Shown: positions 1-64,000 of the stretch, piece after piece
Position numbering within the stretch: the stretch's first letter is position 1
How the letters are laid out: the number at the start of each line of letters is the position of its first letter
DNA from: a bacterium
Lineage (GTDB): Bacteria > UBP6 > UBA1177 > JAKLFG01
Assembly: GCA_022709425.1 (NCBI GenBank)
Contig: JAKLIW010000012.1
Coordinates: 1-64,000, forward strand
Length of the DNA stretch: 64,000 nucleotides
Direction of reading: 5' to 3'
Notes under the pieces: model-generated
The model's database searches: none
Told to the model about the DNA's origin: nothing
What the model saw: only the letters and a program-made list of their open reading frames with translations
Program-made: the position numbers and the translations under genes

Positions 1-10
1 TGCCGTCCTT

Positions 11-72
11 CCTCGGGTAAGATATCAAATGTCTTGACGTACCGCTCCTCGGTAAGATTTTAGATGTCTTGA
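11..72. repeat. Imperfect tandem repeat at left edge
   Basis: Two similar units, 11-37 and 47-72, share CCTCGG(G)TAAGAT and ATGTCTTGA with a few differences and a period of about 36 bp. They lie upstream of the MNT/HEPN promoter. They may be the end of a longer array that begins outside the window. No function can be assigned. Confidence 0.5.
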
Positions 73-81
73 TTCGTGGAG

Positions 82-109
82 TTGCGATTTTATTTTCTTT
101 TGGTATCAT
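82..109 (+). promoter_or_regulatory. Sigma70-type promoter for MNT/HEPN pair
   Basis: TTGCGA (82-87), a 16-bp spacer and TATCAT (104-109). A transcript would begin near 116, just upstream of the Shine-Dalgarno GGAGG at 123-127 and the ATG at 132. This supports that start over longer in-frame alternatives, which would begin upstream of the promoter. Confidence 0.45.
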
Positions 110-131
110 CCTCCTGTGGATGGAGGGTCCG

Positions 132-467
132 ATGAAACGGAAAACAATAACTAACCGCATGGTTTCAGCCTTTTTCAAGAACGCGCTCGCGAGCCTTGGT
201 GTGGCCTATGACCGCATCCTTATGTTCGGATCGCGGGCGACCGGCACCGAACGCGCCGACAGCGATTGGGATGTGATGATCGTGACGCGTGACAGACTCG
301 GCGACGCCGAGATACGCTCATTGCGGACCCGGCTCCGCATCATGTTCCATGACACCTGCGGCGCCGACGCCATCGACATCATCGTCATGGACCGCGCCCG
401 GTACGAAGAAGAGAAACGGCAGATAAACACCATGGCCAACGCCGCGACGGCGGGAGTGTCTTTATGA
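132..467 (+). CDS. mntA: Minimal nucleotidyltransferase (MNT-type antitoxin)
   Basis: A small protein of 111 residues with the polymerase-beta-type nucleotidyltransferase signature GSRATG followed ten residues on by DSDWD, then a downstream acidic strand (DAIDIIVMD). That is the GS-X10-DxD pattern of MNT domains. In MntA/HepT modules the MNT protein neutralises the HEPN ribonuclease, in characterised cases by AMPylating it. The gene overlaps the following HEPN gene by four bases (ATGA), as expected for an antitoxin-toxin pair. I chose the ATG at 132 because it has GGAGG five bases upstream. The family call is strong; its activity here is inferred. Confidence 0.85.
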   Translation: MKRKTITNRMVSAFFKNALASLGVAYDRILMFGSRATGTERADSDWDVMIVTRDRLGDAEIRSLRTRLRIMFHDTCGADAIDIIVMDRARYEEEKRQINTMANAATAGVSL

Positions 468-850
468 AAAAGCAAGCCGCCGAATGGCTGGCCAAAGCCG
501 AAGGCGATATCGCCGCCGCCGAGGCGTTATTCCGACTGGGTCTCCCGCATCGCGAGATCGTTTGCTTTCACTGCCAACAGGCAGTCGAGAAGTATCTTAA
601 GGCATACATGGATGAGAATGCCATACCGATACCGCATATCCACGATCTCGATTCGTTGCTGACCCTTTGCATCGAACACAACAATGATTTTTCCGCGCTG
701 GATCGCTATCAGATCGCATCGCTGACCGATTTCGCGGTCGAATATCGCTATCCGACCTCGTTGGCAACTCCGGAAGAAGACGAAACAAAGAAATTTGTTG
801 CGCTTGCAAAAGAGGTCGGCGCCTTCATTTCTGAGCGGCTATCCCGCTGA
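464..850 (+). CDS. HEPN domain protein (HepT-like toxin)
   Basis: A 128-residue, mostly helical HEPN-domain protein (PF05168 type). Around residues 28-45 it carries the typical CFHCQQAVEKYLKAYM helix, then HIHDLDSLL, and near the C-terminus a YRYP motif common in this subgroup. HEPN proteins paired with MNT proteins act as RNases or tRNA-targeting toxins. No canonical RN-x4-H catalytic motif is obvious, so this may belong to the subgroup whose chemistry is less clear. It is translationally coupled to the MNT gene through a four-base overlap. Together they form a type VII-like toxin-antitoxin module. Confidence 0.85.
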   Translation: MKKQAAEWLAKAEGDIAAAEALFRLGLPHREIVCFHCQQAVEKYLKAYMDENAIPIPHIHDLDSLLTLCIEHNNDFSALDRYQIASLTDFAVEYRYPTSLATPEEDETKKFVALAKEVGAFISERLSR

Positions 851-922
851 CTATTTCCCGCACCCGGGGAAGTTCTCGACGAACTGCACTTTGATGTCGG
901 GGAAGTTCTGCACGATCTTAAC
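851..922 (-). pseudogene. C-terminal fragment of a VENFPG-repeat protein
   Basis: Immediately downstream of the AbiEii stop, a shifted minus-strand frame encodes 23 residues ending in a TAG: VKIVQNFPDIKVQFVENFPG then CGK. The alternating VxNFPD/VENFPG pattern looks like the repeated strands of 7(1)-septoil-knot-type proteins (DUF6150-like). No start codon or upstream domain remains, so this is a coding scar. A second VENFPG fragment lies on the far side of the AbiE pair. The family attribution is from memory of the motif and is moderate. Confidence 0.5.
862..880. repeat. 19-bp direct repeat, left copy (flanks AbiE)
   Basis: ACCCGGGGAAGTTCTCGAC occurs here and again, identical and in the same orientation, at 2404-2422. 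The two copies bracket the AbiEi/AbiEii genes exactly. On the minus strand each copy encodes VENFPG, so the repeat is coding sequence from the flanking fragments and could act as a recombination or insertion scar. Confidence 0.85.
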
Positions 923-1754
923 GCATATCATCCAGCGTCCGACAATACTTCACAACGACCGTGAACGCCTCGTCGAGCGGAACCGACGAGGTGAGTCCCG
1001 CCGTCATGTTCTTCCACCCTTTTTTAAGAAGCGTGAGATCGATCGCCCTCACCGCCGGGGTCAATCGTTCCGGCAGTTGATCGCCGCGCGCGCTGAAGGT
1101 CGCCGCCAGCGCCTCTTTCAGCACCGGCATCCGGCACTGCGGTAGAAATCGGTGGAGGTCGTACACATCCTTTGAGCGGGAATTATCCGAACCGCGCACC
1201 AGAAGCGTGTGCAGTTTTTCGGCGGCGGCTGATTCTATGGTGTAGGTCTTCCAGGTCAGCGACTGTTCGCCGACGAGCGCCGCCAACATACGGACCTCCG
1301 GCGCGGGAACGACCACATCACCCGTCGCCAGATCGAGATGCAGAGACTGCGCTTTCAGATATTTCTCGGGCATCTCGCCGATACCGCCGCGAAAGAAGTA
1401 CCGGATGCCGCCGTACTCACCGAGGGTTTGAAGTTCCGCCGTTCTCTCGTATCGGAACCAGACGCCGTCATCGCTGGTCGCCTCTATCGCCGTGATCGCG
1501 ACCGTTCCGATCGCTTCGAGATCGGCATCGCTGACGATCGCATCGAGGTCCATCGTATAGCGCGGTGAGTGAAAGGCCCGGAGCGCGACATATCCTCCCT
1601 TGAAAACAATATGCTCGAACAGATGCGTTTCGCGGGTAAGCCGCGCGACCATTCTTTCGAGGAGGAACATCGTTTGGACATTCTGATAGGCGACCCGTTC
1701 GGCGATCGAAATGGAAAGCAGTCGCGATCGAATGGTGTCTGCGAGGCCGGTCAT
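918..1754 (-). CDS. abiEii: AbiEii-type nucleotidyltransferase toxin
   Basis: A 278-residue member of the AbiEii/AbiGii toxin family. The nucleotidyltransferase core is visible at about residues 45-75: FEHIVFKGGYVALRAF followed by SPRYTMDLDAI, where the GG motif and DLD carry nucleotide and metal binding. Around residue 195 SRSKDVYDLHRF matches the conserved K-D-xYDL segment. Characterised members transfer nucleotides to tRNA acceptor stems and arrest growth, giving phage abortive infection. The gene overlaps abiEi by four bases. Its last codons run directly into the VENFPG fragment downstream, consistent with insertion into another gene. Confidence 0.9.
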   Translation of the reverse strand: MTGLADTIRSRLLSISIAERVAYQNVQTMFLLERMVARLTRETHLFEHIVFKGGYVALRAFHSPRYTMDLDAIVSDADLEAIGTVAITAIEATSDDGVWFRYERTAELQTLGEYGGIRYFFRGGIGEMPEKYLKAQSLHLDLATGDVVVPAPEVRMLAALVGEQSLTWKTYTIESAAAEKLHTLLVRGSDNSRSKDVYDLHRFLPQCRMPVLKEALAATFSARGDQLPERLTPAVRAIDLTLLKKGWKNMTAGLTSSVPLDEAFTVVVKYCRTLDDMR

Positions 1755-2317
1755 GTGTTCTCCATTATGCCGGTGAGCGTTTCCCCGTGTTTGAGTATGG
1801 CCGATTCATAACCCATTGCCCGCGCCATCGCCATGATCTTCGGAAAAGTCGTCTTTTTTTCCTTGATCGCCCGGATCGCCGCCGTGACGGCGTTCTGCAA
1901 ACCCATCTTGGCGGAAAAGCGGAACGCCTCGACGACCGCGCGGTCGATATCGCAGATGCGGAACAGATCATGCTGCTCGATACCGATGTCGAGCGGCCCT
2001 TTCGTGCGTATCAGGCGGTATCGCCGGTCCGTTGTCCGGATGGTCGGCGGTACGATGACCCATACCTGTTGCGGCGGCTGATCGATAAGCCCGTGATAAA
2101 AAAGGGCGGAGAGACCGCCGATGACGATATTTTTCCCGAACTTATGCTGGGCGGTGATGAAATCGATATGTTCAGGAGAAAGCCCCGCCGTCACATCAAG
2201 GTAAAGGCCCTGCGCCAATCGAAGGATCTCTTTTTTCTGTATTTTCTCTGCCAGCTCTCTGCGGGTAATGCCTGCGTTTGCCGCCGCTTCAAGAGTGAAG
2301 ATATTCTCTAATTTCAA
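1751..2317 (-). CDS. abiEi: AbiEi-family antitoxin / autoregulator
   Basis: A 188-residue AbiEi-type antitoxin. The first 50 residues form the winged-helix DNA-binding part (TLEAAANAGITRRELAEKIQ then EILRLAQGLY), and the remainder is the AbiEi_C region (VIGGLSALFYHGL, then VWVIVPP). Such antitoxins repress their own promoter and counter AbiEii, classified as a type IV system. The best start is TTG at 2317 with AGGTAG six bases upstream; there is no ATG at this position. A 26-bp palindrome at 2355-2380 is a likely binding site. Its order upstream of abiEii with an ATGA overlap is the standard one. Confidence 0.87.
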   Translation of the reverse strand: MKLENIFTLEAAANAGITRRELAEKIQKKEILRLAQGLYLDVTAGLSPEHIDFITAQHKFGKNIVIGGLSALFYHGLIDQPPQQVWVIVPPTIRTTDRRYRLIRTKGPLDIGIEQHDLFRICDIDRAVVEAFRFSAKMGLQNAVTAAIRAIKEKKTTFPKIMAMARAMGYESAILKHGETLTGIMENT

Positions 2318-2354
2318 TGCACTACCTGTTCAACAAACCCGCCATGTTCAGATA

Positions 2355-2380
2355 TTGACATTATTTTCAGAAAATGTCAA
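2355..2380. promoter_or_regulatory. Palindromic operator upstream of abiEi
   Basis: TTGACATT (2355-2362) and AATGTCAA (2373-2380) form a perfect 8-bp inverted repeat around a 10-bp centre, 37 bp upstream of the abiEi start. On the minus strand the distal arm doubles as a TTGACA -35 element; the -10 is weak. AbiEi proteins are known to bind inverted repeats in their own promoters, so autorepression is inferred. Confidence 0.6.
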
Positions 2381-2392
2381 CAAATGTTCGCG

Positions 2393-2437
2393 CTATTTTT
2401 TATACCCGGGGAAGTTCTCGACCGTCTCCCGTTGAAC
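2393..2437 (-). pseudogene. Second VENFPG coding fragment
   Basis: Directly after the stop codon of the lipoprotein gene, the same minus-strand frame continues VQRETVENFPGYKK and stops. The VENFPG core is identical in DNA to the 851-922 fragment and makes up the right copy of the 19-bp repeat. It has no start of its own. Confidence 0.45.
2404..2422. repeat. 19-bp direct repeat, right copy (flanks AbiE)
   Basis: Identical to 862-880 and in the same orientation; the similarity stops at both edges. The 1.54 kb between the copies holds only abiEi, abiEii and the abiEi operator. Confidence 0.85.
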
Positions 2438-3238
2438 TTACCGTTCGACGTTCTGCCAGGTGTAGAGTTCTATCTGGAAGAGCGACTCGACGCCGTCGGC
2501 CGTTTTTTTATAGCCGAACGAGAGCCGCCCGGTGACGGTCACCGGCACGATGTCGGTGTAGAGCTGTTCGCGGTCGACCACTAGCGGCTTCGAGCCCGAC
2601 ATCGTTTCGACATGGAGGAGATCGGCCAGCGTCGGCGGATTACAGAAGACGCATCCCGCCATGACCACGGTCGGATTGGCGAGCCAGAAATCGATCATGC
2701 GCCCATCCTGAGGGACCGGGCCGGTCGGCATGACCATTCCCGATATCGTGACCGCTGCGCCGTTCAACTGCTGAAGGACCTCTTTGGGCCATTTCTCATA
2801 CATCGTCAGGTAGAGATTGACCTTGCGGAGTCCCTGATAATTGAGGTTGTAGGGGGCGTCCCAGTTCGGTTCGACCTGCGCGAAATTCGAGCCCGCCTTC
2901 TTGAACGCGGCGGCGTTGCCGGCATTCTTCACGATGATCTGCCGCCCGTGTTCGGTATAACTTTTCTTCACCTGAAAGGCTCCCTCGGTCGTCTCCTTGA
3001 GCCCTGCCTGCCCGCCCAAGCCTGGTAAGGCGGCGGGGGGTGCGGTCAGGTCGGTCGGCGTGAGGGCTTGCCCGCCAGAGCCTTTGGCGTCGGCGGGAGG
3101 ATTCTCGGAGCCGGATTCCTTATTCAGGTTCTCGGTAATGACATCCTTCTTTCCGGCGGTGTCGGCCGTTTCCTGTTTTTTGGTGCAGGCGCTCACCGCG
3201 AGCAGGGTGAACAGGAGGAAGCAGAGGAACTGTTTCAT
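2438..3238 (-). CDS. Lipoprotein with DUF3299-like C-terminal domain
   Basis: A 266-residue lipoprotein: signal peptide with lipobox LAVSAC, then a low-complexity Lys/Glu/Gly/Pro linker to about residue 85. The globular C-terminal part contains LNGAAVTISGMVMP, CVFCNPP and a final beta-rich region. The 'L-x-G-x-x-V-x-I-x-G' start and a metal-like Cys/Pro motif resemble DUF3299 proteins, but here the motif is a CVFC pair. The linker holds two copies of an in-frame palindromic DNA repeat. It lies 3 bp downstream of the radical SAM gene and is probably the last gene of the dtxR operon. The DUF3299 link is moderate. Confidence 0.6.
   Translation of the reverse strand: MKQFLCFLLFTLLAVSACTKKQETADTAGKKDVITENLNKESGSENPPADAKGSGGQALTPTDLTAPPAALPGLGGQAGLKETTEGAFQVKKSYTEHGRQIIVKNAGNAAAFKKAGSNFAQVEPNWDAPYNLNYQGLRKVNLYLTMYEKWPKEVLQQLNGAAVTISGMVMPTGPVPQDGRMIDFWLANPTVVMAGCVFCNPPTLADLLHVETMSGSKPLVVDREQLYTDIVPVTVTGRLSFGYKKTADGVESLFQIELYTWQNVER
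3006..3100. repeat. Two REP-like palindromic repeats inside a gene
   Basis: Two 35-bp units (3006-3040 and 3066-3100), spaced exactly 60 bp, share GC(C/T)TGCCCGCC, AGCCT and a GGCGGG-type 3' arm. CCCGCC can pair with GGCGGG in each unit. Because the period is 60 bp, the encoded linker repeats in frame (PPADAKGSGGQA and PPAALPGLGGQA). Confidence 0.6.
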
Positions 3239-3241
3239 GAC

Positions 3242-4195
3242 TTATCCTTTCGTGAAGGTGTGGAGGGCGCGGACGATGAAGCGGTCGGTACCGAACGTGA
3301 CCTCGCTCACGAGCCCTTCGTTCTTGAGTGATTCAACGATATCCCACGAGGCGCCTGCCGCGTGAAGAATGCTCTCGATGTTCTCGATGCGGAGCGGGTG
3401 GACCGCCGTGATGGCGAGTATGTCGGCCCGTGCGTCGCCGGTCGAGGAGAAGGCGTTCCCCTCGTGGCCGGTGAGCATCTCGGCGGTGTCGGGCGGCAGG
3501 GCGGCGGTGAATATCTGCCACGCCGCGGCGAGGGTCTCGGGGGTCGGCAGGGTGATGTCGAGCCGCGCCGGGGGCCGCGTCGGTACGAGGATATAACTCT
3601 TTTTCGGTTTCAGGTCGGCGATGAATTTCGCGGTGGCCGTGAGCCGCGCCGCATCGTCGTTCACTTTGCCCACGAGCATCGTTTCGGTAAGTAGCGTCCC
3701 TTTGAATTCCTTCGCGAAGGTCCGTATGCCGTCGAGCAGGGCGGGCAGTGCGACCCCGTCGGCCGGGCAGTCCACTTTTCGCCACGCTGGTTGATCGAGG
3801 GTGTCGATCTTAATGGATACGATGTCGGCTTGCAGGAGGTCGCGCCGCACATCGGCGCGGTCCATGAGCGATCCGTTGGTGATGACCGCCACCTTCCCCA
3901 TCGAACGGACCGCCGCGATCTCATCGCCCAGTCGCGCGTCGAGCGTCGGTTCGCCGTCGGGGACGAACGATATCACTTCGACCGTTCCCCCTTTCTGTTT
4001 CACCGCCGCGATCTTCTCGGCGACCAGCGCGGCCAGTTCCTGCGGATCGGCGTAGTCGCGCCGAGTGGTGTCGAAGTGTTGCGTCAGTCCCACCTGACAG
4101 TAGGCGCAGGAGTAGGAGCATATCTTTTCGGGGAGCGTATTGACGCCGAGACTCCAGCCGAGCCGGCGCGAGGGGATGGGGCCGAATATCTGCAT
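3242..4195 (-). CDS. Radical SAM protein, COG0731 family
   Basis: A 317-residue radical SAM enzyme. The N-terminal FGPIPSRRLGWSLGVN motif and the CSYSCAYC cluster (Cys26, Cys30, Cys33, a CX3CX2C spacing) are typical of COG0731, the group related to TYW1-like wyosine-tRNA synthetases, although most bacterial members have no known substrate. EVISFVPDGEPTLD (GGE-like motif) and VAVITNG follow as expected. About 60 C-terminal residues look like a winged-helix tail. It sits 9 bp after the dtxR-type gene, so it may respond to iron or manganese. The enzyme class is certain; the substrate is not. Confidence 0.85.
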   Translation of the reverse strand: MQIFGPIPSRRLGWSLGVNTLPEKICSYSCAYCQVGLTQHFDTTRRDYADPQELAALVAEKIAAVKQKGGTVEVISFVPDGEPTLDARLGDEIAAVRSMGKVAVITNGSLMDRADVRRDLLQADIVSIKIDTLDQPAWRKVDCPADGVALPALLDGIRTFAKEFKGTLLTETMLVGKVNDDAARLTATAKFIADLKPKKSYILVPTRPPARLDITLPTPETLAAAWQIFTAALPPDTAEMLTGHEGNAFSSTGDARADILAITAVHPLRIENIESILHAAGASWDIVESLKNEGLVSEVTFGTDRFIVRALHTFTKG

Positions 4196-4204
4196 GGTGA
4201 AGGG

Positions 4205-4621
4205 TTATCCCTGATACTTGCCGGGGTTGGTGCAGTTCTTGAAGTGGGTCACCAGGTCGCGGAAGCGGCGGTAGGGCTCACCGGTGATGTGGTGTTCGGT
4301 GCGGCAGGCGACCTCGTCGGCGATCTTCTCGTCGAGCCCGAGTATGCCGTGGAAGAACTCGTAAAAGAGTTTATGCCGTTCGAGCAGTTCCTTGGCCAGT
4401 TTCGCGCCGATGTCGGTCAGCGTCACATAGCCGTGACTCTCGTAGTTGACATAACCGATCTCGGCCAGATGCTGGACCGCGCCGGTCACCGTGGCGGTCT
4501 TGACATTGAGCGCCTCGGCGATCTCCTTGTTGCGCGCCACCTTCCGCTCGATGGTCAGGCGGTAGATCGTTTCGAGATAATCTTCCTGAACCGAGGTAAG
4601 TCCCGATATCATTTCGGTCAT
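4205..4621 (-). CDS. DtxR/MntR-family metal-dependent repressor
   Basis: A 138-residue transcriptional regulator. Residues 1-65 are the DtxR winged helix (SVQEDYLETIYRL, then KEIAEALNVKTATVTGAVQHL). Residues 70-138 are the dimerisation and metal-binding domain, with ACRTEHHITGE matching the CR-x-EH metal site of DtxR/IdeR, where a Cys rather than an acidic residue is typical of iron-sensing members. There is no C-terminal SH3-like domain, so the length is MntR-like. It is divergent from the FeoB-like gene, and the IdeR-like box at 4716-4731 lies between them. Iron sensing is inferred. Confidence 0.85.
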   Translation of the reverse strand: MTEMISGLTSVQEDYLETIYRLTIERKVARNKEIAEALNVKTATVTGAVQHLAEIGYVNYESHGYVTLTDIGAKLAKELLERHKLFYEFFHGILGLDEKIADEVACRTEHHITGEPYRRFRDLVTHFKNCTNPGKYQG

Positions 4622-4708
4622 GGGTTTCCTCCCGTACCAGTGTCGAGGTGATTATAGTGCCGGAATGGCCGGAGTCAATAACAAAATTAGGAACTCCAAA
4701 AAAAGTTC

Positions 4709-4737
4709 TTGACAAGTTAGGTACGTCTAACTATATT
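4709..4737 (+). promoter_or_regulatory. Promoter overlapping an IdeR/DtxR-like box
   Basis: Near-consensus sigma70 promoter: TTGACA (4709-4714), 17-bp spacer, TATATT (4732-4737). The spacer is filled by an interrupted palindrome, GTTAG-GTACGT-CTAAC (4716-4731). Aligned to the IdeR/DtxR consensus it matches TTAGGT, four bases, CTAAC. A metal-loaded repressor bound here would occlude RNA polymerase. The adjacent DtxR-type gene is the obvious candidate repressor and the FeoB-like gene the target. Confidence 0.75.
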
Positions 4738-4818
4738 CAAAGAGGCGAATTTAGTTGCCAGAGGCGAGAGTTCTCGTCGAAAGGTGGACAACCTACCGGA
4801 ATGAGGTGATATTCAGGA

Positions 4819-6054
4819 ATGTTCAGTCTCGGGGCAGGCAGTCGACGCGAGGTGACCGAGCGGATAGATCGCTGGGTGCTCCACCGCCGATTCGGGGTGC
4901 CGCTCTTCATCCTTTGTATGTATTTCTTCCTGCAGGTGGTCTTTGCGGTCGGCGGTCCGGCGGCGCTCGCCCTTGAACATTTTTTTTCCCATATCGGCCG
5001 GTGGGTGGCTGCGAACGGTCCCTTCGCCGAGGGGTCGCTGGGGCTGACGCTCGTCACCAGCGTCATCGCCGGGGTGGGCGGGGTGCTCGCCTACACGCCA
5101 AACCTGTTCCTCTTATTCTTCGGTATGGCGTTTCTTGAACAGAGCGGTTATCTCGCCCGCGGCGCGGCGCTGCTCGACCGCCACATGACCCGCATCGGCC
5201 TGTCGGGCGGCTGTTTCGTGCCGCTCGCCCTCGGGTTCGGCTGTTCGGTCCCCGCGGTCATGGCGACCCGCTCGATAGCGAGCCGCCGCGAACGGATCGC
5301 CGCGATCATGATGCTACCGTTCCTTTCGTGCTCGGGCCGCCTGCCGGTCTATCTGCTCCTCGTGTCGGCCTTCTTCGCCCCGGCGTGGCGTCCGGCGGCG
5401 CTCTTCGGCGTTTATCTGGTCGGTGCTCTTGCGGCGGTCATTTTCGTGCTGATCCTGCGCAAGACGCTTCTCAAGGGCGACAATTGCGGTTGTCTTCCCG
5501 CGCTTCCCGAATATGTGATGCCGCCGGTGAAAGAGATCCTCGCCTCGTCGTGGGACCGCGGTCGCCATTTCCTCGAAAAGGCGGGGACGACGATACTCAT
5601 CGCGAGCATTCTTCTGGGACTGCTCGCGGCGTGGCCCCGGGTCGATGGGACGCCCGATGAGCAGGCGCGCGGCACCCTGCTGGGGCGGATCGGCACCGCT
5701 GTCGAGCCCGCATTCGAACTGATGGGGGGCGACTGGCGCATCGCCGACGCGGCGCTCGCGTCGCTCGCCGCCAAGGAGATGTTCGTCTCGCAGGCGGCGA
5801 TACTCTTCTCGCAGGAGGACAGCGGCGTCATCGGTTCGGGGCTTTCGGAAAAACTGCGCGAGACCTATCCGCCCGCCGCGGCGCTCGCGTTCCTTATATT
5901 CATACTCTTCTCGGCGCCGTGCGTGGCCACCTTCGCGGCGGTCAAGGCAGAGACGGGCAGTTGGAAATGGGCAACGGCGCAGTATGTGGGGATGACGCTC
6001 CTCGCCTACTTCGCGGCGGTCACCGTCTTTCAGTTGGCGCGTCTTTTTGGCTAA
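4819..6054 (+). CDS. feoB: FeoB transmembrane region lacking the G domain
   Basis: A 411-residue integral membrane protein matching the C-terminal transport part of the ferrous iron transporter FeoB. It begins at the linker before the first membrane helix (RIDRWVLHRRFGVPLF). The two Gate/core motifs are intact: PFLSCSGRLPVY with its Cys, and SAPCVATFAAVKAETGSW. The N-terminal GTPase and GDI domains, about 270 residues in ordinary FeoB, are absent, and the upstream DNA is a divergent regulator, so they cannot be encoded just upstream. GAGGTGA lies nine bases before the ATG, so the short form looks genuinely translated. No feoA is nearby. The G protein may be separate, or transport may be G-independent. 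Confidence 0.85.
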   Translation: MFSLGAGSRREVTERIDRWVLHRRFGVPLFILCMYFFLQVVFAVGGPAALALEHFFSHIGRWVAANGPFAEGSLGLTLVTSVIAGVGGVLAYTPNLFLLFFGMAFLEQSGYLARGAALLDRHMTRIGLSGGCFVPLALGFGCSVPAVMATRSIASRRERIAAIMMLPFLSCSGRLPVYLLLVSAFFAPAWRPAALFGVYLVGALAAVIFVLILRKTLLKGDNCGCLPALPEYVMPPVKEILASSWDRGRHFLEKAGTTILIASILLGLLAAWPRVDGTPDEQARGTLLGRIGTAVEPAFELMGGDWRIADAALASLAAKEMFVSQAAILFSQEDSGVIGSGLSEKLRETYPPAAALAFLIFILFSAPCVATFAAVKAETGSWKWATAQYVGMTLLAYFAAVTVFQLARLFG

Positions 6055-6081
6055 AAAGTGATGCCCGACGGCAACTTGCTG

Positions 6082-6110
6082 TTGACAAAGGTGCTTCTTT
6101 CGGCTAGCAT
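6082..6110 (+). promoter_or_regulatory. Sigma70 promoter for M23 peptidase gene
   Basis: TTGACA (6082-6087), 17-bp spacer, TAGCAT (6105-6110). It lies 24 bp upstream of the peptidase start. Confidence 0.6.
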
Positions 6111-6133
6111 CCCCCGTCGAAAACGAGGTGCCG

Positions 6134-7462
6134 ATGCAGCGAAACCCCGGCCGGATAGACCGTTTCATCTTTTATAAGGAAGGTAACCGTCCGCAGCGAC
6201 TTGTTTTTCTGTTCATGGCGATCGGGCTCTTTATGCTCGCGCTATGGTTCCTTTTCCCGGACGACACGCCGGATGATCGTGACGCGGTCGACGCAATGAG
6301 CGTCAACCCGTTCGATCCCTACATCGGCTACGCATCGTTGGTTCCCGAAGAAACGGCGAGCGCCGACTATGTGGAGGGCTGGATACTTCCCTACAAAGGG
6401 TTCGAGGATTCATTGCTCGCGGTGCCGGGGATGACGCTCGCCAATGTTCTGGAGATCGCCAACGGGATACGCGATCAGGTCGATTTCAGTAAATTCTATG
6501 CAGGCGAAGCGCTCCGGGTCTGGTTCGATGAGAACGGCAAGGTAACCCGCTTTGTCTATCGTCCCAACATCGTCACTTATCATACCCTCATCCGCAGCGA
6601 AAAGACGGGCAGGCTCGAATACTCCTTCACTCGCTATCCCACCGAGATGCGACGCCGCATCATCGCCGGGGAGATGCAGGGAACGCTCAACGCCTCGCTC
6701 GCCCAGCGCAGCGAGGTGACCACGTGGATACGGCAGGCGGTCAACAACGCGCTCGAAGGGATGATATCGTTCAACACCGACGCCCGCAACGGCGACACCT
6801 ACCGCATCCTCGTCGAGGAGGAATTCTACAAGGGGCGGCGCATACCCGGCGGCCGGGTGCTGTTCGCATCATATACCGGTAAGATAGCGGGACACCGCGA
6901 GACCTTCTGGTACGAAGAGGATGATCCGAAATCGGCCTACAACGCACACTACACCGTCGACGGCAAGGCGCTCGCCTCGAGCGGTCTGCGTCTCCCGGTC
7001 GACCGCATTCATATCACCTCGACCTTCGGTTTCCGTATCCATCCCATCACCGGACAGCGGCATCTGCACAACGGCGTCGACTACGGTGGCCGGATGGGTG
7101 AGCCGGTCTATGCGGTGGCGGCGGGGCGGGTCGTGTCTGCGGGGATGGACGGCGCTTCGGGTAACAAACTGATCATCCGGCACATCGATGGGACCGAGAC
7201 CTATTACCTGCACCTGAATTCCTTCGCCACCCGGGCGGGGAGTGTGGTCAAGGGGGGGCAGATCGTCGCACGGCTCGGCAGCACCGGCCGCAGCACCGGC
7301 CCGCATCTCCATTTCGGCATCAAACGGCAGGGAAAGTGGGAAAATCCGCTCCGGATAAAGATGATCGCGGCTCCGGTGCTGACGGGGGATCGGTTCGAAC
7401 GGTTCAAGAGGGAGATGCGCACGATACGGGGCCTGCTGGAAAAAACCGCCGAAAAAGGGTAG
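6134..7462 (+). CDS. M23-family murein endopeptidase (membrane-anchored)
   Basis: A 442-residue cell-wall hydrolase. A single membrane helix near residues 20-40 anchors it facing the periplasm. The middle region, about residues 75-260, resembles the OapA/LysM-type N-terminal domains of MepM-like enzymes (GMTLANVLEIANG, later ARNGDTYRILVEEE). The C-terminal LytM domain has both zinc motifs, HNGVD near residue 311 and HLHF near residue 391, so it should be active. Enzymes of this type cut peptide cross-links during wall growth and division. I prefer the ATG at 6134 (GAGG at 6125-6128) over the GTG two codons earlier. Confidence 0.88.
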   Translation: MQRNPGRIDRFIFYKEGNRPQRLVFLFMAIGLFMLALWFLFPDDTPDDRDAVDAMSVNPFDPYIGYASLVPEETASADYVEGWILPYKGFEDSLLAVPGMTLANVLEIANGIRDQVDFSKFYAGEALRVWFDENGKVTRFVYRPNIVTYHTLIRSEKTGRLEYSFTRYPTEMRRRIIAGEMQGTLNASLAQRSEVTTWIRQAVNNALEGMISFNTDARNGDTYRILVEEEFYKGRRIPGGRVLFASYTGKIAGHRETFWYEEDDPKSAYNAHYTVDGKALASSGLRLPVDRIHITSTFGFRIHPITGQRHLHNGVDYGGRMGEPVYAVAAGRVVSAGMDGASGNKLIIRHIDGTETYYLHLNSFATRAGSVVKGGQIVARLGSTGRSTGPHLHFGIKRQGKWENPLRIKMIAAPVLTGDRFERFKREMRTIRGLLEKTAEKG

Positions 7463-7465
7463 CGT

Positions 7466-8356
7466 TTATTCTTCGTCCGCCGGGTTCTCGGGTTCCGCCG
7501 ATTCTTCGTCGTCATCCTTCTCGACATTGCGGATGAGTTTGTTGTTTTCCCACATCCCTTCCTGACGAACGCCGCCGGGACAGGTCATGACGCCGTTGCC
7601 CGAATATTTGCCGTTCTTGAAGCCGCCGACATATTCGCATCCGTTGGGCATGGTCAACTTTCCTTCGCCGGTGATCTTGCCGAAGCGGAACGCCCCTTCA
7701 TACACCTTGCCATCCTTAAAGTAATAGGCGCCGCGGCCGTGGATCTCCCCCTCGTCGAGGGTCCCTTCATAGCGTTCGCCCGATGCGTATTTCCACACGC
7801 CGTAGCCGTGTTTCTTATCGTTGGCCCATTCGCCGTCATAGCTTTCGCCGCTTGGGTGGGAAAGGACCCCTTTTCCCTGCCGTTTCCCTTTCTCGAATTC
7901 GCCGTCGTACTGCGTCTCGTCGATGTAGCGGAAACTTCCTTTTCCCTGCATCACATCGTCGCGGAACTCCCCTTCGTAGCGGTTGCCGCTCTTGAAGACC
8001 ATCGAACCGATGCCGTGCCGCTGATCGTTCTGGAACTGACCGGTATAGACATCGCCGTTGGGGAAGGTGAGGACGCCGTCGCCGTTGAACTTGTTATTGG
8101 AAAACTGTCCTTCGTAAACTTTGCCGTCGGTGAAGATGTATTTTCCCTGTCCCTCCATGAGACCGTCCTTCACCTCGCCGATGTAGCGGTCACCGTTCTT
8201 GAAGGTGAAGGTCTGTTCGGTGAAGGGGTTGGTGCCGTCATCGGCGATCACCTTTTTTTTCGGCGGCGGCGCCTCTTCTACCGGCGCCGAGGCGCAGGAG
8301 CCGAGGAGATAGGTCAACAGTATGCAGGATGATGCAAAGATCGTTTTTTTCTTCAT
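7466..8356 (-). CDS. MORN-repeat lipoprotein
   Basis: A 296-residue lipoprotein with lipobox LLGSCA and a short Pro/Lys tether. From about residue 45 to 275 it has roughly ten MORN repeats of 23 residues (YxGxxxxGxxxGxGxxxxxxG), for example YEGQFSNNKFNGDGVLTFPNG. The C-terminus is acidic. MORN arrays form extended beta-hairpin ladders and serve as membrane or protein scaffolds; no enzyme domain is attached. I chose the ATG at 8356, which has AGGA at the right distance and starts the signal peptide. It converges with the M23 peptidase gene with a 3-bp gap. Function unknown. Confidence 0.85.
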   Translation of the reverse strand: MKKKTIFASSCILLTYLLGSCASAPVEEAPPPKKKVIADDGTNPFTEQTFTFKNGDRYIGEVKDGLMEGQGKYIFTDGKVYEGQFSNNKFNGDGVLTFPNGDVYTGQFQNDQRHGIGSMVFKSGNRYEGEFRDDVMQGKGSFRYIDETQYDGEFEKGKRQGKGVLSHPSGESYDGEWANDKKHGYGVWKYASGERYEGTLDEGEIHGRGAYYFKDGKVYEGAFRFGKITGEGKLTMPNGCEYVGGFKNGKYSGNGVMTCPGGVRQEGMWENNKLIRNVEKDDDEESAEPENPADEE

Positions 8357-8406
8357 GTGTCGGTCCTCATTAACGGTGAGCGGGGGACTCATTTCTCATG
8401 ACGGCG

Positions 8407-8434
8407 AGTGTATCATTTCCGGAACGGAAGTCAA
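8407..8434 (-). promoter_or_regulatory. Sigma70 promoter for MORN lipoprotein
   Basis: On the minus strand TTGACT (8434-8429), 16-bp spacer, TACACT (8412-8407), about 50 bp upstream of the start. Confidence 0.55.
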
Positions 8435-8441
8435 AAAACGG

Positions 8442-9578
8442 TCAGTCGACCAAGACCGTATCATCGGGCGTCAACCGGTAGAGTTTTTCCGGTTCGTGCG
8501 ATAAGTTCAGTGTGAAGTGGTCTCCCTTGCCGAGTTTGCGGAAGGGGCGGTTCGCTTCGCTGTAACTGCGCCGCGAAAGTATCATCCGCACCATGCCGCG
8601 CTCGCCGCAGGCCACAAGATCGGTCATTCCCTTCGCTTCATGCGGGTCGATCAGGACATACCAGCGGTCGGCGGGCGAGATCGGCTCTCCGCGGGTGAGC
8701 ACGAGCGAACTGAATTTGAGCCGGTGCTTGTTGAAGCCCATGAGGTCGTCCATCTGTCGCACGATGTCAGGTATTTCCCACGAGAGAAGATCGTGACACC
8801 ACTCATCGGAATTGGCCGCAAACGGACAGGCGGCGTGGTGGGTGCAGGGGTGGAGGATGCGCCAGCCGCCGCCTGCAAGAAGCCGATCACGCACCGCGAC
8901 CAGTTCCCGCGACGGGGCACGGAGCGCCGGTTCAAGGAGCAGGATGACGCCGCCCGGCGCGAGGTGCTTTTCCGCGAGTCCCGCGACGAGCCGCGTCCGT
9001 TTCTCGATGGTGTCATCGCGGCCACGCCAGAGTTCATTGAGGGTATTGGCGATGATGAAGATATCCTGCGGCGTTTTGAGGTCGGGGACCGCGCCTTCGA
9101 GATTGAAGCGGATGGAGGGAAAGGTGCCTCCTGCGGCACTAATGATCCGTCCGGCAAGCGCGAGCGCCGACTCGGAGTGGTCGACGCCGGTGAGGGTGAG
9201 CGCCGTTCCCTCAAGCGCCGTGAGCGCGCCGACGAGCCCGCCGCCGGGGCCGCACCCCAGTTCGGCGACGCGCAGCGATCCGGCTGTCAGATATCCGGCG
9301 GCGCGGGCGATACCGATGAGCGTCGCGACCTTCGCCGCGTTGATGGGCATATAATAGAGGGCGTAGGAATCGTCGAGCCTCGCCTCGTCGAGATAGCGCG
9401 GCAGACGCTCGGCGGCATCTCCGGTGAACCGCTCGCTGAGGCGCATGATCCGCTCGGCATGCGGCGCGAGGAGATGTTTGGGTATCGCGTCGCCGGCGGG
9501 CCGCGCGGCGATATCGTCGCCGAGCACCGCGCCGATGACCGCCCGTATCAATGGTTCAGGTATGGCCGGGGAACGCAT
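8442..9578 (-). CDS. Rsm22-family small-subunit methyltransferase-like protein
   Basis: A 378-residue protein of the Rsm22 family (mitochondrial relatives: Rsm22/METTL17). It has a Rossmann SAM-binding motif, VAELGCGPGGG, near residue 105. Near residues 240-260 comes the Cys-rich signature PCTHHAACPFAANSDEWCHD, which in relatives binds an Fe-S cluster or zinc. The C-terminal third carries RLKFSSLVL and a basic beta domain. The family acts in assembly of the ribosomal small subunit; true methyltransferase activity is uncertain. GGAGG precedes the ATG. Confidence 0.8.
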   Translation of the reverse strand: MRSPAIPEPLIRAVIGAVLGDDIAARPAGDAIPKHLLAPHAERIMRLSERFTGDAAERLPRYLDEARLDDSYALYYMPINAAKVATLIGIARAAGYLTAGSLRVAELGCGPGGGLVGALTALEGTALTLTGVDHSESALALAGRIISAAGGTFPSIRFNLEGAVPDLKTPQDIFIIANTLNELWRGRDDTIEKRTRLVAGLAEKHLAPGGVILLLEPALRAPSRELVAVRDRLLAGGGWRILHPCTHHAACPFAANSDEWCHDLLSWEIPDIVRQMDDLMGFNKHRLKFSSLVLTRGEPISPADRWYVLIDPHEAKGMTDLVACGERGMVRMILSRRSYSEANRPFRKLGKGDHFTLNLSHEPEKLYRLTPDDTVLVD

Positions 9579-9633
9579 GATGCCTCCGTCGTTCGGCCCA
9601 CCCTAGCACAAACGGCGTGAGGCGTGAAGTTTT

Positions 9634-10641
9634 CTAGATGCCGCAGCCTTGTTTGCCGCGTTTTTGATAGTATTTCTGGTGGTACTCCTCGGCGGGATAG
9701 AAGGTGTCGGCGGGAACGACCTGCGTCGCGAGGGGACGGCGGTATTTCCCCGAGGCGTTGAGTTTCTTCACCGTCGCGCTCGCCGCCAGTTCCTGCGCCG
9801 CCGAGTGGTAAAATATCGCCGACCGGTACTGCGCGCCGATATCGGGCCCCTGCCGGTCTATCTGCGTCGGATCGTGCAGGTTGAAAAAAGTATCGAGCAG
9901 TTTCTCATAGCTCACCTTCGTCGGGTCGTAGGTCACCTCGACCGCCTCGGCGTGTCCCGTCTCATCGGTGCAGACCTCTTCGTAGGTGGGTGATTTGGTG
10001 TGACCGCCGGTGTAGCCCACGCGCGTCGACAGGACGCCCGGCACCTGCGACAGCTTGAGTTCGACGCCCCAGAAACAGCCCGCCGCGAAGGTCGCCTTTT
10101 GGGGACCCGTCGCCTGCGTCGCCTTTTCGAACTTCATCGAGGCCGAGTTGATGCAGTAGTGCTTGCCGTTCGGTCCGGGTCCGTCGTCGAATACATGACC
10201 CAGATGCGAACCGCACGCGGCGCAGCGCACCTCGACGCGGCTCATGCCGTAGGTGTTGTCGTCGCGGTATTCGATCGCACCGGCCGTTATCGGTTCGGTG
10301 AAACTCGGCCAACCGGAGCCGTGGTCGTACTTCGTGTCGCTGCGGAACAGCGGTGCGCCGCAGGCCCCGCAGCGGTAGAGGCCGGGATCGTAGAGATCGT
10401 TGAGCGCGCCGGTGAAGGCCCGTTCGGTCCCCGCCTGCCGCAGGATACGGTACTGTTCGGGGGTCAGTTCCTTCTTCCACTCCTCCTCGCTTTTCACCAC
10501 TTTTTTCGTGCTATCCATCTTCGCCTCCTTTTTCGTCGTATCGCCTTCCGCGCCCCACGCGATCTGCACCTGCCATGCCGCCGCGAACGACAGGAGCGTC
10601 ACCACGAGGAACAGCACGATGAGCGAGAATGTCCGTTGCAT
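9634..10641 (-). CDS. Exported MsrB-MsrA methionine sulfoxide reductase fusion
   Basis: A 335-residue fusion. A signal peptide or anchor (residues 1-30) and Lys-rich linker precede an MsrB domain at about 45-165, with two zinc CxxC pairs (CGAC, CAAC) and the catalytic Cys in [11 protein letters not shown]. The MsrA domain follows at about 170-330, starting [12 protein letters not shown] with the catalytic Cys of GCFWG, and ends with a resolving-type Cys (KQGCGI). MsrB acts on R- and MsrA on S-methionine sulfoxide, so the protein repairs both. The leader implies a periplasmic location. The start at 10641 is immediately preceded by GGAGGTG. Confidence 0.92.
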
Positions 10642-10674
10642 GGCACACCTCCGTACCTGCATTATGCTTAAGGA

Positions 10675-10702
10675 ATTATAAGCAAAGGCAACGGGCTGGC
10701 AA
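10675..10702 (-). promoter_or_regulatory. Sigma70 promoter for msrB-msrA
   Basis: Minus strand TTGCCA (10702-10697), 16-bp spacer, TATAAT (10680-10675), about 34 bp upstream of the preferred start. This supports that start over a longer reading. Confidence 0.6.
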
Positions 10703-10748
10703 CTATAAAAGTGTCAAGTATCCGAATTTGATAGGGAGCGGGCGCGGT

Positions 10749-12599
10749 TCAGCTCCCTTCGCGCTGCGCCTTGAGTTCCGAGCCTTTGTTCCGGTGGCGT
10801 TCGAGGCCGTCGAGAACGATCTTGCGCAGGCGGATGGTGAGCGGCGTTATCTCGACCAGTTCGTCGTCGCGGATGAAGTGTATCGCCTCTTCGAGCGTCA
10901 TCGGCCGGACGGGGGTGAGGAGGATGTTGTCGTCCTTCCCGGCGGCGCGCATGTTGGAGAGTTTCTTTTCCTTGCAGACATTCACATCGATGTCGCGGTC
11001 CTTGTTGTGTTCGCCGACCACCATCCCTTCGTAGACCTTGTCGCCCGGCACGACGAAGAGTCGTCCGCGCGGTTCGAGGTTGAAGATGGCGTAGGCGACC
11101 GCCTCCCCCTGCCGGTCGCAGACGATCGAGCCGGTGAAGCGGGTCGGGAAATCGCCGCGGTAGTCGTCGTAGCCGTCGAAGAGCGAATTGAGGATGCCGG
11201 TCCCCTTCGTGTCGGTCAGGAATTCGTCGCGGAAACCGATGAGCGCGCGCGACGGCGCCGAGAATTCCATCCGGACGCGCCCCCGGCCGTTGTTGACGAG
11301 GTTCACCATCCGGCCGCGCCGTATCGAGAGCTTCTCGGTAATGACCCCCATGAACTGTTCTTCGCAGTCGATGTAGACATGCTCGATCGGTTCCTGCCGC
11401 ACGCCGTCCTTGTAGCGGTAGATGACCTCGGGGCGGCCGACCGACAGCTCGAAACCCTCGCGCCGCATCTGCTCGATGAGTATCGACATCTGGAATTCGC
11501 CGCGCCCCTTTACGATGAAACTGTCGCGGTTCTCACCCTCTTCGACCTGTATCGAGACATTGCGGAGCGTTTCTTTGGTCAGCCGTTCGCGTATCTTCGA
11601 CGACTGAACGAACTTCCCCTCTCTGCCGGCAAAGGGGGAGGTGTTTATCGCGAAGCGCATCGACACGGTCGGCTCGTCGACATTGATCCGCGGCAGTGCC
11701 TTGGGGCTTTCGCGGTTGCAGATGGTGTCGCCGATCATCACCTCGTCGGCGCCGGCGAGCACGATGATGTCGCCCGGTTCGGCGGCGTCGACCGGCACCA
11801 CCTTGATGCCGTCGTAGGTCTGGAGGCGCGTCACCTTGAGCGCCGGCTGTGAGCCGTTCTCGGCGATGCGGACCAGCTGGTCGTTCGATTTGACCGCGCC
11901 GTTCACTATCTTGCCGATGGCGAGCCGTCCGAGGTAGTCGGAATAGCCGAGATCGGAGACGAGCATCTGGAACGGTTCGGCGGGATCGTAGGCGGGGGCG
12001 GGGAGTTCCTTCAGTATCAGATCGAAGAGCACCTGCAGGTTCTCGCCCTTCTCTTCCAGCGTTTTCTGCGCGGTGCCGTCGCGGCCGATGGCGTATAGCA
12101 GCGGGAATTCGAGCTGGTCGTCGCTCGCCTCAAGGTCTATGAAAAGGTCGAGTATCTCGTCCAAGACCTCCTGCGGCCGGGCATCCTTGCGGTCGATCTT
12201 GTTGATGACGACGATGACGCGCAGTCCCGATTCGAGCGCCTTTTTGAGCACGAACCGCGTCTGCGGGAGCGGCCCTTCCGATGCGTCGACGAGCAAGAGC
12301 GCGCCGTCGGCCATCGATATGGCCCGTTCGACCTCGCCGCCGAAATCGGCGTGGCCGGGGGTGTCGATGATGTTTATCTTGACGCCGTTCCAATGGACGG
12401 CGCAGTTCTTGGCCGATATCGTGATGCCGCGTTCGCGCTCCAGATCCATGCTGTCCATGACGCGCTCGGCCACTTCCTGTCCCTCTCGGAAGACGCCGCT
12501 CTGGCGGAACATGGCGTCGACGAGGGTGGTCTTACCGTGGTCGACGTGGGCGATGATGGCGATGTTGCGGATCTTGTCGTTGCGGGCGGGTGCTTTCAT
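10749..12599 (-). CDS. typA: Ribosome-associated GTPase BipA/TypA
   Basis: A 616-residue translational GTPase of full family length. The G domain shows IAHVDHGKTTL (G1), ERERGITI (G2), DTPGHADFGGEV (G3) and INKIDRKDA (G4). It is followed by the beta-barrel domain II, two EF-G-like alpha/beta domains and the BipA-specific C-terminal domain. BipA binds the 70S ribosome, assists 50S assembly and supports growth under stress or cold. It appears monocistronic, with its own promoter at 12662-12689. Confidence 0.96.
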   Translation of the reverse strand: MKAPARNDKIRNIAIIAHVDHGKTTLVDAMFRQSGVFREGQEVAERVMDSMDLERERGITISAKNCAVHWNGVKINIIDTPGHADFGGEVERAISMADGALLLVDASEGPLPQTRFVLKKALESGLRVIVVINKIDRKDARPQEVLDEILDLFIDLEASDDQLEFPLLYAIGRDGTAQKTLEEKGENLQVLFDLILKELPAPAYDPAEPFQMLVSDLGYSDYLGRLAIGKIVNGAVKSNDQLVRIAENGSQPALKVTRLQTYDGIKVVPVDAAEPGDIIVLAGADEVMIGDTICNRESPKALPRINVDEPTVSMRFAINTSPFAGREGKFVQSSKIRERLTKETLRNVSIQVEEGENRDSFIVKGRGEFQMSILIEQMRREGFELSVGRPEVIYRYKDGVRQEPIEHVYIDCEEQFMGVITEKLSIRRGRMVNLVNNGRGRVRMEFSAPSRALIGFRDEFLTDTKGTGILNSLFDGYDDYRGDFPTRFTGSIVCDRQGEAVAYAIFNLEPRGRLFVVPGDKVYEGMVVGEHNKDRDIDVNVCKEKKLSNMRAAGKDDNILLTPVRPMTLEEAIHFIRDDELVEITPLTIRLRKIVLDGLERHRNKGSELKAQREGS

Positions 12600-12661
12600 C
12601 GGGGCTCCTCATATAGCGAAATGGACGCCGCCTCGGTTACACTCGGGGCAGGCCGGCCCCC

Positions 12662-12689
12662 TTTATAGTCAGAGATTCGCGATTTGCAA
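12662..12689 (-). promoter_or_regulatory. Sigma70 promoter for typA
   Basis: Minus strand TTGCAA (12689-12684), 16-bp spacer, TATAAA (12667-12662), 63 bp upstream of the typA start. Confidence 0.6.
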
Positions 12690-12712
12690 TAGAAAAAAGG
12701 AGTTGTGAGTGA

Positions 12713-13147
12713 TTACGGTGTCTCTATCGGGAGCAGGGAGGGGAGTTCCCAATCATCGCCGGAAACCTTCACTTGAGTTATCTTCGCTATCTTTTCGGCG
12801 GCGGCCTTATAGGTCACCGTCATCCGTTTACAGCAAACACAAGTGGCGACCGAATCGCCGCTCTCGGAGGTTATTTCAATAATGAGTATCGTCGGATCGG
12901 CCTCGTCAACATGGGCGATATACCCATATTTTATACCGGCGCAGACGAACAACTGCTGATAGTCGATCACCAGTTTATCTTCGGTTCGCGATACGAGAAT
13001 GGCTCTGGACTGGCACGGGTTCTCTTCTTCTTCCAAGAGAAGTGCCGTCGCCGGATTGGTTATGCATTTCGACAGCGGCGCCTCCTTGAACTCGTCGCAG
13101 GCGGCGAGAAGAAGCAACACCGCAAAAACGGCAAGAGCGAACTTCAT
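12713..13147 (-). CDS. Small Cys-containing lipoprotein, unknown function
   Basis: A 144-residue lipoprotein: signal peptide and lipobox LLAACD at the N-terminus, then a mature domain with several cysteines, including a CVCCKR cluster near residue 105, that could form disulfides or bind metal. I recognise no family. The start is the ATG at 13147, which begins a standard signal peptide and has a GGGGGTAA-type ribosome site; longer readings run past the promoter at 13179-13207. It stands alone between typA and another lipoprotein gene. Confidence 0.7.
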   Translation of the reverse strand: MKFALAVFAVLLLLAACDEFKEAPLSKCITNPATALLLEEEENPCQSRAILVSRTEDKLVIDYQQLFVCAGIKYGYIAHVDEADPTILIIEITSESGDSVATCVCCKRMTVTYKAAAEKIAKITQVKVSGDDWELPSLLPIETP

Positions 13148-13178
13148 GACATTACCCCCGTTGTGATTCCACGCCGCC

Positions 13179-13207
13179 ATTCTACCCGCACCGGAAATAA
13201 AATGCAA
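13179..13207 (-). promoter_or_regulatory. Promoter for 144-aa lipoprotein
   Basis: Minus strand TTGCAT (13207-13202), 17-bp spacer, TAGAAT (13184-13179), 32 bp upstream of the chosen start. Confidence 0.5.
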
Positions 13208-13226
13208 GAGCGTTTTTTGCGAAGAC

Positions 13227-14171
13227 TCAGTAGTCGAACAAAGGTATCACGCCCCATTCGAGCGCGGTAAAGCCGGTCCGTTCGACCGGTGTGTGCAAGG
13301 CGGGCGTCGCGAAGGTCGGAACACCCTTGGCGCAACCGATGACATAGTAGTAACGAATGAAAATGTCGGGTGTCTGCGAGAAGTTCACGAGCACATGCTC
13401 GTCGATCTCGGTATTGGTCTGCGGGTAGATGTCGTAGGAGGGGCAGCGGTCAAGGATCGGCAGCCAGTAGTCGACGAAATCGTCTATCTCGCGGCCGCGG
13501 AATCCGGCATCGGCCATGTCGGCGCGGAAGAACGGCTCGAGTTCGTCGCGTTCGATGCGCCATGCCGCGTCGCGCTGGAAACGGTCGGGACCCAACGATT
13601 CGTAGAACAGGTAACCGTATTTGTTGTCGATGATGCCGTCGGGCGTCACGGTCACCCGCCAGCCGTCGCCGTACTCGGGGTCCGAAACGGTCACTTCGCC
13701 GCCGCGCGGGAACGAAAGGGTGACCGCCAGTTCGGTCGTTTCTTCGGGATAGAGATAGATGTTGGGTTTGCAGGATAGTCTTGGGTGAAACATATGAGCA
13801 CAGTCGGGACAGGCGGGGCAACTTGTATAAGTCTTGTAATCGGCATATTGCCAATCGCAGAGAAGAAAGTCGTTGCAGAGAAGGTCCGCAAGGCAATCGA
13901 GACATTTGTTCCCTTCCGTGTAGGTCAGGTCCATATAATTCCCGTCGAATATCTCTTTTCTTCCCTGCGCGATGCAGTTGTCGAGGTCGTTGTTGAACTG
14001 AGCGCTCCACTCCACGGAACAGTAGAACAGTTCGTCGCAGTAGGCGGAAAAGAATTTATCATCGTCCATCAACTTCGTATCGTCGTTGCAACCGTAGATG
14101 TCACAGCCGAGAAGAAAGAAAGAAGAGAACCCCAGCGCCGCGACGATCAACTTAAGAAATCGTTGCTTCAT
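13227..14171 (-). CDS. Lipoprotein with Cys-rich region and KPNIYLYPE domain
   Basis: A 314-residue lipoprotein (lipobox FLLGCD). Mature residues up to about 135 are Cys-rich, ending in CPACPDC and CKPNIYLYPEE. The latter opens a domain seen in many uncharacterised surface proteins: the K-P-x-IYLYPE strand, then a beta sandwich with GGEVTVSDPEYGDGWRVTV and GYLFYE. The C-terminal part has a conserved-looking acidic and aromatic region (DDFVDYWLPIL). The domain's role is unknown; placement suggests a surface or periplasmic protein. ATG 14171 is preceded by AGGTGGGAA. Confidence 0.75.
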   Translation of the reverse strand: MKQRFLKLIVAALGFSSFFLLGCDIYGCNDDTKLMDDDKFFSAYCDELFYCSVEWSAQFNNDLDNCIAQGRKEIFDGNYMDLTYTEGNKCLDCLADLLCNDFLLCDWQYADYKTYTSCPACPDCAHMFHPRLSCKPNIYLYPEETTELAVTLSFPRGGEVTVSDPEYGDGWRVTVTPDGIIDNKYGYLFYESLGPDRFQRDAAWRIERDELEPFFRADMADAGFRGREIDDFVDYWLPILDRCPSYDIYPQTNTEIDEHVLVNFSQTPDIFIRYYYVIGCAKGVPTFATPALHTPVERTGFTALEWGVIPLFDY

Positions 14172-14199
14172 TTCCCACCTCTGTGCGTCAGACAACGGC

Positions 14200-14227
14200 A
14201 TTTTAACAAAACGAAAATGAATTGCAA
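14200..14227 (-). promoter_or_regulatory. Promoter for KPNIYLYPE lipoprotein
   Basis: Minus strand TTGCAA (14227-14222), 16-bp spacer, TAAAAT (14205-14200), 29 bp upstream of the start. Confidence 0.55.
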
Positions 14228-14241
14228 GTGGAAAGAAAAGG

Positions 14242-14604
14242 TTATTTGGGATACTGGACGAAGCCGAGTTCGAGGCCGTTGGGGTCCTTCGCGTTCAGCA
14301 GTTTCACGCCGCTCGGCATCGTCGCCGGGCCGTAGATGATGGGGACGCCGTGCGCCTTGAGATGGGCGTGGGTCGCCTCGATGTCAGGGACCTCGAAGCC
14401 GATGGAGAGCCCTTTGGCGTTCACGGTATGCCCGGTACCGGTGATAAATTCTATCTGGGCTCCGCGTCCGTCGGCCATGAAGACGATCTCGACCTGCGGC
14501 CCCGCCTTGAAGCGTCGTGCGACGGTGAAACCCATCACGGTCTCATAGAAAACGATGGTCTTGTCGAGTTCGGGGACGTGGACGGTAACGAACGAGATGT
14601 TCAT
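14242..14604 (-). CDS. VOC (glyoxalase/bleomycin-resistance) family protein
   Basis: A 120-residue single-domain vicinal-oxygen-chelate protein. It begins FVTVHVPELDKTIVFYETVMGF, the usual first beta-alpha-beta unit, and ends in the second unit DPNGLELGFVQYP, where Glu is a typical metal ligand. The family includes lyases, dioxygenases and resistance proteins; the substrate cannot be read from sequence. It lies 10 bp after the GNAT gene, probably in one transcript. GAGG precedes ATG 14604. Confidence 0.85.
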   Translation of the reverse strand: MNISFVTVHVPELDKTIVFYETVMGFTVARRFKAGPQVEIVFMADGRGAQIEFITGTGHTVNAKGLSIGFEVPDIEATHAHLKAHGVPIIYGPATMPSGVKLLNAKDPNGLELGFVQYPK

Positions 14605-14614
14605 GGGTTCCTCC

Positions 14615-15139
14615 TTATACGAACCGGTGCATGATGTAGGCGTCGGTGAGACCGAGCCGCTTGTGGTCGAAGGCCTTCGGTATCGTCCCGATGATGGTGA
14701 AGCCGCACGAGGTCCACAGATGGACCGCCGGGGCGTTCGAGGCGACCACGAGGTTGAACTGGAGCGCTTTGAAGCCGTTTTTCGGCGCCTCCTCGATGCT
14801 GTGGAGGCAGAGCGCACGGCCGATGCCGAGTCCCCGCGCCCACGAGGCGACCATGTACCCGGCGTTGGCGATATGCGAGCCGAGGCCGACCTGATTGGGG
14901 CGCAGATAGTAGGTGCCGGCGATGCGGCCCTCAAGGATCGCCACGATAGAAACGGTCGGCGTCTCTATCCAGTAGCGGTAGCCCTCTTCCTTCGTCGTGC
15001 CGGGACGGTGCGGGTAACTCTCGCCGCTCTCGAATACCTCATGGAGTATCGGCCACAGTTCATCGAAGTCGGCCGGAACGGCGGGCCGGAAAATAAGATC
15101 GCACGCGGCGTGCGGTGCGTTGTGAGACAGACGAGTCAT
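14615..15139 (-). CDS. GNAT-family N-acetyltransferase
   Basis: A 174-residue GNAT acetyltransferase. The acetyl-CoA motif A is YMVASWARGLGIGRAL (R-G-x-G-I-G), followed by motif B FNLVVASNAPAVHLWTSCGF, the N-A-x-x-x-Y/L-x-x-x-GF signature. The substrate is unknown; similar proteins are often annotated as phosphinothricin or small-molecule acetyltransferases. The -10 element at 15145-15150 leaves almost no leader before ATG 15139, so this could be a leaderless message. Confidence 0.85.
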   Translation of the reverse strand: MTRLSHNAPHAACDLIFRPAVPADFDELWPILHEVFESGESYPHRPGTTKEEGYRYWIETPTVSIVAILEGRIAGTYYLRPNQVGLGSHIANAGYMVASWARGLGIGRALCLHSIEEAPKNGFKALQFNLVVASNAPAVHLWTSCGFTIIGTIPKAFDHKRLGLTDAYIMHRFV

Positions 15140-15144
15140 GCTCA

Positions 15145-15173
15145 ACGATAGCAAAGTTCGCCTTAAAAAGCAA
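15145..15173 (-). promoter_or_regulatory. Promoter for GNAT-VOC genes
   Basis: Minus strand TTGCTT (15173-15168), 17-bp spacer, TATCGT (15150-15145). The predicted start of transcription falls at about the ATG at 15139. Confidence 0.45.
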
Positions 15174-15205
15174 AAGGAACCTTCTTGACGGAGGAGGTGA
15201 CATTA

Positions 15206-15234
15206 TTGACTATCGCCCGCTCCTCTGATATTCT
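15206..15234 (+). promoter_or_regulatory. Sigma70 promoter for znuACB operon
   Basis: TTGACT (15206-15211), 17-bp spacer, TATTCT (15229-15234), shortly upstream of znuA. I see no clear Zur palindrome. Confidence 0.55.
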
Positions 15235-15256
15235 GCCGGACGTATGTAGGTAAGGT

Positions 15257-16243
15257 GTGTACGCCGTGCAAAAATTCGTCTGGATAACGATCTTAACAGT
15301 GCTGGTCGGCGTCATCGCGTGGCTTCTGACCGCCGGCGGCGGTTCGGCCGCGCAGATGCCGCAGAACGACGGGAAAATGGCGGTGTTCGTCTCCATCCCG
15401 CCGCTCAAATATGTCGTCGAGCGTATCGGCGGCGACCGGGTGACGGTGACGGCGCTGGTCCGTCCCGGCGCCAACCCCCACACCTTTGAACCGCTTCCCG
15501 ACCAGATGGCGGGATTATCGCAGGCGAAATTGTTCTTCCTGACCGGTGACCCCTCGGAGATCGCGTGGCTTGAAAAAGTGCGCGGTTCGTATCCCGGCGT
15601 CACCTTCGTGCGGACCGATACCGATATCGCCAAGCGTCCGGCCGACGGCCAACAGACGGAACACCGGGAACATGATTGTGCCCACCACGCGGAGGGTTTT
15701 GCCGCAGAGGATCATGCCGCCTGTCCGAACTATGCGGACCATCACGGCGGCGGCGATCCGCACATATGGCTTTCTCCCCACTTACTTAAAGAACAGGCCC
15801 GTGCGGTCGCCGCGGCCGTTGCGGCGGCCGATCCGGCGCATACTACCCGCTATCAGAACAACCTTCTTGCATTTGCCGATGAAATGGATGCGCTCGACGG
15901 CCGGATAGCGACCCTGCTGGCCTCCTTCAAGGGACGTCCCTTCATCGTGTTCCATCCCTCGTGGGGATACTTTGCCGACGCGTACGGCCTGAAACAGGTG
16001 CCCATCGAGATCGCGGGCAAGGAGTCGGGAGCGCAGCATCTGGCGGCGGTGACCGACATCGTGCGGCGGGAAAAGGTTTCCGCCCTTTTCGTCGCGCCGC
16101 AGTTCTCGGGCCGCGAGGCGCAGGCGGTCGCCGATGCGACCGGGGCAAAGGTCGTTATGATCGATCCGCTCGTCGAGGATGTGGCGAAGAATCTGTGGTC
16201 GGTCGCCGAGGCGCTCGCCGCATCGTTCGGAGGGGCGCAGTGA
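15257..16243 (+). CDS. znuA: Zinc ABC transporter substrate-binding protein
   Basis: A 328-residue cluster A-I metal-binding protein. An N-terminal hydrophobic segment (export signal or anchor) precedes VFVSIPPLKYVVERIGGDRV and RPGANPHTFEP, whose His is a metal ligand. A His/Asp-rich loop near residues 130-165 (HREHDCAHH, then DHHGGGDPHIW) is typical of zinc-specific ZnuA. Later HPSWGYFADAYGL and the conserved Asp near the C-terminus complete the site. The start is GTG; 15257 and 15266 are both possible, the latter with a better-spaced AAGGTG. It opens the znuACB operon. Confidence 0.9.
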   Translation: MYAVQKFVWITILTVLVGVIAWLLTAGGGSAAQMPQNDGKMAVFVSIPPLKYVVERIGGDRVTVTALVRPGANPHTFEPLPDQMAGLSQAKLFFLTGDPSEIAWLEKVRGSYPGVTFVRTDTDIAKRPADGQQTEHREHDCAHHAEGFAAEDHAACPNYADHHGGGDPHIWLSPHLLKEQARAVAAAVAAADPAHTTRYQNNLLAFADEMDALDGRIATLLASFKGRPFIVFHPSWGYFADAYGLKQVPIEIAGKESGAQHLAAVTDIVRREKVSALFVAPQFSGREAQAVADATGAKVVMIDPLVEDVAKNLWSVAEALAASFGGAQ

Positions 16244-16968
16244 ATATCGTCACTTTCGACAAGGTCTCCTTCGCCTACGCGGCGTGGCCGGTGCTCGAAG
16301 AGGTCTCCTTCGATATCGCCGAACGGGAGTTCTTCGCCATCATCGGGCCCAACGGCGGCGGCAAGACCACCATCCTGAAGCTCATGCTCGGCCTTCTCAA
16401 GCCGCGGCAGGGGACCATAACGGTCCTCGGTGCGGCGCCCGGAAAAAGCGTCGGCCGGATCGGTTATGTGCCGCAGTCGGCGCGGATGGAGCTTGATTTT
16501 CCCATCACGGTCGAGGAAACGGTGATGCTCGGGCGGCTCGGCCCGCGATCGCTGACCCCCTTCTTTTCGGAAAAAGATCGTATCGCGGCGCGCGCGGCGA
16601 TGACGGCGGTCGATATCCTGCCGCTGAAAGGTCGTCTTTTCGACGAACTGTCGGGCGGTCAGAAACAGCGGGTCCTCATTGCGCGGGCGCTCGTGTCGGG
16701 GCCGGAACTGCTGCTGCTCGACGAACCGGTATCGAGCGTCGACAGCGCCGTGGAGCAGGATATCTACGCGCTTCTGAAGGAACTCAACAAAAAGATGGCT
16801 ATCGTCATGGTGTCGCACGATCTCGGCTTCGTTTCGTCGTATGTCAACCGGATCGCCTGTGTCAACCGGCAGGTTTCGGTAAGCGATGCGGCCGAGGTGA
16901 CGCAGTGCGGAATAGACGAGAAGTACCATAGCCATATGCACCGCGTCGATCACCACTGCGGGTTGTAA
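16240..16968 (+). CDS. znuC: Zinc ABC transporter ATP-binding protein
   Basis: A 242-residue ABC ATPase. Walker A GPNGGGKTT at about residue 37, Q-loop YVPQSA, signature LSGGQKQR, Walker B LLLLDEP and the switch SHDLGF are all intact. It begins with GTG at 16240, overlapping the znuA stop by four bases; a longer reading from 15961 would lie inside znuA in another frame. The C-terminal tail after residue 215 has several His residues (YHSHMHRVDHH), common in metal-transporter ATPases. It powers the ZnuB channel. Confidence 0.93.
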   Translation: MNIVTFDKVSFAYAAWPVLEEVSFDIAEREFFAIIGPNGGGKTTILKLMLGLLKPRQGTITVLGAAPGKSVGRIGYVPQSARMELDFPITVEETVMLGRLGPRSLTPFFSEKDRIAARAAMTAVDILPLKGRLFDELSGGQKQRVLIARALVSGPELLLLDEPVSSVDSAVEQDIYALLKELNKKMAIVMVSHDLGFVSSYVNRIACVNRQVSVSDAAEVTQCGIDEKYHSHMHRVDHHCGL

Positions 16969-16970
16969 CG

Positions 16971-17792
16971 ATGGGCGGATTCGCAACAGCGCTGATGCAG
17001 TATCCATTCCTGCAGAACGCCCTTATCGCGGGACTGCTGGCGGCGGTCGCCTGCGGACTTGCCGGGACCTTCGTGGTGCTCAAGAAGATATCGTTCGTCA
17101 CCGGCGGCATATCGCACGCGGTGCTGGGCGGGGTCGGGGTCGCCGTGTTCCTCGGCTATTCCCCCTTCGCCGGAGCGCTTGCCTGCGCTTTGTTGTTCAC
17201 GGTGGTGCTGGGGCTGGTCAACAAGCGGGCGCGTCAGCATGAAGATACCCTCATCGGGGCGCTCTGGGCGATCGGGATGTCGGTCGGCATCCTGTTCCTT
17301 TACCTCACCCCGGGTCATCAGGCCGATCTGATGAGCTATCTGTTCGGCAGTATCCTGATGGTCCCGCGGGGGTCGCTCTACCGGCTGGCGGCGCTCGATG
17401 CGGCGGTGCTTATCACGGTGTTCATTTTTTTCCGGCAGTTCATCGCCCTCTCGTTCGATGAAGAACATGCCCGGGTGCGGGGACTTCCGCGGACGATGCT
17501 GTACATAGTTCTACTCGGGGTGGTCGCGCTGACGGTGGTGGTGCTGATGCAGGTGGTCGGCCTCATCCTCGTGATCGCGCTTCTCACGCTTCCCGCCGCG
17601 ACCGCCACCCTCTTCAGCCGGTCGCCCGTCGCGATCATCGGCTGGGCGACCCTTATCGGCGCGGTCTCGACCTTCGCCGGCATTTACGGATCGTTCACGC
17701 TCGATATCCCGGCGGGTCCCGCGATGGTGCTCGTCGCCGGCGCGCTCTATCTGGCGGGGCTCCTCCTGCGCACTTTCGGGAGGGGCGCATGA
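16971..17792 (+). CDS. znuB: Zinc ABC transporter permease
   Basis: A 273-residue polytopic membrane protein of the ABC-3 family, with about eight hydrophobic helices. Signature stretches include FVVLKKISFVTGGISHAVLG near residue 40 and GLILVIALLTLPAATA near residue 200. It begins 2 bp after znuC and overlaps the next gene by four bases (ATGA). It forms the inner-membrane channel for the zinc handed over by ZnuA. Confidence 0.92.
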   Translation: MGGFATALMQYPFLQNALIAGLLAAVACGLAGTFVVLKKISFVTGGISHAVLGGVGVAVFLGYSPFAGALACALLFTVVLGLVNKRARQHEDTLIGALWAIGMSVGILFLYLTPGHQADLMSYLFGSILMVPRGSLYRLAALDAAVLITVFIFFRQFIALSFDEEHARVRGLPRTMLYIVLLGVVALTVVVLMQVVGLILVIALLTLPAATATLFSRSPVAIIGWATLIGAVSTFAGIYGSFTLDIPAGPAMVLVAGALYLAGLLLRTFGRGA

Positions 17793-18580
17793 ACGGCGTG
17801 TCGTGGCTGGAGAAGCTCGGCGGCGCGGCGCTCGAGAACTGGCGCGAACTGCGGCAGCTGCTCGGCTTTGCGTATGCCGTCTTCCGGCGTTTGTTCTCCC
17901 GCGCCAGCTACCGGCCGCTGACGGTCGATATCCTGACCACCCAGATATATTTTACGGCGGTCCAGTTGCTCGGTTTCTTCATCGTGGTATCCATCCTTTT
18001 CGGTTCGCTTTTCATCGGCATGACCCTGTTCGTCATCAAGGAGATCGGGCTGACCGAATATATCGGCCAATTCATCGCGGGGGTCGTGGTGCTCGAGATG
18101 GCGCCGATCATGACCACCCTGCTCATCGCCCTGCGGAGCGGCTCGGCCATCAACGCCGAGATGGCGGTCATGAAGGCCAATCGCGAACTCGACGCCCTTG
18201 CGGCCTTCGATATCGACATCGCGCAGTATCTGTTCCTGCCGCGCATCATCGCGGTGATGGTGAGCGTCGTACTGCTCAGTTCTCTTTTTGCGATCATCGT
18301 GACCCTTTCCGGATTGTTGTTCTCCGCACTCATCTTCGGCATGGGCTTCAATGCCTACGCCGACATCATCGCCAAGGCGATAGAATACAAGGATTTCCTC
18401 ATCCTGATGGTGAAAAGCGCCGCGTTCGGGTTCTTTATCACCTTCATCCCGCTCTACTATGGATCGCGCGCCGGTTATCAGCTGACGGCGGTGCCGGTGG
18501 CTGTCCTGCGGGGGATGGTCAATGTCTTCATAGCGATAGTCGTCATCGAGGTGCTGTCATTAGTTGCCCGGTTTCTGTAA
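17789..18580 (+). CDS. mlaE: MlaE-family lipid ABC permease
   Basis: A 263-residue MlaE/YrbE-type permease. After an amphipathic start it has about five membrane helices. The family core is clear: GLTEYIGQFIAGVVVLEMAPIMT and ALRSGSAINAEMAVMKANRE (the R-x-G-x-A-xx-AE-x-x-x-M region), then ALAAFDIDIAQYLFLPRIIA. MlaE moves phospholipids across the inner membrane as part of MlaFEDB. The four-base overlap with znuB is odd for unrelated functions. The following genes are a degenerate ATPase and mlaD. Confidence 0.9.
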   Translation: MNGVSWLEKLGGAALENWRELRQLLGFAYAVFRRLFSRASYRPLTVDILTTQIYFTAVQLLGFFIVVSILFGSLFIGMTLFVIKEIGLTEYIGQFIAGVVVLEMAPIMTTLLIALRSGSAINAEMAVMKANRELDALAAFDIDIAQYLFLPRIIAVMVSVVLLSSLFAIIVTLSGLLFSALIFGMGFNAYADIIAKAIEYKDFLILMVKSAAFGFFITFIPLYYGSRAGYQLTAVPVAVLRGMVNVFIAIVVIEVLSLVARFL

Positions 18581-19038
18581 GACTCTTCCGCTCGGAAGAG
18601 GAACTGGCCGCGGCGCTTGCCGCGCTGCGCGCCGAGATGGGGCCGCGCTACGCCCCCGTTTCGGCCGACATCCCGCTCCTGTCCAACCTGTCGGTGTTCC
18701 AGAACATCGCCCTCATCCGGCAGTACCACCAGCGGCTGACGGCCGAGGATTCCCATCGCGACACCACGGCGCTGCTCGAACGGTTCGATATGTGTCATCT
18801 GGCGGCAAAACGGAGCTTCGAGCTGAATGACCGTGATCTATTCTTCGTGAAGTTGCTACGCGCCTCACAGCACGCGAACGCCGCCATCGTCATCGACCGT
18901 CCTTTCGCGCAGGTCGAGAATATGCATAACCTTTCGCCCATACGGAAAGCGCTGGAACTCCTTGACTTCTCCGGCATCGAAGGTATCATTCTCGGGTACG
19001 AATGGAACAGGGGGCGCTACGAGGCCGATGGCCAGTAA
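18559..19038 (+). CDS. MlaF-like ABC subunit lacking P-loop and catalytic residues
   Basis: About 159 residues aligning to the second half of an MlaF-type ABC ATPase. A Q-loop-like stretch (PLLSNLSVFQNIAL) is followed by LLERFDMCHLAAKRSFELNDRDLFFVKLLRAS, where the LSGG signature has become LNDR. AIVIDRPFAQV stands in for Walker B, keeping Asp113 but replacing the catalytic Glu with Arg114. The Walker A segment is absent, because the preceding DNA is mlaE. No ATG fits; an ATT at 18559 with GAGGTG five bases upstream is my best start, and ATG 18637 is an alternative. The position between mlaE and mlaD is where mlaF normally sits. It is probably an inactive structural partner or a decayed gene. 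Confidence 0.65.
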   Translation: MSCPVSVRLFRSEEELAAALAALRAEMGPRYAPVSADIPLLSNLSVFQNIALIRQYHQRLTAEDSHRDTTALLERFDMCHLAAKRSFELNDRDLFFVKLLRASQHANAAIVIDRPFAQVENMHNLSPIRKALELLDFSGIEGIILGYEWNRGRYEADGQ

Positions 19039-19972
19039 GAGCATACAGTATAAGGTCGGGCTCTTCATTGTCACGACCATCGTGCTCATCATACTCGCCG
19101 GGCTCTTCATCGCCTATAAAAAGGACCTGTTCGCCGATCTGGCGATGTACCGCCTCCAGTCGGAATCGGGCGAAGGGCTCACGCAGGGGATGCCGGTCCT
19201 CTTCTCCGGTTTCGAGATCGGCAAGGTGAAGGACCTCGAACTGTCGGACAAGGGACAGGTGGTCATCACCATCACCGTGCCGCGCAAACATGTCCGTTGG
19301 ATACGCGAGGAGAGCACCTTCACGCTCGAGAAACCGCTCGTCGGCACGCCGCGTATCGTGGTGCGGACCGAGAACCCCGAGGGGAAAGAACTTTCCTACA
19401 ACAAGATCGTCCCGATAAAGACCATCGACGATATCAACGAGGTCATCAAAAAGGCGCAGCCGCTGGTCGAACGGATACAGTCGGTCGCCGACAACATCGA
19501 CCGGATGACCAACGCCGACAGCGAACTCAATAAGATCATCGCCGATACCCGTAAGATGACCAAGATGCTTTCGGAGAAGAAAAGCCTGCTGGAGATGGCG
19601 ACGGGCGACAAGAAGGGGCAGGAAACGCTCATGAAGACCCTCGAACAGGTCGCCGCCATCACCGAAACGGTCGACGGCACCATGAAGCGGATCGACGGGA
19701 TGGTGGCGAAGGCCGACGAGGCGGTGCTGGGCGATAAGGGTTCGATAGCGATAGTCAACAACATCCTCACCGACATCGAAGGGAAGTTCAAGCGGCTCGA
19801 TACCCTCATCGATAACGCGATAACGATGAGCGCTGATCTACAAGGGACCACGCAGGACATCAACCTCGTCCGCAAGGAGGTCGAGGAGACGATATCGTCG
19901 GTGAACAAGCTCATTCAGGATGTCCGCAACAGTCTGCCGTTCGAGCAGAAGAAGGAGATAAAACTGCCGTGA
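19028..19972 (+). CDS. mlaD: MCE-domain protein, MlaD-like
   Basis: A 314-residue MCE protein: one N-terminal membrane helix (FIVTTIVLIILAGLFIAY), then the MCE beta barrel at about residues 35-115, including LTQGMPVLFSGFEIGKVKDL (the G-x-x-V-x-x-x-G-x-x-V-G-x-V pattern). A long helical tail to the C-terminus, rich in Asp/Lys/Met, probably forms the coiled tube seen in larger MCE proteins. It binds lipid between MlaE and the outer membrane. It overlaps the degenerate ATPase by 11 bases and the next gene by four. Confidence 0.88.
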   Translation: MASKSIQYKVGLFIVTTIVLIILAGLFIAYKKDLFADLAMYRLQSESGEGLTQGMPVLFSGFEIGKVKDLELSDKGQVVITITVPRKHVRWIREESTFTLEKPLVGTPRIVVRTENPEGKELSYNKIVPIKTIDDINEVIKKAQPLVERIQSVADNIDRMTNADSELNKIIADTRKMTKMLSEKKSLLEMATGDKKGQETLMKTLEQVAAITETVDGTMKRIDGMVAKADEAVLGDKGSIAIVNNILTDIEGKFKRLDTLIDNAITMSADLQGTTQDINLVRKEVEETISSVNKLIQDVRNSLPFEQKKEIKLP

Positions 19973-20619
19973 GACAAGCGCTCTTCAGCATCGTCATCGC
20001 GCTGGCCGCCTGTTCGTCCCAGCCCGCTCCGGCGTGGCAGAGCGCCGCCCATACGCAGCTGGCCAATTACTCGGAAAGTTATCTCGCGGGCGAAGAGAAA
20101 CTGGCGGGCATCCATTTCGATAAAGCACTTGAACATATCTCAAAGACCGGCGATCCGGCGCTCGTGGGGCGGGCATGGCTCACCCGCTGTGCGCTGGAGA
20201 CCGCCGCGCTCATCGATGTCCCCTGCGAACAGGCGAAGGAATACGGCGGCGATCCGTCGAACGACAGCTACCGTGCGATGCTCGAAGGGACCGCCGTGAA
20301 GCCGGATGCGCTTCCGGAACAGTACCGCGACCTGATGGCATCGCTTGCCAAACGTTCGGTCAAAGAGGTGAACGATGCCCTTGCCGGTATCGAGGAGCCG
20401 GTCTCGCGGCTTATCGGCGTCGGAGTAACGCTCAAAAGGGGGACCTTCGATACCGCCACGCTGGAACTCGCGGTGCAAACGGCCTCGGAGAACGGTTGGA
20501 AGACGCCGCTCACCGCCTATCTTCTGAAACTCAAAGCGCTCTATGTTGCGACCGGCCAGAGCGACAGGTCGGCCGGGATCGAAGAGCGGCTGAAGATACT
20601 TGCCGCCGACAAGAAATAA
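19969..20619 (+). CDS. Helical lipoprotein of the Mla-like operon
   Basis: A 216-residue lipoprotein (lipobox IALAACSS) starting with GTG inside the mlaD stop. The mature part is entirely helical with TPR-like periodicity (AWLTRCALETAALIDVPCEQA, later LKLKALYVATGQSDRSAGIE). I do not recognise the family. Its coupling to mlaD suggests an outer-membrane or periplasmic partner of the MCE system, in the place MlaA or an accessory lipoprotein might occupy, but it lacks MlaA motifs. Confidence 0.7.
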   Translation: MRQALFSIVIALAACSSQPAPAWQSAAHTQLANYSESYLAGEEKLAGIHFDKALEHISKTGDPALVGRAWLTRCALETAALIDVPCEQAKEYGGDPSNDSYRAMLEGTAVKPDALPEQYRDLMASLAKRSVKEVNDALAGIEEPVSRLIGVGVTLKRGTFDTATLELAVQTASENGWKTPLTAYLLKLKALYVATGQSDRSAGIEERLKILAADKK

Positions 20620-20651
20620 TATCCTTTTTACGTTTTTGGGGGAGAGGTGTG

Positions 20652-22172
20652 ATGCGCATATTTAATTGGTCGGTCATCGTTTTTTGTATCGCGCTACTTT
20701 TGTCGGCGTGCGATGAGAGCGCCAAAAAGACGAACGACAAGGACAACCTCTCCGACAGCGACGAGCTGATCGGCGACAGCGACGAGAACGCGGTAAGCGA
20801 CATGGACTTCGCGGCGACCTGCGGCAATGGTTTCATTGACGGCGGCGAGCCCTGTGACGGCAATACCGAGCTCTGCAGCACCATAGACCCGGCGCTTTAC
20901 AACGGCGGCAAGGCGAAGTGCCGCCCCGATTGCACCGGCTGGGACACGGTGACCTGCGATGAGGTGCCGCATGAGTGCGGCAACTTCATACAGGAAGGTC
21001 CCGAGGCCTGTGACGGCGACACGAAGGATTGCGTCGATATCGATGCGGAAAAATACGGCGCCGGCAAGGCGAAGTGTCTCGAGGACTGCAGTGATTACGA
21101 TACTGCCACCTGTGACGCGGCCGAACCGCATGAATGCGGCAATGCCATCGTCGAAGGTCCGGAGATCTGCGACGGCGGCCTGATCAACTGCGTCGAGATA
21201 GATCCGTTCGTCTATGCGAGCGGCAAGGCGAAATGCAACGATTCCTGCGACGGCTGGGATACGGCGACCTGCGAAGAGTTGCCCAAGGATGGCGATACGC
21301 TACCCGACACCGACGCCGTCTGTTCCAATGATTGTACGCCGCAGGGGACCGAACGGTGCGTCGTCGACACGGTCCAGCGCTGTACCCAAGGAGGGGACGG
21401 TTGCAATCACTGGCAGGATATGGAGTATTGCGATCAGTATTCCCCGGCACAGACCTGCGAATTGTCTTTCGGCGACGCCTACTGTGTCTCTTCGTGTACC
21501 AGCGAATGCACCTCGGGTGATCGCCGGTGCAATCCGACCTATGCCGATCAGGTTGACGATTGCACATTGGACAACGACGGCTGCTACTACTGGACCTATA
21601 TGGAGGATTGCGCCACGTGGGGTATGGTCTGCGTCGATCCCGGCACGGCCGGCTGCGATTATCCGTCGACCGCGCAGACCGATACCATCGGATCGAACGC
21701 ATACTACTATACCGGCGGCGACCGGTTAAAGGGGAACTATTTCTCCTGTTCTTCTTCGCGAACCTTGACCGAGATAGAGACCTATATGTCTTTTCTCGGC
21801 TCTCTTGACATCACTTACGCGGTCTATTATTCATCGAGCCAGACCGGCACCTACAGCCTCCTTTCACAGACGACGGTCAATCACTACTCGAGCGCCGGAT
21901 CCGCCGCATTTTACAGTTCGGGGGCCTTGTCGGTGAGCCTGACCAGCGGTTACTATTATTTCATAGGGGTCTTTTTCGGCGTTACCGACGATATGGTCTC
22001 ATATGACCCGACCCATTATTACGATTCTTCTCTGGAGACCGATCAGCCGGCATTCGGCACCCATCTCGGCGGTGGTGAAACGAGTCCCTCCGGAACCTTC
22101 GCCAGTCTGCCAAGTACGATCACCACTATCGATAACTCCTATTCGTACTATATGAGATTGACCAGCGAATAA
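20652..22172 (+). CDS. Large Cys-rich-repeat surface lipoprotein
   Basis: A 506-residue lipoprotein (lipobox LLLSACDE). An acidic Asp/Ser tether (SDSDELIGDSDEN) is followed by three Cys-rich repeats of about 53 residues, each starting CGNxxxxGPExCDG and ending in D-x-C-x-x-WDTxTC, close to Myxococcus-type Cys-rich repeats. Two further Cys modules with GDRRCNP and WQDMEYCDQY patterns come next. A Ser/Tyr/Thr-rich beta domain ends the protein. It should be disulfide-stabilised and exposed at the cell surface. ATG 20652 follows a GGGGGAGAGG ribosome site. Confidence 0.8.
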   Translation: MRIFNWSVIVFCIALLLSACDESAKKTNDKDNLSDSDELIGDSDENAVSDMDFAATCGNGFIDGGEPCDGNTELCSTIDPALYNGGKAKCRPDCTGWDTVTCDEVPHECGNFIQEGPEACDGDTKDCVDIDAEKYGAGKAKCLEDCSDYDTATCDAAEPHECGNAIVEGPEICDGGLINCVEIDPFVYASGKAKCNDSCDGWDTATCEELPKDGDTLPDTDAVCSNDCTPQGTERCVVDTVQRCTQGGDGCNHWQDMEYCDQYSPAQTCELSFGDAYCVSSCTSECTSGDRRCNPTYADQVDDCTLDNDGCYYWTYMEDCATWGMVCVDPGTAGCDYPSTAQTDTIGSNAYYYTGGDRLKGNYFSCSSSRTLTEIETYMSFLGSLDITYAVYYSSSQTGTYSLLSQTTVNHYSSAGSAAFYSSGALSVSLTSGYYYFIGVFFGVTDDMVSYDPTHYYDSSLETDQPAFGTHLGGGETSPSGTFASLPSTITTIDNSYSYYMRLTSE

Positions 22173-22192
22173 CACCGGGAGACGATGTTTTA

Positions 22193-22891
22193 ATGCGCCT
22201 ACTTCAGCTCATTCTCTGCGTTGCCTTGCTGGCTCTACCGCTCGCGGCGGGACCGAAGGCGGTCAAAAAAAGCGAACCGCCGCGTGAGCCGGTCATCGCG
22301 ATGAAGGAAAAGGCGTTGCCGCCGACCGGCACGCAGTACCTGTATATCGATCCGAAGACGCCGCGCTACCTGATAGACTTGGGGATCAAGAAGGGGATGC
22401 AGATCGCATTCCTGTTCGAGCAGTCGCAGGCGGGCTGGTTGCGCGAGATCATCCCGACATTCGGCGGCATGAATCCGATCATCTTCCTCCGCGGCGGACT
22501 TGGTCAGATGGAGGCGTTGCGGCTCAAGGAGACGCTTGAGTTCTTCGATTACAATGTGACCATCATCCACCTCAAATTCAAACCCGGCGATACCCTCGGC
22601 GCTCTGCCGGTCGCCAACATCACCGTCATCGAGCGGAAGCTCGACAAGGAACGCACCCAATTCATCATGACCCGCGGGAAACAGGCGGCGGAGACCGGGA
22701 AACTCCTGACGGTGCTGGACGAACGCGATCTCGATGACCCGTTCGGCGTGGCGGGCGGGATCCATTTCGCGCAGTACGGCATCCGGCTGGTCAATCTCGA
22801 CGAGGGGGGTGATGCGAAACTGCCGGCGGCCGACCGGACGATCATTTTCGGTCGCAGTGAGAAAAATATCCAGAAATTTATTGAGAAATAG
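22193..22891 (+). CDS. Exported protein of unknown function
   Basis: A 232-residue protein with a clear signal peptide (RLLQLILCVALLALPLAAG) and no lipobox Cys. The mature sequence alternates strands and helices (YLIDLGIKKGMQIAFLF, IIFLRGGLGQMEALRLKETL), suggesting an alpha/beta fold, but no family is recognised. It starts 20 bp after the Cys-rich lipoprotein and 49 bp before the next exported protein, so all three may share a transcript. Confidence 0.6.
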   Translation: MRLLQLILCVALLALPLAAGPKAVKKSEPPREPVIAMKEKALPPTGTQYLYIDPKTPRYLIDLGIKKGMQIAFLFEQSQAGWLREIIPTFGGMNPIIFLRGGLGQMEALRLKETLEFFDYNVTIIHLKFKPGDTLGALPVANITVIERKLDKERTQFIMTRGKQAAETGKLLTVLDERDLDDPFGVAGGIHFAQYGIRLVNLDEGGDAKLPAADRTIIFGRSEKNIQKFIEK

Positions 22892-22940
22892 CGGTGAGGC
22901 GGTAAAATGCCCCGCGTGATGGAACCACAGGAGGAATGAT

Positions 22941-23675
22941 ATGCGTAATTTTGTTTTTCTGACCGCGCTGTGCGCGACGGCCCTGCTTATGGCGGCCGAA
23001 GATGGCTGGAAGGTGACCGAAGAGGTGTCGGTCAACGGGAGCCGGGTGATCAAACACTCCTATTTCAACGAGCAGTACATCAAAGTGGTCAATCAGGCCG
23101 ATACCGGCAGTAACGAGACCATCATCGATATCGCCAACGACAAGATAACGCTTATCAACCATTTCCAAAAAAGTTATCAGGTCTCGAAACTTTCAGACTA
23201 TATCAAGTTCGCCGAAGGGATCGCGAACGGTCTGAAGAACGGCGGCTATGTCAACCCGCAGAAGATCGAGCCCAAAGTGGTCTTCGAGAAGAAAGGACCC
23301 GAGAAGGTCGGCGCGTGGGATGCGCTCCACTATGTCGTCAAGGTCGATGGAAAGGAGTATCAGGAGATATGGGTCGCCCCCGCACTCAAGACCAGCCCGG
23401 TGCTCGAGTTCCGCAAGAAGTACGCGGCGCTCCTGCCCGAGACGCTGGTGAAATACCGGGCGCTCGACGAAAAGATAAAGGATCAGGCGGCGGCCGAAGG
23501 GATGATCGTCCGCATGGTCAAGATACCGATCAACAAGAAACTGCCGAAGATAGACCAGACGATGACCGAGGTGGTGAAGTTCGATATCACCCCGGCGCTC
23601 CTGACGGTGCCGAAGGATTACCTCGACAAGACCATCGTACAGGCCGCTCCGGCGCAGACCCCGGCCAAGCAGTAA
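22941..23675 (+). CDS. Exported DUF4412-like protein
   Basis: A 244-residue exported protein: signal peptide to about residue 20, then a domain starting EDGWKVTEEVSVNGSRVIKH with strand-rich segments such as TIIDIANDKITLINHFQKSY and EYQEIWVAPAL. The order of strands and the 'set by/lysine' core resemble DUF4412, which has a LolA-like lipid-binding fold, but this assignment is tentative. AGGAGG lies upstream of ATG. It precedes aspS by 45 bp. Confidence 0.55.
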   Translation: MRNFVFLTALCATALLMAAEDGWKVTEEVSVNGSRVIKHSYFNEQYIKVVNQADTGSNETIIDIANDKITLINHFQKSYQVSKLSDYIKFAEGIANGLKNGGYVNPQKIEPKVVFEKKGPEKVGAWDALHYVVKVDGKEYQEIWVAPALKTSPVLEFRKKYAALLPETLVKYRALDEKIKDQAAAEGMIVRMVKIPINKKLPKIDQTMTEVVKFDITPALLTVPKDYLDKTIVQAAPAQTPAKQ

Positions 23676-23720
23676 CGATCGCCGGGAACATCTTTTCCCC
23701 TCAGAACGGAGGTTTTTCAC

Positions 23721-25451
23721 ATGAGAACGCATACCTGCGGTGAGTTGAGATTGAACCATGCCGGACAGTCGGTCACGCTGTCGGGGTGGGTCGTCTCGAA
23801 ACGCGAATTCGGCCCGTTCGTATTCATCATGCTCTGGGACCGCTACGGTCAGACGCAGGTGGTGTTCGAAGAGCCGCTCCTCGTCGAAGAGGCGAAGAAG
23901 CTCTCGCTCGAGGATGTCGTGACGGTCGACGGCTTCGTTCGAGACCGCAATGACAACCGCACCGACAAGTACGAGACCGGCGCTATCGAGGTGAAGGTCT
24001 CGTCGCTGACGCTGCTCAACCCGAGCAAACCGCTCCCCTACGACCACCGGAAAGAGGCGGCCGACACGCTGAAACTCAAGTACCGCTACCTCGATATCCG
24101 CAAGTCGGAACTGCTCCCGACGCTCGTTGCCCGCTCGAAGATGGCCAAGGCGGTGCGCGACTATATGGACACCCAATCTTTCGTCGAGGTCGAGACCCCC
24201 ATCCTCGGCAAATCGACCCCCGAAGGGGCCAAGGAATATCTCGTCCCGAGCCGCATCCATCACGGCCTGTTCTATTCACTGCCGCAGTCGCCGCAGTCGT
24301 TCAAACAGATCTGCATGATCGGCGGCATCGACCGCTACTATCAGATGGCGAAATGTTTCCGCGACGAGGATCTGCGCGCCGACCGCCAGCCCGAATTCAC
24401 CCAGATAGACATCGAGATGTCGTTCGTCGCCGAAGAGGACATCATGACGATGTCGGAAGGGCTCATCGCCCATCTGTTCAAGGCGGTGAAGGGTATCGAC
24501 ATCCCGCGTCCCTTCAAACGGATGCCCTACCGCGAAGCGATGGCCCGCTACGGATCCGACAAGCCCGACACCCGCTACGGACTCGAATTCATCGATATGC
24601 GGGAGACCTTCCGCGCCTCCGGTTTCAATGCCTTCAAGTCGGCGGCCGAGGACCCGGCGAAGAGCATCTGCGGCATCGTGCTGGAAGGAAAGGGGGCCGA
24701 ACTCTCCAAGAACCGCATCAAGGCGATGGAAAAGGATGTGCAGGGTGACGGCGCGAAGGGTCTGGCGTGGGTGAAAAAGGAGGGCGGCGCGCTCGACAGC
24801 CCGCTCCTCAAGTTCTTCTCGCCCGCCGAACTGGAAAAACTCTCATCGCTCATCCCCGACGGCGCGGTGATGTTCCTTATCGCCGATGAGACGCGCATCG
24901 TTCTCACGGCGCTCGGCAACCTGCGGCGGCGTCTGGCGACCGAATTCAACCTGTACGATAAGAACGGCTTCGCCTTCCTCTGGGTGACCGAATTCCCGGC
25001 GTTCGAACACAGCGAGGAAGAGGGGAAATGGGTCGCGACGCACCATCCCTTCACCGATTTCGACCTTGAAACGGCGCAGAAAGGCGATATGGCCAATGTC
25101 TCGAGCCGCGCCTACGATATGGTGATAAACGGTTACGAAGTGGGCGGTGGTTCGATCCGTATCCACAACACCGCCAAGCAGGCCGAGGTCTTCAAACTGC
25201 TCGGCATCGAACCGAAAGAGGCGCAGGAGAAATTCGGGTTCCTGCTGGAGGCGCTTGAACTCGGCGCCCCGCCGCACGGCGGCATCGCCTTCGGGTTCGA
25301 CCGGCTTGTGATGATACTGCTCGGCATCGACAATATCCGCTCGGTCATCGCCTTCCCCAAGACGACGAGCGCATCGTGTCTCATGACCGGCAGTCCCTCA
25401 GGTGTCTCTCAGAAACAGCTCGACGAATTGGCTATCAAGCCGGTCGGCTGA
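23721..25451 (+). CDS. aspS: Aspartyl-tRNA synthetase
   Basis: A 576-residue bacterial-type AspRS. The N-terminal OB anticodon-binding fold (SVTLSGWVVSKREFGPFVFI) is followed by class II motif 1 (YMDTQSFVEVETPIL), motif 2 (FRDEDLRADRQPEFTQID), the bacterial GAD insertion (residues about 285-410) and motif 3 (GIAFGFDRLVMILLG) near the C-terminus. It charges tRNA-Asp, or tRNA-Asn too if non-discriminating; the sequence read here does not settle that. AGAACGGAGG precedes the start. Confidence 0.97.
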   Translation: MRTHTCGELRLNHAGQSVTLSGWVVSKREFGPFVFIMLWDRYGQTQVVFEEPLLVEEAKKLSLEDVVTVDGFVRDRNDNRTDKYETGAIEVKVSSLTLLNPSKPLPYDHRKEAADTLKLKYRYLDIRKSELLPTLVARSKMAKAVRDYMDTQSFVEVETPILGKSTPEGAKEYLVPSRIHHGLFYSLPQSPQSFKQICMIGGIDRYYQMAKCFRDEDLRADRQPEFTQIDIEMSFVAEEDIMTMSEGLIAHLFKAVKGIDIPRPFKRMPYREAMARYGSDKPDTRYGLEFIDMRETFRASGFNAFKSAAEDPAKSICGIVLEGKGAELSKNRIKAMEKDVQGDGAKGLAWVKKEGGALDSPLLKFFSPAELEKLSSLIPDGAVMFLIADETRIVLTALGNLRRRLATEFNLYDKNGFAFLWVTEFPAFEHSEEEGKWVATHHPFTDFDLETAQKGDMANVSSRAYDMVINGYEVGGGSIRIHNTAKQAEVFKLLGIEPKEAQEKFGFLLEALELGAPPHGGIAFGFDRLVMILLGIDNIRSVIAFPKTTSASCLMTGSPSGVSQKQLDELAIKPVG

Positions 25452-25460
25452 CGGTCGCCG

Positions 25461-28226
25461 CTATTTCTCGTCGATGATGCTCAGAAAGATATCGGTGCCG
25501 CCGCTGTTGAGATTGCCGTCGAATGCGTTGACGGTATACCCGGCGACGAATATCTTGCCGTCGGGTCCAACGGCCACGGCGTTACCGTAATCACCCAACG
25601 CGGAACCCCACTGCTCGGCCCACAATCGTGCTCCGGTATCATTCATTTTCGCCAAAAACACATCACTCCCGCCAAAAGCCGACAAGACGCCGTCCAAAGA
25701 GCCGATGGAGTACCCCGTCACGAAGATATCGTCGTCCGCGTTGACCGCGACCGACCGGGCATCGCTCCATTCCACTGAATCCCAGAGTTCGGTCCAGACA
25801 TTCTCGCCGTCGGGCGACCACTTGGCCAGAAGCGCCTGTCGCACTCCTTCCGCAGAATCGTTCGTGGTATAATCGCCGCTGCTGCCTGCGATATATACGA
25901 AACCATCAGAGCCGACGGTTATCGCTCTGCCGCTGTCGATCTGCGGTGTACCCCATTGCACGGTCCATTCCTTAACGCCATCGGAAGTGAATTTAATAAG
26001 GAACCCATCCGCACAAAGAATAGGGATCGATACCCACGCCCCATGAGTACTTTGACCGGCTATCATACAGCTGGAGCCCTTGTTGGTCTGGCCATCCATA
26101 TCCCCCACGGTCTCGCCGGTCACGAAGATGTTCCCCGTCTGATCTACGCTCACACCGTAAGCGACGGAATAGGCAGCGGCATATGGATCGGAGGACTGAC
26201 TACTCCACTCCTTGGTCCATACCTCGGCACCGGCGGAGGTCATTTTGGTAAGGAAGGCATGACCCCTATCATCGCTCAACGACCCATCCATCAGTCCGGC
26301 GACATAGACACTTCCGTCGCCGTCGACGGCGACCGCATACCCGACATCATCTCTGTCGGTGCCCCACTGACGGGTCCACACCTTCTCGCCGTCGTTCTTC
26401 CGTTTCATAAGGTAAATATCGGCGCCGCCGGCACTGACCTCGTCATCGAGGGAGCCGTAGGTATGGCCGGTAATATAAATGCTGCCATCCGTATCGATCG
26501 CCACCGAAGATGCCTCGTCCCGTTCCGGAGTACCCGCTTGTTCGATCCAATGAAGAAGACCTTCGCCATTCGACTTGGCAAGGAAGGTATCGACACCACC
26601 CGCCGATTGGTTGCCGGTAAACGCCCCATCGGTGCTCCCCGCCATGAAAACGGCCCCATTGGCAGCAACGGCAAGCGCCCGTCCCTGCTCCGCGGAATTG
26701 TTCCCGCTGAATGTCTTGCTCCATTCCGCCACACCGGAGCTGCCCCAGACACCGGCGAACACATCGTAGTTATTCCCGCCGGTTATTTGATAACCGGTCA
26801 CGGCTATCGCGCCATCTCCCGATCGGGCCAGATCGTTCGGAAAAGGCGTCCCGATATCGCCGGTCCATGCCTCGCCACCGTCGAAATCGTATTTTAGAAG
26901 CGTCGCGCCGCCCGCCGCGATGATACCCGTACCGTCCGACACGAGTCCACCGAAATGATCATCGCCGGGCATGCCCCATGCACGGGTCCATATCACATTT
27001 CCCGTCGCATCGAGACGGGACAGGAAAACATCGGAACAATAGTTGTACCCGCAATTTCCCCCCGCATTCACCGTGCCATAGAAGGATCCTTCCGTCGTTC
27101 CGGCAACGAATATACTGCCGTCCTCGGCGACGAAAACGCGGTACGCGGTATCGTCCGAATTGTATAGACCCCACTGTCGCGTACTGAGTCGAACCCCCGC
27201 GGAGGTGAAGCGGGAAAGAAAGATATCGTAGCACGACATACAGCCCACCTGACCGGAACTGGTAGGAAATTCGTAACAAGTGCAACGACCGCCCGCATTG
27301 GTGTTACCGTCGAGATCGCCGATGGTGTCCCCAGCGACCAAAATATCCCCGTTCGGAGCGATCGCGACCGCATAACCGTTCCCCCCCGCATGCTCTCCCC
27401 AAAGCACGGTCCATATCTCGTTGCCGTCGTTATCCCATTTTGCAAGCAACAGATCGCCGCCGGAATACCCCGTCATGATAAGATTCCCTTCGTCGTCGAA
27501 CGTGATCGCGGACACAGAGCCGGCAAGCCGTTGTTTCGTCCACACCTTGCCCCCATCGCCCGTCCATTTCGTGACGAAGATGTCCCTGCCTCCGTTCGTA
27601 TTCTGGTTTCCATCCAACGAACCGTCGGTAACGCCGGCGACAAAGATATTGCCATCGGTATCGACCGCGACCGCCAGTGCCCAGTCGGCTTCGCTGGTAC
27701 CCCACTGTCGGGACCACAGAAGCGTACCGTCCATCGCCATTTTCATGAGAATGATGTCGGTTCCGCCCTTGTTCTGATGACAATCGAAAGATGAATTGGT
27801 TCTACCGGCGATATACATATTGCCGAACGAATCGAACGCGACCGACTTTCCATCCTCGATGCCGCTGAGCGATGTGCCGCCCCACTGCCGGGTGAGCCGC
27901 ACGATACGATCGGTCTCGACCGGGTCCGGTTCCGCTACCTGACCGCAGGCACCATCTTCCGATATGAAGTCCTCATCCGGCAGTGCGACCTCTTTTTCGG
28001 GGACAGCCTCGTCCTTCCCAACATCCTCTTTTTCGGGGACAGCTTCGTTCTCCCCGCTATCCTCATCCGGCATAAGGATATCATCGCTTTCCGTGGGGGT
28101 ATCGATAAGCAACGCGTCGCCATCGGCGGTCGCCGATGCATCCGTTACGGTGTCTATCGGTGATCTGTCGCAGGCGGCGAACAAGAGAAAAACGAGCAGG
28201 AGATGGAGGGGTCGGCAACTTTTCAT
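25461..28226 (-). CDS. Giant beta-propeller (SBBP-repeat) lipoprotein
   Basis: A 921-residue surface lipoprotein: lipobox LLFAACDR, then an acidic tether to about residue 90 that includes a duplicated EAVPEKE segment. The rest is about fifteen SBBP-type repeats of 50-60 residues with the pattern W-T-x-QWG, AVAVDxDGxxYVAG, T-x-GSLDGN-x-x-GG-x-DIFL-x-K. These form one or more beta propellers, a common architecture in surface proteins of soil and aquatic bacteria. No enzymatic motif is visible. It converges with aspS, 9 bp apart. Confidence 0.85.
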   Translation of the reverse strand: MKSCRPLHLLLVFLLFAACDRSPIDTVTDASATADGDALLIDTPTESDDILMPDEDSGENEAVPEKEDVGKDEAVPEKEVALPDEDFISEDGACGQVAEPDPVETDRIVRLTRQWGGTSLSGIEDGKSVAFDSFGNMYIAGRTNSSFDCHQNKGGTDIILMKMAMDGTLLWSRQWGTSEADWALAVAVDTDGNIFVAGVTDGSLDGNQNTNGGRDIFVTKWTGDGGKVWTKQRLAGSVSAITFDDEGNLIMTGYSGGDLLLAKWDNDGNEIWTVLWGEHAGGNGYAVAIAPNGDILVAGDTIGDLDGNTNAGGRCTCYEFPTSSGQVGCMSCYDIFLSRFTSAGVRLSTRQWGLYNSDDTAYRVFVAEDGSIFVAGTTEGSFYGTVNAGGNCGYNYCSDVFLSRLDATGNVIWTRAWGMPGDDHFGGLVSDGTGIIAAGGATLLKYDFDGGEAWTGDIGTPFPNDLARSGDGAIAVTGYQITGGNNYDVFAGVWGSSGVAEWSKTFSGNNSAEQGRALAVAANGAVFMAGSTDGAFTGNQSAGGVDTFLAKSNGEGLLHWIEQAGTPERDEASSVAIDTDGSIYITGHTYGSLDDEVSAGGADIYLMKRKNDGEKVWTRQWGTDRDDVGYAVAVDGDGSVYVAGLMDGSLSDDRGHAFLTKMTSAGAEVWTKEWSSQSSDPYAAAYSVAYGVSVDQTGNIFVTGETVGDMDGQTNKGSSCMIAGQSTHGAWVSIPILCADGFLIKFTSDGVKEWTVQWGTPQIDSGRAITVGSDGFVYIAGSSGDYTTNDSAEGVRQALLAKWSPDGENVWTELWDSVEWSDARSVAVNADDDIFVTGYSIGSLDGVLSAFGGSDVFLAKMNDTGARLWAEQWGSALGDYGNAVAVGPDGKIFVAGYTVNAFDGNLNSGGTDIFLSIIDEK

Positions 28227-28261
28227 GTCCGCTCCCGGTCAGTGATCCGTTGCTTTTCCTA

Positions 28262-28591
28262 TCACAACGATTCTATCGCGCTTCCCGGTACGATGATAAG
28301 GACCTCGCGGGTGTCGAGGAAGGCCCCTTCGCCCAGAACGTCTATCTGTGCGGTGAATACCTGCGTCTGAGAACCGGTCGGCGCGCAGAAGTCGTTATAG
28401 AAATCGATCTCGAAAGTGACGGTGGTGCCCGGCTTGACCTTGAGGAAGGTCGTGGGGTCCATCCCTTCGATGGCGTCGGCCGGATCGGCCGCTTTGGGCG
28501 TTATCGCCTTGATGAAGGCGGTGGCGCTCTGCCCGTTGCAGACGGAATGTTCAGGCGCGGTGGTGGCGGTGGTCACGTCGATGCGGATACC
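28262..28591 (-). pseudogene. C-terminal part of the VWA lipoprotein beyond an in-frame TAG
   Basis: The reading frame of the upstream VWA gene continues past its TAG (28592-28594) for about 109 codons to a stop at 28262. It encodes GIRIDVTTAT, then FIKAITPKAADPADAIEG, TVTFEIDFYNDFCAP and VLIIVPGS. This matches the beta-sandwich tail that usually follows the VWA domain in such myxobacterial-type proteins. A GTG at 28576 could restart translation, but no good ribosome site is seen. Either a nonsense mutation, readthrough, or a sequencing error. Confidence 0.6.
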
Positions 28592-29944
28592 CTAGGTGAG
28601 TGCGATGACGGCGTCGACGATCTGCTGTGAAAGCCCCGTGCCGTCGCCGTTTATCTTGTAATTGAACGGCTGACCGGTGTCGTCCACCGATGCGGTGCCG
28701 CCCGATATGATGTTGAAGTCGTCGGTCGATTCGCCTGAGTCGACCCCGATGAATTTCGCCTGAATGTCGTTCATCGCGGCGACCGCCTCGGGATGTTTGT
28801 GGGCGGTGGTATACCAGTTGAAGCCGACCATGTTGAACGCTTCGTCGGAGCACATGATGAATATGGGAAGCGACTGAGGCCGGAAACAGGCGCCGCCATA
28901 GGTTTCGCCGGTACAGGGTGGCGGCGGGATGTTGAGCCAGTAATCCTTGCCGCCGGCGTTGACCGCGTTGGGGTTCCCTTCACCGCTGGCCGCCTGATAG
29001 AGCACTTCCGTGTGGAATTCACGACTGCCGTCGCAGTCGGTGATGGTGTCGACGGCGGTCCGGACAAGGTTGGTATCGGTGGTGATGGGTTGGGTCAATT
29101 GGTAGACCTGATCCTCGAGGGTGCCGAATTTCACCAGACCGAAAGCCGAATTGGGGATACTCGCGGTGATGCCGTCGATGATGACGCTTTTTATCCCTTC
29201 CTTGAGATTATCGTGTTCTCCCATCATGGAACCCGACAGATCGACCAGAATGAGGATGTCGGCCTTCTGGATAAAGGTGCTGAAATCGAGTTCCCGAAGT
29301 TCGTGTTCGGTGTCGTTGTAGGGCAGGATCACATAGAAGACCTCGGGCGGGATCATATTCCCCGCATTATTCGGGTCGGAGCCGTAGGCATCCTCGGCGG
29401 TATCTATCTGGCCGTCGCCGTCGGTGTCGCGGTTGTTCGGGTTGGTGCCGATCTCGTGTTCGTATTTATCGGAGAGGCCGTCGCTGTCCGAGTCGGCGCT
29501 TTTGGGGTTCGAGCCTATCGCCTTTTCGTCGGCATCGGAAAGGCCGTCGCTGTCGCTGTCGGTATCTTTGTAGTCGGGGGTGCCGTCGCCGTCGGTGTCT
29601 CCCGTTCCTTCGGTGCCGTTGGGGATGCCGTCACCGTCGTCGTCGGCGCTCGGCCAAGAGGGGTCGTTGTCGGGGTAAAAGCCGCCGTTGTCGGTCGGCG
29701 CGGTGTCGGTCCCGGTGGCATCGGTGTCGGAGGAAAAGTCTTTATCCGCCGTATCGGTGTCGGCATAACCCGACTTGGGAACGCATTCGTTATTTGCTTT
29801 GTCACAGAACCACGTCGTATCGGGGCAATCGGTGTCCCGTTCGCAGTAGAGGCCTTCGCCGTCGTCGGGGGCATCATCTGCCGGCCCGCAGGCGGTGAAG
29901 AAGGACAACGAAATAGCCGCCAGCGCCACCCAGAATTTCATCAT
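28592..29944 (-). CDS. VWA-domain lipoprotein with thrombospondin-3 repeats
   Basis: About 450 residues. Signal peptide and lipobox FFTACG, then an acidic tether, then five or six calcium-binding thrombospondin type 3 repeats (DGDGIPNGTEGTGDTDGDG, then DSDSDGLSDADEKAIGSNP). A VWA domain follows, with the MIDAS motif LVDLSGSM and a Cys-rich insertion (PPPPCTGETYGGACF). It ends at a TAG, but the same frame continues for another 109 codons with a matching C-terminal domain, so this gene is interrupted or read through. ATG 29944 is chosen for its AAGGAGGT site. Confidence 0.8.
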   Translation of the reverse strand: MMKFWVALAAISLSFFTACGPADDAPDDGEGLYCERDTDCPDTTWFCDKANNECVPKSGYADTDTADKDFSSDTDATGTDTAPTDNGGFYPDNDPSWPSADDDGDGIPNGTEGTGDTDGDGTPDYKDTDSDSDGLSDADEKAIGSNPKSADSDSDGLSDKYEHEIGTNPNNRDTDGDGQIDTAEDAYGSDPNNAGNMIPPEVFYVILPYNDTEHELRELDFSTFIQKADILILVDLSGSMMGEHDNLKEGIKSVIIDGITASIPNSAFGLVKFGTLEDQVYQLTQPITTDTNLVRTAVDTITDCDGSREFHTEVLYQAASGEGNPNAVNAGGKDYWLNIPPPPCTGETYGGACFRPQSLPIFIMCSDEAFNMVGFNWYTTAHKHPEAVAAMNDIQAKFIGVDSGESTDDFNIISGGTASVDDTGQPFNYKINGDGTGLSQQIVDAVIALT

Positions 29945-30033
29945 GACATACCTCCTTTTCGGCGAACGACAAAGAGAGTATAAACGGACCCCTGAAAAAA
30001 GCAAAGGGAAATTTAAGGGATAGGTCACGAATC

Positions 30034-30062
30034 TTTACATCGTTCGGGCCCTGTGCTATAGT
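30034..30062 (+). promoter_or_regulatory. Sigma70 promoter for clpS-clpA-aat
   Basis: TTTACA (30034-30039), 17-bp spacer, TATAGT (30057-30062), just ahead of clpS. With a start near 30069 the ATG at 30089 is favoured over 30074. Confidence 0.6.
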
Positions 30063-30088
30063 CGGCGTCCGTAATGAACGGGGAAGTC

Positions 30089-30412
30089 ATGGCATCGGGA
30101 AGCGGCCCGGCGGCCGGCACGATACGCGGCGTCGGGACGCGCGACAAGAACGAAACGAAGCGTCCCGCCCTCTACCGGGTGGTGATGCACAACGACGATT
30201 TCACCCCGATGGATTTCGTGGTGGATATCTTGGTGCAGGTGTTCCAGCGGCCGGCGGCCGAGGCGACGCAGGTGATGCTCGACATCCACAACAAGGGAGC
30301 GGGGACCGCCGGTATCTACACCTACGATATCGCGATGTCGAAAAGTTATCAGGTGCACCGGATCGCCGAAGAACGGAAACATCCGCTCAGATGCACCGTA
30401 GAACCAGCGTGA
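30089..30412 (+). CDS. clpS: ClpS, adaptor for N-degron substrates
   Basis: A 107-residue ClpS. After a flexible tail, ALYRVVMHNDDFTPMDFVV holds the N-degron pocket (HNDDFTPM), MLDIHNKG supplies the conserved His, and the final strands pack as usual. It hands proteins with N-terminal Leu, Phe, Tyr or Trp to ClpAP. The next two genes are clpA and aat, so recognition, unfolding and tagging are encoded together. I prefer ATG 30089, preceded by GGGGAAG, over ATG 30074. Confidence 0.93.
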   Translation: MASGSGPAAGTIRGVGTRDKNETKRPALYRVVMHNDDFTPMDFVVDILVQVFQRPAAEATQVMLDIHNKGAGTAGIYTYDIAMSKSYQVHRIAEERKHPLRCTVEPA

Positions 30413-30419
30413 GGCAATA

Positions 30420-32648
30420 ATGAAACTCGACCGTCAGCTCAACAACATCATACTCGGCGCCTTTTACGAGGCGAAACAGGGAAAACACGAATTCGTCACC
30501 CCCGAGCATGTTCTCTATTCGCTCCTGTTCTCGCAGGAAGGGATCGAGCTCATTGAAGGGGTCGGCGGCGATATCTCCCGGCTCCGCATCGAACTCAAGA
30601 AGCACCTCGACACGATGGTGCCGCGCACCCAGTCGGGCGATCTCATGCAGTCCTTTTCGTTCCAGCAACTGCTCGACCTGTCGGCCCAGCGCGCCAGTTC
30701 GGCCGGGAAACCGCAGGTAAGCATCACCGATATGCTGGTGTCGCTCTACGACTGCGAGGAGAGTCACGCCGCCTTCTACCTCGCTGAGCAGGGGATAGAA
30801 CAGTTCGACCTCATCAAGTTCATCGCCCACGGCCTGCCCGAACTGCAGGAGGCGGCCAAGGCGGGCGATGGGAGCGTCAAGCCGCAGAAGAAGGGCGAGA
30901 GCGACGCCAAGAGCGTCGAAGCCTTCACCGTCGATCTCACGGCGCTCGCCGAGAAGGGGGAACTCGAACCGCTCATCGGCCGCGACGCGGTGGTGACCCG
31001 GACGGTGCAGGTGCTCTGCCGCAAGACCAAGAACAACCCGGTCATCGTCGGCGAACCGGGGGTCGGCAAGACCGCCATCACCGAAGGGCTCGCCCAGCGG
31101 ATCGTCGCCGGGACGGTCCCCGAACCGCTGAAAGGCCACCGCGTTTACCGCATCGACATGGGTTCGATGCTCGCCGGCACGAAGTACCGCGGCGACTTCG
31201 AGGAACGGATGAAGAAGGTGCTGAACCACCTCATGCAGCGCGAGAACATCATCATCGTCATCGACGAGATACACACGATAGTCGGCGCCGGGGCGGTGTC
31301 GGGCGGCGCGATGGACGCGTCGAATATCTTGAAGCCGATACTCACCACCGGCCGCATCAAGTGCATCGGTTCGACCACCCATGATGAGTACCGCAAACAC
31401 TTCGAAAAGGATCGGGCGCTTTCGCGGCGGTTCCAGAAGATAGACCTCCCCGAGATGACGGTGGCCGAGACGGTCGCGGTGCTGGAAGGGATCCGCGGCC
31501 GCTACGAGAAATTCCACGCCGTCCGCTACACCGACGCGGCGCTCGCGGCAGCGGCCGAGCTGTCGGCCCGTTTCGTGACCGAACGGTTCCTCCCCGACAA
31601 GGCGATAGATCTCATCGACGAGGCGGGGGCCTTTACCCGCATATCTGGAGAAAAGAAGAAGGTCATCGACACCGGCGAGATCGAGCGGGTCGTGTCGCTC
31701 ATCGCCCGCATCCCCGAACAGACGGTCAGTTCGGGCGAAGGGGAGAAACTGCGGCGGCTCGAAGGGGCGCTCAAAAAGCAGATATTCGGTCAGGACGGCG
31801 CGATAAAGGCGGTGGTCGAGGCGATCAAGCGGTCGCGCGCCGGGTTCGGACGGCCCGAGCGGCCGGTGGCGAGTTTCCTGTTCGTTGGGCCGACCGGCGT
31901 GGGGAAGACCGAACTGGCCCGCCAGATGGCGCGCGAGCTGGGCATCACGCTCCACCGGTTCGACATGTCGGAGTATCAGGAAAAGCACACCGTCAGCCGC
32001 CTTATCGGTGCGCCGCCCGGCTATGTCGGCTACGAGGAGGGAGGTCTGCTCACCGAACTGGTCCGCAAGACGCCGCACGCGGTGGTGCTCCTCGACGAGA
32101 TAGAGAAGGCCCACAGCGATATCTACAACACGCTTCTGCAGATCATGGACTACGCGACGCTCACCGACAACGCAGGGCGCAAGGCCGACTTCCGCAATGT
32201 CATACTCGTGATGACCTCGAACGCCGGGGCGCGCGAGATCGGCAAGGCGGTCCCCGGTTTCGGGGAACGGGCGATCGACGGCGGCGAACTGGAACGGGCG
32301 GTCGAACGGATCTTCGCCCCCGAGTTCCGCAACCGGCTCGACCGTGTGGTGAAGTTCGAACGACTCGACATCGACATCATCACCGATATCGTGAAGAAGC
32401 AGGTGAGCGAATTCGCGGTGCAACTAAAGGAGAAGAAGGTGACGCTCACCGTCACCGCCGCCGCCTATCGCTACCTCGCCGAACTCGGTTTCTCGAAGGA
32501 ATTCGGGGCGCGCGAAGTGGGGCGGCTGGTGCAGGAGCAGGTCAAGGATTTCTTCGTCGACGAGGTGCTCTTCGGCCGCCTGAAAGAGGGCGGAAAGGCC
32601 CGCGCCACCTATAAGAACGGACGATTCCTCATCGAGATACCGCGCTAG
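30420..32648 (+). CDS. clpA: ClpA, AAA+ unfoldase of ClpAP
   Basis: A 742-residue class I Clp ATPase. The N-terminal Clp-N repeats (FVTPEHVLYSLL) bind ClpS. The first AAA+ module has Walker A GEPGVGKT near residue 211 and Walker B IIIVIDEIHT. The second has GPTGVGKT near residue 490, VVLLDEIEKAH, and an arginine-finger region ending FRNRLDRVV. No ClpB-type middle domain is present, which separates it from ClpB/ClpC. It unfolds substrates for ClpP, which is not in this window. It starts 7 bp after clpS. Confidence 0.95.
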   Translation: MKLDRQLNNIILGAFYEAKQGKHEFVTPEHVLYSLLFSQEGIELIEGVGGDISRLRIELKKHLDTMVPRTQSGDLMQSFSFQQLLDLSAQRASSAGKPQVSITDMLVSLYDCEESHAAFYLAEQGIEQFDLIKFIAHGLPELQEAAKAGDGSVKPQKKGESDAKSVEAFTVDLTALAEKGELEPLIGRDAVVTRTVQVLCRKTKNNPVIVGEPGVGKTAITEGLAQRIVAGTVPEPLKGHRVYRIDMGSMLAGTKYRGDFEERMKKVLNHLMQRENIIIVIDEIHTIVGAGAVSGGAMDASNILKPILTTGRIKCIGSTTHDEYRKHFEKDRALSRRFQKIDLPEMTVAETVAVLEGIRGRYEKFHAVRYTDAALAAAAELSARFVTERFLPDKAIDLIDEAGAFTRISGEKKKVIDTGEIERVVSLIARIPEQTVSSGEGEKLRRLEGALKKQIFGQDGAIKAVVEAIKRSRAGFGRPERPVASFLFVGPTGVGKTELARQMARELGITLHRFDMSEYQEKHTVSRLIGAPPGYVGYEEGGLLTELVRKTPHAVVLLDEIEKAHSDIYNTLLQIMDYATLTDNAGRKADFRNVILVMTSNAGAREIGKAVPGFGERAIDGGELERAVERIFAPEFRNRLDRVVKFERLDIDIITDIVKKQVSEFAVQLKEKKVTLTVTAAAYRYLAELGFSKEFGAREVGRLVQEQVKDFFVDEVLFGRLKEGGKARATYKNGRFLIEIPR

Positions 32649-32650
32649 GC

Positions 32651-33331
32651 ATGGTCTTCCAACTTTCACGCGAACTGATACTGTTCCCCGATCCGCGCCA
32701 CGCCGAGAGCGATGGCCTCTTGGCGGTCGGCGGCGATCTTCGGCCCGAACGGCTACTGGCCGCCTACCGGCGCGGCATCTACCCGTGGTACAGCGATGAC
32801 TACCCGATACTCTGGTGGTGTCCCGATCCGCGGTTCGTGCTGTTCCCCGAAGAACTCCGCGTATCCCATTCGCTGAAAAAACTGCTGCACAAAGGAACTT
32901 TCCGCGTCACCGTCAACAGCGCGTTCCGGCAGGTCATCAAGGCGTGTGCCAAAGTGCCGCGCCGCGGGCAGGAGGGTACCTGGATAACGGCTGACATGGT
33001 GGATGCCTATACCGAGCTGAACAAGCGCGGGCACGCGGTCAGTGTCGAGGCGTGGCAGGGGAACGAACTGGCGGGCGGCCTGTACGGCGTGGTCATCGGG
33101 AAATGCTTCTTCGGTGAATCGATGTTCGCGTGGGAGCCGAACGCATCGAAGGTCGCTTTCGTGAAGTTCGTCGAACTGCTTACCGCGCAAAGATTCCGGA
33201 TCATCGACTGCCAGATGCGGACCGAACACCTCGAACGGTTCGGCGGCCAGTTCATACCGCTCAAACGGTTCCTCGAGATCGTCGGCCGAGGGTGCGACGA
33301 ACCTCCGACGGAATGGCCGGAAGACATCTGA
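32651..33331 (+). CDS. aat: Leucyl/phenylalanyl-tRNA-protein transferase
   Basis: A 226-residue Aat enzyme. The N-terminal GLLAVGGDL and AYRRGIYPWY, then WWCPDPRFVL, are diagnostic, followed by the GNAT-like core (GTWITADMVDAYTELNKRGHAVSVE, split by family motifs, and GVVIGKCFFGESMF). It adds Leu or Phe from tRNA to proteins with N-terminal Lys or Arg, creating ClpS degrons. The 2-bp gap from clpA makes a complete N-degron operon. Confidence 0.96.
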   Translation: MVFQLSRELILFPDPRHAESDGLLAVGGDLRPERLLAAYRRGIYPWYSDDYPILWWCPDPRFVLFPEELRVSHSLKKLLHKGTFRVTVNSAFRQVIKACAKVPRRGQEGTWITADMVDAYTELNKRGHAVSVEAWQGNELAGGLYGVVIGKCFFGESMFAWEPNASKVAFVKFVELLTAQRFRIIDCQMRTEHLERFGGQFIPLKRFLEIVGRGCDEPPTEWPEDI

Positions 33332-33434
33332 CGCCGCGGCCCAGAAAAATTTCATTGAATAATTTGCGTCGAGATTGGTCAACCATATACTTTTGCCGGT
33401 TCATACCTGTAGGATTTGTCAAGGGAGGATGCTG

Positions 33435-35102
33435 ATGAGAGGAAACTGTTTACTGCGATCTGTCTGCCTGTTGATCGTGATGATCCCGCTTTTCTTGGGA
33501 GGAGAGGAGACCGCCGTCGCGCCGACGGGGCCTGCGGTCGAAGCAGAGCCCGTGCCGCAGGAAGAGGCGTCGGCCGCGCCAAAGGAAACGCCGCCGCCGT
33601 TGGTGTTGTTCTCCGCGGAGGAACAGATATCTTTCGACGCCGAGGGAAAGATACGGGTGATCGACAGCGGGTTGCGCACCCGGTTCGGCCTGTTCCCCGA
33701 GGTGGTCGGTTTCAAGCAGGCGTTGCTGTTCAAAAGGGGAGAGACATTTGAGTTGGCGATAACCACCGAGAAGGAAGGCGCAACGACCGATGTGCGTATC
33801 GCGTTGTCCGCCGAACAGGCGGATGCACTGCGCGCCCGGATAACGGCGGCGAACGCTCCGGTAGCGGTCATCGCGCCGCAGCCGAAAGAAGCGCCGGTCG
33901 CCGCGCCGGCCGCTGTCACTACGGCGGCATCGCGCCGTTCGGTGATCGATGAAGAAGAAGCGGACGGATTCGCCCCGTTCCTTGCCTATACCGCGCTTTG
34001 GTCGGGAGGATACGGGCTCCTGATGCCCTATATCTTCGGCGGCGAGGATACTCATTGGGCCTACTATCCCGGCGTGTCTCTTCTGACGGCGGGAGGCGGT
34101 TTCGCCGCCGCCTATTTTCTGGGCCGCGATGCCTATATAACGCGCGGCATGGCCTTCGCTTCGGCCGAAGGGGCCTTCCGCGGCGGGGTCGACGGAGTGA
34201 ACCTCTTCTGGCTCATCGCCGGTAGTCTCTACATGAAGGATCATGAACACGGTGATGCCCATCTCAAGAACGATATCGGTCTTGATAACGAGACCTACGG
34301 ACGGCTGATGGCCGCTTCCGCCATGTTGTTCAGTATGGGAGAGTACGCGCTGGGTCTCTGGTATGCGTCCAGCCATGGTCTGACCGGCGGCGAATCGCGG
34401 ATACTGGGGGTCGGTTCACTCCTTGGGTATGTCACGATGCTGGAGCTGTCGGCGACGATATTCGACGGTCTGTATGCCGGGGACCGGTCGGCGACCCGCA
34501 TTATTCCGGCCATGATGCTGGCGGGCGGTGTGGGGGGGCTGTTCCTCGGTCATGCGGCAAATTCGTGGGATCATTACACCGAAGGCGATGCCTCGCTCAT
34601 CCAGACGAGCGTCGCGCTGGGCACCTATCTGCCGATAACCATCGCGGTTGCGGCGAGGTCGCTGGATGCCCGGGTGTACGCCGGGGTATCGCTGTTGGGG
34701 ACCGTCGGCGGCGCGGTAGGCGGCTACTATCTGCTCAAGGGACTCGATTTTTCCAATATGGATGCCTTCATCATCGATCTGGGCACCCTCGCGGGCGGCT
34801 TGACCACCGCCGGGATCGCGGTGCTTGCCGCCATGAAGACCGACCAGTGGGAAACGGTTCATCTTGCCTCGTCGATAGGAACGCTCGGTGGTTTCGCCCT
34901 CATGTATTATCTCTACCGCGAGAAGGGACTGCGGCAGGCGGAAGGGAATGAACGGACCAGCTGGCGTTTCCAGCTTAATCCGGTCGGCATCGCGACGGCC
35001 CTTTCGGCGGGCCGTCCGGCGACACCCAACAGCGAGGAGGATCTGCGGATACTGCGTGAGACACCCGCCGCCCCGATCGCCTCGTTCGAGTACCGCTGGT
35101 AA
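33435..35102 (+). CDS. Exported multi-helix membrane protein, unknown
   Basis: About 555 residues. A signal sequence (SVCLLIVMIPLFLGG), a Pro/Ala/Glu-rich stretch and a small beta segment precede a long C-terminal region from about residue 180. That region has some ten hydrophobic, Gly/Ala-rich segments (SLLTAGGGFAAAYFLGRDA, VSLLGTVGGAVGGYYLLKG, IGTLGGFALMYYLYREKG). The pattern looks like a repeated helical-hairpin membrane array rather than a transporter family I know. GGGAGG six bases upstream supports ATG 33435; in-frame ATGs further upstream lack this. Confidence 0.65.
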   Translation: MRGNCLLRSVCLLIVMIPLFLGGEETAVAPTGPAVEAEPVPQEEASAAPKETPPPLVLFSAEEQISFDAEGKIRVIDSGLRTRFGLFPEVVGFKQALLFKRGETFELAITTEKEGATTDVRIALSAEQADALRARITAANAPVAVIAPQPKEAPVAAPAAVTTAASRRSVIDEEEADGFAPFLAYTALWSGGYGLLMPYIFGGEDTHWAYYPGVSLLTAGGGFAAAYFLGRDAYITRGMAFASAEGAFRGGVDGVNLFWLIAGSLYMKDHEHGDAHLKNDIGLDNETYGRLMAASAMLFSMGEYALGLWYASSHGLTGGESRILGVGSLLGYVTMLELSATIFDGLYAGDRSATRIIPAMMLAGGVGGLFLGHAANSWDHYTEGDASLIQTSVALGTYLPITIAVAARSLDARVYAGVSLLGTVGGAVGGYYLLKGLDFSNMDAFIIDLGTLAGGLTTAGIAVLAAMKTDQWETVHLASSIGTLGGFALMYYLYREKGLRQAEGNERTSWRFQLNPVGIATALSAGRPATPNSEEDLRILRETPAAPIASFEYRW

Positions 35103-35111
35103 GATCCCAGT

Positions 35112-35139
35112 TGCAATTTCCAAATAATTTGCTAGGGTA
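35112..35139 (+). promoter_or_regulatory. Promoter for FMN-binding lipoprotein
   Basis: TTGCAA (35112-35117), 16-bp spacer, TAGGGT (35134-35139), 26 bp upstream of the start codon. Confidence 0.5.
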
Positions 35140-35165
35140 AAGCAGGTTTTTTAGGGAGCCTGCGG

Positions 35166-35903
35166 ATGCCGAGATATCTCATACTGATACTGGCTACGTC
35201 GCTGTTTGCGGCGTGCGATGAGCCGTCGCCGCAGTGGAAGGACGACCATGCGGTGATTGACGATGGGGAAAAGGACATAAACGACGAAAGGGACATAAAA
35301 GACGAGGATCTGTTTGATCAGACCGATCAGCTGGACCAGCCCGATGTCGACGATGCCGTGCCGGATGATCCGGTGTCGGTCGATTGCACCGTCGCCGATC
35401 CCACGACGGCCGAAAAGAACGCTCTTGAAGAGCTTTTCCCCGAGGACGATACCGCATTCTGCACCGACAAAACGCCGAGCGGCGTCGACTATTTCATCGC
35501 GGTAAGAGAGGGAGAAACGATAGGATACGCCTTTCCCGCCACCAACATCGGATTCGGTATGCGGGGAGAGGGGGCGCCCGTTACTGCGATCACGGGCTTG
35601 ACCTCTGAAGGGGTGAGTATCGGCATTCAGATAACGCAACAGAACGAATCGTGGTGGTACCGGATGGGGCAGTGGTTCTTCGACCAGTTCAAGGATATCG
35701 ACATCACTCAGATAACGCTCGATCCGAAATACAATAAGAATTGTTATCCCTGTTCCGAGATGTACGACGCGTTCAAGCCCTTCACCGTCGACGCGGTCTC
35801 GGGAGCGACCTACACCTCAAACGCCGTCACCAAGGATGTGTGGGATGCGATCTATCTGTACGACGAACTCTTCTCGCCGCCTACGGTGAACACTGCGCCG
35901 TAA
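35166..35903 (+). CDS. FMN-binding (flavinylated) lipoprotein
   Basis: A 245-residue lipoprotein: lipobox LFAACDE, a very acidic tether (about residues 20-65 rich in Asp/Glu), then an FMN-bind domain like that of RnfG/NqrC. Near the C-terminus DAVSGATYTS contains the DxxSGAT flavinylation motif, with Thr215 the expected site for covalent FMN added by ApbE. YFIAVREGETIGYAFP and GEGAPVTAITGL are the usual upstream strands. Such proteins pass electrons outside the inner membrane. Two Cys residues (CYPC) are extra. Its last 23 bases overlap the convergent gene. Confidence 0.82.
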   Translation: MPRYLILILATSLFAACDEPSPQWKDDHAVIDDGEKDINDERDIKDEDLFDQTDQLDQPDVDDAVPDDPVSVDCTVADPTTAEKNALEELFPEDDTAFCTDKTPSGVDYFIAVREGETIGYAFPATNIGFGMRGEGAPVTAITGLTSEGVSIGIQITQQNESWWYRMGQWFFDQFKDIDITQITLDPKYNKNCYPCSEMYDAFKPFTVDAVSGATYTSNAVTKDVWDAIYLYDELFSPPTVNTAP

Positions 35904-37536
35904 CGTCGTTCCCCTCTATCTGCGGGATGCCGTACCATTCGGTCAGCCGGTCGCGGAGCTGTTCCGCCGCGCACTGCGGCAGTTCGGGATTGTCCACCAC
36001 AAAAAGGTTGCCGCCCAATCCGGTGAGCGCCGAGAATCCCATCATGCCGAGCAGGGGATTGTAGCCGACGGCCAGATCGCCGCCGATCGAAACGAGCGAA
36101 GGAAATGCGTCGGTCGCCGCGAGAGAATCGTTCATAAGTATCGAGACGCGCCCCGCGATATGAAAAAGCCCCGAAAGCGCCGCGAGATCGCGGAGCGACG
36201 GGTTCTCCTTGATCTCAAGGGCGTTGTTGAGTGCGTAGAGGGTCGCCAGCCCCGCGAGGTCGGTCAGGAGGGGGTTGCCGATGACCGAAAGGCCGCCGGC
36301 CGTCTGAATGGCGGGGAAAGAGCCGAGTTTCTCCAGCGCGGGATTGCGATGGATCACGATATAGGCTTCGACCGCGTTCAACATCGGCGGTCCGAAAGGA
36401 TCGACCAGTTCGCCGTTCTCCCGCAGGATGAACGAACCGGTTATCTGTATGAGGTGTTTGAGAGCGTCCAGAGAACGGATGCCGCAGCGTTCGATGGTGA
36501 GCGAACCGTTCACCTGCTGGAGCGCCTCGAGTCCTTTGAGCGCGGCGAGTTCGGGATTGTCATACAGCCCGATATCGCCCGAGGAAAGGAGCCCCTCCAG
36601 CCCGGCAAGAGATCGCATTTCCCGATTATTGCGGATCGTGATCCGGGAGAGATGGGTCAGAAGAAGCGGTGCGGTCGAAAGTCCGACAAGGCCGTCGTTG
36701 TCCGCCAAGAAGAGCGAATCAAGGGTCGAGAGCAGTGGTAATCCCGACAGCGTCACCATCTGGTCGTTATCGATGAGGAAGAAAGAGCCCGGTATGGTGC
36801 GCAACGCCGGCAGATCGAGCGACGAAAGACGCGGGTTGCGTTCCAACCAGAGCGCGCCGGCATTCTCGACGGAGGGCAGGCCGATAGTTGAGAGCCGCCG
36901 GTTGTTCTTGGCGCGGATCTCGCCGCCGACCGCCTGTAGTGCGGTCATATCCGAAAGATCGATCAGTCGCACATTGTCGACGACCTGTAGCGATCCGCCG
37001 ATGCTTTTAAGCGAACGAAGGCCCTGCAGATCGTTCAGCAGGACATTGCGCGCGATGATGAGCGACCCCTCTATCCGTTCGATGGTGTGTAGCTCTTCGA
37101 CCGCGGTGAGTATCGTTGCGTCGATGGAAAGGTCGCCGGCGATACGGTCGCACCCGATGAAGTGGGGCAACGAGAGCTCATTTACCTCTGCATCGCCGTC
37201 GCACAGACCGTTCCAGTCGATATCGGGCACGAGGTCCGCTTCGTCGGTGAACTCCGGCGTGTCCGCATCATCCGACAGGCCGGGCAGATCGGGGGCGGCC
37301 GTCTTGTCGACATCGGGGAGCGGCGGCCGGTCGCTATCGGGTGCCGCTAGGTCGCTGTCGGGTCGTTCGACACAGAACCCTTGCTCGCACAAAAAGTCCT
37401 TCTCGCAGAATATCAGGGCACTACAGGCTTCTCCGAGACCGGCGGTGTCGAAGGCGTCGTCATAAAGACCGCCCTCTTTTTCACAGGCGGCGAGCATGCA
37501 GAGCACCATTATGAGGATAGAGAGGGCACGCATCAT
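35881..37536 (-). CDS. Receptor-L/LRR-like repeat surface lipoprotein
   Basis: A 551-residue lipoprotein: lipobox MLAACE, a small Cys motif (CSALIFCEKDFLCEQGFC), an acidic Asp/Pro tether to about residue 105, then a long solenoid of about fifteen 23-25-residue units such as IEGSLIIARNVLLNDLQGLRSL and IPGSFFLIDNDQMVTLSGLP cut by regular Leu, Ile and Asn. The units resemble receptor-L or fungal ECM33-type beta helices more than classic LRRs. A ligand-binding surface role is plausible. The 3' end overlaps the FMN lipoprotein gene tail to tail by 23 bp. Confidence 0.75.
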   Translation of the reverse strand: MMRALSILIMVLCMLAACEKEGGLYDDAFDTAGLGEACSALIFCEKDFLCEQGFCVERPDSDLAAPDSDRPPLPDVDKTAAPDLPGLSDDADTPEFTDEADLVPDIDWNGLCDGDAEVNELSLPHFIGCDRIAGDLSIDATILTAVEELHTIERIEGSLIIARNVLLNDLQGLRSLKSIGGSLQVVDNVRLIDLSDMTALQAVGGEIRAKNNRRLSTIGLPSVENAGALWLERNPRLSSLDLPALRTIPGSFFLIDNDQMVTLSGLPLLSTLDSLFLADNDGLVGLSTAPLLLTHLSRITIRNNREMRSLAGLEGLLSSGDIGLYDNPELAALKGLEALQQVNGSLTIERCGIRSLDALKHLIQITGSFILRENGELVDPFGPPMLNAVEAYIVIHRNPALEKLGSFPAIQTAGGLSVIGNPLLTDLAGLATLYALNNALEIKENPSLRDLAALSGLFHIAGRVSILMNDSLAATDAFPSLVSIGGDLAVGYNPLLGMMGFSALTGLGGNLFVVDNPELPQCAAEQLRDRLTEWYGIPQIEGNDVTAQCSP

Positions 37537-37556
37537 CGCTCCCTAGGTTCTTCCTG

Positions 37557-37584
37557 ATTGTACCGGAGCGGCGCGGAGAGTCAA
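37557..37584 (-). promoter_or_regulatory. Promoter for receptor-L-like lipoprotein
   Basis: Minus strand TTGACT (37584-37579), 16-bp spacer, TACAAT (37562-37557), 21 bp upstream of the start. Confidence 0.6.
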
Positions 37585-37600
37585 TAACGCGAAGGATCGA

Positions 37601-38278
37601 TCACTCGCTGCCGGGGCACTGTTTGGAGAGTTCCTGTATCCGGCCGCGCATCTCTTCCGAGGTGACGGTGTAGTGATCGGTGATATACTTGAGACGCATC
37701 TTGACGGCGGGACAGCGATCCTTCTTGGCGTAGAACTCGGCGACCGCCAGTTCGCGCGACAGGAGCATCGTTTCGGCTTCGGCCAGTTTATCCTGCGCCT
37801 CCTTCACGAACTTGCCCTGCGGATAGAGGCGGAGATATTCGCGGTACTGTTCGGCCGCCTTCTCGACGCTGTCGGAAAGGTCCTTCTCCTCGGCGGGGGG
37901 GAGGATCCAGAAATCGCTCGGCCGTTGTTCGAAAGTGCAGTTGCCCATCTGGAACGCGGCGCGGTCGGCAAGTTCATGGTTGGGGCGCATCTGGAGGAAG
38001 AGTTTGTATATCTCGAAGGCGGCGGCGAACTCCTCGCGCATGAAATGGGTATCGGCCAGTCCGATGCGGGCGAACGGTTCCCACTTGCTGTAGCTGTAGT
38101 CGGAGATGACCTTCAGGAACTGTTCCTGCGCATCCTCGTAATCGCCCTGATCCAGATAGGCGGCGCCGGTGCGGTACAGCTTCTCGGCCTCCGATTCAGC
38201 GCCGGTGATGACCGGTGCCGAGGAGCATCCCGCCGCGAGGATGACCGCGCAGACGAGGCAGTTCAGTGCATGTTTCAC
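37601..38278 (-). CDS. BamD-like TPR lipoprotein
   Basis: A 225-residue lipoprotein (lipobox LAAGCSS). The mature part is a run of TPR units (AEKLYRTGAAYLDQGDYEDAQEQF, and YSKWEPFARIGLADTHF in register) like BamD/ComL, the outer-membrane assembly lipoprotein, or YbgF. It begins with GTG at 38278, with GGAGG seven bases upstream, overlapping batE by four bases. Being the last gene of the bat operon, it may be a dedicated envelope partner rather than the housekeeping BamD. Confidence 0.75.
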   Translation of the reverse strand: MKHALNCLVCAVILAAGCSSAPVITGAESEAEKLYRTGAAYLDQGDYEDAQEQFLKVISDYSYSKWEPFARIGLADTHFMREEFAAAFEIYKLFLQMRPNHELADRAAFQMGNCTFEQRPSDFWILPPAEEKDLSDSVEKAAEQYREYLRLYPQGKFVKEAQDKLAEAETMLLSRELAVAEFYAKKDRCPAVKMRLKYITDHYTVTSEEMRGRIQELSKQCPGSE

Positions 38279-38979
38279 TCTATCCTCCGGGTTAGATGTC
38301 GGATCTGCGGGGCATGTATCCAGCCCTCGATATTGTCCTGAAAACTCTTTGCCTTGATCCAGCCTTCCGAGGCGGCGGTCATCTCGAGCACCTCCCCTTC
38401 GCGTACCTTCCCGACCGCCGTGAGGGCCGTATCGGGGCCGCTCTTGAGCTCTGCGGCGGTGAGCGCGACGGCGTATAACTGGGCGCCGGTGTCGCGGTAG
38501 CGGACGACGAAGAGCACCGCGAAAAGCACCGTCAGCATGAACAGCGGGACCAGCATCAGCCGTAATTTCCATCCCGGCCGCGCGAGGTAGGCCAGCAAGG
38601 TGCCCACGAACAGGTAGAGGAAGAGGAAGAACAGCAGCATCACCGGCACGATATCGCCGCCCGGCTCGGTGAGCCGTTTGGGGATCGTGACATGCAGATC
38701 GGTCGCAAGGGTATCGAGATTGTTGCGCGCCTCCTTCAGGTCGGGGGCCGCCTGCAGTGCCTGCAGATAATGGTAGAGCGCCGTTCCGCGCCGGCCCTGT
38801 TTCTGGGCGACCACACCGAGATTGTAATGCGACAGCGGGTCGAATGGATCGCGGTCAAGCTGTGCGTTCAGCGCTTCTTCAGCCGCGCGGTAATCCTTTT
38901 TCCCATAAAGTTCGAATAGGTCCGCCGCAACGACGGGGAGTGTCACGATCAGTATCAGAAGGCAGGCAAGCCGCTTCAT
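38275..38979 (-). CDS. batE: BatE-like TPR/SH3 membrane protein
   Basis: A 234-residue protein: signal peptide, two TPR-like units (KKDYRAAEEALNAQLDRDP and SHYNLGVVAQKQGRRGTALY), two membrane helices at about residues 110-160 (VMLLFFLFLYLFVGTLLAYL) and a C-terminal SH3-like domain (AVGKVREGEVLEMTAASEGW). This is the BatE layout of aerotolerance operons. It should sit in the inner membrane with TPRs in the periplasm. It overlaps batD and the BamD-like gene by four bases each. Confidence 0.8.
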   Translation of the reverse strand: MKRLACLLILIVTLPVVAADLFELYGKKDYRAAEEALNAQLDRDPFDPLSHYNLGVVAQKQGRRGTALYHYLQALQAAPDLKEARNNLDTLATDLHVTIPKRLTEPGGDIVPVMLLFFLFLYLFVGTLLAYLARPGWKLRLMLVPLFMLTVLFAVLFVVRYRDTGAQLYAVALTAAELKSGPDTALTAVGKVREGEVLEMTAASEGWIKAKSFQDNIEGWIHAPQIRHLTRRIE

Positions 38980-40721
38980 GGGCGCCTCCGTGTGGTCCGC
39001 AGAAGTGTCACCGCCCGCCCCTTCAGCGCCGCGAGATCTGCGTTCCCGGTCCCTGAATAAAGAGCGTTTTGCAGGTCGCGGGCCAGTTCCATGAGCGGCC
39101 GCAGTCCTTCGGCGGCCCGTTTCTCCATTTCGCGCACCCGTTCCCCTTTGAGCGCGATGCCGGTTACCGCCGCTACCGCGTCGTAGTAGGTGTTGAGCAG
39201 TGTGGTTGCGTCGGGCGCCGCTTCGAGCCGCCGTTCCCATTCGCGCAGGATGAAGATCTTCTTCTCGCGCCGGCTCCGCAGGAATCCGATGATGAGCCAC
39301 CAGAACGAGCCGATCAGGAGCAGCAGCAGCGGCAGGGCGAGGGCGATGCGGAACAGCGGCCGTTCGGTCAGCGGCGTCAGATCGTACACCGCCATGCCGG
39401 ACGGCAGTTCGCGGAGCAGTTCATAGCTGACCGTCCGTTTCGATTCTTCGGCCGCCGTCGGATCGGGGGCGAGTTCTCCCACCGTGACGGCCACGGGGCG
39501 GGTGGCGAGCGTCCGCCAGCCCTTCTGACGGTCGTAGGTATCGATCGTTACCGCCGGCAGTTCGTATGCTCCGGCGCGCAGCCCTTTGATCATGAACTTG
39601 AAGGTCTTGGTGCCGCACAACCGCGTGCCGTCCCAGCGGGTATCGACCTTGATATCGGGAGCGAATATCTTGAGTCCGCCGTTCCCGGTGAGGGGAAGGT
39701 CGAGCTGCGGGAGGTTGCCGCACCCGGTGATGGTGTAGGTGAGGGTGTCGAGCGGCTTCTGTTTGTCGAGCGAGAGGATGGTATGGCTTTGCGTCACGTC
39801 GAGATCGCCCACGATGCCGCCGGGATGTTTATCGGCGTCGGGGAGCGGCGCGAGGTCGAGCGATAGGGCGATGGAGGAAAGCGACCGCTTGCGTGCATCG
39901 AAGAATCCGCCGGTCATCACATCGAGTATCATCTGGGTCGCTCCCACCCGGTCGGCCTTCGCATCGGGGATGAGGATATAGCGTTTGAGGAGCGCGTGAT
40001 CGTAGACCGTTCCGTCGATATTGGTACGGCCGAAGGAAAGTTTGCGCGGCGCCTCTATCTCCTCGCTCCAGCCGTTCTCAAAGGCGGGAAGGCGGTAGAA
40101 CGAAAGGTCAGATATGAGATTCTTCTGGGTGAAGAGATAGTAGCTGACGATCAGCGGTTCGCCGCGGTAATGCGGTTCTTCGGGCGCCACCACCACGCGG
40201 ACGAAAAAGCGGCCGGTCTGTTTCTCCCACGCCGAAAGCGGGGCGAACAGGGCGCTGCCGACGGCCGCCGTGCCGGCGCCGGTATCGGGCGTCGTCCCCG
40301 GCGTTCCCGGCGTGGCCGGATTCTGCGGGGCGCTGGAGCCGGTAACGGTGACACGCACCTGATTCGACCGGATCTCTTTGCCCTTTTCCAGCACGAGCAC
40401 CGCCGGGCCGATGGTGAACTGTCCGCCGCGCTGCGGGCGGAGGATATAGGTGACGATCCGCTCCTTGCGGGAGCTCATCGATCCGTTGACGATGCTGATC
40501 GAACTGGAGCTCGATTCGCCGCGGTTCTCAAGGTCGAATCCCGAAAAGTCGGGCTCCTTCACCTCCGTAATATCCTCTTTGGCATCGTCCACGATGGTGA
40601 GGGTGAGGGTCAGTTCGTCGCCGACCGACAGGCTTTGCCGGTCGATCTCCAACTGGGCGGAGGTGGCCGACGCGGTACCCCAAACAACGAATAAGAGTAT
40701 GAAAAATAAGCCGGTTCTCAC
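38976..40721 (-). CDS. batD: BatD (oxygen-tolerance) membrane protein
   Basis: A 581-residue BatD protein. After a signal peptide come beta-sandwich repeats: LEIDRQSLSVGDELTLTLTI, DFSGFDLENRGESSSSSISI and ILRPQRGGQFTIGPAVLVLE are typical of the family. A membrane helix near residues 455-480 (LFRIALALPLLLLLIGSFWW) and a cytoplasmic helical tail finish it. BatD works with the VWA proteins BatA and BatB in the envelope; the molecular role is unsettled. Confidence 0.88.
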   Translation of the reverse strand: MRTGLFFILLFVVWGTASATSAQLEIDRQSLSVGDELTLTLTIVDDAKEDITEVKEPDFSGFDLENRGESSSSSISIVNGSMSSRKERIVTYILRPQRGGQFTIGPAVLVLEKGKEIRSNQVRVTVTGSSAPQNPATPGTPGTTPDTGAGTAAVGSALFAPLSAWEKQTGRFFVRVVVAPEEPHYRGEPLIVSYYLFTQKNLISDLSFYRLPAFENGWSEEIEAPRKLSFGRTNIDGTVYDHALLKRYILIPDAKADRVGATQMILDVMTGGFFDARKRSLSSIALSLDLAPLPDADKHPGGIVGDLDVTQSHTILSLDKQKPLDTLTYTITGCGNLPQLDLPLTGNGGLKIFAPDIKVDTRWDGTRLCGTKTFKFMIKGLRAGAYELPAVTIDTYDRQKGWRTLATRPVAVTVGELAPDPTAAEESKRTVSYELLRELPSGMAVYDLTPLTERPLFRIALALPLLLLLIGSFWWLIIGFLRSRREKKIFILREWERRLEAAPDATTLLNTYYDAVAAVTGIALKGERVREMEKRAAEGLRPLMELARDLQNALYSGTGNADLAALKGRAVTLLRTTRRRP

Positions 40722-41464
40722 CAGGTCTGGCCTCCCTGCGGATCGCCTTCCCGTTCTAGCATGAAGGGGGTGATTTGTAAATTTTTGCGCTGGCGGAAGG
40801 GGGCGAGCATCTGTTTCTCGTCCTTTTTATCTTTTTCCTCTTTATCTTTCTCGGCCTGCGCCGCCTGCGCCTGTTCCTCTTTCTTCTCTTCCGGCTTCTG
40901 TTGTTCCTGCTGTTGCTGTTGTTCTTGCTGTTGTTGCTGGTCCTGCTTCTGCTCTTCTTGTTTTTGGTCTTGCTTCTGGTCTTCTTGTTTCTCGTCCTTT
41001 TTGTCCTTTTGGTCTTTTTTGTCCTTTTCTTCTTGTTGTTGCTGTTTCAGCAGACGCCTGACTATCTCAAGATTGGCGGCGGTGTCGCGGTCGGGACTGT
41101 TCTGGAGCGACCGCTTAAAGAAATTCTCCGCCTCCTGATACTGCTGTTTATTGGCGGCGAGCGCCCCGAGTCCGTCGTAGATGCGCGACCTGAGTTCGGG
41201 CGCCGGGTTCTGGGCGAGCGCCCCCTCCCAGGCCTTCCGGGCGCCGTCGGCGTCCCCTTTTTTGAGTAACGCTGCGCCGAGGTTGTAGGAGAGTTCGGGC
41301 GAATCGGCGCGCCGTTCGGCCCCTTTCTGGAACTCCGCGCCCGCTTCGTCGTATTTCTGTTCTTCGTATTTCGCGGTGCCGTCGCGATTCTCGGGAACCT
41401 CCTTCTGGAACGGAGTGAACGAGAAGGCGAGAAGCGCCGCCATGAAGATGAGACTGCGGTTCAT
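40718..41464 (-). CDS. batC: BatC TPR protein with Gln/Lys/Glu-rich tail
   Basis: A 248-residue protein with a signal sequence, three TPR-like units (YDEAGAEFQKGAERRADSPE, SYNLGAALLKKGDADGARKA and YQEAENFFKRSL), then from about residue 145 a highly charged low-complexity stretch of Gln, Lys, Glu and Asp (QQQQQEQ and EEKDKKD runs) of about 75 residues. That tail is common in BatC proteins. It overlaps batB and batD by four bases. Confidence 0.85.
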   Translation of the reverse strand: MNRSLIFMAALLAFSFTPFQKEVPENRDGTAKYEEQKYDEAGAEFQKGAERRADSPELSYNLGAALLKKGDADGARKAWEGALAQNPAPELRSRIYDGLGALAANKQQYQEAENFFKRSLQNSPDRDTAANLEIVRRLLKQQQQEEKDKKDQKDKKDEKQEDQKQDQKQEEQKQDQQQQQEQQQQQEQQKPEEKKEEQAQAAQAEKDKEEKDKKDEKQMLAPFRQRKNLQITPFMLEREGDPQGGQTW

Positions 41465-42438
41465 TGTTTCTCCTCCTTCCGGCCGACCGGTACGACGAGA
41501 AAGAGCGCGAAGAAAAGGATGCCGAGCCCGAGCGGCAGGGCGAACTGTTCGCGGTAGAGTTGGACCCGCTTCTCCTCGAGTTTGGTCCGGTTGCGGAACG
41601 ACTTGATGAAGGAGGAGAGCGTTTCCCCTTTCTGTATCTCGATCGCGCCGAGGCTTTCACGGCATTTGTCGAAGAAGGGCTGATTGAGTTTCGAGACGAC
41701 CGTTTCGCCACGCTCATTCTTGAGATAGTTGTCGCCCAACGATATCGGCGCCCCTTCGGCGGTGCCGAGCGGCAGTATCGCGAGGCTCACCTTCGCGTCG
41801 GCGATCTTCTGCCGTGTCGCCTCGAGATCGAGCGACGGGTCTTCACCGTCGGAAACGACGACCAGCAGTTTATCGGCATTCTCCGCGCCGCTTTTCAGCG
41901 TTTCGAGCGCCAGTTCCACCGCCGCGCCGAGCGCCGTTCCCTGTTTCTCTATCATCCCGGGCCGCAGATCGGCCGCTACCGCGAGCGCCGTATTGTAGTC
42001 AGCCGTCAGCGGGAGTTGCAGGAAGGCCGACCCGGCGAAGGGGACCACCGCGACGCGGTCGCCGCCCAGTTCGGTGATGGCGTCTATGAGGAGCCGTTTT
42101 CCCTTTTCAAAACGCGGTCCCTCCTCATCCTCGGCGAGCATCGAAAGGCTCACGTCGAACACGACGGCGACATCGATCCCCTCGTTCGACATGTTCACCT
42201 CCGCTTCGCCCATCTGCGGACGGACGGCGGCGAGATTGAGGAAGATGAGCGCCATCACGAGGAATATCCGGCGCAGCCACAGCGCCCGCTCCGAAAGGTT
42301 GGTCGCCTCGCTCTGTCGCGCCGCGCTGAAAAGCGCCGCGAACCGTTCGCGCCGCCGCCGGGCGACGGTGAAGTAGACCAGAAGCGCCGGGAACCAGACG
42401 AAGAAGAGGAGGAAATAGAGCGGCGCGCCGAACTTCAT
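41461..42438 (-). CDS. batB: BatB VWA-domain membrane protein
   Basis: A 325-residue protein: two N-terminal membrane helices (PLYFLLFFVWFPALLVYF and IFLVMALIFLNLAAV), a VWA domain beginning VAVVFDVSLSMLAED (MIDAS DxSxS) at about residue 95, and a C-terminal membrane helix (LGLGILFFALFLVV). BatB pairs with BatA, and the VWA domain probably binds another envelope protein through a divalent metal ion. It overlaps batA and batC by four bases. Confidence 0.88.
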   Translation of the reverse strand: MKFGAPLYFLLFFVWFPALLVYFTVARRRRERFAALFSAARQSEATNLSERALWLRRIFLVMALIFLNLAAVRPQMGEAEVNMSNEGIDVAVVFDVSLSMLAEDEEGPRFEKGKRLLIDAITELGGDRVAVVPFAGSAFLQLPLTADYNTALAVAADLRPGMIEKQGTALGAAVELALETLKSGAENADKLLVVVSDGEDPSLDLEATRQKIADAKVSLAILPLGTAEGAPISLGDNYLKNERGETVVSKLNQPFFDKCRESLGAIEIQKGETLSSFIKSFRNRTKLEEKRVQLYREQFALPLGLGILFFALFLVVPVGRKEEKQ

Positions 42439-43424
42439 CGCTCCACCTCCGGGTAGAGCGGGAAGATGAGGGCGAAAAACCGCGCAAGCAGTATCAGCAG
42501 CAGTGCGGCCGCGATGAAATAGGGGGCGAATTCGTCGTACAATTTATACTTCTGCGCCGGGACGGGGCTTTTTTCCAGTTTGTCTATCTCGGTGAAGGCA
42601 CGCCGCAGTTCATCGGTCGATATCGAGGTGTAGGCCCTGCCGCCGGTCGTGTCGGCGATGCGCTTCAACAGATCGGGATTGACCTTCATCGTCACCGTCT
42701 GATAGGCGTCGCGGCCGAAGAGATCCTTTCCGGCCGGGAAGGGGACCGGCTTATTGGTGCCGATGAGGATGGTATAGATCTTGATGCCCAGTTTCTTCGC
42801 TATCTCGGCGGTCGCTTCGGGACTCACATTGCCGCTGTTGTTGTCGCCGTCGGTGAGCAGTATCACCAGCCGCGATTTGGCCTTTGAATCCTCCAGCCGC
42901 GACAGGGCGAGCCCGAGTCCGTTGCCGATGGCGGTGCCGTCGTCGATGACGCCGGTGGTGAGCCGCTGGAGGAGGTTCACGAACATCGTGTAGTCGGTCG
43001 TGAGCGGCACCTGTAGAAAACTCTCTTTGGCGAAAAAGACCAGCCCCAGCCGGTCGCTCTTCCGTTCACGGACGAACTGCTCGATGATCCCTTTGGCCGC
43101 TTCGATCCGGTTCTTGGGCTGGAAGTCGAGTGCCTCCATCGAACCCGACACATCGAGCGCGATGACGATATCCTTCCCTTCGACCGGCGGGGTGATCACC
43201 CGGTCGAGGCTGACCGGCCGCGCGAAAGCGAGGACAAGGAGGATAAAGGCGAGCACATCGAAGAACCGGCAGATACGCCAGCGCGAATCGGCGACGCGCC
43301 GCATCCCGGCGAAATCGGTGAAATGGAGTATCCCGCCGCCGTCCCGCCGCCGCGAACGGAAGAGAACCCACAAAAGCGGCAACAACAGAAGCGCGAGCAA
43401 GTATGTCGGGTGTACCAGTTCCAT
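42435..43424 (-). CDS. batA: BatA VWA-domain membrane protein
   Basis: A 329-residue protein starting with the BatA-type helix YLLALLLLPLLWVLF, a second helix near residue 60, the VWA domain (DIVIALDVSGSMEALDFQ) and a C-terminal helix. MIDAS residues DxSGS are intact. It is the first gene of the operon here. The MoxR-type AAA ATPase and DUF58 protein that usually come before batA are absent: 64 bp upstream lies hutH. Confidence 0.88.
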   Translation of the reverse strand: MELVHPTYLLALLLLPLLWVLFRSRRRDGGGILHFTDFAGMRRVADSRWRICRFFDVLAFILLVLAFARPVSLDRVITPPVEGKDIVIALDVSGSMEALDFQPKNRIEAAKGIIEQFVRERKSDRLGLVFFAKESFLQVPLTTDYTMFVNLLQRLTTGVIDDGTAIGNGLGLALSRLEDSKAKSRLVILLTDGDNNSGNVSPEATAEIAKKLGIKIYTILIGTNKPVPFPAGKDLFGRDAYQTVTMKVNPDLLKRIADTTGGRAYTSISTDELRRAFTEIDKLEKSPVPAQKYKLYDEFAPYFIAAALLLILLARFFALIFPLYPEVER

Positions 43425-43488
43425 GCCGTTTATCAGAGATCCTTCAACGCGCCGGTAATAACATGAATGCGGGACTCTTTATTCCGGC

Positions 43489-45012
43489 TCAGCCGAGGCT
43501 CCCGACCGCCGCTTCGACCGCGTCGAGTATCGCCCCCGAGGCGACAAGTTTCTGCATTTCGGTGTGGTCGGGGAAGAGCGGGCGGTCTATTTCGAGGAAC
43601 GCGACATGTTCGCGGATCTTCTTCTTGGCCGCCGCGACCCCTTTCCCGGTGCCGAAGCCCCGGATGTCGAGCGCCTGCGCCGCCGCCATGAATTCGATGC
43701 CGATGACGCCGCACCCGTTCTCGAGTATCTGGAGGTTCTTGAGGGCGGTATTCATCCCCATCGAGACGAAATCCTCCTGATCGGCCGCCGCCGGGATCGA
43801 CTGCGTCGAGGCGGGACCCGACAGGATGCGCTGTTCGACGATGAGGGTGTCGGCGGTGTACTGCGACAGCATCAGCCCCGAGAACATACCGGGGTTCTTC
43901 GTGAGGAAGGGCGGCAGACCGACCGAAAGGGCGGGGTTATTGAGCCGGTTCATGCGCCGCTCCGAAAGAACGCTCACCATCGTGATCGCCTGCCCGACCA
44001 TTTCCATCGGCAGCGACACCGGCGTCCCTTGGAAGTTGGCCCCCGAGAGGGTCAGTTTCTCCTCGGGGATGAAGATGGGGTTGTCGCCCACGCCGTTCAG
44101 TTCGGTCTCGACCTGCGACCGGGCCCAGCGGATGGCGTCGTGCGCCGCGCCGATGACCTGCGGGGTGGAGCGCATCGAATAGGCGTCCTGCACCTTGGTC
44201 TTCACCTTGCCGGTGAGGAGGTCGCTTCCCTCGACGCATTTCCGTATCGCGGCGGCCGAGCGGACGGCGCCCGCAAAGCCGCGCAGTTCGTGGAGTTTCG
44301 TATGGTAGGGCTTCATGTTGGCAAGGAGCGCCTCCAGCGACATCGACGCGGCGATCTCGGCCTGCTTGAGCCAGCGGTCGGCGTCGTAGATGGTGAGCGC
44401 GCTGATGGAGGTAAGGAGATTCGATCCGTTTATCGCGGCGAGCCCGTCGCGCGCCTTGAGGCCGGGGACCGGGATGCCCGCCTTTTCGAAGGCGATCTTA
44501 GCGGGGAGCAGTTCGCCTTTGTAGTAGGCCTTGCCCTCACCGAGGAGCGTCAGCGCTATCTGGCTCATCGGGGCGAGGTCGCCGCAGGCGCCGACCGACC
44601 CTTTTTTGCAGACGAAGGGGGTGACGCCTTTGTTCAGCATCGCGACGAAGGTCTGCGGTATCTCGGGGCGGCAGCCGGAGTTGCCGTGGGCGTGGACATT
44701 GATGCGGGCGGTCATCGCGGCGCGGACATGCTCAATGGGGGCGGGGTCGCCGATGCCGGCCGAGTGGTTGTATACCAGCCACCGCTGGAACTGTTCTATC
44801 TGGTCGTCGGCGAGCACCACTTCGGAGAATTCGCCGATGCCGGTGTTGACGCCGTACATGATCTCGCGTTTCGCTATCTTCTCTTCGACCATCGCGCGGC
44901 AGAGTTTTATCCGTTCGAGCGCCTTGGGGCAGAGTTCGACCGGTTCGTTCCGGCGGGCGATGGCGACGAGTTGTTCGATGGTAAGATGGCTTCCGTCAAG
45001 CATGATGGCCAT
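43489..45012 (-). CDS. hutH: Histidine/aromatic amino-acid ammonia-lyase, Ala-Cys-Gly MIO site
   Basis: A 507-residue MIO-dependent ammonia-lyase, probably histidine ammonia-lyase. MYGVNTGIGEFS carries the catalytic Tyr, and GDNPIF, QEDFVSMGMN and FMAAAQALDIRG are family motifs. The cofactor-forming triad in KGSVGACGDLAPMSQ reads Ala-Cys-Gly, with Cys143 (TGC, plus-strand 44584-44586) in place of Ser. Pseudomonas HAL with the same Ser143Cys change has been reported to mature to active enzyme, so activity is likely. Without other hut genes here the substrate could be His, Phe or Tyr. GGGAGT precedes ATG 45012. Confidence 0.88.
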   Translation of the reverse strand: MAIMLDGSHLTIEQLVAIARRNEPVELCPKALERIKLCRAMVEEKIAKREIMYGVNTGIGEFSEVVLADDQIEQFQRWLVYNHSAGIGDPAPIEHVRAAMTARINVHAHGNSGCRPEIPQTFVAMLNKGVTPFVCKKGSVGACGDLAPMSQIALTLLGEGKAYYKGELLPAKIAFEKAGIPVPGLKARDGLAAINGSNLLTSISALTIYDADRWLKQAEIAASMSLEALLANMKPYHTKLHELRGFAGAVRSAAAIRKCVEGSDLLTGKVKTKVQDAYSMRSTPQVIGAAHDAIRWARSQVETELNGVGDNPIFIPEEKLTLSGANFQGTPVSLPMEMVGQAITMVSVLSERRMNRLNNPALSVGLPPFLTKNPGMFSGLMLSQYTADTLIVEQRILSGPASTQSIPAAADQEDFVSMGMNTALKNLQILENGCGVIGIEFMAAAQALDIRGFGTGKGVAAAKKKIREHVAFLEIDRPLFPDHTEMQKLVASGAILDAVEAAVGSLG

Positions 45013-45039
45013 GAGATACTCCCTAAAAAGCGGTTATTC

Positions 45040-45092
45040 ACTACCGACCGGGGGCGATTATATTAGTAAGGAAAGGAGAGGCAAGGAAAAAC
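45040..45092. repeat. 53-bp perfect direct repeat, copy 1 (native hutH promoter)
   Basis: These 53 bp are identical to 46852-46904, in the same orientation, and diverge at the next base on each side. This copy contains the hutH -35 and -10. The interval between copies (45093-46851) carries an LRR lipoprotein and a RhuM gene. It looks like a duplicated target or attachment site. Confidence 0.9.
45057..45084 (-). promoter_or_regulatory. Sigma70 promoter for hutH
   Basis: Minus strand TTGCCT (45084-45079), 16-bp spacer, TATAAT (45062-45057), 45 bp upstream of hutH. The same promoter sequence exists in copy 2 of the 53-bp repeat (46852-46904). Confidence 0.65.
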
Positions 45093-45103
45093 GACGCCGA
45101 AAG

Positions 45104-45673
45104 TTACTGGCACTTCTCCGGGATCACATAATTCTCTAGGTTTATTTCCATCACTATGGCAGGATTTTTCTTCTGTAGGGTGTAAAACTGCTCTTTAGGG
45201 ATACAGTTGTTTCCCGGTCCCACGGTAGACAACGATTTCATTTCATATAATGGCGATATGTCCTCAACATAATTGTAGTGAAAGTACAATGCATTAAGAG
45301 CTGTCAATCCTGACAACGGTTCGAGGTCTTTGACTTGGTTGTTGTCCAGTTTCAGGAATTCCAGTTTCGTCAGCGTGCGGAGCGGTTCGAGCGATTCGAC
45401 TTGATTGTCGACGATGGCGAGCCAATCAAGGTTCGACAAATTCTCTATGCCTTTCAAACTTTTGATGCCGCCACCATAACAATCTAGGGTGTCTATCTTT
45501 TCGTATTTGTTAGGGTCGTTGGCATCTATATTCCCGATTTCTATAGCATAGTTCACAAGATCATCCACGCAGGCTTTGAACGCCGGATCGGGAAACATCT
45601 CGCCTTTGCCGCCACCATCGCACCCGACCGCCGCGAACATCGCGACCGCCGCCGTCCACCAGAAACATCTCAT
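45104..45673 (-). CDS. Leucine-rich-repeat lipoprotein
   Basis: A 189-residue lipoprotein (AAVGCDGG lipobox). Mature residues 35-75 contain FPDPAFKACVDDLV and a Cys, then five internalin-like LRR units of about 22 residues (LSNLDWLAIVDNQVESLEPL, LTKLEFLKLDNNQVKDLEPL, LTALNALYFHYNYVEDISPL). The C-terminal cap has two Cys. Base composition is more AT-rich than its neighbours, which fits transfer. It is inside the 53-bp-repeat-bounded segment. The start is ATG 45673 with a GGGGGAAT site. LRR proteins of this type usually bind other proteins. Confidence 0.82.
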   Translation of the reverse strand: MRCFWWTAAVAMFAAVGCDGGGKGEMFPDPAFKACVDDLVNYAIEIGNIDANDPNKYEKIDTLDCYGGGIKSLKGIENLSNLDWLAIVDNQVESLEPLRTLTKLEFLKLDNNQVKDLEPLSGLTALNALYFHYNYVEDISPLYEMKSLSTVGPGNNCIPKEQFYTLQKKNPAIVMEINLENYVIPEKCQ

Positions 45674-45701
45674 CGTATTCCCCCGTCCATCGGAACGACA
45701 C

Positions 45702-45730
45702 ACCCTAGCATATTTGCCCGCCGAATTCAA
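45702..45730 (-). promoter_or_regulatory. Promoter for LRR lipoprotein
   Basis: Minus strand TTGAAT (45730-45725), 17-bp spacer, TAGGGT (45707-45702), 29 bp upstream of the start. A TTGCTT/TATGCT reading a few bases away is also possible. Confidence 0.4.
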
Positions 45731-45743
45731 GCAATGGCTTTTC

Positions 45744-45772
45744 TTGCCTCGCCGTGCAAGGTGAAGTATAGA
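45744..45772 (+). promoter_or_regulatory. Promoter for rhuM-like gene
   Basis: TTGCCT (45744-45749), 17-bp spacer, TATAGA (45767-45772), back to back with the LRR promoter, 26 bp upstream of the start. Confidence 0.5.
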
Positions 45773-45797
45773 ACGGCGAGCAGGGAGCGGAGGAACC

Positions 45798-46799
45798 ATG
45801 AACGAACAAGGCAAATTCCTTCTGTACACGGCGAGCAACGGCGCGGTCAGGGTCGATGTCTTCTTCAAGGACGAAACGGTCTGGCTGACTCAGAAGGCGC
45901 TCGCCGAGCTGTTCGGCGTTCAGCGTCCGGCGGTGACCAAGCATCTGAAAAACATTTTTGAGTCCGGAGAACTCGCCGAGGAAGCAGTTGGTTCCATTTT
46001 GGAACATACTGCCGAGGACGGGAAGGTGTACGCGACCAAATACTACAATCTCGACGCCATCATCGCGGTCGGCTATCGCGTCAACAGTTATCAAGCGACG
46101 CAGTTCCGCATTTGGGCCACCAAGACGCTCAAAGAGTTCATCATCAAAGGGTTCGTTCTCGACGACGAACGACTCAAGCAGGGCGGACAGGTTTTCGGCA
46201 AGGATTACTTCGACGAACTGCTCGAACGGATTCGGGAGATCCGGGCCAGCGAGCGACGCTTCTACCAGAAGATAACCGATATCTACGCCCTCTCGGCCGA
46301 CTATGACAAGAACGCGCCGATGACCAAGGAATTCTTTGCGACCGTGCAGAACAAACTGCATTGGGCCATCACCGGACAGACCGCCGCCGAACTCATTTAC
46401 GCATCGGCCGACGCGACCAAGTTGTACATGGGACTGACCACATGGAAACACGCGCCCGACGGCAAGATACAGAAGTCCGACATAACCGTCGCCAAGAATT
46501 ATCTCAGCGAGGCGCATATCAAGGAACTCAACCGCATCGTGTCGGCCTATCTCGATCTGGCGGAGAACCGCGCCGAACGGCAGATACTCACCACGATGGC
46601 GGATTGGGTGACATTTCTCAATTCGTTCCTCGAACTTTCCAAATATCCCATTCTGGAGGACAAGGGAAAGGTGAGCGCGTTGGAGGCGAAACTCAAGGCC
46701 GAGCAGGAATTCGAGGTGTACCGTAAACGGCAGGATGCCGAATACATCTCCGACTTCGACCGCGAGATAAAGCGCATCGAGGGGAAGAAAAGAAATTAG
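45798..46799 (+). CDS. RhuM-family protein (virulence/defence-island type)
   Basis: A 333-residue RhuM protein. The N-terminal half is a KilA-N/Bro-like DNA-binding region: VDVFFKDETVWLTQKALAEL then FGVQRPAVTKHLKNIF, YYNLDAIIAVGYRVNS and FRIWATKTLKEFIIKGFVLD. The C-terminal half is helical (LSEAHIKELNRIVSAYLDLA). RhuM was named in a Salmonella pathogenicity island and is common on mobile elements and near defence genes; its biochemistry is unknown. GGAGG precedes ATG 45798. It lies within the repeat-bounded segment, divergent from the LRR lipoprotein. Confidence 0.88.
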   Translation: MNEQGKFLLYTASNGAVRVDVFFKDETVWLTQKALAELFGVQRPAVTKHLKNIFESGELAEEAVGSILEHTAEDGKVYATKYYNLDAIIAVGYRVNSYQATQFRIWATKTLKEFIIKGFVLDDERLKQGGQVFGKDYFDELLERIREIRASERRFYQKITDIYALSADYDKNAPMTKEFFATVQNKLHWAITGQTAAELIYASADATKLYMGLTTWKHAPDGKIQKSDITVAKNYLSEAHIKELNRIVSAYLDLAENRAERQILTTMADWVTFLNSFLELSKYPILEDKGKVSALEAKLKAEQEFEVYRKRQDAEYISDFDREIKRIEGKKRN

Positions 46800-46800
46800 C

Positions 46801-46813
46801 CGGACAGCGTCCG
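46801..46813 (+). terminator. Possible weak terminator after rhuM
   Basis: CGGAC-AGC-GTCCG forms a 5-bp hairpin directly after the rhuM stop, followed by ACCTTTTG. The stem is short and the T-run poor. Confidence 0.3.
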
Positions 46814-46851
46814 ACCTTTTGAAAATAGCAGAAATCTGAAGAAGATCAGTG

Positions 46852-46904
46852 ACTACCGACCGGGGGCGATTATATTAGTAAGGAAAGGAGAGGCAAGGAA
46901 AAAC
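46852..46904. repeat. 53-bp perfect direct repeat, copy 2
   Basis: Identical to 45040-45092. This copy carries the same promoter elements on the minus strand but has no hutH behind it; transcription from it would run antisense into the 3' end of rhuM. Confidence 0.9.
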
Positions 46905-46993
46905 AAAAGTAGAGAACACTGTTGCAAAGAAGGTTATTTTCGGATATATTCGTAAAGCAAAAAGTGTTAGGGACTACTGGGAGATGCACTGAC

Positions 46994-47434
46994 ATGACGG
47001 TTATGAATTTCTTTTGGTTGACCGTTTTGACAGTGGCCGCTATCGGGGTGGTGCTCTTGGGGATACTTTTCTACCGTACGAAACTATTCCCGTGGCTTGA
47101 GAAGCGGGCCTATTGCTATCCCAAAGCCATTGAATTCATAAAAAACGACCGGGCGGTGAGAGACGCCGTCGGCGATGTTATCGACATCGAGCCGATCTTT
47201 CACACGATGGAAGGTTATACGATCAAGAAAATTGGTGGAGACTACGAGTACTTGGAAAGCGGGGCGCAAAATTTCAAATTGAAAGTCACAGGAAATTCCG
47301 GGATTGCGACAATCCGTCTTACCTACATAAAACGCGGCAGTATCAGTGCGGATTTTAGTTTAGTGGATGCCGATATGGAAGTGTTGGAGAGCAAAAGTTC
47401 TTCTAAAACTTTCAAGAAATTGATAGATGTCTAA
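46994..47434 (+). CDS. Coa1-like membrane protein
   Basis: A 146-residue protein with one N-terminal membrane helix (NFFWLTVLTVAAIGVVLLGI) and a soluble domain: YPKAIEFIKNDRAVRDAVGD, a charged mid-section, then KLKVTGNSGIATIRLTYIKRG. This matches the Coa1/Tim21-like fold of cytochrome-oxidase assembly factor 1-type proteins, which in bacteria are mostly uncharacterised. AT content is higher than in flanking genes. It overlaps the glycosylase gene by eight bases. Starts at 46994 or 47003 are both possible. Confidence 0.6.
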   Translation: MTVMNFFWLTVLTVAAIGVVLLGILFYRTKLFPWLEKRAYCYPKAIEFIKNDRAVRDAVGDVIDIEPIFHTMEGYTIKKIGGDYEYLESGAQNFKLKVTGNSGIATIRLTYIKRGSISADFSLVDADMEVLESKSSSKTFKKLIDV

Positions 47435-47948
47435 GCAGAAACTCACCGGCTTTCCGGCGGTCGTCGGCACGCGGCCGACCATCCTGATACTCGGTTCGAT
47501 GCCGGGCGAACGGTCGCTGACGATGGGCGAGTATTACGGCCACCCGCAGAATAGTTTCTGGCGCATCATGGGCGAACTGTGCGGCGCGGCCCCCGAACTG
47601 CCGTATGAAGAGCGGATTGCCGCGCTGAAACGGAGCGGCATCGCGCTGTGGGATGTCCTCAAACACTGCGAACGGCGCGGCTCGGGCGACGGCGACATCC
47701 GCCGCGAGAGCGAGATCCCCAACGCCATCGGCGCCCTGCTGAAAAAACACCCGACGATACGGGCGGTGGCACTCAACGGCGGCAAGGCGCGGCAGGCGTT
47801 CCGCCGCCACATCCTGCCGACGCTCCCCGACGCGGTCAAAGCGCGCCTCACGATACTGGAATTTCCCTCGACGAGCCCCGCCTGCGCGATGATCTCCTAC
47901 AAAAGCAAGCTAAAATCTTGGCAAAAACTGGCGCAATTCATCGATTAG
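47427..47948 (+). CDS. DNA-deoxyinosine glycosylase (UDG superfamily)
   Basis: A 173-residue uracil-DNA-glycosylase-fold enzyme. ILILGSMPGERSLTMGEYYG and HPQNSFWRIMGEL are the signature of family 6 (hypoxanthine-DNA glycosylase), with the catalytic Asn of HPxNxFW. ALWDVLKHCERRGSGDGDIR follows, and EFPSTSPA closes the active site. It removes hypoxanthine left by adenine deamination. It overlaps the Coa1-like gene. Confidence 0.88.
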   Translation: MSKQKLTGFPAVVGTRPTILILGSMPGERSLTMGEYYGHPQNSFWRIMGELCGAAPELPYEERIAALKRSGIALWDVLKHCERRGSGDGDIRRESEIPNAIGALLKKHPTIRAVALNGGKARQAFRRHILPTLPDAVKARLTILEFPSTSPACAMISYKSKLKSWQKLAQFID

Positions 47949-47953
47949 CCGCC

Positions 47954-48017
47954 ACGAGTAATTTTGCCTGAAGTCAAAAAAACTCGCGAGTAATTTTGCC
48001 TATGGGTGAAAAAACTC
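47954..48017. repeat. Two 32-bp tandem hairpin repeats between convergent genes
   Basis: Units 47954-47985 and 47986-48017 both start CGAGTAATTTTGCCT and end AAAAAACTCG, so each can fold through CGAGT/ACTCG, and the junction ACTCGCGAGT is a perfect 10-bp palindrome. They lie between the convergent glycosylase and rimO genes, so they may help terminate both. Confidence 0.7.
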
Positions 48018-48023
48018 GTGCGG

Positions 48024-49334
48024 TCAGCGCACCACTTCGGCGGTGAAGTCGATGCCGTCGCGGCCGGTGAGGCGGACCGTCAGCAGGTCGCCGGGCCGCT
48101 CTTTTTCAAGGTTCGTGAGTATCGTGATGCCGTCTATCTCGGGCGCTTGATGCTTTCCGCGCCCCGTCGCAAGGGCGCTCTCCGGGTCGAATTCCTCATA
48201 CAGCACCGTCGTGGTCGTGCCGACAAGTCGCGCAAGCCGCTGCTCCATCGTCGCCTGCGCCGTCTCCTGAAGCAGGGCGAGCCGTTTGGCGATGGTGTCG
48301 CGCCGGTGCGACCGAAGCTTGCCCGCCGGGGTGTTCTCCTCCTTCGAGTAGCCGAACGCGCCGATGTAGTCGAGCGGAGCGCCTGCGATGAAGCGGCGCA
48401 TCTCCTCGAACTGGGCGGCGGTCTCGCCGGGGAATCCCGCGATGAAGGTGGTGCGGATGACGGCGCGGTCGCCGAAGCGCTGAATGATGCGGTTAAGCGC
48501 CCGGTCGATGTCGCGACGGCGGTAGCGGCGGCGCATCGCCTTCAGCACCGTGTCGTCGGCATGCTGGAGCGGTATCTCGAAGTAGGGGATGATCTTCGGG
48601 TTATCGAAGGCGTCGAGGAGCGCCTCATCGATGCCGGAGGGGTAGAGGTACATCACGCGGATGCGGAATTCGCCCGGCAGTTTCGCCAGTTTTACCAGTA
48701 ACTTGGCAAGCGTCGTGTCATGGTCGCGGCCGTAGGCGGTGGTGTCCTGCGCGATGAGGGTGAGTTCTTTGACGCCGGTGTCGATAAGGCGCTGCGCCTC
48801 GTCGAGGATGTCGCGCGGCGGCCGTTCGCGGTATGCGCCCCGGATGAGCGGGATGGCGCAGTAGGAACAGCGGTTGTCGCAGCCGTCGGCTATCTTTATA
48901 TAAGAGGTATAGGGCGACAGGGTGAGCGCCCGGTCGTGGCGGGCGGTCGCGATGAAGTGCGGGTCGGTGGTTATCTGCGGCGACGGGTCGCCGTCACCGA
49001 CGAGCGCCGCGATATGCGGGATATCCTCGATGCCGATGACCAGATCGGCCTCCGGTATCTTCGCGGCGATGTCGGGATAGAGCTGCGGCAGACAGCCGGC
49101 GAGCACCAGCCGCGAGTCTTTTCGGCGGTGGGCATGGAGGTCGAACACCCGGTCGAGCGACTCTTTGCGGGCATCCTCGATGAAGGCGCAGGTGTTGAGG
49201 ACGATGAGGTCGGCCGCCGCCGGATCGTCCACCATCCGCCAGCCGTCGCCCAGAAGCGCCGCGAGCATCACCTCGGTATCGACGCGGTTCTTGGGGCAGC
49301 CGAGCGATTCAAAGTAGAGGGTGCGCGTTCTCAC
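48024..49334 (-). CDS. rimO: Ribosomal protein uS12 methylthiotransferase RimO
   Basis: A 436-residue radical SAM methylthiotransferase. The N-terminal UPF0004 domain has three cluster cysteines (SLGCPKNRVDTE, LNTCAF, LAGCLPQ). The radical SAM cluster CDNRCSYC is near residue 151 in the motif IKIADGCDNRCSYCAIPLIRG, read in two parts. The C-terminal TRAM domain is present. RimO adds a methylthio group to Asp in S12. It is the last gene of a three-gene operon, 2 bp after the preceding exported protein. Confidence 0.95.
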   Translation of the reverse strand: MRTRTLYFESLGCPKNRVDTEVMLAALLGDGWRMVDDPAAADLIVLNTCAFIEDARKESLDRVFDLHAHRRKDSRLVLAGCLPQLYPDIAAKIPEADLVIGIEDIPHIAALVGDGDPSPQITTDPHFIATARHDRALTLSPYTSYIKIADGCDNRCSYCAIPLIRGAYRERPPRDILDEAQRLIDTGVKELTLIAQDTTAYGRDHDTTLAKLLVKLAKLPGEFRIRVMYLYPSGIDEALLDAFDNPKIIPYFEIPLQHADDTVLKAMRRRYRRRDIDRALNRIIQRFGDRAVIRTTFIAGFPGETAAQFEEMRRFIAGAPLDYIGAFGYSKEENTPAGKLRSHRRDTIAKRLALLQETAQATMEQRLARLVGTTTTVLYEEFDPESALATGRGKHQAPEIDGITILTNLEKERPGDLLTVRLTGRDGIDFTAEVVR

Positions 49335-49336
49335 GG

Positions 49337-50032
49337 TCAGTATTTCTTGAGGTGTGCTTCGGTGATGAGATAGGTGCCGTCCTCTTCCTTCTTCTCTATC
49401 CGCAGATAGATGAGCGATTTCGGGCGGGCGACGAGCAGATCGGCCTTGCGCTGATTGTCCTCATCGTCGATATCGGCTACGGTTTTCTTCATCTTGAAGA
49501 ATGTTTTCGCCTTGATGGGCCCTTTGAGTTTCGCGAACTCACCGGCGACCGGTCCCACGCGGACCGTCACCTCAAGCTTCGCCAGCCCGTCGACCCCCGA
49601 GAAGGATATCGAATGGAGTTCCGCCTCGGCGAACTCGTCGGCGCCGACGATCTCTTTCTGGCCGGGCGTGGCGGTGATGCTGTCGGCACTTTCCTTCTTT
49701 TCGCGCAAAAGGGCTATCGGATCGAACTTCAGCGTGACGCCGGTGTCCACTCCCGCCACCGCATGAAGGAGGGCGTCGAGTTCCACGGAGGCGAAATAGA
49801 TATTGCCCGAACGAAGTTCGACCGTCTGATCGGGTAATTTTTCTGCCAGCTTATCTTTGAGCGCCGCCGCGTCGAGTCCTTTCTTTAGCTTGATGAGTAC
49901 CCCGCCGCTTTTGGTGTTCCAGCTCTCGGCGAGAATCGGGAGATAGGTGCCGTCGGCCCCCTTCACCAGAAGCGGATCGGCCCGCAGGAGCGCCGCCGCC
50001 GCGATACAGAGGATGAAAAGCAGGATCCTCAT
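49337..50032 (-). CDS. Exported protein of unknown function
   Basis: A 231-residue protein with a signal peptide (ILLFILCIAAAALLRA). The mature part has two similar-looking halves of mixed strands (LIKLKKGLDAAALKDKLAEK and EVTVRVGPVAGEFAKLKGP) and a Lys-rich C-terminus. The final portion suggests flagellar-basal-body FlgA/SAF-like topology (VTVRVGPV followed by KADLLVARPKSLIYL), but this is weak. It sits between the HD hydrolase and rimO with 15- and 2-bp gaps. Confidence 0.55.
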   Translation of the reverse strand: MRILLFILCIAAAALLRADPLLVKGADGTYLPILAESWNTKSGGVLIKLKKGLDAAALKDKLAEKLPDQTVELRSGNIYFASVELDALLHAVAGVDTGVTLKFDPIALLREKKESADSITATPGQKEIVGADEFAEAELHSISFSGVDGLAKLEVTVRVGPVAGEFAKLKGPIKAKTFFKMKKTVADIDDEDNQRKADLLVARPKSLIYLRIEKKEEDGTYLITEAHLKKY

Positions 50033-50047
50033 GCCGTCACTCCGTTC

Positions 50048-50608
50048 CTAAAGTCCTATTTCGGCGCTCCGTTGCGCCATCCCGTCGCGGGTAAGGGTCA
50101 GCAGTTCTTCGACCCCGATGCCGAACCACCCCTCGGCCGCCTTCATCTGGTCGCGGTTGGCACCCTGCGCGAACCGTTTTTCGGTGAAACGTTTCATCAT
50201 GAATTCGATAGGGACCTCCGCCACTTTTTTGGACGGATGCATCAGGGCGCAGGCGACGATGAAGCCGGTCGCCGGATCGACCGCATACAGGGCGCGGCCC
50301 ATGGCGCTTTCGACCGGTACGTTGCCCGAATGTTCGAGGATGGCGTGCAGGATCTCCTCATCGGTGAAGCCGAGTCCGCGCAATATATCGCCCGACACCT
50401 TTCCGTGGCACGGGAAATCGTCCTTGGTCCGGTCGTAGTCGAGGTCGTGGAGCAGGCCCGCCAGCGCCCAGCGCTCCGCGTCGCCCGCCAGCCGTCCGGC
50501 CATGGCGCGCATACCCGCCTCGACCGCCCAGCAGTGTTTGATGAGATTCTGGTTCGATAGGTGTTCGGCGAGCAGTTCCGCCGCCCGCGTCAGGGTCCAT
50601 TCGCTCAT
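50048..50608 (-). CDS. HD-domain hydrolase
   Basis: A 186-residue HD-domain protein. NLIKHCWAVEAGMRAMAGRL gives the first His, LAGLLHDLDYDRTKDDFP the HD pair, and HAILEHSGN the next conserved His. Length and sequence match the stand-alone HDIG family often annotated as putative hydrolase; the phosphoester substrate is unknown. ATG 50608 has GGGAG upstream. First gene of the rimO operon. Confidence 0.85.
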   Translation of the reverse strand: MSEWTLTRAAELLAEHLSNQNLIKHCWAVEAGMRAMAGRLAGDAERWALAGLLHDLDYDRTKDDFPCHGKVSGDILRGLGFTDEEILHAILEHSGNVPVESAMGRALYAVDPATGFIVACALMHPSKKVAEVPIEFMMKRFTEKRFAQGANRDQMKAAEGWFGIGVEELLTLTRDGMAQRSAEIGL

Positions 50609-50699
50609 CGGGTATCTCCCCGTCAAAGTCCGGCGGAATACTACCGCCGAAGCCGATAAAATCAAGTTTCCAAAGGGGAAACGGAACGCCGGAAAAAAA

Positions 50700-50728
50700 T
50701 TGACTTTGCGGAGCCGTTCTGATAGCGT
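50700..50728 (+). promoter_or_regulatory. Sigma70 promoter for the small-lipoprotein cluster
   Basis: TTGACT (50700-50705), 17-bp spacer, TAGCGT (50723-50728), leaving a leader of about 55 bases before the first lipoprotein gene. Confidence 0.6.
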
Positions 50729-50788
50729 CCCTGCGACTCATTTCTTTCCACTAGGAGTTAACGGGAAACCTTGAGAGGAGGATGCTCC

Positions 50789-51022
50789 ATGAAGAAACTT
50801 TTGGCGATCGGCGTGCTTGCCGCGGCGCTGTGTGGCGCTTGCTCGCACCCGAAATTCATCACCCACATGACCCACCGCGACAGCGACAAGACCTTCAAAG
50901 CGGTGACCTATCAGGATCAGACCTTCGGGACCCCCATTTGGGGCGTCGTGAAGTGCAACATGGCCGAGGATGGCGGGCTGTCGCAGTGCCGCACCATGAC
51001 CATGAACTTCAACTACGAGTAA
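50789..51022 (+). CDS. Small lipoprotein, tandem family member 1
   Basis: A 77-residue lipoprotein (lipobox ALCGAC). The mature 56 residues have two Cys in KCNMAEDGGLSQC, a spacing repeated in the next three genes (C, acidic, Gly, Leu, x, x, C). This shared pattern, with similar length and signal, suggests tandem duplication and divergence. GAGGAG precedes the ATG. No known family is recognised. Confidence 0.75.
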   Translation: MKKLLAIGVLAAALCGACSHPKFITHMTHRDSDKTFKAVTYQDQTFGTPIWGVVKCNMAEDGGLSQCRTMTMNFNYE

Positions 51023-51034
51023 GGGAGGGACGCA

Positions 51035-51307
51035 ATGAAAAAGATCATTATCCTGATCGCTTTTGCGGCGCTCCTGATGACCACGGGCTGCCTCAAGCGT
51101 AATGTCGTTGCCGTCAACGATCATCCCGGTCGTCCGCTGACCATGGTCGAGTCGCTCGACAACTATTGGGCTTTCACTCCCGGCTACGTCATTGGCCAGC
51201 ATTACCGTTTCTGGACCTGCACCGATCAAGGCGACGCTCTTGACTGTAAGGTCGAGTGCGATGGCGAGACCGATCTCGATTGTATCGGTTTCGGTTGGGG
51301 CAAGTAA
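51035..51307 (+). CDS. Small lipoprotein, tandem family member 2
   Basis: A 90-residue lipoprotein (lipobox LMTTGC). The mature region has the Cys pair TCTDQGDALDC and two further Cys (KVECDGETDLDC), possibly a second disulfide. Aromatic residues are frequent (FTPGYVIGQHYRFW). It starts 12 bp after member 1 with an AAGGGAGGGA ribosome site, implying strong translation. Confidence 0.75.
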   Translation: MKKIIILIAFAALLMTTGCLKRNVVAVNDHPGRPLTMVESLDNYWAFTPGYVIGQHYRFWTCTDQGDALDCKVECDGETDLDCIGFGWGK

Positions 51308-51324
51308 GGTAAATGGAGAAAAAA

Positions 51325-51636
51325 ATGAAAAAATACATCGTTCTCGCCATTATGGCGGCGTTCCTCGTGGTCGGCTGCAAGACGCCGAACAGGCTTGTTT
51401 CGAACACCTTCCACGGCACCGACAAGACCGTGAAAGAGATCTACACCCCGGTCGTTCAGGCGGGTGATGTCGGTTCCGCCCTCATGGGCAAAGATGACAA
51501 TGCTGAGTTCTTCAACTACAGCATGCGCGTCTGCAACGTCGATGAACAGGGGAATCTGACCCAGTGTATGGACACCGTCATCCTTGAACATGTCATGCAG
51601 GGTACGCTTTACAACAACTTCGTGTATGGCCGGTAA
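51325..51636 (+). CDS. Small lipoprotein, tandem family member 3
   Basis: A 103-residue lipoprotein (lipobox FLVVGC). Mature residues include NTFHGTDKTVKEIYTPVVQA, similar to the start of member 1 (THRDSDKTFKAVTY), and the Cys pair VCNVDEQGNLTQC. I chose ATG 51325, four codons after another ATG, because TGGAG precedes it. It lies 17 bp after member 2. Confidence 0.75.
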   Translation: MKKYIVLAIMAAFLVVGCKTPNRLVSNTFHGTDKTVKEIYTPVVQAGDVGSALMGKDDNAEFFNYSMRVCNVDEQGNLTQCMDTVILEHVMQGTLYNNFVYGR

Positions 51637-51650
51637 GGGGAGGTAGAACT

Positions 51651-52058
51651 ATGAAAAAGATACTTATTCTCTGCGCGGTCATCGCCCTTGTTCTTGGCGC
51701 CTGCACGGTCGAGAAACGGGTCGTCACCGCGAAGCACAAGGTCAACAATACTTTCTACACTGCCTATTTCGAGTGGGAAGAGACCTATTTCTTCGTATTC
51801 AACTGGTTCCACAATGATCTGTCCAAGATCAAGCGTTGCAACCTGCGCGACGACAACACCCTTGCGTGTATCGATGAGCAGGAGATCCAGACCATTCTGA
51901 ATCCGCAGGTTCATGGCGATGTCGACCGCACCAGCGGCGCCCCTGAGCAGTCGGCGGCCCCTGCTGAAGCGGCTCCGGCTCCTGAAGCGGCCCCCGCTGA
52001 AGAAGCGGCCCCCGCCGAAGCGCCCGCCGAAGCTCCGGCTGAGGCTCCCGCCGAGTAA
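51651..52058 (+). CDS. Small lipoprotein, tandem family member 4, with Ala-Pro-Glu tail
   Basis: A 135-residue lipoprotein (lipobox LVLGAC). The core follows the family plan: VEKRVVTAKHKVNNTFYTAY, then the Cys pair RCNLRDDNTLAC. Unlike its sisters it ends in a tail of about 40 residues of repeated Ala-Pro-Ala-Glu units, which is likely an extended, peptidoglycan- or surface-reaching linker. GGGGAGG precedes the ATG. The strong terminator at 52090 ends the operon. Confidence 0.75.
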   Translation: MKKILILCAVIALVLGACTVEKRVVTAKHKVNNTFYTAYFEWEETYFFVFNWFHNDLSKIKRCNLRDDNTLACIDEQEIQTILNPQVHGDVDRTSGAPEQSAAPAEAAPAPEAAPAEEAAPAEAPAEAPAEAPAE

Positions 52059-52089
52059 TCGCGCGGTAGATACCGATTCCTCATTTTCA

Positions 52090-52117
52090 AGCCCCCGGTC
52101 TTCCGGGGGCTTTTTTT
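52090..52117 (+). terminator. Strong Rho-independent terminator
   Basis: AGCCCCCGG - TCTT - CCGGGGGCT with a seven-T run (52111-52117), 31 bp after the last small lipoprotein. Its right end touches the end of the convergent gene, whose stop codon lies at 52116. Confidence 0.9.
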
Positions 52118-53150
52118 ATTTAATTATCCCCACCGCGTCGAGGTCGAATCCGGCGCTTTCATGGGTCGGGTAGGGGTCGTAGATCGGGCGGCCGCCGCTA
52201 TCGGTCATTGAGCCGTCGCCTTTGACATCGACGATACGGATATGGGTGATCGCCGACAGGTCGACCGTTGCATCCTTCCCGGCAAGCGTCGCAAGGTCGA
52301 ACGGGACGCCCCATCCGGCGCGATACTTCCCGGCAAGGCCGTCGATGAGCGTTGGGTCGAGCGTGCCGTATTCGGATACCGGTCCGGTGCCCAGATAGGT
52401 ACTGTCGAACCGGACGAAGGTAACGCCGTCGCTCGACACCTCAACAAAGGCGAGCTCAAGAAAGTCGTCCGAAAAAGAGTTCTCGAACACGACGATATCG
52501 GGGCCGTCGCCGTCGGTGATCGGCTCATCAAAGGTGAGGGTGATACTGCCGCCGTCGCCAAGTGACACTACTGCGGTGGCGTTCCCTTCGGCCGGGCCGA
52601 GCGCCTTGTCCGTATCCTTCCACGCTTCGGTCAGGTTGTCACCCCACTCGACCGCCGCCACGCCGGTGGCCCATGCAGTAATGTCCGGGTCATCCTTTGC
52701 GACGGCGGGAGAGCCGGTGGTGCCGGCCGCTCCCGCGAAGGTCGTGGGGGTCAGTTTGGTCCACGGATTTCCGTTACATCCCGTGGTGATATCCTCCGGG
52801 TCGGTGCCGGTCGTTGCTTCGGCCTCTGTCGCCGAGTTCTTGTCATAGGCGATCTGGCAGAAGTAGAGGTCGTTGCCGCTCCACACCCAGTCCATTCGGC
52901 TCCATTTGCCGGGGTTGTAGGTGTTCGTTGCGTCGTTCTGCGCGATGACAAAGTCGTCGGCATTGTCGAACTTCGAGATGGTGAACGTGCCCATTGCCGC
53001 CATATCCCATTTCGTCGCGGTTATGACATGAGTGCCGCCGAAATCGTCGCCGTAGGTACCGATGATCTCGAGCGGGTCACTTTTCTTTTCCTCGTCGCCA
53101 CAGGCGCACAGAAAGAGTGTCGTTAACAGAATGCTGAGCAGTTTCTTCAT
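52116..53150 (-). CDS. Surface lipoprotein of the B12 operon
   Basis: A 344-residue lipoprotein (lipobox LFLCACGD). The first half, about residues 28-140, is a beta region; the second begins near residue 165 with [20 protein letters not shown] and [10 protein letters not shown], then [25 protein letters not shown] and [18 protein letters not shown]. That second domain is familiar from cell-surface proteins often found beside TonB-dependent B12 receptors, mainly in Bacteroidetes. Probably a surface-exposed accessory that captures or releases corrinoids. Third gene of the riboswitch operon. Confidence 0.75.
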
Positions 53151-53160
53151 CAGGTTCCTC

Positions 53161-54402
53161 CTATAGAACGGTTGATGGTTCGTGTATCCAGAGACGAAGC
53201 GCCGCAGGGGCGCCGTCGAAGGGCAGTGTCGTTATCTCTTCGGTCGCGATGTCGAGTGCGTTGAGTCGACTGCGCGGAGAGCCATCCACGAAGATCTGAT
53301 CGAAAAAATAGACTCGTCCGGTGAAGGGGCTCTGATCTATTGGTATCGCCGCGAACGCATTGATGTTGCTCATGATCCTCCGCACCGCACCGTCACGCTC
53401 GAGCACCTGCAAATGTCCCTGCCAGTCACCGTCCATCGCGGTGAAGTAGATGCGGCCGTCGGCGAGTACCGCGAGGTCGCCCATCTTCACATCGAGCGGC
53501 GAATGCTCTTCGGTCGTTTCGTGCAGGATGACGGCCGTTTTGCCGGTGAAGAGGTCGACCCGGACAATGCCGCCGTCGCGTGCCTGATAGGAGCCGGAGC
53601 AGGAGACGAAAAGCTGGTCGGGCGAAAGAAGGGGGTTGACCGCCAGTTTCGAGGTGGGGTCGGCAAGCGGCAGATCGATCGGGTCGAGCGGTGTCCCCTC
53701 GGTGCTATGACGGGCAAGCCGTCCGCCGCGCGAAAGCCAGTCGGGGCCGAGCAGTTGGAGAGCCGTCAGCATCCGGCCGTTCGTCCGCAGAAGCGCCGCA
53801 GGTGCCGGGTCGGTGCCGTCGGGGGCGAAGGCGGCGAGCGGCAGCTCTTCCACCGGCGTCCCGGAGCGGTCGAACAGGAGCAGGCGGTCGTACTGGTTGG
53901 CCGAAACGATGTAGCGCGCCCCGTCCCAGAGCGCGTCGTAGAAATTGACGTAGCGGTCGACCGGCGAGGCGATGGTGGTGAAGCGCGGGTCGCCGCCGCG
54001 CGGCTCGTAGACCCAGACGGTATCGGCGCCGTCGCGGCCGACGACCATGAGGCGGTCGGGTGCGGTTGCCAGCGTCAGGTCGGTCCCTTCGGGGCCGCCC
54101 AGCGGCGTCGGGAAGGTGAGTTCGCGCAGATCGTTCAGCCGTTCACCCGGCGCGATGAGGATGTGGCCGGAACGGGGAGCGTCGTAGCCGCCGGTCGTCG
54201 CGACGACCAGATCGGCGACAACGCAGGAACCGAGATAGGCATGCGTTCCGGCGGGGCAGACGGTATCGTCGTCGGGAACCGTGCTGTCGGTCAAAGCGGT
54301 GTAGTCGGTCGCGGCGGTCATGTCGATATCAGTGGGCAGTTCTGCGAGGTCCGGCGCGCAGGCGATCGGCAGAAAGGCCATGAGGAAGAGTAGCCGTTTC
54401 AT
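53161..54402 (-). CDS. Beta-propeller lipoprotein, BtuG-like
   Basis: A 413-residue lipoprotein (lipobox PIACAP). An Asp/Thr-rich tether (residues 20-48) is followed by a Cys pair and a repetitive all-beta domain of about six or seven blades ([71 protein letters not shown]). Surface beta-propeller lipoproteins partner BtuB in Bacteroides (BtuG) and bind B12 very tightly. It overlaps the receptor gene by four bases, so the same job is likely. Analogy in architecture, not proven homology. Confidence 0.75.
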
Positions 54403-56447
54403 ACGCCGCCCCCTCCGATGTCGAGCGCAAGGCCGAGATAGAGCGATACCCCGGCAGTGCCGTACCCTTTCACCAGTTCGTACCGGTCGTCGAAGAGGTT
54501 CTCGATGCGGCCGAAGATGCGGACCGTCGGCGCGGCGCGCACCGACACGGCGAGCGACCCGATGACGGCGGTCGGGAGCGTCACGGTGATCGGCTCGTAC
54601 GGGTAGCGGTATTCGATATCGCGGCGCGGGCCGATGACCGTCACCCCGAGGTTCGCGTTGAAGATCGGATCGGGGTTCCAGTCTATCCAGAAGTTGGCGA
54701 GGTGGGCGGGGCGCCGCAGGACCGGCCGGGTGTCGCGCCAGTCGCGGCCATCGTAGGTGACCACGGCGAAGGCGTCGGTGGCGGTGTAGGTGTAGTTGGC
54801 GGTGATCGTGAGCGTCCGGTGGGGGCGCGCCGAGAGCGCCGTCTCGATGCCCCATGCCGTGAGCCAGCCGAGGTTCTGATAGCGGCCGCAGAGCATCCCG
54901 TCACAGCCGTAGGAGAACTCTATCGCGTTCTGCGTTTCCTGATAAAAGCCGTTCACCTCAAGGAGCAGTTGCCGGTCCCACAGCCGCTGTTCGATACCCC
55001 CGTCGACCGCGAAGGTCTCTTCGGGCCGGAGGAATTCCGATCCGTACTTGCTGTAGAGCTGGAAGAGGGTCGGCGGCTTGAAGGCGCTCCCGGCGCTCGC
55101 CCGCAGAGTCGTGTCGCTCGGGGCGATGAGGTAGGCCGCCTCCACGCTGTAGGTGCCGCGCGGCAGGCTTTTCAGATATTCGCTTTCGAGCAGTACCGGC
55201 GCGCCGGTCGTGTCGAGGGTCGTGTGATGGAGACGGTAGAGGAACAGGTCGAACCGGCCGCCCGCCGTCAGCGTCAGGCCGTCAAGCGGCGTCACGGTGT
55301 CCTGCAGATAGATGCCGAGGTCGAGCGAACTCTTCCGGTCGATAGTAAGGCCGGTGACGGGGCGCGTATGGTCGCTTTTCTGGTCGGCGGCCCCCTGTCC
55401 GGCGGTGAATACGGCGCCGGTCCGGAGGCGGTTGTAGGGGATGGCGGTGATGTCGTTACGCCACGCCGCCTCGATGGTGTCGCCGATAAAAAAGATGCGT
55501 GAAAATCCCCATTCGTCCTGCGGGCCGTTCGGCCGGTCGCGGTCGTCGCAGGAACGGCGGGCAAGCGACAGCTCGAAGGTCTGGTCCCAGCGGCCGTCGA
55601 AGAGCGATCCCTCGGCCGCGATCCGCCCCAGCAGGCGGTCGGAGGAGAAGGTACGGTCGGGGTCGTCGCGCCAGCGCCCCGGGCCGTCGTCGATGTCGGC
55701 ATCGGCGCCGATGTAGCGGATCGCGGAGGTGAGCCGCCACCGGTCGCCCGCCGCGACGCCGAAGCGTCCGGCGAGGGTGAGCGTCCGCGCCCGGTCCTCC
55801 TCGGTGGCGCCGTCACGTTCGGATGCAGCCGAGTAGCCGCCGGTGTCGATATAGGAGGCGTTCAGCGCGTAGTCGCCGTGCGCCGTGCCGCCGCGCAGTC
55901 CCGCCGACAGCCGCAGATGGTTCACCGCGATGTCGCCGGGGGCGAGATCGACCATGCCGCTTTCGGCGGAGAGCGATAGACGGGTCGGACCGCCGCCCCG
56001 CTGCGAAGTGATGAGGACCACGCCGCTCATCGCGTCGGGGCCGTAGAGGACCGCCTGCGGGCCGCGCAGTATCTCAATACGCTCGATGCCGTTGGTCGTG
56101 ATGTCGGAAAGGTCGGCGGCGTTGTCCACCGAGAGCGGGTCGTTGAGCCGCACCCCGTCGAGAAGGACCAGCGCGTGTCCTCCCTTACCACCGCGGATGA
56201 AGAGCGTCGTCAAGCCGCCCGCTCCGCCGGAGGTCGCGACATGGATGCCGGGCGTCTCGCGCAGGAGTTCGGCGATGGTATCTTTCTGTTTCTTCTCTAT
56301 CTGCTTTGCGGTGATGACGGTGTCGGCGCGGGCGGTATCCTCGCCCTCCCGTTTTTCGCTCACGACGGTGCGATACGGCTCTTCGGCAGCATGAAGGGCA
56401 CAAAAGAAGATAATGAGGAATAAGAGAAGCAGGGTACGCACAGGCAT
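54399..56447 (-). CDS. btuB: TonB-dependent cobalamin receptor
   Basis: A 682-residue outer-membrane receptor. After a signal peptide comes the plug at about residues 45-150 (LLRETPGIHV, then FIRGGKGGHALVLLDGVRLN and ERIEILRGPQAVLYG). A 22-strand barrel follows, ending in an aromatic-rich strand ([17 protein letters not shown]). The cobalamin riboswitch just upstream identifies corrinoid as the likely substrate. ATG 56447 has GGAGGGAAG before it. It is followed by two surface lipoproteins in the same operon; inner-membrane btuCDF and tonB are not in this window. Confidence 0.88.
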   Translation of the reverse strand: MPVRTLLLLFLIIFFCALHAAEEPYRTVVSEKREGEDTARADTVITAKQIEKKQKDTIAELLRETPGIHVATSGGAGGLTTLFIRGGKGGHALVLLDGVRLNDPLSVDNAADLSDITTNGIERIEILRGPQAVLYGPDAMSGVVLITSQRGGGPTRLSLSAESGMVDLAPGDIAVNHLRLSAGLRGGTAHGDYALNASYIDTGGYSAASERDGATEEDRARTLTLAGRFGVAAGDRWRLTSAIRYIGADADIDDGPGRWRDDPDRTFSSDRLLGRIAAEGSLFDGRWDQTFELSLARRSCDDRDRPNGPQDEWGFSRIFFIGDTIEAAWRNDITAIPYNRLRTGAVFTAGQGAADQKSDHTRPVTGLTIDRKSSLDLGIYLQDTVTPLDGLTLTAGGRFDLFLYRLHHTTLDTTGAPVLLESEYLKSLPRGTYSVEAAYLIAPSDTTLRASAGSAFKPPTLFQLYSKYGSEFLRPEETFAVDGGIEQRLWDRQLLLEVNGFYQETQNAIEFSYGCDGMLCGRYQNLGWLTAWGIETALSARPHRTLTITANYTYTATDAFAVVTYDGRDWRDTRPVLRRPAHLANFWIDWNPDPIFNANLGVTVIGPRRDIEYRYPYEPITVTLPTAVIGSLAVSVRAAPTVRIFGRIENLFDDRYELVKGYGTAGVSLYLGLALDIGGGGV

Positions 56448-56484
56448 CTTCCCTCCGCGGGGTCGCACTGTTCACGATTCCGCT

Positions 56485-56625
56485 TTCGGATATTCTGGCT
56501 TGCGGTCAACCGGAACGCCGCCCCTTCCCGCCGTTACGGCAGTGGTATATTGCGGCGTCCGTCGCGCTTACAGCTGCGGGACAGCACCGGATTCACACCG
56601 GATTTCCCCGTCTGCGGACACGATG
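56485..56625 (-). ncRNA. Cobalamin riboswitch
   Basis: On the minus strand the order is the classic one: GGGGAAATCCGGTGTGAATC, then CCGGTGCTGTCCCGCAGCTG, CCACTG, GGGAAGG and GCAAGCCAGAATATC, which contains the B12-box-like 3' segment. It sits 38 bp upstream of the receptor start. Adenosylcobalamin binding should shut down translation or transcription of the receptor operon. Confidence 0.93.
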
Positions 56626-56626
56626 G

Positions 56627-56655
56627 TGGATATCATTAAAAGGGGCTGTTGTCAA
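56627..56655 (-). promoter_or_regulatory. Promoter for riboswitch-btuB operon
   Basis: Minus strand TTGACA (56655-56650), 17-bp spacer, TATCCA (56632-56627). Transcription would begin at about 56620, at the 5' edge of the riboswitch. Confidence 0.55.
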
Positions 56656-56694
56656 GCGTGCAAATCAGACTTCCCTGATCGGTGTTGGATAATC

Positions 56695-56712
56695 CGGAAG
56701 TTCGTACTTCCG
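56695..56712. repeat. Short hairpin between btuB promoter and DUF1566 gene
   Basis: CGGAAGT - TCGT - ACTTCCG, a perfect 7-bp stem with four-base loop, 33 bp beyond the end of the DUF1566 gene. It lacks a T-run, so it is at best a weak terminator. Confidence 0.4.
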
Positions 56713-56744
56713 AGAGGGCCTTCTTGCGATAAGTCGTAATGTGT

Positions 56745-57335
56745 TTATAGTGGCCCTCTGACGCAACGCACTATGTTAGCATTGTCCTTATGCGCAAAGC
56801 TTATGCCGGCAGAATCAAAGGATACTGTCCAAATATTCTCACCCCAAAAAACCCCGGAGATAAAGGAAGAAGACCAAAACTGGATACCTCTTCCCTTCCA
56901 TACATCTTTCTGCCAGTAAAATTTGTCTTCACCGGACCCCATACCCTTTGGACAAACGCAGTCAGGATCCACAGGTATCCTAGCCCCGAGGGTATAATAG
57001 CAACTGTCATCATATGATAAGCACGAATCACTTACCCTGCAAGCATCTGTATTGGTCTGGCAACCTACAATAAGCGTTTTGAGTTCGGATATGCTGGGGA
57101 GACGCCAATCATCATACCCGCCGAGAGTAAGATCCTGACAATATTTTACTGCAGAGGCATGCTTTTGTTGTCCCCCATGACCTCTTTGCCATACAAGCTT
57201 AGTGTCGTTGTCAATAACCACATCCTCCTTCACATCGTAATTCACCGTCCTTTCCCGAAGATTCTTCCTTAAATCAATCGTCGCGCAGGAAGCAATCGCC
57301 ATAGAAACAATGATAACTTTGAATGTTGTTTTCAT
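56745..57335 (-). CDS. DUF1566 (Lcl C-terminal type) lipoprotein
   Basis: A 196-residue lipoprotein-like protein (signal with IASCAT). VVIDNDTKLVWQRGHGG, YCQDLTLGGYDDWRLPSISE and FWSSSFISG, with the final VRCVRG, are the DUF1566 pattern, related to FGE-sulfatase/Lcl C-type folds found in adhesins and surface proteins. Cys residues suggest disulfides. It is clearly more AT-rich than its neighbours, which fits recent acquisition. AAGGAGG lies upstream of the ATG. Confidence 0.85.
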   Translation of the reverse strand: MKTTFKVIIVSMAIASCATIDLRKNLRERTVNYDVKEDVVIDNDTKLVWQRGHGGQQKHASAVKYCQDLTLGGYDDWRLPSISELKTLIVGCQTNTDACRVSDSCLSYDDSCYYTLGARIPVDPDCVCPKGMGSGEDKFYWQKDVWKGRGIQFWSSSFISGVFWGENIWTVSFDSAGISFAHKDNANIVRCVRGPL

Positions 57336-57492
57336 GAAATCAACCTCCTTAAGATTTTAGCCGGACATCGCTCGATCCTATCTACCACCAGTCTACTTCC
57401 CGCTCAAGTTAAGAAGTAAAACACCCAATCGTATCAAGCGACTAAGTAATGTCAAGAAAAGGGGGAGAGGGAAGGAGGTGGTCACGGGAATT

Positions 57493-57512
57493 GGGCGCAA
57501 TGAATTGCGCCC
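57493..57512. repeat. Palindromic GGGCGCAAT element
   Basis: GGGCGCAAT - GA - ATTGCGCCC, a perfect 9-bp inverted repeat ten bases beyond the glgA stop, followed by CCTAC. Elements with this core recur in many genomes as dispersed palindromes. It may act as a processing or weak termination hairpin for glgA. Confidence 0.65.
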
Positions 57513-57521
57513 CTACAAAAT

Positions 57522-58988
57522 TCAGACCCGTTTGAGCGTGATCGCCCGTTCGTAGAGGGCGACATAGGCCTTGGCGCTCTCTTCCCAGCTGAAGTCCTTG
57601 GCCATGGCCGAGCGCCGCATCGCGTCGATGTGGACGGGGCGGTCGTACCAAGTGGAAACGGCCCAGCCGACGGTGTCGTAGACGGCGGTCTGCGAGAGGA
57701 CGTTGAACTTGAAACCGGTGCCGGTCCCCGCTTTCTCGTCGTACTGTTCGACCGTATCCTCCAGTCCGCCGGTCGCCCGGACGATGGGGAGGGTGGCGTA
57801 TTTGAGAGAGTATATTTGGTTGAGACCGCACGGCTCGTACTGGGAGGGCATCAGGAAAAAATCGCTACCTGCCTCGATGAGGTGCGACAGTTCGTCGCTG
57901 TAACCGATATAAGAGCCGACCCGGCCGGGATAGCGCGCCGGGAGGGCGCCGTAGTAGGTCTCGAGAAGCTTGTCGCCCGAACCGAGGACGGCGAACTGCA
58001 CCACCATGTCCTTGAGGATGTGATCGAGTACTTGCGCGACCACGTCGAGCCCTTTCTGCGCGACGAAACGGCTGACCACCCCGATGATCGGCAGTTTCGG
58101 ATCGACCGTGAGGCCGAGTGTTTCCTGTAGTAGTTTCTTTGCCGCCGCCTTGCCTTTCATATCGCGGGCCGAATAGCGGGCCGGGAGATGTTTGTCGTTC
58201 TCGGGCGACCAGAGGGCATAATCAACACCGTTCAAGATGCCGGTGTAGCGGTCTCCCTTGTTATTGAGGAACGGCGCCATGCCGCACGACAGCGGGCCGG
58301 AACGGGTCTCTTTGGCGTAGGTCGGGCTCACGGTGTTGACCATCTCGGCGAAGTAGATACCGCCTTTGAGATAGTTCAGTCGACCGTGGTCCTCGAATAT
58401 GTCGGGCTTGAAGTTCTCCAGTTTGAGTCCGGTATAGTCGAGATGCTCCGAGCCGTAGATCCCCTGATAGGCGATGTTGTGTATCGTCAGTACTCCGGCC
58501 GCCTTGGCGAGCAGCGGATCGTTCCAGTGCCAGACCTTGAGATAGGCCATCGTTGAAGCCGCCTGCCAGTCGTGAGCGTGGATGATGTCGGGCATCCAGT
58601 ACATGTCGCGGAGCAATTGCAACGCGGCGCGGCTGAAGAAGGCGAAGCGTTTTGGGTTGTCGGGATAGTCGTTGAACCACGCGTCGTGATAGAGTCCGTC
58701 GCGTTGGAAATACTTGTTATACTCGATGAAATAGACGGTGATGCCGCCGTCACTGTGCGCCTTGTGGACCGCGCACCACTCTAACGTATTGCCCATCCAG
58801 ACGCCGAGTTGCGCCATGAAGGGCTTGATGCCGTGCTTCGCGATGTCGACCGATCCATAGAGCGGCAGGATGATCACGACCTCATGGCCGAGTTTTGAGA
58901 GCGCCTTGGGAAGCGCGCCCACCACATCGGCCAGTCCGCCCGTTTTGGCGAACGGGACACACTCGGAAGAGATCATTGCGATCTTCAT
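57522..58988 (-). CDS. glgA: Glycogen synthase (ADP-glucose)
   Basis: A 488-residue GT5 glycosyltransferase of usual length. KTGGLADVVGALPKAL at residues 15-30 binds ADP-glucose; PDIIHAHDWQAAS and LTIHNIAYQGIYG follow in the N-terminal domain. The C-terminal GT-B domain shows VVSRFVAQKGLDVV and PSQYEPCGLNQ with the catalytic Glu. It extends alpha-1,4-glucan. It is 10 bp after the nitronate-monooxygenase-like gene and the last gene of that operon; no branching enzyme or pyrophosphorylase is in view. Confidence 0.94.
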   Translation of the reverse strand: MKIAMISSECVPFAKTGGLADVVGALPKALSKLGHEVVIILPLYGSVDIAKHGIKPFMAQLGVWMGNTLEWCAVHKAHSDGGITVYFIEYNKYFQRDGLYHDAWFNDYPDNPKRFAFFSRAALQLLRDMYWMPDIIHAHDWQAASTMAYLKVWHWNDPLLAKAAGVLTIHNIAYQGIYGSEHLDYTGLKLENFKPDIFEDHGRLNYLKGGIYFAEMVNTVSPTYAKETRSGPLSCGMAPFLNNKGDRYTGILNGVDYALWSPENDKHLPARYSARDMKGKAAAKKLLQETLGLTVDPKLPIIGVVSRFVAQKGLDVVAQVLDHILKDMVVQFAVLGSGDKLLETYYGALPARYPGRVGSYIGYSDELSHLIEAGSDFFLMPSQYEPCGLNQIYSLKYATLPIVRATGGLEDTVEQYDEKAGTGTGFKFNVLSQTAVYDTVGWAVSTWYDRPVHIDAMRRSAMAKDFSWEESAKAYVALYERAITLKRV

Positions 58989-58998
58989 GACGGTACCT

Positions 58999-60075
58999 TC
59001 ATATATTGGCGAGCAGTTCGGCGGAGAGCTGTCCGACCAGTTTTTTCACCGGGACGATCTCGGTGCACCGGTAGGCGTTGGAGCCGGCGAAAACGAAGGC
59101 ATCCTCGAACTCGCCGCGCGAGGCGTCGCCCAGTACCTTGGCGATGCAGTAGGGAACGGTGTTCGGATCGCAGGTCCGCAGACAGTGATGACGGCAGAGG
59201 AAGGGTACCGTGTCGCCCTTCTGGACCCGTGTGACGAAGGTGCTTTTGATGACGCGGCCGGGTAGCCCCACCGGGCTGTTGATGATGACCGTGTCCTCCT
59301 CTTTCGCGTCGATATATGCCTGCTTGAACCGCTGATCGACATCGCATTCGTCGGTGCAGACGAACCGGGTCGCCATCTGGACGCCGGATGCCCCGAGTTT
59401 AAGGAACTTCGCGATATCTTTTCCATCGAAGATGCCGCCCGCCGCGATGACCGGGAGCGGCCGGTCGAGCGTCTTGGTGAAGGCCACCAGTTCGGTGACC
59501 AGCTGTTCCAGCGTGGGCGCTTCGTTACGGGTCAGGTCGTCGAAGGAGTAGCCGAGATGACCGCCCGCCTCCGGACCCTCCACGATGACGGCGTCGGGGA
59601 GCCGGTCGTAGTTCTGTTTCCATTTGCGACAGATGAGGGAAAGCGCGCGCACCGACGACACGATCGGGACCAGTTTGATATCCTTCCCGTTCAGATATTT
59701 GGGCAGATCGAGCGGCAGTCCCGAGCCGCAGACGATGAGGTCGACATTCTCCTCGACGCAGACGGTGACCAGTTCGGCGAAGTTGGAAAGGACCACCATC
59801 ACATTGACGCCGATGACACCGGTCGGCGCAAGGGCCCGTGCTTTTCGTATCTCGGCCCGCAGGGCATCGTTGTTGACCGCGACGAAAGTGTTGGCCGATG
59901 AGTGTTCATAGTCACCCAGTCCGACGCTGGCGATCATCCCGGCGCACCCTTCGTTGGCGACGGCGGCCGCCAGCCCGCCGCGCGAAACACGAACCCCCAT
60001 CGCTCCCTGTATGATCGGAGGAGATATCTGTAAGTTGCCGATGTGCAGAGTGGGCAGAAGAGCAGTAGATGTCAT
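58999..60075 (-). CDS. NPD/FabK-like flavin oxidoreductase (nitronate monooxygenase family)
   Basis: A 358-residue TIM-barrel FMN enzyme. PIIQGAMGVRVSRGGLAAAV and GVIGVNVMV start the barrel, VEGPEAGGHLGY has the catalytic-type His and PVIAAGGIFDG with GASGVQMATRFVCT binds FMN phosphate. The family includes nitronate monooxygenases and enoyl-ACP reductase FabK. A Cys-rich C-terminal segment (CRHHCLRTCDPNTVPYC) is unusual for simple nitronate monooxygenases and could bind a metal. ATG 60075 follows GGTGGA. Confidence 0.85.
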   Translation of the reverse strand: MTSTALLPTLHIGNLQISPPIIQGAMGVRVSRGGLAAAVANEGCAGMIASVGLGDYEHSSANTFVAVNNDALRAEIRKARALAPTGVIGVNVMVVLSNFAELVTVCVEENVDLIVCGSGLPLDLPKYLNGKDIKLVPIVSSVRALSLICRKWKQNYDRLPDAVIVEGPEAGGHLGYSFDDLTRNEAPTLEQLVTELVAFTKTLDRPLPVIAAGGIFDGKDIAKFLKLGASGVQMATRFVCTDECDVDQRFKQAYIDAKEEDTVIINSPVGLPGRVIKSTFVTRVQKGDTVPFLCRHHCLRTCDPNTVPYCIAKVLGDASRGEFEDAFVFAGSNAYRCTEIVPVKKLVGQLSAELLANI

Positions 60076-60112
60076 GAGAGAATCCACCGTATGTTTGAAT
60101 GGATATATATGT

Positions 60113-61150
60113 TCACAAAAACCTCTTGAAAAGGGCGAGAATGCCCTGTGCCCACGCCACGCGGTGGCCGGTGCCGGTTCCCTGTGCGATGGTCGCCTTG
60201 TTGTCGAGGTACCACTGATAGGAGCGGATGAGCGCCTCCGACTCGCTGTAGCGGGGCTGCCAGCCGAGAACCTTCTGCGCCTTCTCGATGGATACGAAAC
60301 TGTCCTTGTGCGCCGTGCCGTAGACCCATTTGTAGAGCGGCGAGAGGTGGAGCGCCTCGAACAGTTGGAGCGCCGGTATCACCATCCAAACGGGGGTATG
60401 CATGACCCGCGCGCCGCTTTTCGCGTACTGGCAGAGCGCCCCGACATCCTCGTTGATGGTGCGGAACTCGGCGCAACCGACATTGAACACATCGTTCGCC
60501 TCGGGTCCGGGGTGACGGTACGCCTTGAAGACGGCGTCGCACAGATCGTCCACTTCAAGCAGCTGATAGCGGTTCTTCCCGTTGCCGATGAGCGGTATCT
60601 TGTGGCCTTCCTCTATCCAGTTGTAGAGTATCTGGAAGACGCCGAGCCGGTGAGTGCCGATGAAGGTCTTGGGGCGGACTATCGAGACATAGAGCCCCTT
60701 GGCGCGCACCTCTTCGCAGTGCACCTCGGCCGCTATCTTCGATTCGCCGTAGGGACCCACGCCGATGCGCTCATCGGTCTCGAAGAGCGGATGGTGGTCG
60801 GGAACGCCGTAGACGGCGGTCGAACTGATGAAGACGAACCGCTTGGTGTGGTGCTTGAGTGCGAGGTCGAGGACATTACGCGTTCCGTCGACATTGGTGG
60901 AGAATATCTCTTTGCGCGATTCGAGCGGAAGCGCCGCCGCCGCGTGGATGACCACATCGGTCGCCGCGATGAGTTCGCTCATCTTCGCGGTGTCGCGCAC
61001 ATCGCCGCGGACGAGCGTCACCTTCGGATCGTATTCATCGGCGTGGTATTCGGCGATATCCAGCAGGGTCACCGCATCGCCTTCGGCAACGCATTTGCGG
61101 GTCATATGGAGGCCGAAGAAGCCGGCGCCGCCGGTGATAAGGACCTTCAT
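60113..61150 (-). CDS. NAD-dependent epimerase/dehydratase (extended SDR)
   Basis: A 345-residue extended short-chain dehydrogenase. The N-terminal MKVLITGGAGFFGLHM has the NAD-binding GGxGFxG motif, and YGESKIAAE supplies the catalytic YxxxK. VFISSTAVYG is also typical. Extended SDRs act on nucleotide sugars or sterols; this one is closest in style to 3-beta-hydroxysteroid dehydrogenase/NAD epimerases. It is 11 bp downstream of the UbiA gene, so a joint role in a polyprenol-linked sugar is plausible. Confidence 0.87.
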   Translation of the reverse strand: MKVLITGGAGFFGLHMTRKCVAEGDAVTLLDIAEYHADEYDPKVTLVRGDVRDTAKMSELIAATDVVIHAAAALPLESRKEIFSTNVDGTRNVLDLALKHHTKRFVFISSTAVYGVPDHHPLFETDERIGVGPYGESKIAAEVHCEEVRAKGLYVSIVRPKTFIGTHRLGVFQILYNWIEEGHKIPLIGNGKNRYQLLEVDDLCDAVFKAYRHPGPEANDVFNVGCAEFRTINEDVGALCQYAKSGARVMHTPVWMVIPALQLFEALHLSPLYKWVYGTAHKDSFVSIEKAQKVLGWQPRYSESEALIRSYQWYLDNKATIAQGTGTGHRVAWAQGILALFKRFL

Positions 61151-61161
61151 GATATTCTCCT

Positions 61162-62028
61162 TTAATACACAAGTATCACGAACAGGGCGATCCAGCACAG
61201 TATCGTGAGCTGGAGGAACCGGTCGCGCAGCAACAGATCGGTCGGCTGACTGCTCTTCTGATAGACGAGCGTCAGTTGGAGGTAGCGGAACAGTCCCAGT
61301 ATGACGAAGATCACCGTCAGGTATATCTTGTCGGACCCGAAATGCCGAGCGGTCGCCGGGTCTATAGTATAGAGGATATAGGCGAGGATGAGGACCGCCA
61401 TCATGACCGCCAGCGCGCTGTTGATGAATTCGAGGTTGTAGCCGTGAATAGCGGAGCGCGTCTTTTTGCCCTCACCGGCCAACAGTACATCGTCGCGCCG
61501 TTTGGCGAAGGCGAGGAAGAGAGCGAGCAGGAAGGTCATCAAGATGATCCACTGCGACGGCAGGACGCTCGTGATGCCGGCGTGGTCGGTGCCAGCGAGC
61601 AGTCGTAGCAGAAAACCGGTCGCGATGACGAAGATGTCGAGGAGCGGTATCCGTTTGAACACCATCGAGTAGAGGACATTCATCACGCAGTAGGCAGCTA
61701 GTATTAAAAAAAGCTGTTTGTTGTAGAAGGAGGCGCCGCCCAGACCGACAATGAAGAGGGTCGCGGCGATGAAGAGGGCAGAGATGTGCGAAATCGCACC
61801 GCTCGCGATGGGACGATGTCGTTTGTCGGGATGAAGACGATCCTCGGCGACATCGCGTAGATCATTGATGATGTAAATGGCGCTTGCGGTCAACGAGAAG
61901 AAAAGAAAGGCTGCACAAGACCTTGCAAGAAGGGTAAGGTCGGTGAACTTAAGGGCGAAAAAGAGCGGGAAGAAAACGAGAAGGTTCTTAACCCACTGGT
62001 GAACGCGCAGAAGGCGCAGTATCGTCAT
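61162..62028 (-). CDS. UbiA-family prenyltransferase (DPPR synthase-like)
   Basis: A 288-residue membrane prenyltransferase with about eight or nine helices. It starts LRLLRVHQWVKNLLVFFPLF and has the polyprenyl-diphosphate site NDLRDVAEDRLHPDKRHRP with a NDxxD motif, then IPLLDIFVIATGFLLRLLAG with the second Asp motif. The sequence resembles decaprenyl-phosphate phosphoribosyltransferases of arabinan pathways more than the quinone UbiA. The start at 62028 is chosen because the promoter at 62062-62089 rules out the upstream ATG at 62070. Confidence 0.85.
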   Translation of the reverse strand: MTILRLLRVHQWVKNLLVFFPLFFALKFTDLTLLARSCAAFLFFSLTASAIYIINDLRDVAEDRLHPDKRHRPIASGAISHISALFIAATLFIVGLGGASFYNKQLFLILAAYCVMNVLYSMVFKRIPLLDIFVIATGFLLRLLAGTDHAGITSVLPSQWIILMTFLLALFLAFAKRRDDVLLAGEGKKTRSAIHGYNLEFINSALAVMMAVLILAYILYTIDPATARHFGSDKIYLTVIFVILGLFRYLQLTLVYQKSSQPTDLLLRDRFLQLTILCWIALFVILVY

Positions 62029-62061
62029 CAAGAGTCGTTTCCCCACTAAACACGCGCGTAC

Positions 62062-62089
62062 AGCATACATATAGAAGGAGCCTAGTCAA
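62062..62089 (-). promoter_or_regulatory. Sigma70 promoter for ubiA-like operon
   Basis: Minus strand TTGACT (62089-62084), 16-bp spacer, TATGCT (62067-62062). The start of transcription would be near 62055, about 27 bases before the ATG at 62028. Confidence 0.6.
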
Positions 62090-62146
62090 TAAAAGACGTT
62101 AGAAATGGACTCGAGTGTCATTTAAAATGCGTTCCGGCGGTATGCT

Positions 62147-62917
62147 TCAGAAGTGTTCGCGGATCTCGTCGCGGATGAAGGGGTAGAGCACGCGATTCGA
62201 CGCGATGATGGTGCCGCCGGCGATATAATCTGTGCCACCGCTAAAATCGGTTACAATGCCGCCCGCCTCGGTCACGATAAGGCTTGCCGCCGCCACATCC
62301 CACGGCGAAAGGCCACATTCCCAGAAGATATCGAAGCCGCCGCGCGCCACATAGAGCATATCGGCGACGGCCGAACCGAGACGGCGCAAAGCGCGGGTCT
62401 TGCGGATGACCGAGTTGAAAACCGCGAGGGTATCTTTTGGCATGTCCTTGGTGATGTCGGCGAATCCGACCGCTCCGACGGCGTGTAGCGGGTCGGCGGT
62501 CTCGCTCACCCGTATCGGTCTGTCATTCAGAAAGGCGCCGCACCCCAGATCGGCACGGAACAGTTCGTTCATCGGCGGGATGTAGCAGACCGCACGGTCG
62601 ACCGTATGCCCGTTCCAATGCGCGATCGCGACGGTGTAGAAGGGGATGCCGGCGAGGAAATTGGTGGTGCCGTCGAGCGGGTCGACGATCCAGAGCGGTC
62701 CTGATGAGAGCGCGGTGCGCGGGTGGTACTCTTCGCTCAGGAACGGGATGTTCTCGATCTTTGCCAGTTCGGCCATGAGGAACCGTTCGGCATGGCGATC
62801 GGCCTTGCTGACCATGTCGCGCGGCGATTTAAATTCGTTGACCAGCGTGGTATTGCGGAAGTAGCCGGCGAGGATCTCTCCCGTCCGTCGGGCGATATCC
62901 TCAACCGTGGGCGGCAT
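62147..62917 (-). CDS. Inositol monophosphatase family protein
   Basis: A 256-residue Mg-dependent phosphatase. ADRHAERFLMAEL and FLSEEYHPR give the first acidic ligands, LWIVDPLDGTTNFLAGIPFY is the canonical DPLDGTxNF motif, and SPWDVAAASLIVTEAGG the second (WDxAA). Relatives act on inositol-1-phosphate, fructose-1,6-bisphosphate or NADP; the substrate here is unknown. Start 62917 overlaps the DUF1844 gene by 17 bases; a longer form from 62992 is possible. Confidence 0.92.
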   Translation of the reverse strand: MPPTVEDIARRTGEILAGYFRNTTLVNEFKSPRDMVSKADRHAERFLMAELAKIENIPFLSEEYHPRTALSSGPLWIVDPLDGTTNFLAGIPFYTVAIAHWNGHTVDRAVCYIPPMNELFRADLGCGAFLNDRPIRVSETADPLHAVGAVGFADITKDMPKDTLAVFNSVIRKTRALRRLGSAVADMLYVARGGFDIFWECGLSPWDVAAASLIVTEAGGIVTDFSGGTDYIAGGTIIASNRVLYPFIRDEIREHF

Positions 62918-63203
62918 CTGCGGGCCCGGTGGTGTGCTTTTGAATGAATATTTTCGCGTTCGCGATCGTTTCGGCCAGAAAAAGCGCTTCATCGTCGGTG
63001 AGATTCCCGGCGCTTTTATCGCGGAGCGTTTCGAGAAGACCGAGATTAAAACGCGCCAGATCGATGTTGACCGTTACCTCGGCGGCTCCCCGCAGTTTCA
63101 GTTCTCCGAGGTTGTAAAGCACAGCGGAATAAACCGAAGAAACAAGGCTCGTAAAAGAGGGAGTGAGCACCTCCGCGACGGTGGCGGAACGGGGGGCGGT
63201 CAT
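62901..63203 (-). CDS. DUF1844 protein
   Basis: A 100-residue small protein with the DUF1844 pattern: LTPSFTSLVSSVYSAVLYNLGEL, NIDLARFNLGLLETLRDKSAGNLTDDEALFL in two motif parts, and a short tail. Family members are small, helical and of unknown function, common in deltaproteobacteria-like genomes. It is translated together with the inositol-phosphatase gene, overlapping its start. Confidence 0.82.
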   Translation of the reverse strand: MTAPRSATVAEVLTPSFTSLVSSVYSAVLYNLGELKLRGAAEVTVNIDLARFNLGLLETLRDKSAGNLTDDEALFLAETIANAKIFIQKHTTGPADAAHG

Positions 63204-63221
63204 CGGCTATCTATATCGATG

Positions 63222-63410
63222 TTACTTGGCCGGGATATCCTTGACATGGGGAGCTATTTTGCTCTCATCAAGTTCCGCGTAGTCATTTGTCTCGGGTAAA
63301 GAGGCAAGCATCTCTTCGACCTCTTCACGGGTCACTTCGCCTTTCCGGAGTTTTCGTTCCAATATCCGTATATCTATTTCGGCGAGCTGGTGAGGTTTCT
63401 TCGGGGTCAT
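63222..63410 (-). CDS. Small hypothetical protein
   Basis: A 62-residue acidic and basic helical protein (LAEIDIRILERKLRKGEVTR, EVEEMLASLPE). There is a good GGAGACATCC-type site before the ATG and tight spacing to both neighbours (18 bp on each side), so it looks real. No family recognised; the regular charge pattern suggests a coiled coil or a binding adaptor. Confidence 0.65.
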   Translation of the reverse strand: MTPKKPHQLAEIDIRILERKLRKGEVTREEVEEMLASLPETNDYAELDESKIAPHVKDIPAK

Positions 63411-63428
63411 GGATGTCTCCTTATTTCT

Positions 63429-64000
63429 TTAATTACCGAACTGGATCGTCATGGTGGCGCCGGACTTTTTGGAAGGCTCGGAGAGCAGTATCCCCGCCGC
63501 CGCGCCGCCGCCGGCGGCACCGGCAACGACCACGCCGATGATGGTCCAGAACCACCATTTGTTGACCACCGAATCATCGTCTTTGCCGCTTCCATCGGTT
63601 GAGAGCGATCCGGAAACGATGGTGGAGATGGGGTTGAAGCCGTATTCATCGACGAACAGATTGTCCAGTGCGGTGCGGAAGTCCTCGGAGCGGGACAATT
63701 CGCCGTTGCCCGGCAGAGAGAAGGATACCGATTCCTCCTTGAAACTCGCCTTCGCCGGGTTGACAAGACGAATCTGGATCTTTATGGTGGTCCCTTCTTC
63801 GGCCTCTTCGATCGCGGTATGGAAGGCGAGAAGACGGGTTATCTTGGCCGCCTTGCCGACCTCGACCGCCTTTTTCATCATCTCGGCGCCGCCGAATTCG
63901 GCAAGAGCCAGTTTCTCGAGCGGCGCGACCGTTTCGGCACCATCGCCCGCCGTCAGCGTTTCGTCGATTTTCGCCTCAAGACCGTCGCGCACGGTGGTGA
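63429..64000 (-). CDS. Partial membrane-anchored protein (5' end outside window)
   Basis: The last 190 or so residues of a gene whose frame stays open to the window edge, so it is truncated on the right. The visible part is mostly alpha/beta (FHTAIEEAEEGTTIKIQIRL, EDFRTALDNLFVDEYGFNP). It ends in one membrane helix, KWWFWTIIGVVVAGAAGGG, and a short Gly/Ser tail (SGATMTIQFGN), as in PEGA-type proteins of Myxococcota. No family can be named from this piece. Confidence 0.6.
   Translation of the reverse strand, partial: TTVRDGLEAKIDETLTAGDGAETVAPLEKLALAEFGGAEMMKKAVEVGKAAKITRLLAFHTAIEEAEEGTTIKIQIRLVNPAKASFKEESVSFSLPGNGELSRSEDFRTALDNLFVDEYGFNPISTIVSGSLSTDGSGKDDDSVVNKWWFWTIIGVVVAGAAGGGAAAGILLSEPSKKSGATMTIQFGN

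Follow-up and report, generated by a model that had tools for sequence, protein, structure and literature searches.

A predicted catalytically inactive, shrunken ABC nucleotide-binding domain encoded between mlaE and mlaD in two bacterial phyla

Architecture of the locus

The window considered here is a stretch of bacterial DNA 64,000 nucleotides in length, and its numbering is used throughout unless another locus is named. It contains a compact unit of four genes in which a short reading frame, designated pseudoF, lies between mlaE and mlaD:

17789..18580, plus strand: mlaE, a divergent permease of type C, 263 aa (PF02405, E=1.3e-46; type-C clade)
18559..19038, plus strand: pseudoF, a mini ABC nucleotide-binding domain predicted to be catalytically dead, 159 aa (profile searches, AlphaFold, Foldseek)
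19028..19972, plus strand: mlaD, a long MCE protein with a helical extension, 314 aa (PF02470, E=1.6e-8)
19969..20619, plus strand: fourth gene of the unit, a conserved, all-helical, TPR-like lipoprotein (AlphaFold pLDDT 90, helical repeats)

The pseudoF reading frame comprises 159 codons and a stop and shares 22 nt with mlaE and 11 nt with mlaD. The first-pass annotation had placed an ATPase-like reading frame between these two genes with tight overlaps to both, and the arrangement is indeed as described. Only one copy of pseudoF is present in the entire genome (75 contigs). With both an MlaE permease (PF02405) and an MCE protein (PF02470), the unit belongs to the MCE/Mla systems, and by analogy with that family the type-C MlaE and its MCE partner would be expected to move phospholipids. 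The product of the fourth gene matched no Pfam family; the gene adjoins mlaD in both of the phyla in which pseudoF occurs.

Directly 5' of mlaE are the genes for a zinc-type ABC transporter, namely a ZnuA-like protein, an ATPase, and an ABC-3 permease (15257-17792). The stop codon of the permease gene overlaps the mlaE start (ATGA). The ATPase reading frame of this cluster (15961-16968) was considered as a possible MlaF and rejected, for it matches zinc/manganese ABC ATPases (AztA, 2.3e-50). On the 3' side of the lipoprotein gene lies that of a cysteine-rich exported protein (20649-22172) with repeated 'CGNG...EGPEACDG' units, and a similar gene also follows in the sister genome (L010).

Fold of the pseudoF protein

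When scanned alone, the pseudoF protein of the window (P0001) matched no Pfam family, and four of 11 relatives matched ABC_tran weakly. Since Pfam by itself left the window protein unassigned, it had to be pursued by profile and fold searches. A profile constructed from 11 pseudoF sequences and compared with the PDB gave LptB as the best match at E=3.6e-10 and MlaF at 5.6e-5, these E-values being derived from small alignments. The alignment to the PDB ABC ATPases begins ahead of the Q-loop and reaches the H-loop. Scanned one at a time, members of the alignment match the LptB model TIGR04406, with the window protein doing so at 4.1e-10. The AlphaFold2 model calculated from the 11 sequences has a pLDDT of 90.5 and a pTM of 0.86, and a Foldseek search with it returned LptB (E 2.9e-6), MlaF (6xgz, E 1.7e-5; 6xbd_I, TMq 0.69), FtsE, and others. 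Given significant similarity in both profile and fold, pseudoF can be assigned to the ABC nucleotide-binding domain (NBD) fold. The homology to ABC ATPases claimed initially is thus beyond chance, and the comparison of a predicted structure with MlaF, which had been proposed as a check, yielded a confident NBD fold.

The gene had been described as encoding only the second half of MlaF. This description requires correction, for in the AlphaFold model residues 1-34 form a collapsed β1-α1-β2 remnant of the catalytic core. All that is left of the P-loop is a β1-F-x-[SD]-E-α1 joint, and the antiparallel ABC-β subdomain is absent. Also absent is the C-terminal extension that wraps the other MlaF, the pseudoF chain ending shortly after the H-loop equivalent. 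Judging from the alignments and the predicted model, pseudoF is a complete but shrunken NBD from which every catalytic motif is gone. Its segments are distributed as follows:

18571..18648, plus strand: β1-α1 remnant replacing the P-loop region, residues 5-30 (AlphaFold secondary structure; family alignment without P-loop residues)
18658..18717, plus strand: coupling-groove motif VSxDxPLxSN..V..N.AL, residues 34-53 (most conserved stretch by column entropy)
18823..18837, plus strand: signature-motif equivalent LNDRD, with LSGG lost (alignment to LptB LSGGE; variable in the family)
18883..18906, plus strand: Walker-B equivalent AIVIDRPF (alignment; Arg at the catalytic Glu position)
18988..19008, plus strand: H-loop equivalent, His replaced by Tyr/Phe, followed by a nearly invariant Trp (alignment)

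The Walker A sequence, GxxGxGK[ST], is absent from pseudoF in 37/37 genomes. In the profile alignment, the Q-loop glutamine of LptB, Q85, corresponds to the variable residue 36 of pseudoF, and S139-G-G of the LptB LSGG signature corresponds to residues 90-92, which are likewise variable and belong to LNDR in the window. The catalytic glutamate, E163 of LptB, is replaced by R114, whereby DEPF becomes DRPF, and H195 of the H-loop is replaced by Y147. Among 24 non-redundant members, the catalytic Glu position is Arg in 22 and Gln in two. All three of the lesions recorded initially, in Walker A, LSGG, and DEPF, are confirmed, and the Q-loop Gln and the H-loop His can be added to them. The missing motifs suggest that pseudoF itself would not hydrolyze ATP. 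LptB, the nearest solved NBD both by sequence profile and by fold, is in contrast an active ATPase that serves LptFG. In E. coli, MlaF variants with mutated Walker A or B motifs do not complement (PMC7367683, PMC5016091), and the motifs missing from pseudoF are therefore essential in a normal Mla system. It follows that an Mla machine equipped with pseudoF alone could not work in the E. coli manner (PMC7367683).

The most conserved region of pseudoF encompasses residues 37-53, with a mean entropy of 0.88 bit versus 1.90 overall for the 24 non-redundant members. Within it, P39, L40, S42, N43, N49, and L52 are invariant. Neither the Q-loop Gln position (2.65) nor the signature (2.00) is conserved. 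The segment follows the Q-loop, and in ABC NBDs it forms the groove for the coupling helix. In MlaFEDB, the MlaE coupling helix, which is positioned between TM2 and TM3, contacts MlaF (PMC7784689). Conservation focused on the groove, as read from these sequences, is the pattern that a docking-only NBD would retain, and pseudoF probably docks on the type-C MlaE.

The start codon

Two elements at the end of mlaE define the beginning of pseudoF:

18548..18552, plus strand: Shine-Dalgarno core GAGGT, within mlaE, 6 nt 5' of the ATT (homologous loci)
18559..18561, plus strand: ATT start codon of pseudoF (ATT/ATC conservation; codon-usage test)

Of the 37 genomes, 35 have ATT as the start codon and 2 have ATC, with NTG in none. 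The codon is preceded by a Shine-Dalgarno core of the GGAGG/GAGGT type at constant spacing across the loci, a few of which show single-base variants. The ATT that had seemed unusual in the window is thus real and the only plausible start. There is no NTG in the window gene before codon 27. A canonical start farther upstream was rejected on the basis of an in-frame stop within 15 nt 5' of the ATT in 11/37 loci. An internal NTG start was also rejected, the first NTG being scattered from codon 7 to codon 115; for genus g8, GTG at codon 11 is the usual case, with no visible Shine-Dalgarno sequence.

The mlaE codons that overlap the start read xxA-TTA, and A-TTA is kept despite changes in the MlaE residue to Thr (L052), Leu (L031 and L042), or Ile (L058). 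For 20 divergent loci, each evaluated with its own codon usage, the joint probability of ATT/ATC is ~1e-36, a value that overstates the case because the loci were treated as independent; the direction is nonetheless clear. The weak ATT may persist because mlaE would have to accommodate TGN, a codon for Cys, Trp, or stop, if pseudoF began with NTG.

AUU starts are known for infC and pcnB in E. coli (PMC9410913) and for cvfC1 in staphylococci, the AUU yield in Staphylococcus reporters being ~10% of that of AUG (PMC13009471). As in pseudoF, the AUU of these genes is accompanied by a Shine-Dalgarno sequence (PMC9410913, PMC13009471), whereas the pseudoF start overlaps an upstream coding gene and its product is a transporter subunit. 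Control by IF3, common to infC and pseudoF, was considered and set aside; since infC of the window's family apparently starts with ATG, the two genes share no common start rule. In genomes of family f4 (L097-L099), infC has an apparent ATA or ATT start behind GGAGGT.

Distribution and selection

The sampling of pseudoF covers two phyla only, that of the window and the one containing Syntrophus, presumably Desulfobacterota; G033 is of the same phylum as G029 and thus adds no further one. The gene is present in 5/5 genomes of the window's family at 59-100% identity and in 21/28 genomes of its phylum (E<1e-30), the latter count leaving out one genome with only a weak match. It was found in 9/297 sampled genomes of the Syntrophus-containing phylum. 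A profile of type-C MlaE identified, with a sharp score gap, 13/395 genomes of that phylum, and a short pseudoF lies behind the type-C mlaE in 13/13 of them. Matches to the pseudoF profile at 20-37 bits were set aside as most likely ordinary ABC ATPases. Altogether, a full-length pseudoF is located behind type-C MlaE in 37 genomes from the two phyla with the same motif losses in each, and no full-length mlaF or other ATPase gene occupies the slot at the loci examined, including 0/13 Desulfobacterota genomes.

The dN/dS ratio of pseudoF, calculated for 14 pairs with the mlaE overlap excluded, is 0.11-0.25, and these codon comparisons indicate that the gene is under purifying selection. The search of relatives for a short gene between mlaE and mlaD, recommended from the first reading of the window, has thus proved fruitful.

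The window shows the order mlaE-pseudoF-mlaD, as do 8/21 pseudoF genomes of its phylum and those Desulfobacterota loci that were examined. The operon has come apart in genus g8, where mlaE-pseudoF and mlaD-lipoprotein lie at different places but both sets are kept. The cognate MlaD is found in 20/21 pseudoF genomes of the phylum, the remaining genome being 72% complete, and in 0/7 genomes of the phylum that lack pseudoF. Two MAG loci carry deletions with the ATT start retained. One is a 333-nt in-frame deletion inside pseudoF (L020:5560-5900), and the other has fused pseudoF to the end of mlaD (L021:3300-4200). On account of these loci, pseudoF may be dispensable in some populations.

MlaE types and the canonical MlaF

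Genomes of the window's phylum contain up to three types of MlaE: canonical, STAS fusion, and type C. In a tree with the canonical and STAS-fused proteins, the type-C clade has support of 100/100. Its coupling helix is kept but altered, reading N[RK]E..LExFxIDx as compared with TEQ..METMxVxP in canonical MlaE. Beside the canonical MlaE, an MlaF with intact motifs and an ATG start is encoded in most loci of the phylum examined. The genome of the window itself contains such an MlaE-MlaF pair with intact motifs (G000 C11), and the second, complete mlaF whose existence had been raised as a point to check has accordingly been located. The STAS-MlaE fusion of the same genome (343 aa; G000 contig C12, L023:6965-7996, minus strand) has no MlaF gene within 1.5 kb. 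Most genomes of the phylum carry this type, and no MlaF lies near the other copies that were checked either. In an f4 genome, two mlaE genes of different type follow one another in tandem, and no ATPase gene separates them (L089, G007 C135, 6172-7750, minus strand).

Discussion

Conservation in two phyla, purifying selection, a confident NBD fold, and strict co-occurrence all argue for the structural pseudo-ATPase that had been one of two explanations offered initially. We lean, by a modest margin, toward pseudoF being a dedicated, catalytically dead NBD subunit of a distinct MlaE-MCE lipid transporter, that is, a clamp on an MlaE-MCE bridge that would not burn ATP. Two copies of pseudoF would cap the coupling helices of the MlaE dimer and stabilize it as the base of the MlaD bridge to the outer-membrane lipoprotein, lipid movement being passive or driven by some other source of energy, a scheme proposed for MCE systems of the PqiA/LetA type. 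Because of its AUU start, pseudoF would be made in small amounts, coupled to the translation of mlaE. The stronger statement, that the ATPase has been permanently replaced by a non-catalytic NBD clamp in an ATP-independent bridge whose expression is locked to AUU across two phyla, is plausible to us at slightly less than an even chance.

The main rival is an asymmetric pair in which type-C MlaE uses pseudoF together with a canonical ATPase, whether the MlaF from elsewhere in the genome or a different ABC ATPase. The intact MlaF beside canonical MlaE in most genomes of the phylum could supply ATP hydrolysis, the AUU start would suit a sub-stoichiometric supply, and pairs of degenerate and active NBDs are common in ABC transporters. 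We nonetheless consider this arrangement unlikely. Lacking both halves of the composite ATP site, the P-loop and the signature, pseudoF would share no ATP site with an active NBD, and the coupling helix of type C is unlike that of canonical MlaE. Furthermore, a single gene encodes MlaE, which leads one to expect a homodimer whose two docking sites are identical.

Less probable still is a regulatory role, in which pseudoF would damp transport by competing against MlaF for binding to MlaE, the weak start codon setting the dose. A dead homologue with its docking surface retained and a conserved weak start would suit such a function, but pseudoF is tied to type-C MlaE, beside which no cognate MlaF is encoded, rather than to the canonical MlaEFD operon, and it stays with type-C mlaE when the operon splits. 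It is very improbable that programmed -1 frameshifting yields an MlaE-pseudoF fusion as the sole form of pseudoF, with the ATT not serving as a start. The gene is in the -1 frame of mlaE, the overlap is short, and a Shine-Dalgarno-like element can stimulate frameshifting; against this, inspection by eye revealed no conserved slippery heptamer in the overlap, the in-frame stops lie just 5' of the ATT, and ATTA is conserved at the nucleotide level with exact Shine-Dalgarno spacing. A recently decayed mlaF, the other explanation offered initially, or an assembly error might be suspected from the motif loss and short length taken alone and from the deletions at two loci, but is refuted by identical motif losses in 37/37 full-length homologues from independent assemblies, by the dN/dS values, and by the lack of a full-length mlaF in the slot at all 13 Desulfobacterota loci with this MlaE type.

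The type-C unit shares with MlaFEDB and the minimal MlaEFD systems (E. coli, Veillonella) an MlaE permease and an NBD-fold gene between mlaE and mlaD, and with minimal MlaEFD a long MlaD (PMC7784689, PMC10665443). It differs from them in having an NBD without ATP motifs, ABC-β subdomain, or C-terminal extension, a divergent MlaE clade, an AUU start, and an extra helical lipoprotein. The Mpc system of Brucella (MpcEFDA) displays the same four-gene set of permease, NBD, long MlaD, and outer-membrane lipoprotein; MpcF, however, is an MlaF homologue and an ABC ATPase (PMC12436622), and pseudoF is without the motifs. The lipoprotein of the type-C unit is made up of helical repeats throughout and matches no Pfam family. 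MCE systems that lack an ATPase do exist (PMC10897342, PMC12436622). PqiABC and LetAB form an MCE bridge with no known ATPase, and transport is thought to be passive, proton-driven, or dependent on an unidentified ATPase (PMC10897342). Unlike the type-C permease, PqiA and LetA lack an NBD-like partner, and they are not related to MlaE. A search of the literature found no description of a pseudoF-type subunit.

The AUU of pseudoF represents a rare natural non-NTG start kept over a large evolutionary distance, and gene callers would miss or misplace a gene that begins in this manner. ABC permeases are defined by their ATPase, and an MlaE lineage that keeps only the docking shell of the NBD would set the structural role of that domain apart from its energetic one. 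Such a lineage would also bear directly on the question of how lipid movement through MCE bridges is powered.
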